Origin: Woeseiaceae bacterium
Lineage (GTDB): Bacteria > Pseudomonadota > Gammaproteobacteria > Steroidobacterales > Woeseiaceae
Reading direction: 5' to 3'
Assembly: GCA_011772865.1 (NCBI GenBank)
Contig: WVYQ01000023.1
Coordinates: 89,530 to 133,802, forward strand
DNA: 44,273 bases
Shown: positions 1 to 44,273 of the stretch, in pieces
How the letters are laid out: each line of letters begins with the position of its first letter
Numbering within the stretch: position 1 is the first letter of the stretch
The notes under the pieces: generated by a model
What the model was told of the DNA's origin: nothing
Seen by the model: only the letters and a program-made list of their open reading frames with translations
Databases searched by the model: none
Program-made: the position numbers and the translations under genes

Positions 1-629
1 CCATCGCGTATCGGGCGGATGTGGCTTTTGCCTGTGCGATCGCCTACAGCAATGGTCTCGAAGCACACGGGATAGGCACTACGCAGGAACGCCATCGTTA
101 TCGTCGTCGGGTACGAAAACCCGTTCGGCAACAGGTACAGGAATTGCTTGAACAATGACGCTCGGACGACGCGAAACCCCGAGGTCAGGTCGAGAATCTG
201 CCGGCCGCTGATTAGCGACGCGAGCGCATTGTAAAGGCCATTGGCAAAAAAGCGGCCTACGTTGGCGTGCGATCCTGAGTCACGCGCGCCGACCACCATA
301 TCGTACCCGTCGTCGAGCTTGACGAGCAGCTTTTCGAATTCCCGTGCATCGTGCTGACCGTCTGCGTCCATGAACGCCAGCAGCTCGCCATTGGCGGCTC
401 TCGCCCCGGACTTTACCGCGGCCCCGTTGCCCAGGCTCTCCGGATGCCGGATAACCCTGGCGCCCGACTGTTCCGCAATCGCCGCCGTTTCGTCGTCGGA
501 ACCATCATCAACCACGATTACTTCGGCGCCCGGGTGGGCTTGCGCTGCGGTTTTGACCACAGAACCAATGGCTTTTTCCTCGTTTTTGGCAGGGATAATG
601 ATCGACAATTTGACACTGGTCTCAGACAT
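1..629 (-). CDS. GT2 polyprenyl-phosphate sugar synthase (Dpm1/DPMS-like), 3' end cut by window
   Basis: Family 2 glycosyltransferase of the dolichyl/undecaprenyl-phosphate mannosyl- or glucosyltransferase type, which loads a sugar from a nucleotide donor onto a polyprenyl phosphate at the inner face of the membrane. Translated on the minus strand it begins MSETSVKLSIIIPAKNEEKA and shows the GT-A signatures VVDDGSDDET and the metal-binding FMDADGQHD. About 209 residues are in the window; the C-terminus, where membrane helices may follow, is beyond the left edge. It lies 34 bases downstream of a GT-C-like membrane glycosyltransferase on the same strand. That is a natural pairing, because GT-C enzymes use polyprenyl-phosphate sugars. 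Family call is firm; the sugar is unknown. Confidence 0.88.
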   Translation of the reverse strand, partial: MSETSVKLSIIIPAKNEEKAIGSVVKTAAQAHPGAEVIVVDDGSDDETAAIAEQSGARVIRHPESLGNGAAVKSGARAANGELLAFMDADGQHDAREFEKLLVKLDDGYDMVVGARDSGSHANVGRFFANGLYNALASLISGRQILDLTSGFRVVRASLFKQFLYLLPNGFSYPTTITMAFLRSAYPVCFETIAVGDRTGKSHIRPIRD

Positions 630-663
630 TATTCACTGTTCTCCGTTTGCCGGTCGCTGCTCA

Positions 664-2586
664 TCACTCGTCGTTCCGGGAGTATCGCTCAAGCTCGTCG
701 ACGTATGCACTCAGGCTCGCGAGATTCCTGCGCCAGGCAATGCGCTGCAGCGGGTTGCGAGGTTCATCATCCAGCGCAGCCGATATGAATGCGTTTGCCT
801 GGTCAAACTGGCCCGCCCCTGCCAGGGTTGTCACGATCATCATATTGAGTTCGCCAGAACCTTGAAACGATATCGCTTTTTCCAACTCCTCGACGGTTGT
901 ATCGAAGTCGTCTTGTTGCCGTGCGATGCCGGCCAGGAGCTTGTGATGAAACTGATTGTAGCCCGGCACAAGCCCGTAGTGCGGGTTGCCCTGCAAAACG
1001 TTCGCCAGCTCCCTGACCTGTTCCAGGCCGACACCGTTGCAGTTAGTCGCCACGACCGAGTCGAGCAATTGCGACAACATCGTACCCGCCGTATACGTAA
1101 ACTCGACAGTCGGTAATTCGCGCCGCAACTCCTCTATTACCACATCATGCGCTTCTCCCGGCAGAAACATACAGCGTATGTTGAGCTCCTGAATGCGAAG
1201 ATAGGCGTGCTCGGGTTTCCGGATGACAAACTGATCCAGTGTATCCAGGGCGCGAATCGGCCCTTCCTCGGTCAGCTGGTAGCTTGCCATCGTCGTCACG
1301 GCGCGCACCGAATCGGGATACCTGAATGCCCAGTAACGCGACGACGTGGATGGCTCGCCAGACATCGAAGCAAAGCTGTAAAGAAACAAGGCGCTGGTCA
1401 CAAGATATACAGGGGCCAGGACCGCAAGGACTCTGCGATGGATTCCGGCACCGAGCAAGAGAACAGCGGTCAACGCATAAACGGGTCCAACAATCGGCAA
1501 GTAGTTCCGATGCTCGAAATACAATTCGAGAGGCACGATGGTTGACTCTATGCTATGGCCGGCGAGAAACCACAGCACAGCCAGCGCGGCAAGCGGATAG
1601 CGGCGGCGCCAGATGACCGACCCTGCGAGTAATACGAGCCAGCCCGCCATCGACAAGGCAGCCTGTGGCGCCGCCAGGCTGTAACTGACTGTCGGGCCTG
1701 CCAGGAAGATACCCAGTTCCCCCGGTAAACCGAAAACCGCCTTGTGCAGGTAGACCCAGAGTATTTGCGACTCTGCCACGAGCCGTTCACCGGCGGTAAA
1801 GCCGCGCCATGTGATTAACCAGTCGGGGTAGTCGACGCTCGTCAACAGGTAGGCAATTACGACCAGCGTCGGCAGAACCAGAAAAGCGGCCTGCCAGGCG
1901 CGCCAGTAGCGGCGATCCACACTTGTCGGCCGGCTCAGCACGGTCGCCTCGAGAACCAGAACGTACAAAGGCAACAGCAGTCCCGTCTCCTTGGAGAATA
2001 TTGCCAGTCCTGTGCCCAGCACCAGGCTTGCACTCATTGCAAGGAGCGCGCTGCGCGGACTGTTGGCGACCTGGCCACGTGCAAACAGATACGCAAGTAA
2101 CCCGAGCAGCGTGATCGATGCGCTCAGCGTCGTCATGCGCTGGATAACCAGGAACGAAGCTGTGGCCAGCAACGGCATCAGGACCCAGCAACCAGCAGCT
2201 ATCGCCGCAACCATCGCCGACCGGTCGCGACTGACACCCCGCGCAATCGTCAACAGGTACAGGCATGCGGCGAGTAGTGCCGCATTGACCAGGTGAATCA
2301 GCACGTTGACGGTCAGGAACGGACCGGCGCCAGCCTCCCAATGATCGGCTTGTAGCGCAAAAGTCAACAGGGCCAGCGGTCTGCCCGTCGGGCCGGCCTG
2401 GCCCGACAACATGAAATCGACTGCCGAACCGAGGTCCTCTACGTTGGCGAGCCCGATCAGGTTGGATCGGTCGTCGAGCTGAAAATCGCCGCTGAGTGCT
2501 GGCCGGTAGCAGAACCAGGCAACGAGGAGGATGGCAAGAAAGCCGATCAGGCTGAGTCGTGTCGTCGTGGTTTCGGAGATCGTCAC
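664..2586 (-). CDS. GT-C-type multi-pass membrane glycosyltransferase with TPR-like C-terminus
   Basis: About 640 residues. The first two thirds is a run of hydrophobic helices. The first periplasmic loop carries an acidic QLDDRSN motif followed by [12 protein letters not shown], the pattern of TMTC-like/GT-C proteins that transfer sugars from polyprenyl-phosphate donors. The last third is soluble and helical, resembling degenerate TPR repeats. The start chosen is a GTG whose first bases overlap the TGA stop of the upstream oadB (GTGA); longer reading into oadB gives Arg-rich, non-membrane sequence and was discarded. Coupled to oadB and followed by a Dpm1-like GT2. Likely role is glycosylation of an exported protein or glycan; substrate unknown. 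A non-catalytic TPR membrane protein is the alternative. Confidence 0.72.
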
Positions 2587-3713
2587 GACGTAAACATGAT
2601 CATGATGCCCGCGGCCACTGCCGAGCCGATGACCCCGGCCACGTTCGGACCCATCGCGTGCATGAGCAGGACATTGTGCGGGTTGGCTTCCTGGCCGACC
2701 TTGTTGGCAACCCTTGCGGCCATCGGCACTGCGGACACGCCGGCCGCACCGATTAGCGGATTGATCGGGTTGGTCGACAGGCGGCTCATCAGCTTGCCCA
2801 TGAGCACGCCGCTCGCGGTACCGATGCCGAACGCGACGATTCCGAGCGCGAGGATGAACAATGTATTCATATCGAGAAACTGCTCGGCGCTGAGTTTCGA
2901 TCCGACCGCCAGGCCCAGGAATATCGTGACGATGTTTATAAGCGCGTTCTGGGTCGTGTTGGACAGGCGATCGACAACACCGCATTCCCGCATCAGGTTG
3001 CCGAAGGCGAGCATGCCAATGAGTGGCGCGGCCGAGGGCAAGAGCAACGCGACAAGAAGGAGCAGCAGGATCGGAAAAATGATGCGCTCGGTTTTGGATA
3101 CCTCGCGTAGCTGCTTCATTTCGATCTTGCGTTCGGCTTCGGACGTCAATGCCTTCATGATTGGCGGCTGGATCAGGGGCACGAGCGCCATATAAGAGTA
3201 AGCCGCAACCGCGATAGCGCCGAGAAGATCGGGGGCAAGCCGGCCCGCTACGTATATCGCCGTAGGCCCATCGGCGCCGCCGATGATCCCGATCGCCGCT
3301 GCGTCACGCAGCGAAAAATCCGCCCAGCCGAGCGACGTGAGACCGAGCGCACCCAGCAGGGTCGCGAAGATACCGAACTGGGCTGCGGCCCCGAGAAACA
3401 GCGTGCGCGGATTCGCGAGCAACGGCCCGAAGTCGGTTAACGCGCCGACGCCCATAAAAATAAGTAGAGGAAAAGCGCCGGTGGTAATTCCGACGACATA
3501 CATCAGGTGCAACAGGCCGTCGCCCGTCGCGATCTCGACGCCCGGTATGTTCGACAGCAATCCGCCGAAGCCGATCGTGACGAGCAACAGCGGTTCGAAC
3601 TTTTTGACGATGCCGAGATAGAGCAGCAACAAGCAGATGACGAGCATGACGGCCTGCCCGGCCGTGATCTGGTAAAGCCCCGACCCCTGCCAGATTTCGT
3701 TGACGAGTTCCAT
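2583..3713 (-). CDS. oadB: Oxaloacetate decarboxylase beta subunit (Na+ pump)
   Basis: 376-residue integral membrane protein matching the beta subunit of Na+-transporting carboxylic acid decarboxylases. It decarboxylates carboxybiotin on the alpha subunit and couples this to Na+ export across the inner membrane. Conserved segments visible include [27 protein letters not shown] and the C-terminal [18 protein letters not shown] followed by [21 protein letters not shown]. Length is normal for the shorter members of the family. It starts two bases after the oadA stop and ends overlapping the start of the glycosyltransferase gene, so translation is probably coupled. Malonate or methylmalonyl-CoA decarboxylase beta subunits are close relatives, but the alpha subunit next door is of oxaloacetate type. 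Confidence 0.95.
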
Positions 3714-3715
3714 GC

Positions 3716-5467
3716 CTAGTCGATAACGACGAGTGGGTCACCCACGGCAACGACGTCGCCGATCGAGACGTGAACCTGGCTGACGGTGCCCGACCGCGGT
3801 GCTGCGACCACGGTTTCCATTTTCATCGCCTCCACGACGATGAGCGTATCGCCCTCGCTGACTGTGTCGCCCGGCTCAACTTCGACCTTGAAGATGTTGC
3901 CGGCCAGGACAGCAGTGACAGTGTGGCTGTCGCCAGGTGCAGCGGCAGCAGGCCGCACGTCTGTCAGTTCTCCACCCTCGGCTACTTCGACGGTGTAGGC
4001 CTTGCCATCAACGCGCACCGAGTAAACCGACGGCCCGCCCGCGGGAACTTGTGCCACCGGCGCTGCCGCAGCCTGGCTCGGCGGCGGTTCGAACGCAGCC
4101 GGATTGTCCCTGTTTTGCAAGAACCGTATGCCCATCTGCGGAAACAGCGCATAGGTCAGGACATCGTCGATCTCATCATGGGCCAGGTGGATCTTCTTTT
4201 CGATAGCGAGCTTGCGAAGTTCCTGCGTTTGTTTCTCGACCTCCGGCTTGAGCAGGTCTGCGGGGCGGCAGGTGATCGGGTCGGCACCGTCCAGCACGCG
4301 CGACTGCAAATCCGCATTGACGGGCGCCGGCGTCGCGCCGTACTCACCCTTGAGCACCCCGGCCGTTTCCTTGGAAATCGTCGCATAGCGCTCGCCGGCC
4401 AGCACATTCATCACGGCCTGCGTTCCGACGATCTGAGATGTCGGCGTCACCAGTGGCAGCATGCCAAGGTCTTCACGTACCCGCGGTATCTCCTCGAGCA
4501 CCTGGTCGAGCTTGTCGCCCGCGTCCTGCTCGCGAAGCTGGTTTTCCAGGTTGGTGAGCATACCCCCCGGTACCTGCGCGACGAGGATGCGCGAGTCGAC
4601 GCCCTTTAGCCCACCCTCGAAATGTGCGTACTTCTTCCTGGCCTCGCGGAAGTAAGCTGCGATTTCTTCGAGCAGGTTCAGGTCGAGGCCCGTTGCCCGC
4701 TCCGTTTCGTCAAAAACAGCGACGAGCGTCTCTGTGGGTGAATGTCCATAGGTCATGCTCATCGGCGATGTTGCGGTGTCGACAACGTCGACCCCCGCCT
4801 CCGCCGCCTTGACCAGGGTCGGGACTGCCAGACCCGTCGTTGCATGACAATGAAGATGGATCGGGATCTCGAGCGCCTTCTTGAGCCGCGTAACGAGCTC
4901 GAACGCCGTATACGGGCTCAGCAACCCGGCCATATCCTTGATGCATAGCGAGTTAGCGCCCATATCCTCGACCTGGCGGCCGAGGTCCACCCAGAGGTCG
5001 ATGGTGTGGACCGGACTCACCGTATAGGAAATCGTACCCTGCGCATGCTTGCCGACCTCGAGCGTCGCCTTGACAGCGGTCTCGAGGTTACGCATGTCGT
5101 TGAGTGCGTCGAAGATCCGAAAAACGTCGACACCATTGACAGCGCAGCGCTCGACAAATTTCTCGACGAGATCGTCTGCATAATGCCGGTAGCCGAGGAT
5201 ATTTTGCCCACGGAACAACATCTGCTGCGGCGTATTGGGCATCGCCTCCTTGAGTCGCCGGATGCGCTCCCAGGGGTCCTCACCGAGGTAGCGAATACAA
5301 GAATCGAACGTGGCACCGCCCCAGCTCTCGATCGACCAGAAGCCGACCCGGTCCAGCTTGTCGGCGATCGGCAGCATATCCTCGATACGCATACGCGTCG
5401 CGAGCAGGCTCTGGTGCGCGTCGCGCAACGCAAGCTCTGTGATGCCCAGTGGTTTCTTGTCGCTCAT
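3716..5467 (-). CDS. oadA: Oxaloacetate decarboxylase alpha subunit, biotinylated
   Basis: 583 residues in three parts. The HMGL-like carboxyltransferase barrel spans roughly 1-270, with [12 protein letters not shown] (metal ligand Asp16), IKDMAG (Lys177) and HLHCHATTG (His206, His208). A PYC/OADA conserved domain covers about 290-470. After an Ala/Pro-rich linker comes a biotinyl domain with EAMKMET, placing the biotinylated lysine at 549. It transfers the carboxyl of oxaloacetate to biotin, giving pyruvate, and works with OadB and OadG as a sodium pump. It starts 18 bases after oadG. The complete lipoyl/biotinyl domain argues for a functional pump rather than a pyruvate carboxylase fragment. 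Confidence 0.96.
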
Positions 5468-5485
5468 CCCGGTCTCGTCGTATAT

Positions 5486-5692
5486 CTATTTGCGGCGATG
5501 TTGGTTGATTGCCGCCGCGATGGCCGCAACGACACCGTCGTCTTCGGAAGTTGCAGCATTGGTCGACCGGAGCCGCGAGGCAAGCTTCGACATCACTGTC
5601 ATGGCAATAACGAGTACGGTCAGGAACACGAATACCGTGCCCATACCGGCCAACATCAGGGTCAGCCCTTCACCGATCAGCTCGTCTTGCAT
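5486..5692 (-). CDS. oadG: Oxaloacetate decarboxylase gamma subunit
   Basis: 68-residue single-pass membrane protein. It has a hydrophobic helix at about 8-33 (LMLAGMGTVFVFLTVLVIAM), then a polar tail ending in a predicted helix and KRRK-like basic end. Size, topology and position directly upstream of oadA match OadG, the assembly subunit that bridges alpha and beta subunits. Family sequences are poorly conserved, so context carries much of the call. First gene of the oadGAB-glycosyltransferase operon. Confidence 0.88.
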   Translation of the reverse strand: MQDELIGEGLTLMLAGMGTVFVFLTVLVIAMTVMSKLASRLRSTNAATSEDDGVVAAIAAAINQHRRK

Positions 5693-5722
5693 CCTTTCTC
5701 ACCGAGTTTCTGGAAGCGGCTG

Positions 5723-5728
5723 ATTATA
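5723..5728 (-). promoter_or_regulatory. Candidate -10 box for the oadGAB operon
   Basis: Read on the minus strand this is TATAAT, about 30 bases upstream of the oadG start codon, which would give a short leader. I see no convincing -35 at 16-18 bases; a GTGACA element is only 11 bases away. Suggestive, not proven. Confidence 0.4.
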
Positions 5729-5928
5729 CTGTTTTCGGCTGTCACAGGCGCGAGCTTCAGCCATCCCCTGGCGGACTCCCGGAATTCATCAAGTACGCAG
5801 CATTTGTGTGATGACTGCCCGCGTCAGGGTCAGATGGCGGCAGCATTGGCCCGTCAACGCATACAAAGCATCGTCGTTGACGGTTATCTGGTAGTCGAAC
5901 CGCTCGTGAGTATATAGTCGGCCTGTTG

Positions 5929-7557
5929 ATGATTCGAATCCTGTCAAGAATCGCTGTCGTGCTTGCCCTGGCGAGCGCTATCGCCCTGGCCGAGGACGAG
6001 AAGCCGGGACCCCTCGACCCGCAGCGGCTCGAGGATGAAAACGTCGTCATCGGTGAAATCGTTCTCGAGAAAGAAGACGTGTTCGACTTGTCGGATCCGG
6101 AAGAGAACAACTGGCTTTACCGGTGGGCCAACAAGCTGCATATCGTCACGAAGGACAGGGTCATCGAGCAGCAACTCCTGTTCGAGACAGGTGAGCCGTT
6201 TTCAAAGCGCCTGGTCGAGGAAACCGAACGCATATTGCGGCGCAACACCTATTTCTACGACGCGTGGATCAAGCCGCTGCGCCGCGAAGACGGCACCGTC
6301 GATCTCGAAGTCCGCACGCGCGACGTCTGGACACTCAAGCCCGGATTTTCATTTGCGCGCAGCGGTGGCGAAAACCGGACACTGATCAAGCTCGAGGAAC
6401 TCAACCTGTTCGGCTGGGGTCAGCAGGTTCTCGTCGCGCGCTCCGAGGACGTCGATCGCGATTCCACATTATTTACATTCCGTGACAAGAACCTCGGCAG
6501 CAGCTGGACGCAGTTGAAGCTGCAATATTCTGACAATTCCGACGGCCACTGGAACGAGGCCTCGATAATACGTCCGTTCTATTCGCTGGATGCGCGCTGG
6601 ACGGCCGGTGTTAACGGTTCCGACTTCGATATCGAGCGCAAGCTGTACGTGCTCGGCGAAAAAGCCGCCGAGTTCCGCCACGAGCGCGAGTTCTATACGG
6701 CCTTCGGGGGCTGGTCGAACGGGCTGCAAAATGGCTGGGTGCGGCGGTATACGGCCGGGTTCGCCTATGATGACAACAAGTTTTCGATGGTTCCCGACCC
6801 GACGTTGCCGCCTGCAATTCCCGAGAATCGCGAACTCGTCTATCCCTACTTCGGGATCGAGATTTTCGAAGACCGGTTCGACACGGCCCAGAATCGTGAC
6901 CAGATCAAACGGACCGAGGACTTCCTGACGGGGTGGCGGTTTGCCGGGACCCTCGGCTGGTCTGACCGGGAATTCGGCGCCGACCGCGATGCGGCGCTTT
7001 ACTGGCTGTCGGCCAGCCAGGCTTTCGGCGATATCCACAAATCAGCCGTGCTCGTGTCCGCTGAAGCGAATGGCCGGGTCGAAAGCGGCGCTTCCGTCAA
7101 CGCGCTGCTGACCTATAAAGTGCGCTACTACAACCAGCAGTCCGACCAGCGTACTTTTTTTGCGACCGTTTCGGGCGCCTGGGGCGACAACCTGGACCTC
7201 GACAATCCCGTCGAGCTCGGCGGCGATACGGGTTTGCGCGGCTACCCGTTACGCTATCAGTCGGGTGACTCCAAGGTCCTGTTTACGGTCGAACAACGCT
7301 ATTTCTGGAACTGGTACCCGTTCCGGCTCGTGCGCGTCGGCGGTGCAATCTTTGCGGACACGGGCCGGATCTGGGGCGACGATCCGCTCGGTGGCGAAAA
7401 CCTTGGCTGGCTCAGCGATGTCGGATTCGGACTGCGCCTTGCGCCGACACGAACCGGCACGCGCAGCATCATCCATGTCGACGTGGCGTTTCCTCTGAAC
7501 GGGGACGATTCGATCGATGACGTGCAGTTCCTGATCGAATCGAAGAAGAGCTTCTAG
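5929..7557 (+). CDS. Omp85-family outer membrane beta-barrel with a single POTRA domain
   Basis: 542 residues. A signal peptide ends near AIALAEDE. One POTRA-like domain follows at about 35-125 (IVLEKEDVFDL through TVDLEVRTRDVWTL), then a long series of amphipathic strands ending in a C-terminal barrel strand. The lid-loop signature GGDTGLRGYPLRY (the RGY motif of BamA/TamA barrels) is present. BamA has five POTRAs and TamA three, so this is a short relative, perhaps involved in outer-membrane protein or lipid insertion; a specific role cannot be assigned. An in-frame TTG lies one codon earlier, but ATG at 5929 is preferred. The stop codon shares a CTAG with the convergent DUF4124 gene. Confidence 0.85.
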   Translation: MIRILSRIAVVLALASAIALAEDEKPGPLDPQRLEDENVVIGEIVLEKEDVFDLSDPEENNWLYRWANKLHIVTKDRVIEQQLLFETGEPFSKRLVEETERILRRNTYFYDAWIKPLRREDGTVDLEVRTRDVWTLKPGFSFARSGGENRTLIKLEELNLFGWGQQVLVARSEDVDRDSTLFTFRDKNLGSSWTQLKLQYSDNSDGHWNEASIIRPFYSLDARWTAGVNGSDFDIERKLYVLGEKAAEFRHEREFYTAFGGWSNGLQNGWVRRYTAGFAYDDNKFSMVPDPTLPPAIPENRELVYPYFGIEIFEDRFDTAQNRDQIKRTEDFLTGWRFAGTLGWSDREFGADRDAALYWLSASQAFGDIHKSAVLVSAEANGRVESGASVNALLTYKVRYYNQQSDQRTFFATVSGAWGDNLDLDNPVELGGDTGLRGYPLRYQSGDSKVLFTVEQRYFWNWYPFRLVRVGGAIFADTGRIWGDDPLGGENLGWLSDVGFGLRLAPTRTGTRSIIHVDVAFPLNGDDSIDDVQFLIESKKSF

Positions 7558-8036
7558 CGGCAGAGCTCGTCGACCTTCGCCTTGGTCTCGGCGATGATCG
7601 CGTCTCCTTCCGCCTTGCTCAGGTACTCGCGCTCACCACTTTCACTGGTGCGATAGAGTTGTGGGGCATTTACGTAGGAGTCGTAGATTTCAGTGGCGCG
7701 CTTGCAGTAGTAAGCCTCGGCCTGTTCGCGCTCGGCCCGCTCCTCGGCGGTTTCGCCGGGATCGGCATAAGCACCCGATTGATCCTCGCCTTCCTCGCCT
7801 TCGACGTCGTCCAGGGTGCCCGGAGAGTGCCAGACGAGTTCGACCGACACGGCGTCTTCGTGGCCCGGCGTGTCGCTGTAGTGCACCTTGCCGAACTCGT
7901 CGATCCAGGTGTAGATCGGCTTCATCGTATCGACAAAATGCGTCTTGCCGTTGGCGTCGACCCACTTCCACACATCCGCATCAGCGGCCGTGCAAAAGCC
8001 GAGCAGCACGAATATTGAGGTGATCAGTCGCTGCAT
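7554..8036 (-). CDS. Secreted protein with two DUF4124-like motifs
   Basis: 160 residues with a signal peptide (MQRLITSIFVLLGFCTAADA). Two tandem copies of the DUF4124 pattern follow, VWKWVDANGKTHFVDT and IYTWIDEFGKVHYSDTP. The remainder is acidic and helical, ending in a Cys-containing tail. DUF4124 modules are common at the N-terminus of small periplasmic proteins of gammaproteobacteria and have no settled function. The start at 8036 was chosen because GGAGGG precedes it at good spacing; an upstream in-frame Met adds non-signal sequence. The stop overlaps the Omp85-like gene's stop by four bases on the opposite strand. Confidence 0.8.
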   Translation of the reverse strand: MQRLITSIFVLLGFCTAADADVWKWVDANGKTHFVDTMKPIYTWIDEFGKVHYSDTPGHEDAVSVELVWHSPGTLDDVEGEEGEDQSGAYADPGETAEERAEREQAEAYYCKRATEIYDSYVNAPQLYRTSESGEREYLSKAEGDAIIAETKAKVDELCR

Positions 8037-8119
8037 GGTCCCTCCATTGCACACAATTATGGGCTTTCGGGACCACAAAACACTTGATTGGCGTCACAGA
8101 AACGCCAATTCGGCAACGC

Positions 8120-10321
8120 TCAGTTACAGGCCGCGAGGCCGTTAATCCAGTCGCTTACGAGGGCTACGCCCGCCCCATCGACGATGGTCGAGCCCAGCGG
8201 TGGCATGCCGTCCATATTCCGCAGGTTCATGCGTGCGACCAGCACCGATCGGGCAGCGTCGCCCGGCGCGACAATCCGGGCCATGGGCAAGCCGAGATCG
8301 CCGGATGTCGGCACGACATCGCAGGCGTTCATATTGGCAAGCGAAGTCGTATAGCGCAGATCGAGATTGACCGGCGTCGGCCCGCCCGGCTGATGGCAGT
8401 TTGCGCAGTTGGTGTGCAGGTAGGCGCGAGCGCGGTCGCCGAGTGCCGCATTCGCGTCCGTCGGATCCGGCATGGCCGGAAGCGTCGCCGGGTCACCCTG
8501 CAGCGGCGACGCAAACATGCCGATCGTATCCAGGGTCTCGAGCTGGCCGTGCGTGCGGCCGGTCTGCGGATAAGTAAAGTCGCGATTCATCTGGCTGGTT
8601 TCGGGGCCGAGCGCCACGCCCGCGACACCGGTGTGACAGCGAAAGCATTCCGCTTCGTCCGGGTAGATCCAGTCCTGCCCGTCAATATTCACGACTTTGC
8701 CATTGCGCACCCGCGTCGCCTCGGTCTCTTGCGCATTCCACTCATAGGTGTAACCGCCCCAGACGCCGTCCGGGTGGCGCATCAGATGCCGTGTCTCGAT
8801 CAGGCGACCGTTGAGCGTGAAGTTCTTGACGATCACGGTCCCCGCGGGAAACTCCCAGTCGTCGACCGCATTAATCGAGATCGCCGAGCCGTCCGGCAGA
8901 CCGATGTGCCGATCCTTGCCGGCACCGTCCGACCAGAACGGCGCATTGATGCCATAGGGAACGAGGCCGCTGTAAACGCGGGTAATGTCGCCCGGATCCA
9001 CGCATCCGCTGTCGGACAGCAGATCGGGCACCGGGTCCGCACCACCGCCGGTCTCGATGAGTTGCATGATGCGCCCGCCATTGTAGTCGGTGAAGTACAG
9101 CTCACCGTCGTCACCGACGCCGAACGAGGACGGGTTAGTCGTTGTGTTGATCAGTTCCTCGAGTGCGCCCGAGCCGTCGGATTCGAGCGCCCAGATGCGA
9201 CCGGACGCAAAATCGGCGAAGACATAACGGCCCTGCAGCCCCGGGATACCGGTCCCCCGATAGACAAAGCCGCCGGTAATCGAGACGTTGCCGTTCGCAT
9301 GGTTGTACTCGGCGACCGGCTCCTCGAACGGGCCCGAACATCCGGCCGGCTCGAAATCGTGCGCACCCTCGCGGCAGTCCCAGCCGTAATTGCGACCGTT
9401 CAGGATGATGTCGACCTCTTCCCACTGATTCTGGCCGACATCGCCGAGCCAGAGGTCTCCGGTCGGCGGATCGAAGCTCCAGCGCCAGGGATTGCGCAGG
9501 CCCCAGGCATAAATCTCGGGACAATCATTGGCGTTGACCTCGGTCGGGCCGCATTTGGGCTGGGCCGAGAACGGGTTCGAGCCTGGTATGTTGTAGTCTG
9601 CACCGGTACCGATGGCGTCGATGCGCAACATCGAACCGAGCAGGTTGCGCGTGTTCTGACCGGTCTCGTTGGGGTCCCCGCCGCCTCCGCCGTCGCCGAG
9701 ACCGATGTAAAGCAGCCGGTCCGCACCGAATGCGATATCGCCGCCATTGTGATTGTCGGCGAACTGGTCAATCTCGATGATGACCTGCTCGACGGTCCCG
9801 GCGCCCGGCGACGCGATGTCGTCGAGGATGAACCTGGATATAACCGAACGCATGTTGACGCCGCCAGGGCCGTTGATTGTGTAATAGAGAAACACCTCGG
9901 GCACGCCCGGATAGTCGGGATGGAAGGCCATGCCGAGCAGGCCGCCTTCCGAATTTGTTCGGACGACGCCGGATAAATTGAGGAATGTCGGGGTCGTCGT
10001 CGCGTTATCCGGGTCGAAGACGACGAGTTGCCCCGATTTGCGCAACACGAACCAGCGCGGATCGGCGACAGGTTCGACGAGAACCTTGGTCGGCGCGCCG
10101 ATATTGGGCAGAGTCGGAAACGCGTCGACCACATCGATCGTGCCGACCGACGCGCGGTCGGGAGCAACGCAGGTGAGGTTACTCGGCCGCGCATCCAGAC
10201 CGACCGTGTCCGGTGGTGGTGGTGGCGGTGGATTGTTATTGCCGTTTCCAGACCCACCGCCGCCACAGCTGCTGATCAGCAGCGCGGCAGTTACCACCGC
10301 TAGCGTTTTCGTATCTTGCAT
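8120..10321 (-). CDS. Quinoprotein sugar (glucose/sorbosone) dehydrogenase-like lipoprotein fused to a diheme cytochrome c
   Basis: 733 residues. A lipobox-like LLISSC places a lipidated Cys at 19, followed by Gly/Asn- and Pro-rich linker. Residues about 50-420 form a six-bladed propeller of the PQQ-dependent sugar dehydrogenase type (GLLGMAFHPDYP, NHNGGDIAFGADRLLYIGLGDGGGGGD, EIYAWGLRNPWRWSFD, GDVGQNQWEEVD, NYGWDCREG). The C-terminal third resembles the SO2930-type diheme cytochromes, with CFRCH at 559-563, CANCH at 639-643 and a late MDGMPP that may supply an axial Met. It would oxidise a sugar or alcohol outside the inner membrane and pass electrons to its own hemes. The substrate is unknown. 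A dyad lies just upstream of the start. Confidence 0.85.
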   Translation of the reverse strand: MQDTKTLAVVTAALLISSCGGGGSGNGNNNPPPPPPPDTVGLDARPSNLTCVAPDRASVGTIDVVDAFPTLPNIGAPTKVLVEPVADPRWFVLRKSGQLVVFDPDNATTTPTFLNLSGVVRTNSEGGLLGMAFHPDYPGVPEVFLYYTINGPGGVNMRSVISRFILDDIASPGAGTVEQVIIEIDQFADNHNGGDIAFGADRLLYIGLGDGGGGGDPNETGQNTRNLLGSMLRIDAIGTGADYNIPGSNPFSAQPKCGPTEVNANDCPEIYAWGLRNPWRWSFDPPTGDLWLGDVGQNQWEEVDIILNGRNYGWDCREGAHDFEPAGCSGPFEEPVAEYNHANGNVSITGGFVYRGTGIPGLQGRYVFADFASGRIWALESDGSGALEELINTTTNPSSFGVGDDGELYFTDYNGGRIMQLIETGGGADPVPDLLSDSGCVDPGDITRVYSGLVPYGINAPFWSDGAGKDRHIGLPDGSAISINAVDDWEFPAGTVIVKNFTLNGRLIETRHLMRHPDGVWGGYTYEWNAQETEATRVRNGKVVNIDGQDWIYPDEAECFRCHTGVAGVALGPETSQMNRDFTYPQTGRTHGQLETLDTIGMFASPLQGDPATLPAMPDPTDANAALGDRARAYLHTNCANCHQPGGPTPVNLDLRYTTSLANMNACDVVPTSGDLGLPMARIVAPGDAARSVLVARMNLRNMDGMPPLGSTIVDGAGVALVSDWINGLAACN

Positions 10322-10358
10322 CGTTGACGCCCTAACGAAGCGATCGAGACATGACTAT

Positions 10359-10377
10359 ACCGACAATGATTGTCGGT
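10359..10377. promoter_or_regulatory. 19-bp perfect dyad upstream of the quinoprotein dehydrogenase gene
   Basis: ACCGACAATGATTGTCGGT has two 9-base arms around one base. It lies 38 bases upstream of the minus-strand start at 10321, a good operator position. As RNA it would be only an 8-bp hairpin with no T-run, so an operator is likelier than a terminator. Confidence 0.5.
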
Positions 10378-10394
10378 TCGATGTTCATTTGACA

Positions 10395-10413
10395 TGAAAT
10401 GCGTCGCATTTCA
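10395..10413. repeat. Second 19-bp perfect dyad at the 3' end of the FMN dehydrogenase gene
   Basis: TGAAATGCGTCGCATTTCA has 9-base arms around one base and includes the stop codon of the minus-strand 2-hydroxyacid dehydrogenase gene. It may act as a weak transcription end hairpin or as a protein site; no T-run follows on the minus strand. Confidence 0.45.
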
Positions 10414-11562
10414 GCGACGATGCGCAATCATCGAGGGCCTGAGTTCGGCGATTGACGAACAGCCCATGAGGCGCATGTCGCGTTCGATCTCATCGCGCAA
10501 GAGCCCCATCGCCCGGTTGACACCGGCCGTGCCGGCTCCGGCCAGCGCATACAGGTACATACGCCCACCCGAGCAGGCTGTCGCACCCATGGCCATCGCC
10601 TTCAACACGTGCGTGCCGCGGCGGATGCCGCCGTCGACGATGACCTCGATGTCGCCGCCCACCGCATCGAGTATCGCGGCCAGCTGGTCAAATGGGGAAC
10701 GCGATCCGTCCAGTTGCCGACCGCCGTGATTGGAAATCATGATTGCGCTGGCGCCGACGTCGACGCAACGGCGGGCATCGGCAACCGACATGACACCCTT
10801 GATCGCAAACGGGCCGCCCCATTCTTCGATCATGGCCGCCGCATCGTCCCAGTCGATTGTTCGTTTCAGCTGGGTGTCCAGGTAATCGACCACCGAATAC
10901 GACTTTTTCGAGCCGGCCTCGATAACCGACGAGATGTTCGGCAGGTCGAATTTCTCGCGCAGCAGGTAATTGAACGTCCAGCGCGGATGCATCGCAAAGC
11001 TCAGCAGGCTCGCCGGTGTCAATTTGGGCGGCGTCGTCATGCCCGTGTGATAGTCGCGCTCGCGATTGCCGGCAACGATCGTATCCACGGTCAGCGCCAT
11101 CGCGCCAAAATTCGCTGCCTTGCAGCGCGCAATCAGGTCGGACGTCAGTGCAGCATCCGTGTGCACGTAGATCTGGAACAACTTGGCAGCATCGTTACGC
11201 GCGCTGAGCTCCTCGATGCTGCGCGTCCCGATCGTCGACACGCCGAACATGGTTCCGTACTTTTCAGCAGCGTCCGCGAGCGCGAACTCGCCATCGTGGT
11301 GGAACAGCCGTTGCATCGCCGTTGGCGAGAAGAATAGCGGCATGTCGAGCTTCTGGCCCAGGACTGTCACTGACATGTCGATTTCATCGACACCGGCAAG
11401 AACATTGGGCACCAGGTCCACCGTTTCGAATGCGGCGGTATTACGGGCAAGGGTGACTTCGTCGTCGGAACCACCATCGATGTAATGAAAGATCGGTGCA
11501 GGCAGGCGCTGTTTCGCAAGTTTGCGAAAATCGCTCGTTCGGTAGCAGTTCTTCAGGCGCAA
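10411..11562 (-). CDS. FMN-dependent 2-hydroxyacid dehydrogenase (L-lactate dehydrogenase/glycolate oxidase family)
   Basis: 383 residues covering the full TIM barrel of the FMN 2-hydroxyacid oxidase family. The N-terminus (CYRTSDFRKLAKQRLPAPIF and HYIDGGSDDEVTLARN) matches LldD-type enzymes. The active-site segment ISNHGGRQLDGS carries the catalytic His and substrate Arg, and EVIVDGGIRRGTHVLKAMAMGA binds the FMN phosphate. It oxidises an L-2-hydroxyacid such as lactate and passes electrons to quinone or oxygen. The start is a TTG with a weak ribosome site; homology begins right there. An overlapping seven-codon open frame (ATG at 11576) sits just upstream behind AGAGGT and could couple translation. 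Substrate is not determined by sequence. Confidence 0.88.
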   Translation of the reverse strand: MRLKNCYRTSDFRKLAKQRLPAPIFHYIDGGSDDEVTLARNTAAFETVDLVPNVLAGVDEIDMSVTVLGQKLDMPLFFSPTAMQRLFHHDGEFALADAAEKYGTMFGVSTIGTRSIEELSARNDAAKLFQIYVHTDAALTSDLIARCKAANFGAMALTVDTIVAGNRERDYHTGMTTPPKLTPASLLSFAMHPRWTFNYLLREKFDLPNISSVIEAGSKKSYSVVDYLDTQLKRTIDWDDAAAMIEEWGGPFAIKGVMSVADARRCVDVGASAIMISNHGGRQLDGSRSPFDQLAAILDAVGGDIEVIVDGGIRRGTHVLKAMAMGATACSGGRMYLYALAGAGTAGVNRAMGLLRDEIERDMRLMGCSSIAELRPSMIAHRR

Positions 11563-11615
11563 GTGGTTTCGTCCATTACCTCTAGACGGCCATTGTACTA
11601 AAACGTCTGATGAGC

Positions 11616-12821
11616 TCAGTCGCCCACCCGTGCTTCCAGCGCCTCGATTCGCCGCTGCTGCTCCTGGATGACGCGCGTCAAAACCGCAACGATGTCCATC
11701 GTGCTCAGGCCCTGCCGGCCGCTCATCGCTACGAGCTCCGGGACGTCTTCTGCGATGAAGCCGTTGTAGGTTTCACCATTTTCCGACTTGTAATTGAAGC
11801 GGACAGGCTCGAGTTCCGCGAGCGCCGCCAGCGCCTCGTCAAGCATCAGCTCGCTGATGTTCTCCTTGTCACGGCGTGTCGAGTTGTTTGTCCAGACACC
11901 GCCTGCCGTGACATGGGCGCCGCTCGCCATCTCGAGGGGATAGGACGGCCTTGATTCGCCAATACCCACATTGCCATCGCGATCGATCGTAACCCGGTCT
12001 ATCGAGCCGGCGCCGATCGTCAGCGTGCTCGCAGCATTGTGCATGATGTAGCCGGTCTCGCCCGAGGCTTGAGTGATCATCAATCCCGCCACGTTGCTGG
12101 CCTGTTCGTTGATCTGGATGTTGCCGTTAACCTCGAGCCGCTGCGATGGCTTGGTCGTGCCGATACCGATCTGGTTACCGTTATCGTAGATCTGTGACGA
12201 TTCACCCACCGTCGCCTCCTTGAAACGAACGAGGTAACCTGGATCGCCGTCGATGGCACCCTCACCGGCCGGTCCCGGCGGTCCTGGCGGTCCGGGTGGT
12301 CCCGGTGGTCCCGGTGGTCCTGCTTCGCCGATCACTGTAACCGCCTCAACCGGCTCGACGACGGCCTCTTCGGCGACCTCTTCGGCGACCTCTTCAACGA
12401 CCGCTTCTGCCACTTCTTCGACGGCTTCTTCCACGGCGTCTTCGACTGTCTCCTCCACCATTTCTTCGACAGATTCCTCAACCGTTTCCTCGACGACCTG
12501 TTCGACGGCCTGTTCGGCCACTTCCTCGTCAGCCGTTTCCCCGACGACCTCCCCGGACGGTTCGTCGCGAATGACCATCGACCAATCGGCACTGACGAAC
12601 CCGGTCGTGCCCTCTCCGTCGAGCTCGACCTCATGCCAGCCCGGCACCGAGGCAACGTGCTTGAGCGGTATGCCCCTTTGCAGGCGTCCGACAATCTCGG
12701 TGCCCGCCTCCGGCGCCTGTCGGACATTGACGAAGCTTTCGACCTCGTCGACCGGCACGACGACATCGGCAGCACAAACGAACGGTAACGCCAGAACCAG
12801 CAACCCAAGCGTGGTTTTCAT
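11616..12821 (-). CDS. Exported fibre-like protein: SH3b - VEEx repeats - collagen-like - S74 chaperone domain
   Basis: 401 residues. Signal peptide (cleavage near FVCAADV), then a bacterial SH3 domain at about 22-85 (VNVRQAPEAGTEIVGRLQRG, GFVSADW). Residues about 98-161 form a Val/Glu-rich VEEx repeat, followed by a collagen-like tract at 168-186. A beta-structured part then contains tail-fibre-like segments (IGIGTTKPSQRLEVNGNI, VGIGESRPSYPLEMASG). It ends in a Peptidase_S74 intramolecular chaperone domain (STRRDKENISEL; GFIAEDVPELV) with a terminal coiled coil. S74 domains trimerise and self-cleave phage tail spikes and some surface adhesins, so a trimeric cell-surface fibre is the best guess. 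GGGAGAGAG precedes the ATG. Confidence 0.82.
   Translation of the reverse strand: MKTTLGLLVLALPFVCAADVVVPVDEVESFVNVRQAPEAGTEIVGRLQRGIPLKHVASVPGWHEVELDGEGTTGFVSADWSMVIRDEPSGEVVGETADEEVAEQAVEQVVEETVEESVEEMVEETVEDAVEEAVEEVAEAVVEEVAEEVAEEAVVEPVEAVTVIGEAGPPGPPGPPGPPGPPGPAGEGAIDGDPGYLVRFKEATVGESSQIYDNGNQIGIGTTKPSQRLEVNGNIQINEQASNVAGLMITQASGETGYIMHNAASTLTIGAGSIDRVTIDRDGNVGIGESRPSYPLEMASGAHVTAGGVWTNNSTRRDKENISELMLDEALAALAELEPVRFNYKSENGETYNGFIAEDVPELVAMSGRQGLSTMDIVAVLTRVIQEQQRRIEALEARVGD
12264..12320 (-). repeat. Collagen-like Gly-X-Y tract
   Basis: Nineteen codons encoding five Gly-Pro-Pro triplets, then Gly-Pro-Ala-Gly. The DNA shows near-perfect 9-base periodicity, so copy number is likely to vary between strains by slippage. 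Confidence 0.85.
12339..12530 (-). repeat. VEEx tetrapeptide repeat (residues 98-161)
   Basis: Repeated Val-Glu-Glu-X/Ala-Glu-Glu units (VEETVEESVEEMVEET and similar) encoded by degenerate 12-base repeats. Val every fourth residue with acidic flanks predicts a charged helical stalk. Confidence 0.8.
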
Positions 12822-12901
12822 GACTCTCTCCCGCGATGTTCTTGTGCGTACAATAGACCTTTACGCTGGCGCTAACCAGTGTCGCAATGAGGCAACAATC
12901 C

Positions 12902-13732
12902 ATGTCCGACCCGTGCATTATCACCGTGGCAATAACAGGTTCCGTTGCAAGGAAGAGCCACAATCCCGCGGTTCCCGAGTCAGTATCCGAACAGATCGAG
13001 TCGACACATGAAGCCTTCGAGGCAGGGGCATCGCTCGTGCACGTTCATTCGCGCCATGACGACGGTTCGCCGGGCACGATCCCCGAGAAGTTCGCCGAGT
13101 TCCAGGAAGGCGTCCGCAAACACTGCCCGGGAATCATCGTGCAGTTCTCGACCGGTGGCCGCTCCGGTGTGGGCTCCGAGCGCGGATCGATGTTGCACCT
13201 GCGTCCCGACATGGCCTCCCTGGCGACCGGTTCGTGCAACTTCCCCGTTTCGGTGTACGAGAACTCGAACGAACTCATTGAGGAACTCGCAAGCACGATG
13301 CTCGAGTATGACATCAAGCCCGAGATAGAGGTCTTCGATCTCGCAATGCTGTACCGGGCTGCCGACCTCGTCGCGCAAGGTCTTTTAAAGCAACCGTTAC
13401 ACGTGCAATTCGTGCTGGGTGTCAGGAACGCGCTGCCTGCACACCGCGATATCCTCGAGTTCGAACTCGAAAAACTGAAAGACCTGCTGCCCGACGCGAC
13501 ATGGGTTGCGGCCGGCATCGGCAAGGCGCAGATCGAGGTCAATCGCTGGTGCCTCGAACTCGGCGGACACTTGCGCACGGGACTCGAAGACAATATTCGA
13601 CTCGACGCGAACACGCTCGCACCATCGAACGCGGCCCTCGTTGCGAAGGCCGCCGAACTCTGCGCCGAGTACGACCGTCACCCGGCCACAACGAAAGAAG
13701 CCCGAGCTATCCTCGGGCTTCAGATGCACTAA
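12902..13732 (+). CDS. BKACE / 3-keto-5-aminohexanoate cleavage enzyme family protein (DUF849)
   Basis: 276-residue TIM-barrel enzyme of the beta-keto acid cleavage family. These Zn enzymes condense a beta-keto acid with acetyl-CoA to give acetoacetate and a new acyl-CoA. Zn ligands are visible as VHVHSRHDDG (His47, His49) and the Glu of RTGLEDNIRLD. VQFVLGVRNALP and WVAAGIGKAQ are also family segments. ATG at 12902 is used because AUGAGG lies about nine bases upstream; an in-frame ATG at 12887 lacks a ribosome site. Members act in lysine fermentation, carnitine (dehydrocarnitine) degradation and other keto-acid routes; substrate cannot be read here. A hairpin is embedded in its last codons. 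Confidence 0.88.
   Translation: MSDPCIITVAITGSVARKSHNPAVPESVSEQIESTHEAFEAGASLVHVHSRHDDGSPGTIPEKFAEFQEGVRKHCPGIIVQFSTGGRSGVGSERGSMLHLRPDMASLATGSCNFPVSVYENSNELIEELASTMLEYDIKPEIEVFDLAMLYRAADLVAQGLLKQPLHVQFVLGVRNALPAHRDILEFELEKLKDLLPDATWVAAGIGKAQIEVNRWCLELGGHLRTGLEDNIRLDANTLAPSNAALVAKAAELCAEYDRHPATTKEARAILGLQMH
13691..13721 (-). terminator. Terminator-like hairpin for the VOC gene, embedded in the BKACE 3' end
   Basis: GAAGCCCGAG (13697-13706) pairs perfectly with 13712-13721 around a five-base loop. Read on the minus strand it is followed by TTTCGTT, so it fits an intrinsic terminator for the gene at 13752-14408 even though it codes for protein on the plus strand. Confidence 0.65.
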
Positions 13733-13751
13733 TTACGAAAGCGGTTGGCGC

Positions 13752-14408
13752 TTACGCCGCAACCAGTTTTGCGTTCGGGTCCTTCTTGCCCTTGGCCTGT
13801 TCCGCAGGGATTTCCCAGTCATCGGGCATCATGCTGAAGTCGAAGAACGGCTGCTCGTCACCTTCGTCGATCGCATCCTGGACCTGCTTGTAGAACTCGC
13901 CGCCGGCTTTATCCGAGAACGTGATCTCGACTTCCTTGGCCTCATCCTCTGTCTCCGGACGTTCGCAGTACTCCGGGAAGGTCGCCTCGCCGGCATGACC
14001 CGACGCATAGCCCTTGGCGAACATCTGCTTGAGGATGCCGAAGCCGTCGTCCTGCACGAGCACGTCGCCGCGCGGGTGACCGCCGAGCTTCTTCATGTGC
14101 TTGATGAAGGCGTCGAGATTATGGGTGTCATAGGCGACATGCTGGCAGGAATGATCGCCGTGCTTTTCGACGAAGCTTGTGACCTGCGACTTTTCGGCGC
14201 GGTCGATGCCTTCGATCAGCGCGATGCCGAAATCACCGTAATCGATACACCAGATTTTCATGCTGCTGTTCGGGTCTCCCGGGCGCGCGTCGTCGATGCG
14301 CTTGATCAACGTTCCGCCCTCGACCTCGATGTGGAACCAGGCCCATTTTTCGATGCTGCCTTTCTCGACCGCGTATGCGACGTGGTCGACTTTCTTCAGG
14401 TACGCCAT
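13752..14408 (-). CDS. VOC-superfamily, 4-hydroxyphenylpyruvate dioxygenase-like protein
   Basis: 218 residues with the vicinal-oxygen-chelate fold. Candidate Fe ligands are the His of KKVDHVAYAV, the His of HSCQHVAYDTH and a Glu in the FPEYCERP region, reminiscent of HPPD's metal triad. Full HPPD is about 350 residues, so this is a shorter relative and should not be called hpd outright; other 2-oxoacid-dependent or ring-cleaving reactions are possible. Start ATG at 14408 follows GGAGAG. It is divergent from an Lrp/AsnC regulator with a strong dyad between them, suggesting amino-acid-responsive control. Confidence 0.72.
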   Translation of the reverse strand: MAYLKKVDHVAYAVEKGSIEKWAWFHIEVEGGTLIKRIDDARPGDPNSSMKIWCIDYGDFGIALIEGIDRAEKSQVTSFVEKHGDHSCQHVAYDTHNLDAFIKHMKKLGGHPRGDVLVQDDGFGILKQMFAKGYASGHAGEATFPEYCERPETEDEAKEVEITFSDKAGGEFYKQVQDAIDEGDEQPFFDFSMMPDDWEIPAEQAKGKKDPNAKLVAA

Positions 14409-14497
14409 AGTTCTCTCCATTGAATGCAGGTGTATTCCGATCTGCGATCAGTCTACGCAGAAGACCACGCAGGGTGCACGCAATTTTTAGCGCATTT

Positions 14498-14524
14498 AGT
14501 CAAAAAAATGCAGTTTTTTTGACT
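14498..14524. promoter_or_regulatory. 27-bp A/T-rich perfect dyad, candidate Lrp/AsnC operator
   Basis: Left arm AGTCAAAAAAA (14498-14508), centre TGCAG, and a right arm that is its exact reverse complement (14514-14524). It sits in the 148-base divergent region and ends six bases before a TATAAT. Poly-A/T arms around a short centre are typical of Lrp-family sites. Autoregulation and control of the divergent dioxygenase are inferred. Confidence 0.65.
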
Positions 14525-14529
14525 TTTTT

Positions 14530-14535
14530 TATAAT
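14530..14535 (+). promoter_or_regulatory. Candidate -10 box of the Lrp/AsnC-family gene
   Basis: TATAAT, 21 bases before the start codon at 14557. No good -35 at normal spacing is visible; the adjoining dyad covers that region. The implied leader is short. Confidence 0.5.
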
Positions 14536-14556
14536 TCCTTGCAGTATTCCTGCTCT

Positions 14557-15015
14557 ATGGATCGATTTGACGCATTGATTCTGCGAGCCCTTCAGGAAGA
14601 TGGACGCATGCGCTGGTCGCACCTCGCGAGGCGCATCAATCTCTCCGCGAGCGCCTGCCAGCGCCGCGTCGAGGCGCTCGAGGAAGAGGGCGTGATCGAG
14701 AACTTCACGGTCAATCTCGACGAAAAGGCGCTCGGCCACCGCGTCAAAGCCTTTGTCGAGGTGAGTGTCGACCGTCAAAGTACCGATCTGGCCCAGGAGT
14801 TTCGGCGCAAGGTCGTCGAGCACCCCCAGGTACAGGCCTGTCACATGGTATCCGGCACGATCGATTTCATGCTCGAAGTTGTCGCACCGGACCTCGAGTC
14901 ATTCGGTCGGTTCATCGACGGCGAGTTGCTGAGCATGCCGGCCGTGAAGGACGCGTCATCGTCTATCGTACTCAACGTCGTCAAGCCGCGTCGCACGATG
15001 ATCGGCAAGTACTAG
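14557..15015 (+). CDS. Lrp/AsnC-family transcriptional regulator
   Basis: 152 residues. An N-terminal winged helix-turn-helix (DALILRALQEDGRMRWSHLARRINLSASACQRRVEALEEEGVI, split by helix boundaries) is followed by an AsnC/RAM ligand-binding domain with VVEHPQVQACHMVSGTIDFMLEV. Family members are octameric feast/famine regulators that sense amino acids. ATG at 14557 is preferred over an upstream TTG because MDRFDALIL is the family's usual beginning. It is divergent from a VOC dioxygenase, its probable target. The stop shares a CTAG with the convergent HEAT-repeat gene. Confidence 0.93.
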   Translation: MDRFDALILRALQEDGRMRWSHLARRINLSASACQRRVEALEEEGVIENFTVNLDEKALGHRVKAFVEVSVDRQSTDLAQEFRRKVVEHPQVQACHMVSGTIDFMLEVVAPDLESFGRFIDGELLSMPAVKDASSSIVLNVVKPRRTMIGKY

Positions 15016-15743
15016 TCGGGCATCGGTGGGTAGAGCGCGCGAAACGCCGCATCGTCATTGATTTCATCGATTACCTCGACAGCTCGCTGGCGCACCTCTT
15101 CATCCGGATCCTCCAGGGCTTCCCGGATGACCGTCACCGAGTAGTCGTCACCAATATCGCCGAGGGAATTGACAGCCGCCCGGCGAACAAGCGGATCGGG
15201 ATCGTGAATCGCAAGCCTGAGGTATTCCACGGCCGAAGCGCCGCCCGTCATCGCGAGCGACAATGTTGCATCGGCACGCACCCGCGGATCGCGGTCGGCG
15301 TAGAGACTCCCGATCGCCGCTGTCGCAGCGTCACCCTGAATCGACGCCAGCGCCTCTAGCGCCACGCGGCGGATCCGTGAATCGCCATCACCGAGCGCAA
15401 GGCTCAGGGCTTTAGTCGCGTCCTCGGTGCCAATATGCCGGAGTTCACGGATAGCGGTTTTCTTCGACGCGAATCCGCCCTGCAGGAGCACGGCCTCGAA
15501 GTAGGCGATCTCGGCCGGGACCCGCAACTCGGCAACGGCCGGGGGAGGTGCCGTCACCGGTTGCAGATCCACAACCTCGATCGTCTCGACCAGAGCCGCG
15601 ACAGGGACGTCAGGTGGCTCCGGCGCATCGCCGAGACGCAGCCAGGCGAGGCTGCCGGTCAACAGCAGCCCCGCCACGAAAAGGCTGCAGCGCCTGATCT
15701 TAATCGTCCTCTTCGATCTCGAATCCGCAGCCGTCGAAATCAT
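15012..15743 (-). CDS. Membrane-anchored HEAT-repeat protein
   Basis: About 243 residues. A basic stretch and one hydrophobic helix (LFVAGLLLTGSLAWL) form an N-terminal anchor or uncleaved signal, followed by a Pro/Val-rich linker and five or so HEAT/PBS-lyase-like repeats (AIRELRHIGTEDATKAL, RIRRVALEALASI, RVRADATLSLAMTG, LVRRAAVNSLGDIGDD, EVRQRAVEVIDEI). Such repeats are protein-binding scaffolds; no enzymatic residues are seen. The start is uncertain: the ATG at 15743 overlaps the preceding gene by 44 bases, has no clear ribosome site, and further in-frame ATGs lie upstream. It probably forms an operon with the acidic secreted protein upstream. Confidence 0.72.
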   Translation of the reverse strand: MISTAADSRSKRTIKIRRCSLFVAGLLLTGSLAWLRLGDAPEPPDVPVAALVETIEVVDLQPVTAPPPAVAELRVPAEIAYFEAVLLQGGFASKKTAIRELRHIGTEDATKALSLALGDGDSRIRRVALEALASIQGDAATAAIGSLYADRDPRVRADATLSLAMTGGASAVEYLRLAIHDPDPLVRRAAVNSLGDIGDDYSVTVIREALEDPDEEVRQRAVEVIDEINDDAAFRALYPPMPD

Positions 15744-16605
15744 CGAATTCGTCCGGGTCATCTTCATTCAGACAAATGTCGCCCTCTTCCGTGAACGTGG
15801 CGTTGTCATCGAAACCGATCGCGCCGACTTCGACCTTGGCTGGCGTGTTATCCGGCAGCGTTTCGAGATAGTCGTCGGGCACTTCGACCTCGAGTTCTTC
15901 GGCGTCGCCCGGGATGCGGACGACGTAGTTCATGCCATTGAGCGGATCACCGTCTTCAACGTCAGGTTCGAGCACGACCTCCCAGGCGGCTACCGGCACG
16001 TTGGCCGGATTCATCGGCAGAACGCCCTCAGCAATCAGCTCGGCAATATCATCCTCATCGGCGCATTCACCGAGATCGCTGCCTGCCAGCCAGGTGATCT
16101 CGCCTTCGGTATCGTCACCGTCTTCCTCCTCTTCCCACTCGACATCGGCCGGAGCGGCGGGAAGATTGAACGACAATTCGGATTGACCGTACGAGGTTTC
16201 CCAACCTTCGCCGATTGCAAAGAAGTGATAAGTGCCGTCCATCCAGCGGTCGATGAATTCTTCAAGTGTTACGACCGGCTCACCGTATTCGTCATCTTCC
16301 GGCTCCGGATGCCAGCACAGCGGCTCGGCGCTCTCGTTGAATGTTTCGGTCACGAACTGGTGCGCCAGCTCCCGGCGAGCGCCGTACGAGTAAATCTTCC
16401 GATGCTTCGGGTTGAACAGTGCGCCGTAGCGCAGATTGTCACCGTCCATCAGGAAATGAAAACCAATGTCGCCATCCGACGAATTGATCTCAACCAGCAC
16501 CTTGCATTCGCCGAAGTCGCCGCAGGGCTCTGTCGCGCCGGCAGTACCGCAGAGCAGTGCCGCCACGGCGGAGGCCAGGACTGTCTTTGTCTTAACGCCG
16601 TTCAT
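15700..16605 (-). CDS. Secreted, strongly acidic protein of unknown function
   Basis: 301 residues with a clear signal peptide (cleavage near GTAGATEP). Very rich in Asp and Glu, with an EEEEDGDD linker and an extreme tail (DPDEFDDFDGCGFEIEEDD). The tail loosely resembles calcium-binding DxDxDG / thrombospondin type-3 patterns. The segment VPVAAWEVVLEPD to AKVEVGAIGFDDNATF looks like an Ig/fibronectin-type beta-sandwich. Four to six Cys could form disulphides. I do not recognise a family. GGGAGA precedes the start. Calcium binding in the periplasm or outside is plausible but inferred only from composition. Confidence 0.7.
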   Translation of the reverse strand: MNGVKTKTVLASAVAALLCGTAGATEPCGDFGECKVLVEINSSDGDIGFHFLMDGDNLRYGALFNPKHRKIYSYGARRELAHQFVTETFNESAEPLCWHPEPEDDEYGEPVVTLEEFIDRWMDGTYHFFAIGEGWETSYGQSELSFNLPAAPADVEWEEEEDGDDTEGEITWLAGSDLGECADEDDIAELIAEGVLPMNPANVPVAAWEVVLEPDVEDGDPLNGMNYVVRIPGDAEELEVEVPDDYLETLPDNTPAKVEVGAIGFDDNATFTEEGDICLNEDDPDEFDDFDGCGFEIEEDD

Positions 16606-16717
16606 GGTCGTCTCCCGTTATTGCCCCCTGTGTCCGAATAGACGGCCGAGGGTCGGGAAACCGGTCGCGGGCAAGCGCATCGCGTACACTTGGGGCGCCA
16701 CTTTCAGGAAACCTAAC

Positions 16718-17341
16718 GTGATCAAGCTTTACACATGGGGCACGCCGAACGGACGCAAGATTTCGATTGCGCTCGAGGAACTCGACCTTCCCTACGACGT
16801 CGTGCCGGTCGACATCGGCAAAGGTGAACAGTTCGACAAGGAGTTTCTCAGGATCAGTCCCAACAACAAGATCCCGGCGATTTTGGACGGTGATTTCGCG
16901 CTGTTCGAGTCGGGCGCCATCCTCCTGTACCTGGCCGAGAAAACCGGCCGGCTTTTGCCAAATCACGGAACCCCGGAGTATTGGCGTGTCATGCAGTGGC
17001 TGATGTGGCAGATGGGGAATTTTGGGCCGCTACTTGGCCAGGCGCATCATTTCCTCAAGTACAACCCAGGCAAGTCGGAATATGCCGAGGCTCGCTATCA
17101 CGGCGAGGCATTGCGCATGTACCGCGTGCTCGATGCGCGACTCGAGAACCGCGAATTCGTCTGCGACAGCTTTTCCATTGCGGACATCGCGATCTGGTGC
17201 TGGGCGTCCCGGTACGAGTACCAGCGAATCGAACTCGACGATTTCCCGGCTGTTTGCCGATGGTACCGCCAGCTTGCCGGGCGGCCTGGCTTTCAGCGCG
17301 GCTTTGCGGTTCCCAATGGAGAATCCATTCCGATTCCCTAG
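16718..17341 (+). CDS. Glutathione S-transferase (YfcG/YghU, nu-class-like)
   Basis: 207 residues. The N-terminal thioredoxin fold begins IKLYTWGTPNGRKISIALEE; TPNGRK is the glutathione-activating Thr/Asn motif of nu-class (YfcG/YghU) GSTs, which use bound glutathione for disulphide-bond reductase chemistry. NNKIPAI and FESGAILLYLAEKTG bind glutathione. The all-helical C-terminal domain includes the FSIADIAIW N-capping motif. Start is GTG at 16718, directly where family homology begins; the longer frame upstream was discarded. Likely cytoplasmic redox role. Confidence 0.9.
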   Translation: MIKLYTWGTPNGRKISIALEELDLPYDVVPVDIGKGEQFDKEFLRISPNNKIPAILDGDFALFESGAILLYLAEKTGRLLPNHGTPEYWRVMQWLMWQMGNFGPLLGQAHHFLKYNPGKSEYAEARYHGEALRMYRVLDARLENREFVCDSFSIADIAIWCWASRYEYQRIELDDFPAVCRWYRQLAGRPGFQRGFAVPNGESIPIP

Positions 17342-17388
17342 TTGCCAATTTGGGCTTCGATCATCTCGAGCACGAAGTTTCGATTCTG

Positions 17389-17414
17389 CGATGTTTTCAG
17401 TCGCGCAAACATCG
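17389..17414. terminator. Inverted repeat between convergent genes, possible weak terminator
   Basis: CGATGTTT (17389-17396) and AAACATCG (17407-17414) around a ten-base loop, between the GST gene and the end of the envelope operon. No long T-run, so intrinsic termination is only possible. Confidence 0.35.
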
Positions 17415-17420
17415 GCCCGG

Positions 17421-18257
17421 CTACCAGTACCCCGTCAGCGAAATATAGGGTCCATTGAAGCGCGTCCGAATTCCGCCCCGCCAGTCTTCATCATCGATCT
17501 TGAAATCGATTTCGAAGAAGTTGTAGGCGAGGCCGATCCCGAAATGGTCGCCCACTGAATAGCCCAGCGAAGCCGCCGCATTGACGATGCGACCGTCATA
17601 CTTGTCGAAGCTTGCCGACAGCCAGTCGAGACGAACCATCACAGCAAGCTTTGCGGAAAATGCGTGCATGTACCAGGCGCCGAAATTCGGCAGTGGCTGG
17701 CTGATACTTGCCCGCTCCTCGACGAAACCAACATCCTGGCCACTCAATGTCGCATTACCCTCCAGGTATGCCGAAATGTCGAGGATATGGCTGCCGATGC
17801 CAAGTCCGAACTCGCCCGTCTCGGTCGAACGGAAGTGACGGCCGAAAAACAAGCGGGTGACCTGCATGTCGGTCCCGGCGCCAACGGAAGAGCCGGAGTT
17901 GAAGATATACTCGCCCCATTCGACGTCTTCTTCGAGTGTGGCAGTCGCTTTGTCTTCAACGCGGAAATACTGACCTCGCAATTGCCACTTCTTGCCGAAA
18001 CGCCAGCCGATCTCTGCGGAAAACGTTTCGTCCGAAGTTTTAGTCCCGAAGGTTTGCGAGAAATCGTAATAAGGGATTATTGCACCCTCTGGCACCGATA
18101 ACGTGGCATCGAGGCTGAGCTTCACGTCCTGGTCGGGCAGGAACAGCCCGACCGATGCATAGTACTTGCTGGAAAGATAGGGATGAATCGGCAAAGGATC
18201 ATCACCCAGTACGGAAACCGGCAAGAGCAGCGCGAGGATTCCAATAAAGCGGCTCAT
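17421..18257 (-). CDS. Outer membrane beta-barrel protein, last gene of envelope operon
   Basis: 278 residues. Short signal peptide (MSRFIGILALLLPVSVLG). The rest alternates polar and hydrophobic residues in amphipathic strands and ends in an aromatic terminal strand (YISLTGYW), the usual signal for BAM-dependent insertion. I count about 10-12 strands, a small barrel; the closest general type is the OmpW/OmpA-like porin fold, but no family motif is certain. Its ATG overlaps the TGA of the SYLF gene (ATGA), so the two are translationally coupled. Confidence 0.75.
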   Translation of the reverse strand: MSRFIGILALLLPVSVLGDDPLPIHPYLSSKYYASVGLFLPDQDVKLSLDATLSVPEGAIIPYYDFSQTFGTKTSDETFSAEIGWRFGKKWQLRGQYFRVEDKATATLEEDVEWGEYIFNSGSSVGAGTDMQVTRLFFGRHFRSTETGEFGLGIGSHILDISAYLEGNATLSGQDVGFVEERASISQPLPNFGAWYMHAFSAKLAVMVRLDWLSASFDKYDGRIVNAAASLGYSVGDHFGIGLAYNFFEIDFKIDDEDWRGGIRTRFNGPYISLTGYW

Positions 18258-18808
18258 TCTGTGTCTTGTTCAAGCCCGGGCATCGGGCGATAAGTGAACT
18301 TGGCGCCCGACACCGTGAATTCGCCCATCAGGCCGAGTCGCGTTACGGTAAAGATCGCCACGCCGTCATTGAACGCCGGAGTACCGGCGACTCCCTTGGT
18401 GAACGCGGCCAGACCCGCCTGCCCGAGGAACTGCATTTTGCTTTCCTTGAAGTAGTCGAGCGCTGTCTTGTCCTTGAACAGGATGACCATGCTGAAGTTA
18501 CGGACACCGGCCTGGATGCCCGACGTGAACTGCCAGAAGCGGGTCGTGCCGATGATGGTGTCGCCCTCGATGACGAAGCCCTTCCCAACGGCACCGCCGA
18601 AACCGAATCCGAGGCGGGTGACGGACGGGTATACGGCCATGCCGTAAGCGTCCTCGAAGAACGGCTGTGAGCGCGGTATGCGTTCCTTGATCTGTTCGAT
18701 CGCGTTGGCCGAGGCAACCTGCTTCTTGTTCGCCGGATCTGCCTGCCATTCGCCACTGGCCGATCCCATGCAGGCCAGGAGCACAAAGATGATTGTGATG
18801 ACTCTCAT
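18254..18808 (-). CDS. SYLF (Ysc84) lipid-binding domain protein
   Basis: 184 residues: signal peptide (ACMGSASGEW), then a SYLF domain over most of the chain. Family features visible are AYGMAVYPSVTRLGFGFGGAVGKGFV, FWQFTSGIQAGVRNFSMVILFKD and the C-terminal KFTYRPMPGLEQDTE. In eukaryotes SYLF binds phosphoinositides; bacterial members are exported and presumed to bind lipid. ATG at 18808 overlaps the preceding stop (ATGA) with GGAG eight bases upstream; a GTG three codons earlier is less likely. It lies between two barrel genes of a seven-gene operon. Confidence 0.88.
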   Translation of the reverse strand: MRVITIIFVLLACMGSASGEWQADPANKKQVASANAIEQIKERIPRSQPFFEDAYGMAVYPSVTRLGFGFGGAVGKGFVIEGDTIIGTTRFWQFTSGIQAGVRNFSMVILFKDKTALDYFKESKMQFLGQAGLAAFTKGVAGTPAFNDGVAIFTVTRLGLMGEFTVSGAKFTYRPMPGLEQDTE

Positions 18809-20214
18809 CGTACGCACTCCAGGTGGGCCGTGATCCAGTCACTGCCACCCGACACATCGCCCAGCAGGTCGGACGTTCCGAAAATACCGGAACGATGCAC
18901 GATCGACAGGCCCACGTAGCAGTCCTGCGCCCACTTGGCCTTGGTCATGCGCCGCATTGGGAAGTCGAGCATCATCTCCAGGTAATTGATGAAGTGCGCG
19001 GTGTTCTCGCCGCGATTGGCTTGCTTGCGCTGCTCTTCGATCGGGACCGTGTCGGCATAGGACATACCGAAGCCGAAGCCCCAGCGGAACCATTCCTCGC
19101 CGGTCCAGCCCGAGTAGCCTTTGCCCATCGCCATGATGTAAGCGTTGTAGCTGTTGAAGTTGCCGTTGCCCTCGTCTTCCTCAAAATGCCGGAACAGCGC
19201 GAAGCGGCCGAGAAAGTCGACGCGCGGACCGTCGTGAAGCAGCTTGCTGAACGTCAGGCCGCCGATACGCGTGTCCGCCAGCTCACTCTTCGAGAAGTCA
19301 CCCTGGTCGATCTCGCTGACGATATTGCCCGACGCCTGGTAACCGTAGTTGACACGCCAGGCCCATTCGCCCTTGCGAAGCGGATCGTTGATATCCGAAG
19401 GCTTGCGCGCGTTGCCGAACGTATACGTGCCGCCGACAAAGAACTGCGACATGTTCGACTCTTCCACGAGCGGGCTGTCCCAGACATCGGAGTCGGCGCC
19501 AGAGAAGGCGACGTTGGCAAAGAAGACGATGCGATCCGAGAAATGCCAGGCCGTGTTGAGACCGAACGTATTCCACTGCGATGAACCCGCCGAAAACGCC
19601 GGCCGGTCGATCGTGGCCTCCGCCTCGCTGACGCCGAAGTAGTAATCGGTCAGCTTCTTGTCCTGGTAAGTCCAGGTGATGAACGGCGAAATCGACCAGC
19701 GGCCGGTTTCGAAGCGATAGCGGTAGGTGACCTGCGCCTGTTGGCCATTGTGGCGATCCAGCGTGTCAGTCAGCCAATTGGCCGCCAGCTCGCCCCAGGC
19801 CTTGGTAATGCGGAACTCGACGCCGGCATCGAGCGTCTGGCGGCGTTTCTCGAGACCCTCGTAAAACTCGTTGCGATCGGGATCGAGTTGCTGGAAGCGA
19901 TAGCGCGCCATGATATTGAGTTGGTAGTCGTCGTTGTTCACGATGTGAATGCCGCCCGAGGCGCCGCGGGCGAAGAAGTACTTGCCTTCGTACAGGTACA
20001 ACGGGACGAGGTCGAGGTTACGATGGTCGTCGTTGTCGGCTGCGAGGTACGGATCCTGGCCGAAGCGCAGGCCGCCGCCGAGGCCGGCGCTGCCAGCCGG
20101 CTGGTGCCAGAACGGAATCTCGGCAACTTCCTGCGCCTGCGTCAGCGAGACTGCCAGAAGCAGACAAAAAACGGCCCCGAGCGGGGCCGTTCGCTTTAAC
20201 GCAGATCTCGCCAC
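18805..20214 (-). CDS. MipA/OmpV-like outer membrane protein
   Basis: 469 residues with an N-terminal signal peptide ending VSLTQAQEV. A beta-barrel follows whose start (FGQDPYLAADNDDHRNLDLVPLY, then FFARGASGGIHIVN) fits the MipA/OmpV pattern; strands continue to the C-terminus. At 469 residues it is much longer than classical MipA (about 250), so only the N-terminal half clearly resembles that family. MipA-type proteins scaffold murein enzymes or act as porins; role here unknown. Start is a GTG three bases after the upstream stop, with GGUGAG as ribosome site. A strong intrinsic-terminator structure lies inside its signal-peptide codons. Confidence 0.72.
   Translation of the reverse strand: MARSALKRTAPLGAVFCLLLAVSLTQAQEVAEIPFWHQPAGSAGLGGGLRFGQDPYLAADNDDHRNLDLVPLYLYEGKYFFARGASGGIHIVNNDDYQLNIMARYRFQQLDPDRNEFYEGLEKRRQTLDAGVEFRITKAWGELAANWLTDTLDRHNGQQAQVTYRYRFETGRWSISPFITWTYQDKKLTDYYFGVSEAEATIDRPAFSAGSSQWNTFGLNTAWHFSDRIVFFANVAFSGADSDVWDSPLVEESNMSQFFVGGTYTFGNARKPSDINDPLRKGEWAWRVNYGYQASGNIVSEIDQGDFSKSELADTRIGGLTFSKLLHDGPRVDFLGRFALFRHFEEDEGNGNFNSYNAYIMAMGKGYSGWTGEEWFRWGFGFGMSYADTVPIEEQRKQANRGENTAHFINYLEMMLDFPMRRMTKAKWAQDCYVGLSIVHRSGIFGTSDLLGDVSGGSDWITAHLECVR
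20166..20190 (-). terminator. Intrinsic terminator/attenuator inside a signal-peptide coding region
   Basis: On the minus strand a GC-rich perfect 8-9 bp stem (ACGGCCCC and its complement) with a four-base loop is followed by TTTTTTG. It lies about 25 bases inside the MipA/OmpV-like gene, in codons for residues about 9-16, downstream of a preceding operon gene. By structure it is a textbook Rho-independent terminator; operon attenuation is inferred. Confidence 0.75.
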
Positions 20215-20217
20215 GGA

Positions 20218-20772
20218 TTACTCACCGCTCAGCTGCACCGAATTGTCCGAGACCTCGTACGGGTTCAGGTCGACATCCCCCGCAGGCCCGGCCGTGCCGG
20301 GCAGGATCTCGAAACCCATCTCGAAGGTCACGAGCGTCCGCGCGATCTCGCCGAGGATGTCAACGTTGCCCTCAGCCTGCGCGGTACCGTCCTCGATCGA
20401 TGCCGCGAAGCTCTTGACACCCATCATGATGTTCTCGAGGTCCGATCGATTGATCGTGATCGACAGGTCGGGATCGTCGTGCAGGAAGCCTTCGACATTG
20501 GTAAACGTCGCGTTCGACAACTCGACCGCGAATTTCTCGCCGTTGTCGGGCGTGATCAGGTTGATCGTGTAGTCGTCGAACGGCATCGAGTCGCGCGCTT
20601 CCTGCAGCACCTTGAGCGTGTGCTCGGACGGCGGCTTGCCTTTCGGATGGAAATGCACGTTCGGATCGACTTTCTCGATCTCGCCGCCGGCACCGCCTGC
20701 GGCATAAACAGTCATCGTTATAAGGCTTGCCGCACCGGCAACAAACCCTTTCGCAATCTTGCTACTTGTCAT
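20218..20772 (-). CDS. Exported stand-alone SCP2-like / alkyl-sulfatase C-terminal domain protein
   Basis: 184 residues with an N-terminal signal peptide (SLITMTVYAAGG). Residues about 75-165 (YTINLITPDNGEKFAVELSNATF, then DPDLSITINRSDLENIMMGV, GTAQAEGNVDILGEIARTLVTF) match the SCP2-like C-terminal domain of SDS-hydrolysing alkyl sulfatases, which binds the hydrophobic chain. The metallo-beta-lactamase catalytic domain is absent and nothing HxHxDH-like is present, so this is not a sulfatase. A short N-terminal MPFDD recalls the linker of those enzymes. Probable role is periplasmic binding of a lipid or fatty chain. Confidence 0.68.
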   Translation of the reverse strand: MTSSKIAKGFVAGAASLITMTVYAAGGAGGEIEKVDPNVHFHPKGKPPSEHTLKVLQEARDSMPFDDYTINLITPDNGEKFAVELSNATFTNVEGFLHDDPDLSITINRSDLENIMMGVKSFAASIEDGTAQAEGNVDILGEIARTLVTFEMGFEILPGTAGPAGDVDLNPYEVSDNSVQLSGE

Positions 20773-20792
20773 CTTTCTCTGTTTGAGTCGAA

Positions 20793-21539
20793 TCAGAAGC
20801 GGAACATGAAGCCCAGCGCGGGCCCCGAAAAATCAAACTTGTTCGTCGCGGGCTCGCCCTCGATGCGCTCGTCGATGTCGAACGTCAGGTGCCGGTAGGC
20901 CAGCGACATACCGAATGCACCGCGTGTACGCCAACCGACGCTTGCCATCAGGTTGAGCGCACCATCCGATCCACCGATTCCGTAATCGCCACGAATCGAG
21001 AAATCCCAGGTCTCGGTGAAGCGGTGCAGGTAGCGAGCACCGGCATAGAAGTCGGTGAAACTGCTGCTTGAATCAAAGCGCTGTGGCTGGGTGTTGGCGG
21101 GCGTCACGATCAGGTTCGAATCGACGTCCGTGGTCCGAAAACCGGCAATTACGTCTATGCCGCTGTCGGTTCTCGACGGCCGCCAGAATGCGCCGGCCTC
21201 GAAAACCGTCATATCGACGTTTGCACGTATATCGATATCGACCGGAAGTATTCCCCCGGTCGAAATGCGCCGGCTATCGGACAAGGACAGGCCGACATAG
21301 TCGAACGTGAAGCCGATCTGGTTGCGCGCGTACTCGACGCGGATGAGGCCCGCACCGTCGATCTTGTCGACGATGTCGCTGAACGCAATCGTGCCGCTGC
21401 CACGCGCCGAGATGTCCCAACCGACATCCGACATCCAGATATAAGGCGCCACGAGCCATTCGCCCTGTTGTGCGGAGGACAGCCCGGGCACGAGCATGAT
21501 CGATAACAGGACCGCGAGTGCTGAGTTGCGGAGTTTCAT
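20793..21539 (-). CDS. Outer membrane beta-barrel protein
   Basis: 248 residues. Signal peptide ends near PGLSSAQQGE, then WLVAPYIWMSDVGWDISARG begins an eight- to ten-stranded barrel finishing GPALGFMFRF with a C-terminal Phe. The pattern WLVAPYIWMSDVGWD is typical of small exported barrels found beside DUF-type envelope genes in gammaproteobacteria. Function unknown. ATG at 21539 is preferred over an in-frame GTG three codons earlier because AGAGGUGA lies six bases upstream. It starts 12 bases after the previous gene. Confidence 0.78.
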   Translation of the reverse strand: MKLRNSALAVLLSIMLVPGLSSAQQGEWLVAPYIWMSDVGWDISARGSGTIAFSDIVDKIDGAGLIRVEYARNQIGFTFDYVGLSLSDSRRISTGGILPVDIDIRANVDMTVFEAGAFWRPSRTDSGIDVIAGFRTTDVDSNLIVTPANTQPQRFDSSSSFTDFYAGARYLHRFTETWDFSIRGDYGIGGSDGALNLMASVGWRTRGAFGMSLAYRHLTFDIDERIEGEPATNKFDFSGPALGFMFRF

Positions 21540-21551
21540 TAATGTCACCTC

Positions 21552-22277
21552 TTACATGGGCAGGACGAGTGGCGTCCTGATTGAAGTCTCGACGATCGTG
21601 CCACGCGGGATATTGATGCTTGCACCGCTGGTCAGAATCGACACACCTGCACCGACGCGTGCGCCTGTGCGCGCGCCCGAGCTGCCATCAATAAGGCCGC
21701 CGATGGCTGCCGCTCTCGCCGTGCGCCCGACCGTGCGGGCACCCTCTCCGCTCGTCCGGGCATTGAGACCTTGTGTCGCGATCGGGTACAGGACGTCGTC
21801 AACCATGACGTCGGTGAACTCGACGGACAATGAGGAGGAGCCGACCGCCCTGCCCGACTGCTGTGCCGCCGTGATCTGGCCGTGCAGCGTCGTGCCACGC
21901 GGCAATACGGTCACGCCGTCGACGACGACTGCGCTATCGAGCTGCGCCCGGAAGCGATGCCCGGCACTGTGACGGTTCGAATCCAGCGTATCGTTCATGA
22001 TGACGACCAGGCGCGTGCCTTGCGGCACGGTTATGGTCGGCGCAGGTCCCGTCGATGCTTCGGCCTCGCGCGTCGCAACGCCGCTCGAAAACCACATGCC
22101 GACGACCTCACTCTCGGGAAAGGCTTCAATTCCCTCGCCCGTGTCGAACATGATGATGCCGTTGCTGCTGCCGATGAAATCGCCCTCGAGCAGGCGGCCA
22201 TCGGCGAGTTCGAGCGTGTCGGCAAACAATGAGGTGGTCGCCAGCATGGCAACCGCAAGAACACCCATCTTCTTCAT
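21552..22277 (-). CDS. Exported protein with SH3/LSm-like N-terminus and glycine-zipper C-terminus
   Basis: 241 residues. Signal peptide (MKKMGVLAVAMLATTSLFAD). Residues 21-65 (LELADGRLLEGDFIGSSNGIIMF, split here for length) look like a small beta-barrel of the SH3/LSm type. The middle (TITVPQGTRLVVIMNDTLDS, AGHRFRAQLDSAVVVDGVTVLPRGTTLHGQI) resembles the beta-rich part of VirB10/TrbI-like and related periplasmic proteins. The C-terminal third is Gly/Ala/Arg-rich with RAAAIGGLIDGSSGARTGARVGAG, a glycine-zipper-like segment that may embed in a membrane. No named family can be assigned. Confidence 0.68.
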   Translation of the reverse strand: MKKMGVLAVAMLATTSLFADTLELADGRLLEGDFIGSSNGIIMFDTGEGIEAFPESEVVGMWFSSGVATREAEASTGPAPTITVPQGTRLVVIMNDTLDSNRHSAGHRFRAQLDSAVVVDGVTVLPRGTTLHGQITAAQQSGRAVGSSSLSVEFTDVMVDDVLYPIATQGLNARTSGEGARTVGRTARAAAIGGLIDGSSGARTGARVGAGVSILTSGASINIPRGTIVETSIRTPLVLPM

Positions 22278-22303
22278 GACTGGACCTTTGAGCTAATTGT
22301 TAA

Positions 22304-22870
22304 TCAGGGAAATTGTGCAAATATGTCGCGCACGGCCAGGTCGACAGCCGCCGCCCGGTTCTGTCGCACCTGGTCGGTGACACGGCCCGTTGCGGCGCCC
22401 TCCCAGACGAGCTGCTGGCGTTGCGCATCGATGATGTCGATCCCGACGGTGCCCTCAGTGCGCTGGACCACCTCGGTCGTGGACACCGACATGCTGTACC
22501 CGCCCCAGGTGCCATAGCGTCCGGCCCCGTGATGGATCGATGCGCCCGAACTCGGACGAGTCTGCAGCGTCTCGCGCGTCGACACGACGAAGTTCACGAG
22601 CAGGTCGCCACCGCGATCGACATGTCGCAGGCCGGCGTTTTCGAGCTCACGCTGCGCCGAGTTGATGAGCTCGCTGCTCAGGAGCGTTCGCACGTTGCCG
22701 TTGTCGGTCGATAAGGGCTGCAGGAAGCTGAAGGTCTGGTAACCCGCCAGGCTGAATCCGGGCGCCGAATTGGTGACGATTCGCGGTCCGCTCGAGCAGG
22801 CTGTGAGCAGCGCGACAAATGACACCAGCGCGGCCACCCGCACGGCCGCTTTATTGATCAAGTGATTCAT
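22304..22870 (-). CDS. DUF4136 lipoprotein
   Basis: 188 residues. Lipoprotein signal with lipobox LLTAC. The DUF4136 pattern is clear: the YQTFSFLQPL segment, a central GGDLLVNFVVSTRE, and the C-terminal VGIDIIDAQRQQLVWEGAATGRV ending in repeated Arg/Ala and a terminal IFAQFP. These lipoproteins are widespread in the envelope of Gram-negatives and have no established function. First gene of the seven-gene minus-strand envelope operon; GGAGAGGGG lies just before the ATG. A TATGAT about 45 bases upstream could be its -10. Confidence 0.88.
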   Translation of the reverse strand: MNHLINKAAVRVAALVSFVALLTACSSGPRIVTNSAPGFSLAGYQTFSFLQPLSTDNGNVRTLLSSELINSAQRELENAGLRHVDRGGDLLVNFVVSTRETLQTRPSSGASIHHGAGRYGTWGGYSMSVSTTEVVQRTEGTVGIDIIDAQRQQLVWEGAATGRVTDQVRQNRAAAVDLAVRDIFAQFP

Positions 22871-22970
22871 TATCCCCTCTCCTGATATCCGGAGTTCTTC
22901 TTACTTGTGCGCGGAATCATACCGATTTACGTGCGCCGTGTGGGATCAGTGCTAATGCTTATTTGTAACA

Positions 22971-24317
22971 TCAGCGGCCGAACTGCCAGGTCAGGCGCAG
23001 GAAAGCGTCGAACCGCTCGCGTTTCTGGTTGGCCGTGGTCAATTGCTCGATGTCCTCGCGCCAGCGAATTCGAAGATCGATTGCCGGCCGGTCCTGCGGC
23101 CGCCACTGGTAACGCAGCTCGATGGCTTGTTCGTTCTGCACGTAATTGGGCGACAGCAGCCAGCCGGCGCCGGTGCGGCTGTAGTTGAGCCCGATATTTT
23201 GATCCGGACGGAATTGCATGATGCTGGCCGTGACATTCCAGGCCAGCCCGTCGACCTCGGATGCGAGGTTGGCGCCTTCCGGGGTCGGCACGTTCGGAGC
23301 GTAACCCACCTCGAAACCGCCACGGAAGAACGGTCCGCTGGTCTGTAACGGCCAGCGAAACGCCATGCGCCCGACATAGCCGATATAGCTTTCCCGGCGA
23401 CCGTCGACCTCGCCGTCGACCATCAGTGCGTTCGGCAGGTAGGTTATCGACACCGACCGCTGCACGATCGGGCCCAGTGGTACGAGCTTTTCGGAACCCA
23501 CGTAATACGAGGTGCGCGCGCTGCTCGGCGTAAAATCGAGCTGGCCGCGGCGAACGCTGCCCGACCCTCCCGCCGTATTGTGATCGATGATGACGTGACC
23601 GTCCCAGCCCCAGCGCTGGCGCAGCGCGAAGTGCGCGCCGTCGGTCCAGGTAATGTTCGTGTTGTTGCTGTTGTTGCGGTCCAGCGATCGGGAAAAAACA
23701 CCGCCGCGCAGCACCATTCGGGTCTGCTGCCGGCCGAGCGTCAAATCGAATCGGTTGGTTCGGAAAAAGTGCACGTACATCTCGTCAAACGTGAACTGGC
23801 CGTGCTCGAGCCCGTTCTGTTGCGGTATCGCTCGAGCAGTAACCCACTCCAGGTCGCAGTCGTCGGACGAGCAGCGACCCGCGACGCGCGCGCCCACGCC
23901 GATCAGGTCCGACAGCCGGGCGGAACCTTTGAGCCGCAGCCTAGCCTGTGCCGTCGTATCGGTCGAATCCTCGCCGGCGCGATTGGTCCGGTCCACGTGA
24001 TTCAGGAGCGGCCGGAAGTCGCCCGTGACTATGAAGCCACTCCTGAGTTCGGCGGTATCGACCGTGCTTTCGGTGTCGATATCCGCAGTATCGTCGCGCT
24101 CGACGCTTTCCAGCTCGAGACACCGCGGATCGGCCCCCGTGGTTTCCGGCTCGGACACATGATCCGGGCAGGCGAATTCTTTTTCCAACTCAGTGGTTTC
24201 GGGTGCGCGCGGAGTCGAAGATGCCGCTTCATCCTGCCCAAGCGCCGCCGCATTCGCGGATAACAGCAGTGCAAGGAGCAAGAGCCTCCTGGAGCAGCGA
24301 TGCGCCGGGGTATTCAT
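22971..24317 (-). CDS. Outer membrane porin-like beta-barrel
   Basis: 448 residues. Signal peptide MNTPAHRCSRRLLLLALLLS, an acidic Thr/Glu-rich linker with three Cys (CPDHVSEPETTGADPRC), then an alginate/porin-like barrel (FIVTGDFRPLLNHVDRTNRA; FDLTLGRQQTRMVLRGGVFS; a final LRLTWQFGR strand). The Arg-/Asp-rich strands fit a 16-18-stranded porin for an unknown solute. The start is only 20 bases from the start of the divergent alpha/beta hydrolase and has no good ribosome site, so promoters must overlap coding sequence. Separated by 100 bases from the DUF4136 gene, so it may or may not be in that operon. Confidence 0.75.
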   Translation of the reverse strand: MNTPAHRCSRRLLLLALLLSANAAALGQDEAASSTPRAPETTELEKEFACPDHVSEPETTGADPRCLELESVERDDTADIDTESTVDTAELRSGFIVTGDFRPLLNHVDRTNRAGEDSTDTTAQARLRLKGSARLSDLIGVGARVAGRCSSDDCDLEWVTARAIPQQNGLEHGQFTFDEMYVHFFRTNRFDLTLGRQQTRMVLRGGVFSRSLDRNNSNNTNITWTDGAHFALRQRWGWDGHVIIDHNTAGGSGSVRRGQLDFTPSSARTSYYVGSEKLVPLGPIVQRSVSITYLPNALMVDGEVDGRRESYIGYVGRMAFRWPLQTSGPFFRGGFEVGYAPNVPTPEGANLASEVDGLAWNVTASIMQFRPDQNIGLNYSRTGAGWLLSPNYVQNEQAIELRYQWRPQDRPAIDLRIRWREDIEQLTTANQKRERFDAFLRLTWQFGR

Positions 24318-24336
24318 ATGCGTTACATTCTCACAG

Positions 24337-25527
24337 ATGACCATTACCCGGAAGCGAGTGATAGCAGCGCTCCTGATCCTTCTCGTCATCCTGGCGGGCT
24401 GGTTCTACTGGTTCTATTTCATGTCGACCGATGCGGCGATTCGTCATGCGGAGGCATTCCTTTTCCGGCGCATGACGGTCTCGCAGACAGACGTGGACGG
24501 CGAATACCGGCACTTCTTCGTCACGAATCGCGTCATCGCGGGCATTGAAACACCGGTCGAAGAACGGGCGACGTCAGACCGTAGTGAGACGCTGACGGTC
24601 GGCACTTTCGACGCCAGCATCAGGCCGTCGCTGGGGCTGGGCATGATTATCAACGCGACGGACTGGTTTCAAAACGAGGAGATCCGGCTGTCGGCGGCAC
24701 AGGCGCTCACGGAGCAGCAGTTCATCGACGAGTTGCGCGCCGTCGTCAACGAGTCGCCCAACCGCTCGCTGCTTGTTGTGATTCACGGCTTCCGCGAGCG
24801 CTTTGCGTCAGCGCTGCGCAAGACTGCGTTTATCGCGTCGGTACTCGACATCGATACGCCGGTGCTCGTCTTTGACTGGCCCGGCGACCAGGGATCGTCG
24901 CTGCGTGGCTACCGGGCGGCGCGAAGTGTCGCGCAGCAATCCGGTGCCGAATTCGCAGCAGCTCTCAAGCTGATCGTCGCAACCATACAGCCGGACAATC
25001 TGTCGATCGTTGCGAACAGTATGGGAGCCGAGGTGGTGGCGCAGGCCTTCAGCCAGCTGTACGAGGACCCGACGTGGGCCGACGAGGGTCGCGAACTCAA
25101 TCATGTCATTTTGACGGCGCCCGACGTGGATCACGCGGAATTCAACGAGCGCTTCCGGCACGAGATCCGGGCGTTTGCCAGTGACCTGATCGTATACGTC
25201 TCGTCAAATGACCGGGCACTGCTCGTCAGCCGGCTGATCAACCGCGAAAAGCGCGCTGGCGAAAGCACATTGAGCCCGGACATGCTCGACGAAGCGATTA
25301 TGATTTCAGACATCATGGAGCCTGATGACGAGCTGATTACTCTCGTCGACGTAACGCCCGTGAATCGCACGCGGAATTTCCACAATTTCAGTCTCGAGAC
25401 ACCCGAGTACTACGACGACCTGTTTCTGCGACTAACGTCCGAGGACCGGGCGCCGCAAAGCCGCTTGCTGTATCGCATCAGGACGCCCGAGGATACGGAA
25501 TACTGGGTGCTGACCGGCGGGCGATGA
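24337..25527 (+). CDS. Membrane-anchored alpha/beta hydrolase (DUF900 type)
   Basis: 396 residues. One N-terminal membrane helix (VIAALLILLVILAGWFYWFY) anchors a periplasmic domain. Hydrolase features: oxyanion region LLVVIHGFRERF, then the nucleophile elbow VANSMGAE with Ser228, where the usual first Gly is Ala. VILTAPDVDHAEF and RNFHNFSL supply likely acid and His. DUF900 proteins are predicted esterases; substrate unknown. It is followed one base later by a second anchored alpha/beta hydrolase, so they are cotranscribed. No strong ribosome site precedes the ATG. Confidence 0.82.
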   Translation: MTITRKRVIAALLILLVILAGWFYWFYFMSTDAAIRHAEAFLFRRMTVSQTDVDGEYRHFFVTNRVIAGIETPVEERATSDRSETLTVGTFDASIRPSLGLGMIINATDWFQNEEIRLSAAQALTEQQFIDELRAVVNESPNRSLLVVIHGFRERFASALRKTAFIASVLDIDTPVLVFDWPGDQGSSLRGYRAARSVAQQSGAEFAAALKLIVATIQPDNLSIVANSMGAEVVAQAFSQLYEDPTWADEGRELNHVILTAPDVDHAEFNERFRHEIRAFASDLIVYVSSNDRALLVSRLINREKRAGESTLSPDMLDEAIMISDIMEPDDELITLVDVTPVNRTRNFHNFSLETPEYYDDLFLRLTSEDRAPQSRLLYRIRTPEDTEYWVLTGGR

Positions 25528-25528
25528 C

Positions 25529-26974
25529 ATGGGCATGAAACTCGAGCGATTCCTGAGATGGCGCTGGCTGGCAGTTGCAGTCGTTGTTGTCGTGGCAGGT
25601 GTCGCCGCGTTCGGCGGCCAGCCGCTCGAACTGTGGCACATGGCGCGGCTGCAGACCGAGTTCACGGCCAGAGACGCTGACGAAATCGCGACCCTCGATG
25701 ATTACCTGGCGCTCGAGGAGCGCGTGTTTGCGGAACTGGACGACGAGGTTTATCGCAAGGTGCCGACGGGCGATGCGTTCGTGCTCAATCGCTACTCGAG
25801 CGGCAGCGCAGCCGACCCGCGGACGCGCGATCCGGACTTCAACCGGACTTTCTTGCTCGATGCCGACAACCCGCGTGGCGGCATCCTGTTGTTGCATGGG
25901 CTGACCGACTCTCCTTACAGCCTGCGGACGCTCGGCGCGCGACTCAATGCGATGGGATTCCGGGTTCTCGGTTTGCGGCTTCCCGGCCACGGCACGGTTC
26001 CCGCGGCCCTCAGGTTCTCCCGTTGGCAGGACTGGGCCGCCGCAGCAGAACTTGCGTATGACCACCTGGCAACGGGCCTCGGGGACAAACCGATTCACAT
26101 TGCCGGTTACTCGACAGGCGCTGCCCTGGCGCTGGACCTGGCAATCGGGGCCCTCGATGAGGAAGGCAAGGCGCCGGCAAGCCTGATACTCGTTTCCCCG
26201 GCCATTGGCGTCTCACGGGCGGCGGCGCTGGCCGGACCCACTGCGGCGCTCGGCCGCATACCCGGGTTCGGCCGCCTCGTGTGGGCCGACGTCATACCCG
26301 AGTTCGATCCTTACAAGTACAACTCGTTTCCGGTCAATGCCGGAGCACAGGTGCACAAGCTGACGCGCTACACGGCCAGCCGGATTTCGAAGCTGGTATC
26401 GCCGGGCCGGGGCGACGAGATGCCGCCGATTATCGTGTTCAAGTCGGCAGTGGACGCGACGGTATCGACGGATGCGCTCGTCGATCGGCTGCTCGGACGA
26501 CTGCCGGATAACGGTAACGAACTCGTGCTCTTCGACATCAACCGCTCCGCCATTGCATCGCCAATCCTTGTGGCGGACCCGGGCCCGTTCACGAATCGCC
26601 TGATCGGCGACGGCTCGCTGCCTTTCGGGCTGCGCCTGATCGCAAACGCGGATCCGCTGGGAACGGCCGTGATCGAACGCTATAAACCGCCATTTTCGGC
26701 CGAGGTTACCGAGACACGTCAACTGGGCCTGTCCTGGCCTCGCGGCATCATCTCGCTATCACACGTGGCGTTGCCGTTTCCGCCCGATGATCCTCTGTAC
26801 GGCCAGTACCGGCCGGACGATCCGGGCGAACTCTACCTGGGCCAGATCGACATTCGCGGGGAGCGCGGCCTGCTCAAACTCTCGAGCGACTGGCTGCTCC
26901 GCCTGCGATACAACCCGTTCTATCCGATTCTCGAGGAACGCATCATCGATTGGGTAACTGTCGACAAGAAGTAG
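25529..26974 (+). CDS. Membrane-anchored alpha/beta hydrolase (serine aminopeptidase/monoglyceride-lipase-like)
   Basis: 481 residues. N-terminal anchor helix (WLAVAVVVVVAGVAAFGG) and a periplasmic alpha/beta hydrolase. ILLLHGLTDSPYSLR is the oxyanion loop, LRLPGHGTVP the following conserved loop, and IAGYSTGAAL the nucleophile elbow with Ser195. IIVFKSAVDATVSTDAL supplies the acid (Asp), and SLSHVALPFPPDDP probably the His. Lysophospholipase- and carboxylesterase-like enzymes have this layout. It starts one base after the stop of the upstream hydrolase. Two tandem anchored hydrolases suggest processing of an envelope ester or lipid; this is inference. Confidence 0.82.
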   Translation: MGMKLERFLRWRWLAVAVVVVVAGVAAFGGQPLELWHMARLQTEFTARDADEIATLDDYLALEERVFAELDDEVYRKVPTGDAFVLNRYSSGSAADPRTRDPDFNRTFLLDADNPRGGILLLHGLTDSPYSLRTLGARLNAMGFRVLGLRLPGHGTVPAALRFSRWQDWAAAAELAYDHLATGLGDKPIHIAGYSTGAALALDLAIGALDEEGKAPASLILVSPAIGVSRAAALAGPTAALGRIPGFGRLVWADVIPEFDPYKYNSFPVNAGAQVHKLTRYTASRISKLVSPGRGDEMPPIIVFKSAVDATVSTDALVDRLLGRLPDNGNELVLFDINRSAIASPILVADPGPFTNRLIGDGSLPFGLRLIANADPLGTAVIERYKPPFSAEVTETRQLGLSWPRGIISLSHVALPFPPDDPLYGQYRPDDPGELYLGQIDIRGERGLLKLSSDWLLRLRYNPFYPILEERIIDWVTVDKK

Positions 26975-27004
26975 GTACAGACACGAATTGTTACGAGTTC
27001 TGCG

Positions 27005-27033
27005 TTGGTCTCGAAATCCCGATGGGCTAAGAT
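27005..27033 (+). promoter_or_regulatory. Sigma-70-like promoter of the DUF3313 gene
   Basis: TTGGTC (27005-27010), a 17-base spacer and TAAGAT (27028-27033). Transcription would start near 27040, giving a leader of about 37 bases that includes the AAAGGGG ribosome site. Confidence 0.55.
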
Positions 27034-27076
27034 TGTCGTGTAACAACAAGAAATTCCTGACCAAAGGGGCAAAAAA

Positions 27077-27781
27077 GTGAATATGCGAGTCTTTTCCGCA
27101 ATCGCGATTGTCGCGGTTGCTGCAGGGTGTTCTTCTACCCCGCAATTCCAGACGGGTGAAGATGCCGAGGTCACGCACGACGGCCTGACCCGAATCGATC
27201 GAACAATCATGGACGCGGTCTGGGCACGGACGGACCTCGACCTGACCGGCATCAGCAAGGTTCGGTTCCACAATCTTGGCGTCGAATACCGCAACGTCGA
27301 CGGTCCTTACAGCGGCCGGGCAGGAACCACGTCGTCCCGTTCGCGCAGCAGCAGCAACGAATTCCAGCTCGACGAGGCCACAAGAGCCCTGTTCGAGGAA
27401 GAGATCGCTGGTGCGTTCCGCGAGGAAATCATGAGGAGCACGGTCTTCGAGGTTGTCGACGAGGCCGGTCCCGATGTACTCGACGTCCATATTGGCTTGC
27501 TCGATGTCGTTTCCCGCGTACCGCCCGAGACGATCGGACGCAGCCGCATCCTTATCGACCGGGTCGGTGAGGCCACGCTGGTTCTGGAGCTTCGCGACTC
27601 GATCAGCCATACCGTGCTGGCCCGCGCGGTCGACCGCCGTGCGGCCGAGGGGGCTACGATGTTCGAGTCCTCGCCGCCGCGAAATCGTGCAGAAGTCCGC
27701 CGCCTTGGGCGCCGCTGGGGCCAGATCATCCGTGATGGCCTGGAGGCGATCATCGCGGACGGGCTCAAGTATCCGGGGTAA
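27077..27781 (+). CDS. DUF3313 lipoprotein
   Basis: 234 residues with a lipobox (VAVAAGC). The chain shows the DUF3313 pattern: ARTDLDLTGISKVRFHNLGVEY, FREEIMRSTVFEVVDEAGPDVL, DVHIGLLDV, ATLVLELRDSISHTVLARAVDR. Function of this outer-membrane lipoprotein family is not known. GTG at 27077 is used because AAAGGGG lies eight bases upstream; an ATG two codons later is the alternative. Single gene unit with its own promoter and a strong terminator. Confidence 0.85.
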   Translation: MNMRVFSAIAIVAVAAGCSSTPQFQTGEDAEVTHDGLTRIDRTIMDAVWARTDLDLTGISKVRFHNLGVEYRNVDGPYSGRAGTTSSRSRSSSNEFQLDEATRALFEEEIAGAFREEIMRSTVFEVVDEAGPDVLDVHIGLLDVVSRVPPETIGRSRILIDRVGEATLVLELRDSISHTVLARAVDRRAAEGATMFESSPPRNRAEVRRLGRRWGQIIRDGLEAIIADGLKYPG

Positions 27782-27799
27782 TCCGGCACAAGCACACGA

Positions 27800-27827
27800 A
27801 AAGCCCGCCATTCGGCGGGCTTTTTTT
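27800..27827 (+). terminator. Intrinsic terminator after the DUF3313 gene
   Basis: AAAGCCCGCC, loop ATTC, GGCGGGCTTT, then a seven-T run. A classic Rho-independent terminator. It ends only 17 bases before the metA start codon. Confidence 0.92.
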
Positions 27828-27844
27828 GTGCGATCATTCGGCGC

Positions 27845-28909
27845 ATGCCCCTGGTCGCACACAACCAGCTGCCGACGTTCGACGTATTGAGAAGAGACGG
27901 CCATGTCGTCCTGTCGCTCGACCGTGCGCAACACCAGGACATCCGCGAGCTTCACATCGGCCTCCTGAACATGATGCCGGATGCGGCGCTGCAGGCAACC
28001 GAGCGGCAGTTCATCCATCTTGTCGGCAGCAGCAACCCGATTGCGCAATTCTTCGTCTACCCGTTCTCGTTGCCCGGGCTGAATCGCGGCGAGGCGGCCA
28101 GGGCGCATATTGCGAAGCACTATTTCGCATTCGAGGATCTCGCTGAGAAAGGCCTCGACGCGTTGATCATCACGGGTGCGAACGTGATCGAACCACATCT
28201 CGTCGATGAGCCATTCTGGGAGCCGTTGATCGATGTCGTACGGTGGGCCGAGACGAACGTGGCATCGATCTTCTGTTCCTGCCTGGCGACGCATGCACTG
28301 GTCAAGCACTACTACGACATCGACCGTGTGCATCTTCCGCAAAAGCAATGGGGCGTCTATACGCACCGCAGCACGGCGCCGGACCACCCGATCCTGCGCG
28401 ACGTCAATACCCGTTTCGAGGCCCCGCACTCGCGCTACAACGACATCCCGCGTGAACGATTCGAGGCGGCGGGATGCAGGGTGCTGGCCGAAAGCGATAT
28501 CGGCGTGCACCTTGCCGTCAGCCCCGACGGTTTCCGGGTCGTTTACTTCCAGGGGCACCCCGAGTACGGCGCGATCAGCCTGCTCAAGGAGTTCAAGCGC
28601 GAGTACAACCGCTACGTCGCGGGGGAGCGGGAAAAACTACCGCGCATCCCGGACAATTTCCTGACTGCAGAAGGCGAGGAGATTGCCGAGGCGCTGATAT
28701 CCAAGCTGACGCGCGATGGCAAGGCGAATGCGCCGCAGTTTCCCGAGGAAACCCTGCTGCCCTACTGCGACAACACGTGGGGCGACACCGGCAAGGCCAT
28801 CGTCAACAACTGGCTCGGGCTTGTCTATCAGCTCACCAATCTCGACCGCAAGAAACAGTTTATGGAAGGCGTCGACCCCGACGACCCGTTACAATTAGGC
28901 AATTCGTAG
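27845..28909 (+). CDS. metA: Homoserine O-acyltransferase, MetA family (probably succinyltransferase)
   Basis: 354 residues. Acylates homoserine for methionine synthesis. The N-terminus (MPLVAHNQLPTFDVLRRDG) aligns with E. coli MetA, fixing the start. Nucleophile is Cys146 in SIFCSCLATHALV, with His238 and Glu240 in FQGHPEYG; PHSRYNDIP is also conserved. It belongs to the NMMPDAAL/TGANV subfamily, in which the usual MPKK lysines and the TGAPLG specificity loop differ from E. coli. I recall such proteins being assigned as succinyltransferases, but acyl donor cannot be settled here. No ribosome site is visible and a terminator lies 17 bases upstream. First gene of a six-gene operon. Confidence 0.88.
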   Translation: MPLVAHNQLPTFDVLRRDGHVVLSLDRAQHQDIRELHIGLLNMMPDAALQATERQFIHLVGSSNPIAQFFVYPFSLPGLNRGEAARAHIAKHYFAFEDLAEKGLDALIITGANVIEPHLVDEPFWEPLIDVVRWAETNVASIFCSCLATHALVKHYYDIDRVHLPQKQWGVYTHRSTAPDHPILRDVNTRFEAPHSRYNDIPRERFEAAGCRVLAESDIGVHLAVSPDGFRVVYFQGHPEYGAISLLKEFKREYNRYVAGEREKLPRIPDNFLTAEGEEIAEALISKLTRDGKANAPQFPEETLLPYCDNTWGDTGKAIVNNWLGLVYQLTNLDRKKQFMEGVDPDDPLQLGNS

Positions 28910-28938
28910 CACCCATACCTCCCCAACAAGGAAAAAAA

Positions 28939-30090
28939 ATGGGCTTCAGAACCAGGCAGATTCATGCCGGCGTAACGCCGGATCCGATTACGGGATCGAT
29001 CCTCACGCCGATCTACCAGTCGACCACCTACGTGCAACCGTCGGTCGACGAATACCTGAGCAAGGGTTTCACTTACTCGCGTTCGGGCAACCCGACCGTC
29101 AAGGCGCTCGAGACGAAACTCGCCGATCTCGAGGGCGGTGTCGACTGCGCGTGTTTCGGCACCGGGATGAGCGCCGTACTCGCGACGATGCTCGCGTTTC
29201 TCGAGGCGGGCAAACACGCCATCGTCTCCGACGTCGCGTATGGTGGAACCTACCGTCTCAGCACCAAGATCCTGAGCCGTTTCGGCATCGACTACACGTT
29301 CGCCGACACGTCGAATCCGGACGACGTCGCCGCATCGGTGCGCGATAACACGGCCCTGGTACTGACCGAGACGCCGGCCAACCCGACGATGAAGTGCTCG
29401 GATATCGCTGCGATTTCCCAGATTGCGCAGGACGCGGGCGCCGTCCATGCGGTCGACAACACGTTCCTGACACCGTATTTCCAGCGCCCGTTCGAACTCG
29501 GCGCAGACGTGTCGATTCACAGCACGACCAAGTACATGGACGGGCACAACGCGACAGTCGGCGGCGCCGTCATCAGCAAGACCGGGGAACATGGCGAAGC
29601 CGTGCGCTTCATACAGAACAGTACGGGCACGATAATGTCGCCGCAGGTTGCCTGGCTGACCTTGCAGGGCTGCAAGACCTTATCGGTCCGGATGGACGCG
29701 CAGTCGGCCAGCGCCATGGCGATCGCCGAGTTCCTCGAGGCACACCCGAAAGTCGCACAGGTGGCCTATCCCGGTCTCGAATCGTTTGCCCAACACGAGT
29801 TGTCGAAGCGCCAGGCCAGCGGCTTCGGGGCAATGCTCTGGTTCGAGGTCAAGGGCGGCCTCGCGGCGGGCAAGAAACTCATGGACAACATCGAACTCTG
29901 GAGCCTTGCCGAGAACCTCGGCTCCGTCGAGTCGCTGATCACCCATCCGGTCACGATGACGCATGCCGATGTCGAACCCGAAGAACGCGCGCGTGTCGGC
30001 ATCATCGACGGCCTCGTGCGGGCATCCGTCGGCCTCGAGGATACCGACGACCTGATCCAGGCATTGTCCGACGCGCTCGAGATGGTCTGA
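28939..30090 (+). CDS. metB: Cystathionine gamma-synthase/lyase-type PLP enzyme (MetB family)
   Basis: 383 residues of the Cys/Met-metabolism PLP family. Conserved parts: ILTPIYQSTTYVQPSVDEYL, YSRSGNPTVKALE, TETPANPTMKCSDI, VDNTFLTPYFQRP and SIHSTTKYMDGH, with the PLP Schiff-base lysine at 198. It would join acylhomoserine and cysteine to cystathionine, or act as a gamma-lyase (some relatives are methionine gamma-lyases); the two are not separable by eye. ATG at 28939 follows AAGGA. It starts 29 bases after metA. The paralogous sulfhydrylase follows four bases later. Confidence 0.85.
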   Translation: MGFRTRQIHAGVTPDPITGSILTPIYQSTTYVQPSVDEYLSKGFTYSRSGNPTVKALETKLADLEGGVDCACFGTGMSAVLATMLAFLEAGKHAIVSDVAYGGTYRLSTKILSRFGIDYTFADTSNPDDVAASVRDNTALVLTETPANPTMKCSDIAAISQIAQDAGAVHAVDNTFLTPYFQRPFELGADVSIHSTTKYMDGHNATVGGAVISKTGEHGEAVRFIQNSTGTIMSPQVAWLTLQGCKTLSVRMDAQSASAMAIAEFLEAHPKVAQVAYPGLESFAQHELSKRQASGFGAMLWFEVKGGLAAGKKLMDNIELWSLAENLGSVESLITHPVTMTHADVEPEERARVGIIDGLVRASVGLEDTDDLIQALSDALEMV

Positions 30091-30094
30091 TACC

Positions 30095-31393
30095 GTGTCG
30101 CGTTTCCTGAATTTCGACACGCTGAGCCTGCACGCCGGCCAGACCGTCGATCCCGAGTTCGGTGCGCGCGCCGCGCCCATCTACCAGACCACTTCGTACG
30201 TATTCCCCGACACCGATACGGCATCGTCGATATTCAATCTCGAGCGGGGCGGTCATGCCTACACGCGCATCACCAACCCGACCGTTGGTGTACTCGAACA
30301 GCGCATCGCGTCACTCGAGGGCGGTTCCGCGGCCGTCTGCATGTCGTCGGGAATGGCGGCGACGTTCTGTGCGATCACGGCAATACTCGGTCAGGGCGAT
30401 CACATCGTCGCATCCACGCAGATGTATGGCGGCAACATCAGCCTGATGAAGAACACGTTGCCACGATTCGGTATCACGACGTCGTTCTTCGATCCGACCG
30501 ACACAGGCGCATGCAGCGCGGCAATGCAGGAAAACACGAAACTGATCTACGGGGAACTGATCGGTAACCCGGGGCTCGACATCCTCGACCTCGAGGAAAT
30601 CGCAAAAATCGGAGCCGCGCACAACGTGCCATTCATGGTCGACGCAACGTTCAACACACCATACCTGTGTCGCTGTTTCGACTATGGCGCCAATATGACC
30701 GTGCACTCGGTAACCAAATGGATGGGCGGCCATGGTGTCGCGATTGGCGGGGCCGTCGTGGACGGCGGCAACTTCGACTGGGGGGCCAGTGACAAGTACC
30801 CGACGATTACCGAACCCTATGCCCCGTTTTCGGGCATCAACCTCTGGGAAGAATTCGGGCCAAGCGCGTTCGCAACTCGCATCCGCGCGGAAGCGATGCG
30901 TGACATCGGTCCGTCGATGAGCCCGATGAATGCCTTCCTGCTATTGCAGGGTATCGAAACCTTGAGCCTGCGCATGGACAAGCACATGGCGAACACGCGC
31001 GAGTTGCTCGACTACCTGTCGGCTCACGACCAGGTGTCCTGGGTAAACCACCCCTCCCTGCCCTCGCACTCCAGCCACGATCTCGCGAAGAAGTACCTGC
31101 CGAAAGGCGCCGGGTCGATCGTCAGCTTCGGCGTCAAGGGCGGGCGGGAGGCCGGCAAGGCTTTCATCGAAGCGTGTGAACTCGCATCGCACCTTGCCAA
31201 TGTCGGTGACGCGAAGACCCTGGTCATTCATCCGGCCACGACAACGCACTCGCGCATTGACGCCGAGGCGCTGAAGGCTGCCGGCATTACCGAGGATATG
31301 GTCAGGCTCTCGGTCGGCCTCGAGGATATTGCCGACATCAAGGCGGACTTCGACAACGGCTTGCGCGCCGCCAAACGTATTGCCAAGGACTGA
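30095..31393 (+). CDS. metY: O-acylhomoserine sulfhydrylase (MetY/MetZ family)
   Basis: 432 residues, the length typical of MetY rather than MetZ (about 400). Signatures: DTLSLHAGQTVDPEFGARAAPIY split at Gln, YTRITNPTVGVLEQRIA, SSGMAATFCAI, GNPGLDILDLEEIA, DATFNTPYLCRCFDYGANM, and VHSVTKWMGGHG with the PLP lysine at 208. It makes homocysteine from O-acylhomoserine and sulfide. MetY-type enzymes can also take methanethiol and give methionine directly, which matters given the downstream genes. GTG start, four bases after the previous gene. Preferred acyl group unknown. Confidence 0.87.
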   Translation: MSRFLNFDTLSLHAGQTVDPEFGARAAPIYQTTSYVFPDTDTASSIFNLERGGHAYTRITNPTVGVLEQRIASLEGGSAAVCMSSGMAATFCAITAILGQGDHIVASTQMYGGNISLMKNTLPRFGITTSFFDPTDTGACSAAMQENTKLIYGELIGNPGLDILDLEEIAKIGAAHNVPFMVDATFNTPYLCRCFDYGANMTVHSVTKWMGGHGVAIGGAVVDGGNFDWGASDKYPTITEPYAPFSGINLWEEFGPSAFATRIRAEAMRDIGPSMSPMNAFLLLQGIETLSLRMDKHMANTRELLDYLSAHDQVSWVNHPSLPSHSSHDLAKKYLPKGAGSIVSFGVKGGREAGKAFIEACELASHLANVGDAKTLVIHPATTTHSRIDAEALKAAGITEDMVRLSVGLEDIADIKADFDNGLRAAKRIAKD

Positions 31394-31396
31394 GTC

Positions 31397-32206
31397 GTGT
31401 ACTTCGACGTTGGCGGCAAGCGGGTATTCGCGACGACCGGGGGCAAGCCGTTCGACAACCGCAGGCCGTGTGTCATCTTTTTGCACGGTAGCGGTTTTGA
31501 TCACACGACGTGGAACCTGCAGTCGCGGTTTTTTGCGTTTCGCAATTACTCGGTGCTTGCTCTCGACCTGCCCGGCCATACGAACTCCGACGGGCCGCCG
31601 CTCGAGTCCATCGAGGCCATGGCGGACTGGCTCAACGACGTCGTCGCGACGCTGGATATCGAAAACGTCTCGCTCGTCGCCCATTCGCAGGGCTGCCTCG
31701 TCGCACTCGAGTATGCGTCGCGCTACCCGGACCGGCTGCGTTCTGTGACGCTCGTGACGAGCGGCCTGGCAACGCCCGTCAACGACACGCTCCTCAATGC
31801 GGCGCAAGACGATCCCGAGGCCGCGATCGCAATGATGACAGGCTGGGGATTTGGCGCTGCAGGCCACTACCACCAGGGACCGATACCGGGTAACTCGATG
31901 GTTGTCGGCGGCAGGAAGATCATGCGCGGCAACACGCCGGAGGCGCTCGCCGCCGACCTGCATGCCTGCAACAACTATGGCAATGGCAAAAACGCGGCGC
32001 CGGGGGTTGCGGGCCCGGTGCAGGTCATCGTGGCCGGCAAGGACCGGATGGCGCCCAAGCGCGCTACCGACGAGCTGATCGCCCATCTCAATAACCCCGA
32101 AGTCGCCGTGATACCCGAGAGCGGGCACATGGTCCCGCAGGAAGCGCCCAACAAGTGCCGCATCTTGCTAAGGAATTTCATATTCCGGCACAACCCCGCC
32201 GTGTAG
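31397..32206 (+). CDS. Cytoplasmic alpha/beta hydrolase
   Basis: 269 residues, no signal peptide. Complete triad: Ser97 in VAHSQGCLV, Asp216 in VAGKDRMAPK, His244 in PESGHMVPQEAP. Oxyanion loop FLHGSGFDHTTW and DLPGHTNSDG. Most like small haloperoxidase/esterase-type hydrolases; it lacks the length and motifs of MetX, so it is not a second homoserine acyltransferase. Sitting between metY and a beta-oxidation-type gene, it could be a thioesterase or lactonase acting on an intermediate; that is inference. GTG start three bases after metY's stop. Confidence 0.85.
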   Translation: MYFDVGGKRVFATTGGKPFDNRRPCVIFLHGSGFDHTTWNLQSRFFAFRNYSVLALDLPGHTNSDGPPLESIEAMADWLNDVVATLDIENVSLVAHSQGCLVALEYASRYPDRLRSVTLVTSGLATPVNDTLLNAAQDDPEAAIAMMTGWGFGAAGHYHQGPIPGNSMVVGGRKIMRGNTPEALAADLHACNNYGNGKNAAPGVAGPVQVIVAGKDRMAPKRATDELIAHLNNPEVAVIPESGHMVPQEAPNKCRILLRNFIFRHNPAV

Positions 32207-32215
32207 AGTAGACCG

Positions 32216-34534
32216 ATGTACGAGATCAAAACCGCCGCCGTCATCGGCGCAGGGACGATGGGACTCGGCATCGCCGGGCAATTGGCCAACGCCGGCATCG
32301 ACGTCGTGCTGCTGGACGTCCCCGTCGAGGGGCCCAACCGCAATGCGGTCACGGAAAGGGCTATCGAGCGCCTGCTCGACAGGAATCAGCCCGGCCTGTT
32401 GCACAAGGATTTGCTGCGCCACATCACGACCGGCAACATCGAAGACGACATGGAGAGGATCTCCACGGTGGACTGGATCGCCGAAGCCGTTGTCGAACGA
32501 CTCGACGTCAAGAAGGCGCTGTACCGGCAGATCGATGCCGTTCGCAAGACCGGGTCGATCGTGTCGTCGAATACATCGACGATCCCGATTTCGCTGCTCG
32601 TCGCAGACATGCCCGAATCGTTTCGCAAAGAGTTTGCGATCACGCATTTTTTTAATCCTGTGCGCTACATGCGTCTGCTCGAACTCGTGCAGGGAGAGGA
32701 CACGAGAACCGGCGTCGTCAGGTGTCTCGAAGTATTCTGCGACAAGAAGCTCGGCAAAGGCGTCGTCGTCTGTAACGACACGCCGGGTTTCCTGGGCAAC
32801 CGGGTGGGCGTTTATGCGATCCAGAAAGCCCTGCACACGGCCTTCGACATGGGCCTGGCACCCGAGCAGGCGGATGCCGTATTCGGGCGGCCGCTCGGTA
32901 TTCCCAAGACCGGCGTGTTCGGCCTCTATGACCTGATCGGCATCGACCTGATGTCGGACGTCGTGAAAAGTCTCGAGTCGATACTTCCGGAAAACGATGC
33001 GTTTCACGCCGTGGCCGCGCGGATACCGGTCATGGATCGGATGATCGACGCGGGCCTCGTCGGCAACAAGGGCGGCAAGGGTGGCTTCTACCGGACGGCA
33101 GGTGACGGCGTTGGTCGCGAGACGCTCGACGTCGACACATTCGAATACCGCGACTACGCCCCCTGCAAGCCCCGGGCAGCGGTCGACGCCGAACTCTCGG
33201 GAGACTTCACCGGACTTCTCGGTCTCGACGATGCGTTTGGCGCTTACGCGTGGGAAGTGCTGTCGCACACGCTGTGTTACGCAGCGTCGCTCGTACCGCA
33301 GGTCAACGAGTCGCTCGTCGCGATCGATGACGCGATGAAGCTCGGCTACAACTGGATCCGCGGGCCTTTCGAAATGATTGACATCATCGGCGTCGACCGC
33401 TTCATTGCCCGCCTGGAGAGCGAAGGACGAGACGTGCCGGCGTTCCTCAGGACGGCGGCCGGCGAGTCGTTCTACCGCGCCAAGAAAAAGAAATTGCGCT
33501 ACCTCGAATCCGATGGCGGGTTCAGCAAGCTCCGGCGCGCCAAGGGTGTGAAACGTTTTAGTGAAATACGCCGCACTCTCGAGCCCGTCGAGGAAAACGC
33601 CGCCGCGAGTTTCTATGAACTCAGGCACTTCGTCGGTCTGGTCGAGTTTCACAGCAAGGCCAACGCGCTCGGTCCGGACTCGATGCGGCTGCTCGAGGCT
33701 GCGGTCGATTACGCGACGGACAACCTGAGGGGCCTCGTTATCCACAACGACGCACAGCACTTTTCGTGCGGCGCGGATCTTGCGACGATCCTGGGTTTTG
33801 TCGAGGCAGGCGACATGGTCGGCCTCGACGCGTTTCTCGATCATTACCAGAAGACACTGCAGGCGATGAAGTACGCGCCGATTCCGGTCGTTGCCGCACC
33901 TTCGGGCCTGTCAATGGGCGGCGGATTCGAGGTCCTGCTGCACACGGACAAGGTCATCTACCACGCCAACTCGGTCACGGGCCTCGTGGAATCCCTGGTC
34001 GGCGTCGTGCCCGGCGGCGGTGGCGTCAAGGAAATGCTGTACCGCTGGTACGAGCACGAAGGCGACATTACGAAGGCTGCCTGGAAGGCCTTCATGAACA
34101 TTGGCTACGGCAAGACCGCGCGGTCGCCGCTCGAGGCCAGGGAGCTGGCCATGTTCCGCGACGGCGTGGACACCTACATAATGAATCGGGATCGGCTGTT
34201 GCGCGCGGCCACCAAGGCGATCGACAAGCTGGCGCCAGGCTACGAGGCCGCGAGGCGGCAACCCATCGCGATGCCGGGGCGCGACGCCTGGACTGAAATG
34301 CAGACGTGGCTCGAGAATGCCCATCAGGACGGCAAACTGATGCCCCACGACGTCACGACCGGTTCACAAATCGCCATGATCGTAACCGGCGGGGACATAG
34401 ACGCCGGAACCGAACTGTCCGAAAATGACCTACTCGATCTCGAACGCAAGGCGTTCGTGACGCTCGGGCAAACGGTAGAGACCCGGGACCGGATTCGCTT
34501 CATGCTCGAGCACGGCACACCACTTCGAAACTGA
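32216..34534 (+). CDS. 3-hydroxyacyl-CoA dehydrogenase / enoyl-CoA hydratase fusion (FadN-like)
   Basis: 772 residues. N-terminal NAD-binding domain with GAGTMGLGIAGQLANAG at 11-27, FFNPVRYMRLLELV and the C-terminal 3HCDH parts (LGIPKTGVFGLYDLIGIDLM). A crotonase domain occupies the second half (LVIHNDAQHFSCGADLATI; PSGLSMGGGFEVLLHTDKV; GVVPGGGGVKEML). The order dehydrogenase-then-crotonase is that of FadN, opposite to E. coli FadB/FadJ. It would hydrate an enoyl-CoA and oxidise the hydroxyacyl-CoA. The usual partner thiolase gene is missing here. The crotonase half is a candidate for the DmdD-like step on methylthioacryloyl-CoA, but only by context. Confidence 0.9.
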   Translation: MYEIKTAAVIGAGTMGLGIAGQLANAGIDVVLLDVPVEGPNRNAVTERAIERLLDRNQPGLLHKDLLRHITTGNIEDDMERISTVDWIAEAVVERLDVKKALYRQIDAVRKTGSIVSSNTSTIPISLLVADMPESFRKEFAITHFFNPVRYMRLLELVQGEDTRTGVVRCLEVFCDKKLGKGVVVCNDTPGFLGNRVGVYAIQKALHTAFDMGLAPEQADAVFGRPLGIPKTGVFGLYDLIGIDLMSDVVKSLESILPENDAFHAVAARIPVMDRMIDAGLVGNKGGKGGFYRTAGDGVGRETLDVDTFEYRDYAPCKPRAAVDAELSGDFTGLLGLDDAFGAYAWEVLSHTLCYAASLVPQVNESLVAIDDAMKLGYNWIRGPFEMIDIIGVDRFIARLESEGRDVPAFLRTAAGESFYRAKKKKLRYLESDGGFSKLRRAKGVKRFSEIRRTLEPVEENAAASFYELRHFVGLVEFHSKANALGPDSMRLLEAAVDYATDNLRGLVIHNDAQHFSCGADLATILGFVEAGDMVGLDAFLDHYQKTLQAMKYAPIPVVAAPSGLSMGGGFEVLLHTDKVIYHANSVTGLVESLVGVVPGGGGVKEMLYRWYEHEGDITKAAWKAFMNIGYGKTARSPLEARELAMFRDGVDTYIMNRDRLLRAATKAIDKLAPGYEAARRQPIAMPGRDAWTEMQTWLENAHQDGKLMPHDVTTGSQIAMIVTGGDIDAGTELSENDLLDLERKAFVTLGQTVETRDRIRFMLEHGTPLRN

Positions 34535-34540
34535 CACATT

Positions 34541-36316
34541 ATGATTTACAACGCACCCATTCAGGACATGCTCTTTCTCATCCGCGACTGGATCGGTATC
34601 GACCGCCTTAATGCCTTGCCCGGTTACGAGGAAGTCGACCTCGACTTGATCGAAGCCGTCCTCGAGGAGGCGGGAAAATTCGCCAGCACCGAGTTGCTGG
34701 CGATCAACCGCGAGGGCGACGAGCATGGCGCCACGTTTGACGACGGCAACGTCACGACACCCCCTGGCTTCAAAGAGGCCTATAAACAATTCATCGAGGC
34801 CGGCTGGACCAGCATCGACGCCAACCCTGACCACGGCGGCCAGGGTCTGCCGAAAACACTGCAAGGCCTGATCGACGAGATCCTCGGCGCAACCAATGTT
34901 GCATTCAAGCTGTATACCGAGCTGAGTCGCGGTGCTTACCACTGCCTGGCCCACTCCGCGTCCGAGGAGATTTGCGACAAGTACCTGCCGAATCTCGTCG
35001 AGGGTGTATGGTCCGGGACAATGTGCCTCACCGAGCCTCATTGCGGCACCGACCTCGGTCTTTTGAAGACAAAGGCCACTCCGGCGGGCGATGGCACGTA
35101 CAAGCTAAGTGGCGAGAAGATCTTCATAACGTCGGGTGACCATGACCTGACTGAAAACATCCTGCACCTCGTGATCGCGCGCGTGGATGGCGCGCCGGCC
35201 GGGACGCGGGGTATCAGCCTCTTCCTGGTGCCGAAGTTTCTCGTTAATGACGATGGCTCGCTTGGTGAGCGCAACACCGTGCAGACCGCGTCGATCGAGC
35301 ACAAGATGGGTATCAAGGCATCCGCGACCTGTTCGCTGGTATTCAATGATGCGACGGGCTACATGATCGGCGAAGAAAACCGCGGCCTCGCGGCTATGTT
35401 CAAGATGATGAACCTGGAACGCATTACGGTCGGCCTGCAGGGCCTGGGGTTGTCTGATATCGCGCTGCAGAATGCGCTCGACTACGCGCATGAGCGCCGG
35501 CAAAGCAAAGCACCGGCGCCGCGCCCCGAAGAAGGGGCTGCAGCGGATCCGATCGTCTATCAGCCCGAAATGAAGCGCCAGCTCCTGACCATACGTTCCC
35601 AGGTCGAGGGCGCACGCGCGCTCTCGGTGTTCGCCGGCCTCAATATCGACATCATGGAGAAATCTCCCGACGCCGAGACTGCCGCCGTTGCGGAGAGTAC
35701 GGTTGCCCTGTTGACGCCGATCATCAAGGCCTATTTCAGCGACCTCGGCATGAGCAGCACGCTGTCGGCACAGCAGATCTATGGCGGCCATGGCTATGTC
35801 CGCGAACACGGCATGGAGCAACTGGTCCGCGATTGCCGTATTGCCCCGATCTACGAAGGCACCAACGAAGTCCAGGCCCTCGATCTCGTGTCGCGCAAGA
35901 TCACCGGCCGCATGACGGAATTCGCAAACCAGTTTCTCGATGGCTGGCTGACAGTCCTCGACGAGTATGCGGATGGCAGCCACGGTGACATCGCCGGCGC
36001 AGCGCGCCTGGGGCTGAATCACCTCATCGAAGCGACGCAGTGGGTGCAGTCGAAAGCCGAGGCCGGAGACGATGCCGCGATGCGCGGCTGCGCAACGCAG
36101 TATCTGCGACTGTTCGCCCTTGCGTTCATCGGCTGCCTGTGGGCGCAGATCGTTGACTCGATCGCGGACAATGAAGGCGAGTTTTATGACGTCAAACGCA
36201 AGGTCGCGAGCTTCTATATGCAGCAGGTGCTGCCGGAGACCGCTTTCCTGCTCGACGTGATCGTGAACGGATCGGATGCGCTTGGCGATTTCGAGGTTGC
36301 CGACTTCGCCGTCTAG
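34541..36316 (+). CDS. Acyl-CoA dehydrogenase, long form with C-terminal extension (DmdC-like)
   Basis: 591 residues, about 200 longer than classical acyl-CoA dehydrogenases. The beginning (MIYNAPIQDMLFLI) and the C-terminal domain match the subfamily that includes 3-methylmercaptopropionyl-CoA dehydrogenase DmdC and other FadE-like enzymes. FAD/substrate segments: MCLTEPHCGTDLGLLKTKA, KIFITSGDHDLTENI, ERITVGLQGLGLSDIALQNA, QQIYGGHGYVREHGMEQLVR, and IYEGTNEVQ carrying the catalytic Glu. It introduces a double bond into an acyl-CoA. Last gene of the metA operon, six bases after the fusion gene. DmdC versus general acyl-CoA dehydrogenase cannot be resolved without a tree. Confidence 0.88.
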   Translation: MIYNAPIQDMLFLIRDWIGIDRLNALPGYEEVDLDLIEAVLEEAGKFASTELLAINREGDEHGATFDDGNVTTPPGFKEAYKQFIEAGWTSIDANPDHGGQGLPKTLQGLIDEILGATNVAFKLYTELSRGAYHCLAHSASEEICDKYLPNLVEGVWSGTMCLTEPHCGTDLGLLKTKATPAGDGTYKLSGEKIFITSGDHDLTENILHLVIARVDGAPAGTRGISLFLVPKFLVNDDGSLGERNTVQTASIEHKMGIKASATCSLVFNDATGYMIGEENRGLAAMFKMMNLERITVGLQGLGLSDIALQNALDYAHERRQSKAPAPRPEEGAAADPIVYQPEMKRQLLTIRSQVEGARALSVFAGLNIDIMEKSPDAETAAVAESTVALLTPIIKAYFSDLGMSSTLSAQQIYGGHGYVREHGMEQLVRDCRIAPIYEGTNEVQALDLVSRKITGRMTEFANQFLDGWLTVLDEYADGSHGDIAGAARLGLNHLIEATQWVQSKAEAGDDAAMRGCATQYLRLFALAFIGCLWAQIVDSIADNEGEFYDVKRKVASFYMQQVLPETAFLLDVIVNGSDALGDFEVADFAV

Positions 36317-37473
36317 GCTTTCATCTCGTCGGGAATCTTCACCTGGGGCCTGAACCAAGGCGCCTCGCATACGACGGCGCGCCGATCCCCGGCCGGGGAA
36401 TCGGCAACAAGTTCTGTTCCGATCGACGCCAGTGCTGCCGGCACGTTGGCCCAACCAATATTGCGATCGAGCCGTGGCGAGTGTGCGCAGCGCGTCACAT
36501 GACCGATTTTTTCGCCATCGACGGTGACGTCCCAGAACTCTTCATTGGGCACTTCGAGTGGCGGGCCGTCGATCTCGATGCCGACGAGCCGGCGGGATGG
36601 CCCCTCGTTCGCAATTTTCTGCAGCGCCGCCTTGCCAATAAAGTCGCCGGCCTGATCAAAGTCCACAAAGCGGTCCATACCAATCACATAGGGGCTGTCT
36701 TCGAGCGTGATATCCGATACATACGACAACAGGCCTCCCTCGATACTTCTTATCGTCGACGGGGCCGCCGGCCGAATGCCGTAGGATTGGCCGGCAGCAA
36801 TGACGCGCTCCCACAACTCATCGCCGTATCGGCTGTCCCGCAAATACAGCTCGTAGCCGAGCTCCCCGCTCCAACCGGTTCGGGAAACAACCAGTGGAAT
36901 TCCATCCAGATCGGTCTCTTGCAGCCAGTAGTACTTCATATGCACGGGCCAGTCACCGAACAGGTCGCGCGCCACGAGCGGCGACTTGGGTCCTTGCAAC
37001 TGCAAGGGCGATACGTCGGGCTCACGGACATGTACATCAAGACCGCTGTTGACGGCGATGCCCATGGCCCACCACAACACATCACCGTCACCTGGCGACA
37101 ACCAGAACAGGTTCTCCTCGATTCGCAGCAGGACCGCGTCGTTGACGATGCCGCCATCCTGGTTGGTCAGCGGCAGGTACTGGCATTGCCCGACCGCGCA
37201 CTTCGACATGTCGCGCGGCGTCAGGAACTGGACGAATTCGAATGCATCGGGTCCGGCGATCTCGACCTGGCGCTGGCACGCGACATCCCAGAGCGTGACG
37301 TCGTTGACGAGGCTCCAGTAGTCACGAACATTGTCGCCGTAGGACGCCGGCAGAAATGTGTGGTTATAGATCGTGAATGCTGTCGCACCATAGCGCAGCG
37401 TCGCATCGAAAAATGGCGATTTGCGGACACGCGGCCCGATCGACAGGAGAGGCGGGTTCTTCGTCTCAGTCAT
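36313..37473 (-). CDS. DmdA-like, GcvT/AMT-family tetrahydrofolate methyltransferase (candidate DMSP demethylase)
   Basis: 386 residues. Close in layout to DMSP demethylase DmdA, which moves a methyl from DMSP to tetrahydrofolate: AFTIYNHTFLP, LWDVACQRQVEI, FVQFLTPRDMSK, GQCQYLPLTNQDGGIVNDAV, LQLQGPKSPLVARDL, SRTGWSGELGYELYL, EGGLLSYVSDITLE and the final FIGKAAL. Several of these are specific to the DmdA branch rather than GcvT. Non-DMSP relatives exist, so substrate remains a hypothesis; catalytic residues were not checked against a structure. ATG at 37473 chosen at MTETKNPP; upstream residues are unlike the family. Stop shares CTAG with the DmdC-like gene. Confidence 0.82.
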   Translation of the reverse strand: MTETKNPPLLSIGPRVRKSPFFDATLRYGATAFTIYNHTFLPASYGDNVRDYWSLVNDVTLWDVACQRQVEIAGPDAFEFVQFLTPRDMSKCAVGQCQYLPLTNQDGGIVNDAVLLRIEENLFWLSPGDGDVLWWAMGIAVNSGLDVHVREPDVSPLQLQGPKSPLVARDLFGDWPVHMKYYWLQETDLDGIPLVVSRTGWSGELGYELYLRDSRYGDELWERVIAAGQSYGIRPAAPSTIRSIEGGLLSYVSDITLEDSPYVIGMDRFVDFDQAGDFIGKAALQKIANEGPSRRLVGIEIDGPPLEVPNEEFWDVTVDGEKIGHVTRCAHSPRLDRNIGWANVPAALASIGTELVADSPAGDRRAVVCEAPWFRPQVKIPDEMKA

Positions 37474-37573
37474 GCGCGCCGATAGTACGTGACCGGATTT
37501 GGTCCAGCAATCCACTGTCTCGCCAATTCGTCCTGTGCGAGAATCGCCCAGAATTCACGGAGGGTGACTGGTG

Positions 37574-38428
37574 ATGCGTGAGCTCAACGAAAGCGAACGA
37601 TCGGCACTGCTCGATGCAGTGCGCAAATCCTACATGGAGATCTTCCCGACGCCGACGATCGAATCGAAAATCGACATTCTCGAGCCGGGCTCGTACATCG
37701 CCGTCACCTGTTCGCCAAGCAAGGGCGTCGAAGAGACGCTCGACATGTCGGAACGCCTTGCCGACAGAGGTTTCAGGGTCATTCCGCACATCGCCGCGCG
37801 TATGGTGCGCGACAAGGCACATCTCAGGAAAATCATCGGCCGCATCAACAAGATGTCGATCGTGAGTATCTTCGTTCCTGGCGGCGATGCGGACAACCCT
37901 GTCGGCACGTATCACAAGGCATTCGACCTGCTGCGCGATCTCGCCGACATCGAACACCGATTTATAGAGATCGGTATCGGCGCTCATCCGGAGGGACATC
38001 CGGTCGCGAGCGATGAAGAACTGGTCGAACAACTCCTCGCCAAGCAAGAGTATGCGAACTACCTTGTCACCCAGATGTGTTTCGACGCGGAGCGTATCGA
38101 TGCCTGGTTGCGCGAGATCCGGAATCGTGGTGTACACCTAGATGCGTGGCTCGGTATGCCCGGGGCGGCAGACCGCAGCGCATTGATCAAGACTTCGTTG
38201 CGAATCGGCGTTGGCGATTCTGTGCGTTTCCTGAAACGGCAAGGCCAAAGGGCCGCTCACCTGATGGCTGCGCCGGAGTATGTGCCCGATGCGCTGCAAT
38301 ACGCCCTGGCACCTGTGATCGCAGACCCGACGCTGAAGGTCTCCGGGCAGCATGTATTTTGCTTCAACCTGATCGAGCGCGCCGAACGCTGGCGGCACGA
38401 CTTCATAATGCGACTCGAAGGGCTCTAG
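37574..38428 (+). CDS. Methylenetetrahydrofolate reductase-like protein (MetF family)
   Basis: About 284 residues, a TIM-barrel protein of the MTHFR family. Segments: DILEPGSYIAVTCSPSKGVEETLD, cut as needed, GFRVIPHIAARMVRDKAHL, SIFVPGGDADNPVGTYHKAFDLL, FIEIGIGAHPEGHP, YLVTQMCFDAERIDAWL and LGMPGAADRSALI. Typical MTHFR shows TALRGD where this has VPGGDADNP, so it is a divergent member. The enzyme interconverts 5-methyl- and 5,10-methylene-THF. Divergent from the DmdA-like gene across 100 bases, it fits the oxidation of the methyl-THF made by a demethylase. GGAGGG precedes; a GTG one codon earlier is possible. Confidence 0.83.
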   Translation: MRELNESERSALLDAVRKSYMEIFPTPTIESKIDILEPGSYIAVTCSPSKGVEETLDMSERLADRGFRVIPHIAARMVRDKAHLRKIIGRINKMSIVSIFVPGGDADNPVGTYHKAFDLLRDLADIEHRFIEIGIGAHPEGHPVASDEELVEQLLAKQEYANYLVTQMCFDAERIDAWLREIRNRGVHLDAWLGMPGAADRSALIKTSLRIGVGDSVRFLKRQGQRAAHLMAAPEYVPDALQYALAPVIADPTLKVSGQHVFCFNLIERAERWRHDFIMRLEGL

Positions 38429-38480
38429 TTCGTGGTTTACTCTAGGGCCCTCTGTTCCCCCGGCTCGGAGGCATAAGACA

Positions 38481-39209
38481 ATGACATCGAGGAACCCGCT
38501 ATTCGTTTGCGCGGCCGTAATGCTTTTGGCCTCGACGGGTGCATCAGGCAAGCTCGCCGAAGGATTCGACGACGCACTTGTAGCTCCCGAGCGACCCGCT
38601 GGCGACAAAGACCGGGACGAGAACAGGCACCCCCGGGAAGTGCTCGAATTCGGCGGAATCGGCGCCGGAATGACCGTGCTGGATGTTGCCGCAGGTTCGG
38701 GCTGGTACACCGAAGTGCTGTCGGCGGCAGTCGGGCCCGAAGGTCACGTAATCGCTCACAATTCCGTTCAGCGCCGGGCACGCGTGGAAGAAGCGATGAC
38801 GGCCAGGGCCGATCGGCTGGGCAATGTCACGCCACTGTATGCCGAAACCGGTGCTGTGGGTCTGGACGCAGAAGCCGACGCCGCACTCACGGCGCTCAAC
38901 CTGCACGACTATGCCAGCCGCGGAACCGATGCGTTGCAGGCCTTCTTGACCGACATTTACGCCGCGCTCAGACCGGGCGGTGTATTCATCGTCATCGATC
39001 ACGAGGGCAGCGCGGGCAATGACAATAGCGCGCTGCATCGCATGGAGCTCTCCGCTGCCAGGGCGGCGCTCGAGGAAGCCGGGTTTGTGGTCGAAGCCGC
39101 ATCGGACATCCTCGACAACCCGGATGACGACCACTCGCTGCACATGCGCGACGAATCGCTGGGGCGAAACACGGACCGTTTCCTGATTCGTGCCCGGAAG
39201 CCCGAGTAA
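38481..39209 (+). CDS. Exported SAM-methyltransferase-like protein
   Basis: 242 residues. Signal peptide (LFVCAAVMLLASTGASGK), then a class I SAM methyltransferase fold: motif I TVLDVAAGSGWYTEVLSAAVG, EGHVIAHNS, ADAALTALNLHDYASRG and LRPGGVFIVIDHEGSAGN. It resembles the predicted methyltransferases of the COG4798 type, which also carry signal peptides. Export is puzzling since SAM is cytoplasmic; it may bind another ligand or be inactive. GGAGG lies eight bases before the ATG. Fifty-two bases from the MTHFR-like gene. Confidence 0.8.
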   Translation: MTSRNPLFVCAAVMLLASTGASGKLAEGFDDALVAPERPAGDKDRDENRHPREVLEFGGIGAGMTVLDVAAGSGWYTEVLSAAVGPEGHVIAHNSVQRRARVEEAMTARADRLGNVTPLYAETGAVGLDAEADAALTALNLHDYASRGTDALQAFLTDIYAALRPGGVFIVIDHEGSAGNDNSALHRMELSAARAALEEAGFVVEAASDILDNPDDDHSLHMRDESLGRNTDRFLIRARKPE

Positions 39210-39228
39210 GGGAGCAGAATCCGGCTGT

Positions 39229-39246
39229 GACTGAAATTATTCAGTC
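39229..39246. promoter_or_regulatory. 18-base inverted repeat before the DUF4159 gene
   Basis: GACTGAA, loop ATTA, TTCAGTC. It lies 22 bases before the DUF4159 start and 20 bases after the methyltransferase stop. It may be a weak terminator or an operator; no T-run follows. Confidence 0.4.
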
Positions 39247-39267
39247 GGCGCAGGGTCTGTATTATTC

Positions 39268-40074
39268 ATGAACCCGAAGCGCAGGCCACAGATGCCCGAT
39301 TTCGCCCGAAAACTGCTCGTCACTGGGTGCATTGCCGTTGCCGGCGCGGCCGGGCTCGCCTTTGCCCAGGGTGACTTCAGGACTGTCACGGTCGACGAGC
39401 GCGAGGAGCCGGGCGAATTCCAGTTTGTCCGGCTGGCCTATTCGGGCAACCGCTATGCCCAGGCGGGCTATCGCGGCGAGGCGTGGCGCACTGACTGGCC
39501 CGAGGCCGAGCATCATTTCCTCAAGGGAATCAACAGGCTGACCACGGTGGACGCGGCCGACCAGGGCCGCGTCCTGATTCCGCTGGACAGCAATATCTAC
39601 GATTACCCGTGGATCTATGCGGTCGAGGTCGGCTACTGGTACCTCAACGTCCAGGAAGCTGCACGACTGCGCGATTACCTGCTGCGCGGCGGGTTCCTGA
39701 TGGTCGATGATTTTCACGGCACGTTCGAATGGGCCGCCTTCAAGGCTTCGATGGACAGGGTCTTTCCGGACCGCCCGATTGTCGACATCCCGGAGGATGA
39801 CGAAGCCTTTCACGTGCTGTACGACCTCGACCAGCGCATCCAGATTCCGTCGCGCATGTACATCTACTCCGGAGTGACTTACGAACGCGACGGCTATACG
39901 CCCTACTGGCGAGGAATCTACGATGACGAAGGCCGCCTGATGGTGGCCATCAATCACAATATGGACATCGGCGATGCCTGGGAGCATGCGGACTGGCCCG
40001 ACTACCCCGAGAACATGACCGCCCTGGCCTACCGTTTCGGCGTCAATTATCTCATCTATGCGATGACTCACTGA
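39268..40074 (+). CDS. DUF4159 exported protein
   Basis: 268 residues. Signal sequence (LLVTGCIAVAGAAGLAFAQG) and a DUF4159 domain: FQFVRLAYSGNRYAQAGYRG, WRTDWPEAEHHFLKGINRLT, LDSNIYDYPWIYAVEVGYWY, RLRDYLLRGGFLMVDDFHGTFEW and the C-terminal RFGVNYLIYAMTH. The fold is glutamine-amidotransferase-like and the genes usually sit with MoxR/VWA clusters. No ribosome site precedes the ATG at 39268; ATG at 39292 gives an equally good signal peptide and would suit a TATTAT -10 at 39260. First gene of a four-gene cluster running off the right edge. Confidence 0.85.
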   Translation: MNPKRRPQMPDFARKLLVTGCIAVAGAAGLAFAQGDFRTVTVDEREEPGEFQFVRLAYSGNRYAQAGYRGEAWRTDWPEAEHHFLKGINRLTTVDAADQGRVLIPLDSNIYDYPWIYAVEVGYWYLNVQEAARLRDYLLRGGFLMVDDFHGTFEWAAFKASMDRVFPDRPIVDIPEDDEAFHVLYDLDQRIQIPSRMYIYSGVTYERDGYTPYWRGIYDDEGRLMVAINHNMDIGDAWEHADWPDYPENMTALAYRFGVNYLIYAMTH

Positions 40075-40092
40075 CAGGGACGCCGCTCAGCA

Positions 40093-42324
40093 TTGTTCGA
40101 GTTCTTATTTAAATATTCCCGCCAGGAATTTGCCCGTAGCGAACTCGTTTTTACGGCCGAGTGGCCACCGTGGATGCTCGCCATTCTTGCCGTTGTTGCC
40201 GCGGGCGGAATCACCTATATCCTGGTCCGGCGGTTCCGGACTGCGAGCATCCCGCAACTGCTGGTTGTCTGGGTGCTGCAGCTCGCCATGGTCGCTGTCG
40301 TGCTGGTCGTGTTGCTGCAACCTGCGCTGAAGACCGAGCAACTCAAACCCGGCGAAAACACGATTGCGCTTGTCGTCGACAAATCGGAAAGCATGGCCTA
40401 CGGCGACTCGACATCGAGATTCGACCGGGCTATCGCCGCACTGGGTGATGTGATGTCGGGCGATACGACCGGTGTTACGGCACAGAGGTATACATTGTCC
40501 GGCAGTGAATCACGCACCGAGAGTTTTGCGGACGAGACGCCTGACGGTGCGGTGACGTCGATCGCGAACTCGCTCGTCGGCATCATCGATGGCGCCCGCG
40601 CGCAGTCGCTCGCTGCCGTTATCCTCGCGTCGGATGGCATCGACACGACCGGCGGTCTCTCGGCGGAGGAACTGGCCGAGATCGCGGCATTCGGGGTGCC
40701 GGTACACACGATTGGCATTGGTCGGGACCGCGTACCCGAGGACCTCGAGCTTGCGCAGGTCATTGCGCCGCAAAGAGCCCTTCCCGACAGCACCGTAGCC
40801 ACGCGTGTGGCAATAAGGCATGACCGCGAAGGCGAGGCTCGCGTGCGCGTATACGACGGCGACAATCTGCTTGCGACCGAGGCGGTCACCCTGCTGGCCA
40901 ACGCGACGACAACGACAGCGCGGATCGAGATCGATCTGCGCGATGCCGGCTACCACCAGCTGCAGTTCAGCGTCGACGGCATCGACACGGAACCCGAGCT
41001 GCGGAACAACGAGCGTTCCGTCCTCGTCAGAGTCGAGCAACAGCAGTTCAACGTGCTGTATTTCGAGGGCGAGCCCCGCTGGGAATACAAGTTCCTGCGG
41101 CGCGCGCTGGATCCTGAAGGCGACATTCGTCTCGCAACGCTGCTGCGGGTCAGTCCCAACAAGTTCTACCGGCAGGGCCTCGAATCGGCCGACGAACTCG
41201 AAGAGGGTTTTCCGGCGACACGCGACGAGCTGTTCGCTTACGATGCCCTGATCATCGGCAGCGTCGAGGCCGCGTCGCTGACCAGTGAGCAGCTGGAAAT
41301 CGTGCGCGAATTTGTGAGCGAGCGCGGTGGCAGCCTGCTTATGCTGGCCGGTCCCAACGGTCTCGGTAACGGTGGCTGGGGACAGTCCGCGATCGCCGAC
41401 CTGCTGCCGGCCAGGTTGCCCTCGTCGGGCGTGGACACGTTTGCGCGCGTCAAATCGAATGTTCGATTGACGATCCAGGGCGCCGATGCAGAGATGCTGC
41501 GACTCGCCGAAACACCGGCGCAAAACGTGGAGGCCTGGCGCCAACTCCCCGAAATCGCCGACTACCAGGCCCTGGGCAGCCTCAAACCCGCTGCGGTCAG
41601 TCTGCTCGACGTCGTCACGGATTCGGGTAGCCAGCCATTACTGGTTACCCAGCCGTTCGGGCGCGGCCATGTGTACATACTCGCCACGGGCGGCACCTGG
41701 CGCTGGCAGATGAGCATGCCGCTCGAGGACCAGAGCCACGAGACGTTCTGGAAACAATTCATGCGCGCACTCGTCTCGAGCGCGCCAGAGGGCGTTTCCC
41801 TGGCAGCGGACGCCGGTCACGGTGAGTCCGGGATTCGGCTGCGCGCCGAATTTCGCGACGACGCTTTCCGTCCCATGGACGACATCAGCGTGTCGGCCGT
41901 CATCTCCCATGAAGACGGCGAATCCTTCACTGTGGCCCTGCCCCCGAGCCCGGACGCTGCCGGCGTGTTCATCGCCGACGTATCACTCGGCGCCTCGGGC
42001 AGCTGGTTTTTCGAAGCCATCGCCGAACGCAATGGCGAAGTAGCGCATGTGGCCAGGGCAAGTGCGTATTCGGAGTCCGGACAGTCCGAGTATTTCAACC
42101 TGCGTCGCAACGCAGCTCTGCTCAGGCGCTTGTCGGATGCCACCGGGGGTCGTTACTTCGAACCCGAGGATATGAGCGAGCTGCCCGACCTGTTGCGATA
42201 CTCGAGCGTCGGCATCACGGAACAGATACTGCGCCCGGTCTGGGACGCGCCGATCGTATTTGTGTTTCTCTTGTCCCTGAAATTCGGCGAATGGTTGTTG
42301 CGCCGCCGCTGGAGGACGATTTGA
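40093..42324 (+). CDS. Membrane protein with VWA (MIDAS) and glutamine-amidotransferase-like domains
   Basis: 743 residues. Two N-terminal helices (WMLAILAVVAAGGITYILV; LLVVWVLQLAMVAVVLVVLL), then a VWA domain with MIDAS VVDKSESM (Asp96, Ser98, Ser100). A class I glutamine-amidotransferase-like domain follows (YDALIIGSVEAASL, LLMLAGPNGLGNGGW) without an evident catalytic Cys, then beta-rich domains and a C-terminal helix. Such proteins accompany BatA/BatB-like and DUF4159 genes and are thought to act in envelope stress or protein-complex assembly. The TTG start lacks an ideal ribosome site, but the next Met falls inside the first helix region. Confidence 0.83.
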   Translation: MFEFLFKYSRQEFARSELVFTAEWPPWMLAILAVVAAGGITYILVRRFRTASIPQLLVVWVLQLAMVAVVLVVLLQPALKTEQLKPGENTIALVVDKSESMAYGDSTSRFDRAIAALGDVMSGDTTGVTAQRYTLSGSESRTESFADETPDGAVTSIANSLVGIIDGARAQSLAAVILASDGIDTTGGLSAEELAEIAAFGVPVHTIGIGRDRVPEDLELAQVIAPQRALPDSTVATRVAIRHDREGEARVRVYDGDNLLATEAVTLLANATTTTARIEIDLRDAGYHQLQFSVDGIDTEPELRNNERSVLVRVEQQQFNVLYFEGEPRWEYKFLRRALDPEGDIRLATLLRVSPNKFYRQGLESADELEEGFPATRDELFAYDALIIGSVEAASLTSEQLEIVREFVSERGGSLLMLAGPNGLGNGGWGQSAIADLLPARLPSSGVDTFARVKSNVRLTIQGADAEMLRLAETPAQNVEAWRQLPEIADYQALGSLKPAAVSLLDVVTDSGSQPLLVTQPFGRGHVYILATGGTWRWQMSMPLEDQSHETFWKQFMRALVSSAPEGVSLAADAGHGESGIRLRAEFRDDAFRPMDDISVSAVISHEDGESFTVALPPSPDAAGVFIADVSLGASGSWFFEAIAERNGEVAHVARASAYSESGQSEYFNLRRNAALLRRLSDATGGRYFEPEDMSELPDLLRYSSVGITEQILRPVWDAPIVFVFLLSLKFGEWLLRRRWRTI

Positions 42325-43232
42325 GATCGACGAATTGCGTGCTGACCGCCCTGATGCTGCTGCCAGCCGCCGCAGTGGCGGAGTTGCACGTACTGATCGT
42401 CGAGGGTATACCCGGTGAGGCCGTGTACGAAACTCAGTTCGACCAGCAGGTCGAAGCCGTGCACACGGCGGCGCGTTCGGTGACCGATGATAATCATATT
42501 TACTTGTTGCGCATGGTCGAGTCGACGCGCAATGCTGTACTCGAACGGCTCTCGGCACTGCAGCGCGAGCTGTCGCCGGATGACCAGCTTGCCATCTTTC
42601 TGATCGGTCACGGCAGCTACGACGACTACGAGTACAAGTTCAATATCGAAGGGCCCGACCTGACCGGCGAGGATCTTGCCGCCGCTCTCGAGGACATCGC
42701 CGCCGGAAATCAGCTCATCGTCAATACCAGTAGCGCGAGTGGCGCAACTGCGGATCTCCTGGTCGGCGACGACCGCATTCTCGTGCTCGCCACCCGCAGT
42801 GGAACGGAGCGACATGCGACACGGTTCGGAGGCTACTTCGCAGCGGCGTTGTCGGACGCGAGCGCGGACATCGACAAGAACGACCTCATCACGGTTCGCG
42901 AGGCTTTCGATTTCGCCGAACGCAGGGTTGGCGACTACTTCGAGCGCAATGACCAGCTCGCAACCGAGCATCCACGCCTGGAGGGCGAACGTTCGGAACG
43001 ACTCGCGCTTGCCCGCCTCGGCGGGGCGCGCCCCGCCGTCGTCGATACTGCACTCGCCGCAATGATCGCGGAGCGCGATGCCCTTTCTGCCGACATCGAT
43101 GCATTGCGGCTCGGCCGTGAAGACATGGACGCCAACGAATACCAGTCACAGCTGCTGCAGAAGATGCTCGAACTGGCGCGTATCGAAGACGCGATCGAAG
43201 CGCGGGAAGCGGAGCTCGGTACAGATGACTGA
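42321..43232 (+). CDS. Exported caspase-like (C13/C14 fold) protein lacking the catalytic cysteine
   Basis: 303 residues. TTG start overlaps the previous stop (TTGA) and follows GGAGG by five bases; it gives a signal peptide (ALMLLPAAAVAEL). The core fits a caspase-haemoglobinase fold: LAIFLIGHGSYDDYEYKFNI carries the expected His97, followed by LIVNTSSASGAT where DxCxSG is normal, so the nucleophile position is Ser138. ILVLATRSGTERHATRFGGYFAAAL continues the fold. The C-terminal quarter is a coiled coil. Either a pseudo-protease or a serine variant. Alternative starts upstream are inside the VWA gene. Confidence 0.7.
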   Translation: MRSTNCVLTALMLLPAAAVAELHVLIVEGIPGEAVYETQFDQQVEAVHTAARSVTDDNHIYLLRMVESTRNAVLERLSALQRELSPDDQLAIFLIGHGSYDDYEYKFNIEGPDLTGEDLAAALEDIAAGNQLIVNTSSASGATADLLVGDDRILVLATRSGTERHATRFGGYFAAALSDASADIDKNDLITVREAFDFAERRVGDYFERNDQLATEHPRLEGERSERLALARLGGARPAVVDTALAAMIAERDALSADIDALRLGREDMDANEYQSQLLQKMLELARIEDAIEAREAELGTDD

Positions 43233-44273
43233 CCTGGCCCGCATCGCCATTCTCGTCGTCGGCCTCGTAAGCGCCGGCACCGCCTACGCCCGCGACATTC
43301 ACTACGGGGCCGTCACCGACCCGGCGATCCTGCAATGCGACCAGCTGTACTGGCGCGGTAGCAACGCGGATGCCTCGCTGTGCTACGCCAATCTCCTGCG
43401 CGACGAAACGCCGGCGCCGGTCAAGGCCGAAGCGTCCTGGGCTTTGAACAACCTCAAGCAGGCTAACGAGTGGTTTCGCGTGGCAATGGCGGCCGCGCCG
43501 GACGATTACGCGACCAAGGTGCGCTGGGGCGATTTGTTCGCCGCGTCCCACCAGAATAGCGAAGCCATGAACATCTATCGCGAGGTGCTGGAACAGGACC
43601 CGACGAACCCGTTCGCCATGCTCGGCGCGGCGCGCGTACTCGTCGGCAGTTTTGAGGATGCCGCGAACGCTTACATCGAGCCCCTCGTCAACGGGCAGAC
43701 ATTCGACGATGGCGCAACGCTCGGCGCATGGCTGCTGATTGCGCGCGTGTCCCTCGAGAGCGGCAACTACGACGAGGTCGAGGCCGCCCTCGAGGAGGCC
43801 GACAAGCTTATTCGCGAGCACGACTGGCCGCCGCTCGAAGTCTATGCAATGCGGGCATCGCTCGATCTGCTCAACAATGCAGACCGTAGCGAGTGGACTG
43901 AGCTGTCACTGGCCTACAATCCGCACTGGGGCCAGATCCATGCGCTTCCGGCACATTTTTACGTCATCACCCGCCGCTATCGCGACGCGATCGATCTGTA
44001 CCAGAAAGCGATCGACATCGAGCCGGGACTCGCCGCGGCACACGAGGACATCGGCATCAACCTGCTGCGCGATAACCAGATGACCCGGGCGCGAGACCAC
44101 CTCGAGCGCGCCTACGAACTCGATCCGTTCAGCCCGCGTGCCGTGAACACACTGCGACTCATGGATTCCTACAGCAATTTTCGACTCGTCGACGACATGC
44201 CCGGCGAGGACGGCGGCGTCCCCGTCATCCTGCGCCTGCACGCTGATGAGGCGGAGGCCATCGCACCCTACGC
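43223..44273 (+). CDS. Exported TPR-repeat protein, 3' end cut by window
   Basis: About 350 residues are visible. Signal peptide (IAILVVGLVSAGTAYARD), then at least seven TPR-like helical pairs, e.g. ATKVRWGDLFAASHQNSEAMNIYREVLEQDPTN split across repeats, YRDAIDLYQKAIDIEPGLAAAHEDIG, and TRARDHLERAYELDPFSPRAV. After the last repeat, VDDMPGEDGGVPVILRLHADEAE may begin a further domain, possibly a peptidase-MA-like one as often seen after such TPRs, but it lies off the edge. The ATG overlaps the end of the caspase-like gene by ten bases, so the two are coupled. Confidence 0.85.

Follow-up and report, generated by a model that had tools for sequence, protein, structure and literature searches.

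In Bacillus, the fadN-fadA-fadE genes form a beta-oxidation operon in which a FadN-type fusion is encoded together with an acyl-CoA dehydrogenase. Among marine bacteria, the available text of PMC3160333 lists SAR11 dmdA with mhpC (an alpha/beta hydrolase), fadD, and mmgC (an acyl-CoA dehydrogenase), and describes SAR11_1265, a DmdA-like gene of unknown function that adjoins metF. In the accessible part of PMC5069961, SAR11 MetY or MetC is assigned the reaction of methanethiol with O-acetylhomoserine, while the accessible part of PMC10746254 gives the SAR92 cluster as dmdA-acuH-dmdB-dmdC. According to the available portion of PMC7157515, labelling in Ruegeria attributed 33% and 50% of the methionine in two species to direct methanethiol capture, and such partial direct capture runs against the older view. 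Single parts of this chemistry are already known; we found no literature description of a linkage between a demethylase and MetY or of a MetY-alpha/beta hydrolase pair, and, among the matches listed, Woeseiaceae and DMSP genes were not named together.

Here, we analyzed a 44,273-nucleotide stretch (C4:89530-133802, hereafter the window) of a Woeseiaceae metagenome-assembled genome (MAG; 84.6% complete), containing a locus that we judge, at roughly even odds (about 0.5), to couple the catabolism of DMSP, or of a closely related methylated sulfur compound, to the direct synthesis of methionine. The forward strand carries a compact operon comprising metA (homoserine O-acyltransferase, 27845-28909), a metB-type gene (28939-30090, with ATG at 28939), metY (30095-31393), an alpha/beta hydrolase (ABH, 31397-32206), a FadN-like 3-hydroxyacyl-CoA dehydrogenase/crotonase fusion (32216-34534), and an acyl-CoA dehydrogenase (ACAD, 34541-36316), separated by gaps of 29, 4, 3, 9, and 6 bases. 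On the reverse strand, a predicted DmdA-family demethylase (36313-37473) lies tail-to-tail with the operon, overlapping the ACAD stop by 4 bases, and is followed by a divergently oriented MTHFR-like gene (37571-38428, forward strand), with 97 bases between the two starts. Both the operon, down to its gap lengths, and the facing DmdA-like gene with the MTHFR-like gene beyond it are as described in an earlier note on this DNA. Given that the gene block is conserved in other Woeseiaceae, we do not consider it a chance assembly. An Rfam search of the window between 24 and 40 kb returned no match, riboswitches included.

The product of metA scored 451 bits against NCBIfam NF003776 (cut-off 358), and that of metY belongs to the O-acetylhomoserine sulfhydrylase type, just over the cut-off of NF006004 (636.7 vs. 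636 bits) and above that of TIGR01326 (577.1 vs. 495.1 bits). The metB-type PLP enzyme (PF01053) reached a best NCBIfam score of 435 bits against a cut-off of 594, and none of the best 25 of 48 matched families was over its cut-off; given that it falls under the cut-offs of the NCBIfam families among the matches listed, it may be either a cystathionine gamma-synthase or a gamma-lyase. The gene appears optional, being absent from the related loci L080, L083, L084, L085, and L092. Neither MetH (PF02965) nor MetE (PF01717) had a match in the window's own genome or in nine sampled genomes of genus g217. We rejected the argument that MetY must use methanethiol because MetH is missing, given the incomplete MAG and the alternative methyltransferases: a homocysteine S-methyltransferase is present in the own genome, and a betaine-homocysteine methyltransferase in both g217 genomes looked at. 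In many relatives metF lies next to metH, so a single assembly gap may explain the missing MetH in a MAG of this completeness.

The alpha/beta hydrolase (PF12697, PF00561; structure model with a mean pLDDT of 87) has a putative Ser97/Asp216/His244 catalytic triad, the three residues being invariant in an alignment of eight sequences (A1). Of 34 such hydrolase loci found in a sample of Pseudomonadota, 30 were fetched, and the gene adjoins metY in all 30, the window included (29/29 others, with metY at most 0.5 kb away). Across the 398 genomes of this phylum sample, co-occurrence with DmdA was weak and barely above chance (4 genomes, with DmdA in 17 and ABH in 34; p 0.048), and 30 of the 34 hydrolase-bearing genomes lack a DmdA over the cut-off. 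We therefore rejected the hydrolase as a DMSP-specific part; it goes with MetY generally, not with DMSP.

The 36313-37473 protein, called DmdA-like in the earlier note, is not a DmdA by the criteria applied here. While the DmdA model NF009133 was its best match, its score of 350.4 bits did not reach the curated cut-off of 410, and the protein falls in a clade of 20 rows (support 100/99) set apart from Pelagibacter DmdA (3tfh) and the DmdA proteins above the cut-off. Joining the two clades was rejected at p-AU 0.0016, with the groups named after the tree had been seen. We discarded a p-AU of 3e-27, from a test that grouped only the window protein with the DmdA rows over the cut-off, as this splits it from near-identical relatives, and excluded L033, a near copy of L032, from the DmdA-family trees. 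The same tree, proposed earlier as a check, kept the protein away from GcvT, the sole representative there of the glycine-cleavage/sarcosine relatives, whose two rows form a distant branch, while leaving it outside the DmdA clade; the grouping with glycine-cleavage proteins that the earlier note named as refuting its reading therefore did not occur. It scored 159.7 bits against a GcvT cut-off of 300, and the sarcosine/dimethylglycine-type 1pj5 reached a sequence score of 94 bits vs. 254 for 3tfh. The window protein carries the DmdA-type sequence marks YNHT and ND, where both GcvT rows have DD. The column of 3tfh residue 197 presumably holds, through a numbering offset that we worked out ourselves, the Trp discussed in PMC7487153. 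That residue is called key for DMSP in the available part of PMC7487153, under a different number. A Trp in this column was rejected as proof of DMSP binding, as the column varies within DmdA and most above-cut-off rows have Tyr. With the demethylase scoring too low for the DmdA model and branching apart from DmdA proper, DMSP was not established as the substrate.

A similar caution applies to the acyl-CoA dehydrogenase (PF12806 C-terminal domain), which belongs to the broad group of 6ijc, 8png, and 8pns. Its identity over the aligned part is 52% to 8png, 48% to 8pns, and 47% to 6ijc, which we take to be DmdC, and we rejected it as a proven DmdC, given that DmdC is no nearer to it than other enzymes are. 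The earlier label "DmdC-like" has no diagnostic value, since 6ijc itself groups with 8pns in the tree, and the window protein lies outside both, and outside 8png, in its own clade of 11 rows. In the FadN-like fusion (PF02737, PF00725, and PF00378, all over cut-off), the crotonase half is the only hydratase candidate in the operon; the presence of the FadN-like, ACAD, and metB-type genes varies across related loci. As noted earlier, DmdB is missing from the window: none of the 12 AMP-binding CoA ligase matches in the genome falls within it. The genome search suggested at that time did recover a DmdB on contig C1 (L054:1072-2847; NF005426, 849.4 bits vs. a cut-off of 822), and this genome also encodes a second DmdA, just above its cut-off (414 vs. 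410 bits). The MTHFR-like protein, which presumably oxidises methyl-THF, exceeded the PF02219 gathering threshold (39.8 vs. 24 bits) and lies far below the canonical equivalog TIGR00676 (49.9 vs. 293.7 bits). Its gene sits beside a DmdA-like gene in L009, L011, the Halieaceae loci L013-L017, and L128, and more distantly in L116; among Woeseiaceae loci, we saw this pair only in the window, L009, and L011, with L010 and L104 ending too early to tell.

The wider distribution of the genes was assessed among 101 Woeseiaceae genomes, with a DmdA-family match set at E<=1e-90 and counts that ignore shared ancestry. The metY-abh pair was present in 36 genomes, a further one (G408, with a hydrolase hit of 32% identity) having been dropped from 37. 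DmdA-family genes occurred in 31/36 genomes with the pair vs. 6/65 without it, the remaining five of the 36 lacking a match at 1e-90, and in 22/36 the two lay on the same contig within 10 kb, a limit chosen after the hits were seen. The window-type demethylase (>=47% identity, a line likewise drawn after seeing the hits) was absent from 12 of the 36. In G464, a genome of the same genus, a crotonase, an acyl-CoA synthetase, metY, and a dmdA-like gene stand in a row, with the DmdA-like protein falling in yet another clade. Further afield, a Halieaceae MAG (L012) shows a related arrangement, with a dmdA-like gene ~4 kb from metY-abh; in G205, a distant and probably alphaproteobacterial genome outside the window's class, DmdA (477 bits, cut-off 410) is divergent to metY-abh-fadN-acyl-CoA synthetase; and in G016, also outside the class within Pseudomonadota, DmdA (600 bits) is tail-to-tail with metY. 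Counting against the proposed coupling are the genomes without a match, the inconstant FadN-like, ACAD, and metB-type genes, and the partial direct capture in Ruegeria, as well as the other DmdA loci: besides the own genome, metY was nearby in two of six above-cut-off DmdA loci examined (17 found), and in none of 14 other DmdA-like loci. The demethylase-MetY coupling proposed in the earlier note is partly supported, by the linkage in Woeseiaceae, the Halieaceae MAG, G205, and G016 and by the DmdB in the genome, but not as regards DmdA and DmdC identities or DMSP specificity.

From the observed genes, their conserved linkage, their family placement, and the DmdB and second DmdA elsewhere in the genome, we infer a possible series of reactions, the compound that enters it, and MetY acting on methanethiol in place of sulfide. 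The DmdA-family enzyme would transfer one S-methyl group to tetrahydrofolate, and the resulting methylthioalkanoate would be activated by a CoA ligase encoded outside the locus. The ACAD would then dehydrogenate the CoA thioester and the crotonase half of the fusion would hydrate it, releasing methanethiol, which MetY would combine with the acyl-homoserine made by MetA to yield methionine. Where present, the MTHFR-like protein may return methyl-THF to methylene-THF. As a tentative and somewhat doubtful extension, the locus may represent a recurrent unit with more than one origin that ties DmdA-family demethylases of at least three clades to MetY, catching methanethiol as methionine before its escape or oxidation, with the hydrolase as an obligate MetY partner and the window clade acting on a new S-methyl substrate.

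It appears unlikely that the locus is instead an ordinary metA-metY-abh sulfhydrylation operon (sulfide to homocysteine) joined by chance to a short beta-oxidation pair, with the DmdA-like protein an N-demethylase kept nearby by shared folate/methionine regulation. The metY-abh pair is indeed widespread without DmdA, and three Woeseiaceae metY-abh loci (L089, L090, and L091) have neither an ACAD nor a nearby dmdA-like gene. Moreover, seven of the 12 GCV_T matches in the own genome lie in frames 564-1000 residues long, which would suit dimethylglycine/sarcosine dehydrogenase fusions (the family being our reading), such that N-demethylation may be common in this organism. However, two observations argue against this explanation: in Woeseiaceae, DmdA-family genes go with metY-abh both at the genome level and within 10 kb, and in G205, DmdA itself is linked to metY-abh-fadN-ligase.

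An alternative that we hold to be quite improbable keeps the sulfur chemistry and changes the substrate, with the DmdA-like protein acting on a non-DMSP sulfur compound (methylmercaptopropionate, in a second demethylation, or another sulfonium) and the MTHFR-like protein oxidising methyl-THF, as speculated for SAR11_1265 and metF. A clade separate from DmdA, while a DmdA-type second copy occurs in the same genome, is consistent with this, as are the DmdA-like/MTHFR pairs of L128, L116, and the Halieaceae loci L013-L017 and the SAR11 precedent in the available text of PMC3160333. However, we came across no activity measurement on a protein of the window clade, and demethylating methylmercaptopropionate would consume the methanethiol precursor, a poor fit to the MetY linkage.

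If the locus does couple methylated-sulfur breakdown to methionine synthesis, having a demethylase, acyl-CoA steps, and MetY in one place would provide a genetic marker of direct capture, testable with single-locus mutants. The MetY-ABH pairing throughout the fetched Pseudomonadota loci suggests that this textbook enzyme may have a partner not yet described. Compared with Bacillus fadN-fadA-fadE, the window operon shares the FadN-type fusion and acyl-CoA dehydrogenase, but has no thiolase and is linked to methionine genes. The reaction proposed here, methanethiol and O-acylhomoserine to methionine, is that described for Ruegeria in the available portion of PMC7157515, where capture was measured by labelling, whereas in the window it is deduced from gene linkage alone. 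Like the SAR92 cluster in the accessible part of PMC10746254, the window is a gammaproteobacterial cluster of demethylation genes; unlike it, the window has no dmdB or free-standing acuH and its demethylase lies outside the DmdA clade, while no methionine genes are named in that part of the SAR92 account. Likened by description only, from the available text of PMC3160333, the window and SAR11 both contain a DmdA-family gene with an alpha/beta hydrolase and an acyl-CoA dehydrogenase, and both contain a DmdA-like/metF-type pair. The SAR11 dmdA listing includes a CoA ligase that the window does not have, whereas the window, unlike SAR11 as described there, holds both pairings in one locus, together with metA, the metB-type gene, and metY.

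The operon of metA, metB-type, metY, alpha/beta hydrolase (ABH), FadN-like (3-hydroxyacyl-CoA dehydrogenase/crotonase fusion) and acyl-CoA dehydrogenase (ACAD) genes lies on contig C4 of its source genome (3.26 Mb, 84.6% complete), and the earlier note had its coordinates, strands and all five intergenic gaps correct. Its gene names concur with the family matches, although the strength of match varies by gene. MetA and, narrowly, MetY exceeded curated cut-offs, the metB-type protein exceeded none among the families listed, and the MTHFR-like protein passed only the Pfam cut-off; the best family for the DmdA-like protein encoded opposite the operon was DmdA, yet it scored 60 bits under the cut-off.

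The closest named relatives of this DmdA-like protein are found in three Woeseiaceae MAG loci (L009, L010 and L011; 83–86% identity). Among solved structures, it matched 3tfh, the Pelagibacter DmdA (PMC7487153), first (254 bits) and the GcvT 1yx2 next (145 bits); identity falls from 40% with an above-cut-off DmdA (locus L020) to 36% with 3tfh and 29% with GcvT. In a 62-row tree, it joined Woeseiaceae, Halieaceae and other proteins in a clade of 20 rows (support 100/99), separate from a 19-row DmdA clade (support 100/99) comprising 3tfh, one protein from genome G422 and 17 above-cut-off proteins (18 less a near copy); a constraint joining the two clades was rejected (p-AU 0.0016). Given this separate placement and the rejected joint clade, the window protein is, as judged by the sequence tests run, best classed as DmdA-like, neither DmdA itself nor GcvT. 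YNH and ND marks are common to the window protein and DmdA, with DD in both GcvT rows; a Trp at the column of 3tfh position 197 was non-diagnostic. A second DmdA copy, ~48 kb farther on in contig C4, does fall inside the DmdA clade (414 bits vs. the cut-off of 410), with a sodium/solute symporter-type protein ~1 kb past it (124 bits, cut-off 184). The genome also encodes DmdB (849 vs. 822 bits), for which the earlier note had advised a genome search. It holds 12 GCV_T matches, seven of them in frames of 564–1000 residues, and this abundance of folate-binding demethylase-type proteins suggests wide methylated-amine use.

The crotonase half of the FadN-like fusion retains, on inspection, GGGFE and GLVESLVGVVPGGGG, which we take to be the sites of the two catalytic glutamates of crotonases. 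Over the aligned part, the ACAD is 52% identical to 8png, 48% to 8pns and 47% to 6ijc, all annotated in the structure table as acyl-CoA dehydrogenases; we take 6ijc to be DmdC and the other two to come from P. aeruginosa. In a 14-row tree, 8pns and 6ijc paired and 11 Woeseiaceae proteins formed their own clade. Given this placement and the published breadth of DmdC, one isozyme of which has a lower Km for C4–C6 acyl-CoAs than for MMPA-CoA (PMC5395565), the label "DmdC-like" weighs neither for nor against the pathway. DmdD is described as missing from most marine DMSP demethylators (PMC5395565).

As regards linkage of the demethylase to the methionine genes within Woeseiaceae, DmdA-family matches (E≤1e-90) occurred in 37 of 101 sampled genomes. 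ABH matches also numbered 37, of which one (32% identity) was excluded; ABH served as the marker of metY-abh, a pairing that held in every Woeseiaceae locus read (a subset of the 36). The DmdA family was present in 31/36 metY-abh genomes vs. 6/65 others (Fisher p 6e-15, ignoring shared ancestry). With limits chosen after data inspection, DmdA-like proteins of ≥47% identity occurred in 29 genomes and ABH in 36, with both in 24 (p 6e-10, again ignoring shared ancestry), and DmdA family and ABH lay ≤10 kb apart on one contig in 22 of the 36. Across 20 Woeseiaceae ABH loci read (the window, L009, L010, L076–L085, L089–L092, L104, L105 and L108), fadN adjoins abh in 17, the ACAD gene is next in order in 12 and metB is absent from five (L080, L083–L085, L092); from these counts, the core of the locus is metY-abh, with fadN common and ACAD and metB optional. 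In genome G400, the C-terminal part of MetH at a contig edge (L083:11688–13427) adjoins the DmdA-like gene, a further demethylase–methionine link. Loci of Halieaceae (L012:7020–8078) and Woeseiaceae (L080:10721–11710, L092:3022–4377, L108:10622–11608; 63–65% identity to that of L012) share a zinc-type alcohol dehydrogenase relative close to metY-abh, adjoined by a short-chain dehydrogenase in L012 and L080.

Two genomes of the same phylum and another class (at a guess, Alphaproteobacteria) extend the linkage. In G205, a 477-bit DmdA is divergent from metY, abh and fadN (60%, 41% and 48% identity to the window proteins) and an acyl-CoA synthetase (NF006020, 831 vs. cut-off 677), and in G016 a 600-bit DmdA lies tail-to-tail with metY (49% identity). 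G464, of the window's genus, encodes consecutively a crotonase (NF006008), an acyl-CoA synthetase (NF006020, 919 bits), a MetY sharing 50% identity with the window protein and a DmdA-like protein of a third clade, and in the Halieaceae locus L012 dmdA-like lies ~4 kb from metY-abh. With ~6 kb flanks, metY was near 2/6 above-cut-off DmdA loci fetched (from 17 found besides the own locus) and 0/14 other DmdA-like loci; it was present in one of eight named loci outside Woeseiaceae holding DmdA-like relatives (L012–L019). The source genome has a second cluster on contig C43 (L162), arranged unlike the window locus, with a crotonase (NF006008), an NF006020-type synthetase (partly masked), a second MetY and a small protein resembling a CoA-binding one; in G464, a cluster of crotonase, synthetase and MetY (L088) additionally holds a DmdA-like gene.

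A profile of eight ABH sequences, in which Ser97, Asp216 and His244 are invariant, detected ABH in 34/398 Pseudomonadota genomes. Besides the window, metY adjoined ABH in all 29 loci fetched (30 of the 34 with the window; ≤0.5 kb, mostly a few bases), and DmdA was over the cut-off in only 4/34. Because of this constant adjacency and the few genomes with DmdA, ABH looks like a candidate partner of MetY. Among the papers listed, we found no description of MetY paired with such a hydrolase, and the consulted portion of a comparative study of methionine regulons names no such partner (PMC4239095).

The earlier proposal that demethylation is coupled to methionine synthesis is the best available reading and gains from the extra linkage across genomes. 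Read strictly, as a DMSP demethylation locus built on DmdA and DmdC, it goes beyond the evidence. We found no description of dmdA–metY linkage among the open-access papers listed. Methanethiol fixation by MetY (or MetC) is the accepted scheme in SAR11 (PMC5069961), and in two Ruegeria species just 33% and 50% of methionine was reported to arise via direct capture (PMC7157515).

The MTHFR-like gene adjoins the DmdA-like gene divergently in three of the Woeseiaceae loci read (L009, L011 and the window itself) and was seen beside it in none of the others, of which L010 and L104 stop short of the relevant region; L080 has a relative (29% identity) ~5 kb away. It is a same-strand neighbor in the Halieaceae/gammaproteobacterial loci L013–L017 (41–44% identity), in L128 (36–38%) and in L116 (26–27%). 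In L014, a LysR regulator and crotonase precede the pair and the two glutathione-dependent formaldehyde oxidation genes follow it. SAR11_1265 and metF form the same kind of pair in SAR11; their proposed, unproven role is to take the second methyl group off DMSP (PMC3160333). In genus g217, small Woeseiaceae genomes (1.1–2.0 Mb) that include loci L084 and L085, MetH and MetE had no match in the nine sampled (G401, G412, G417, G420, G423, G426, G429, G432, G435), metY-linked ABH was present in seven, and betaine-homocysteine methyltransferase in both of the two inspected, a gene content that resembles the SAR11 route to methionine.
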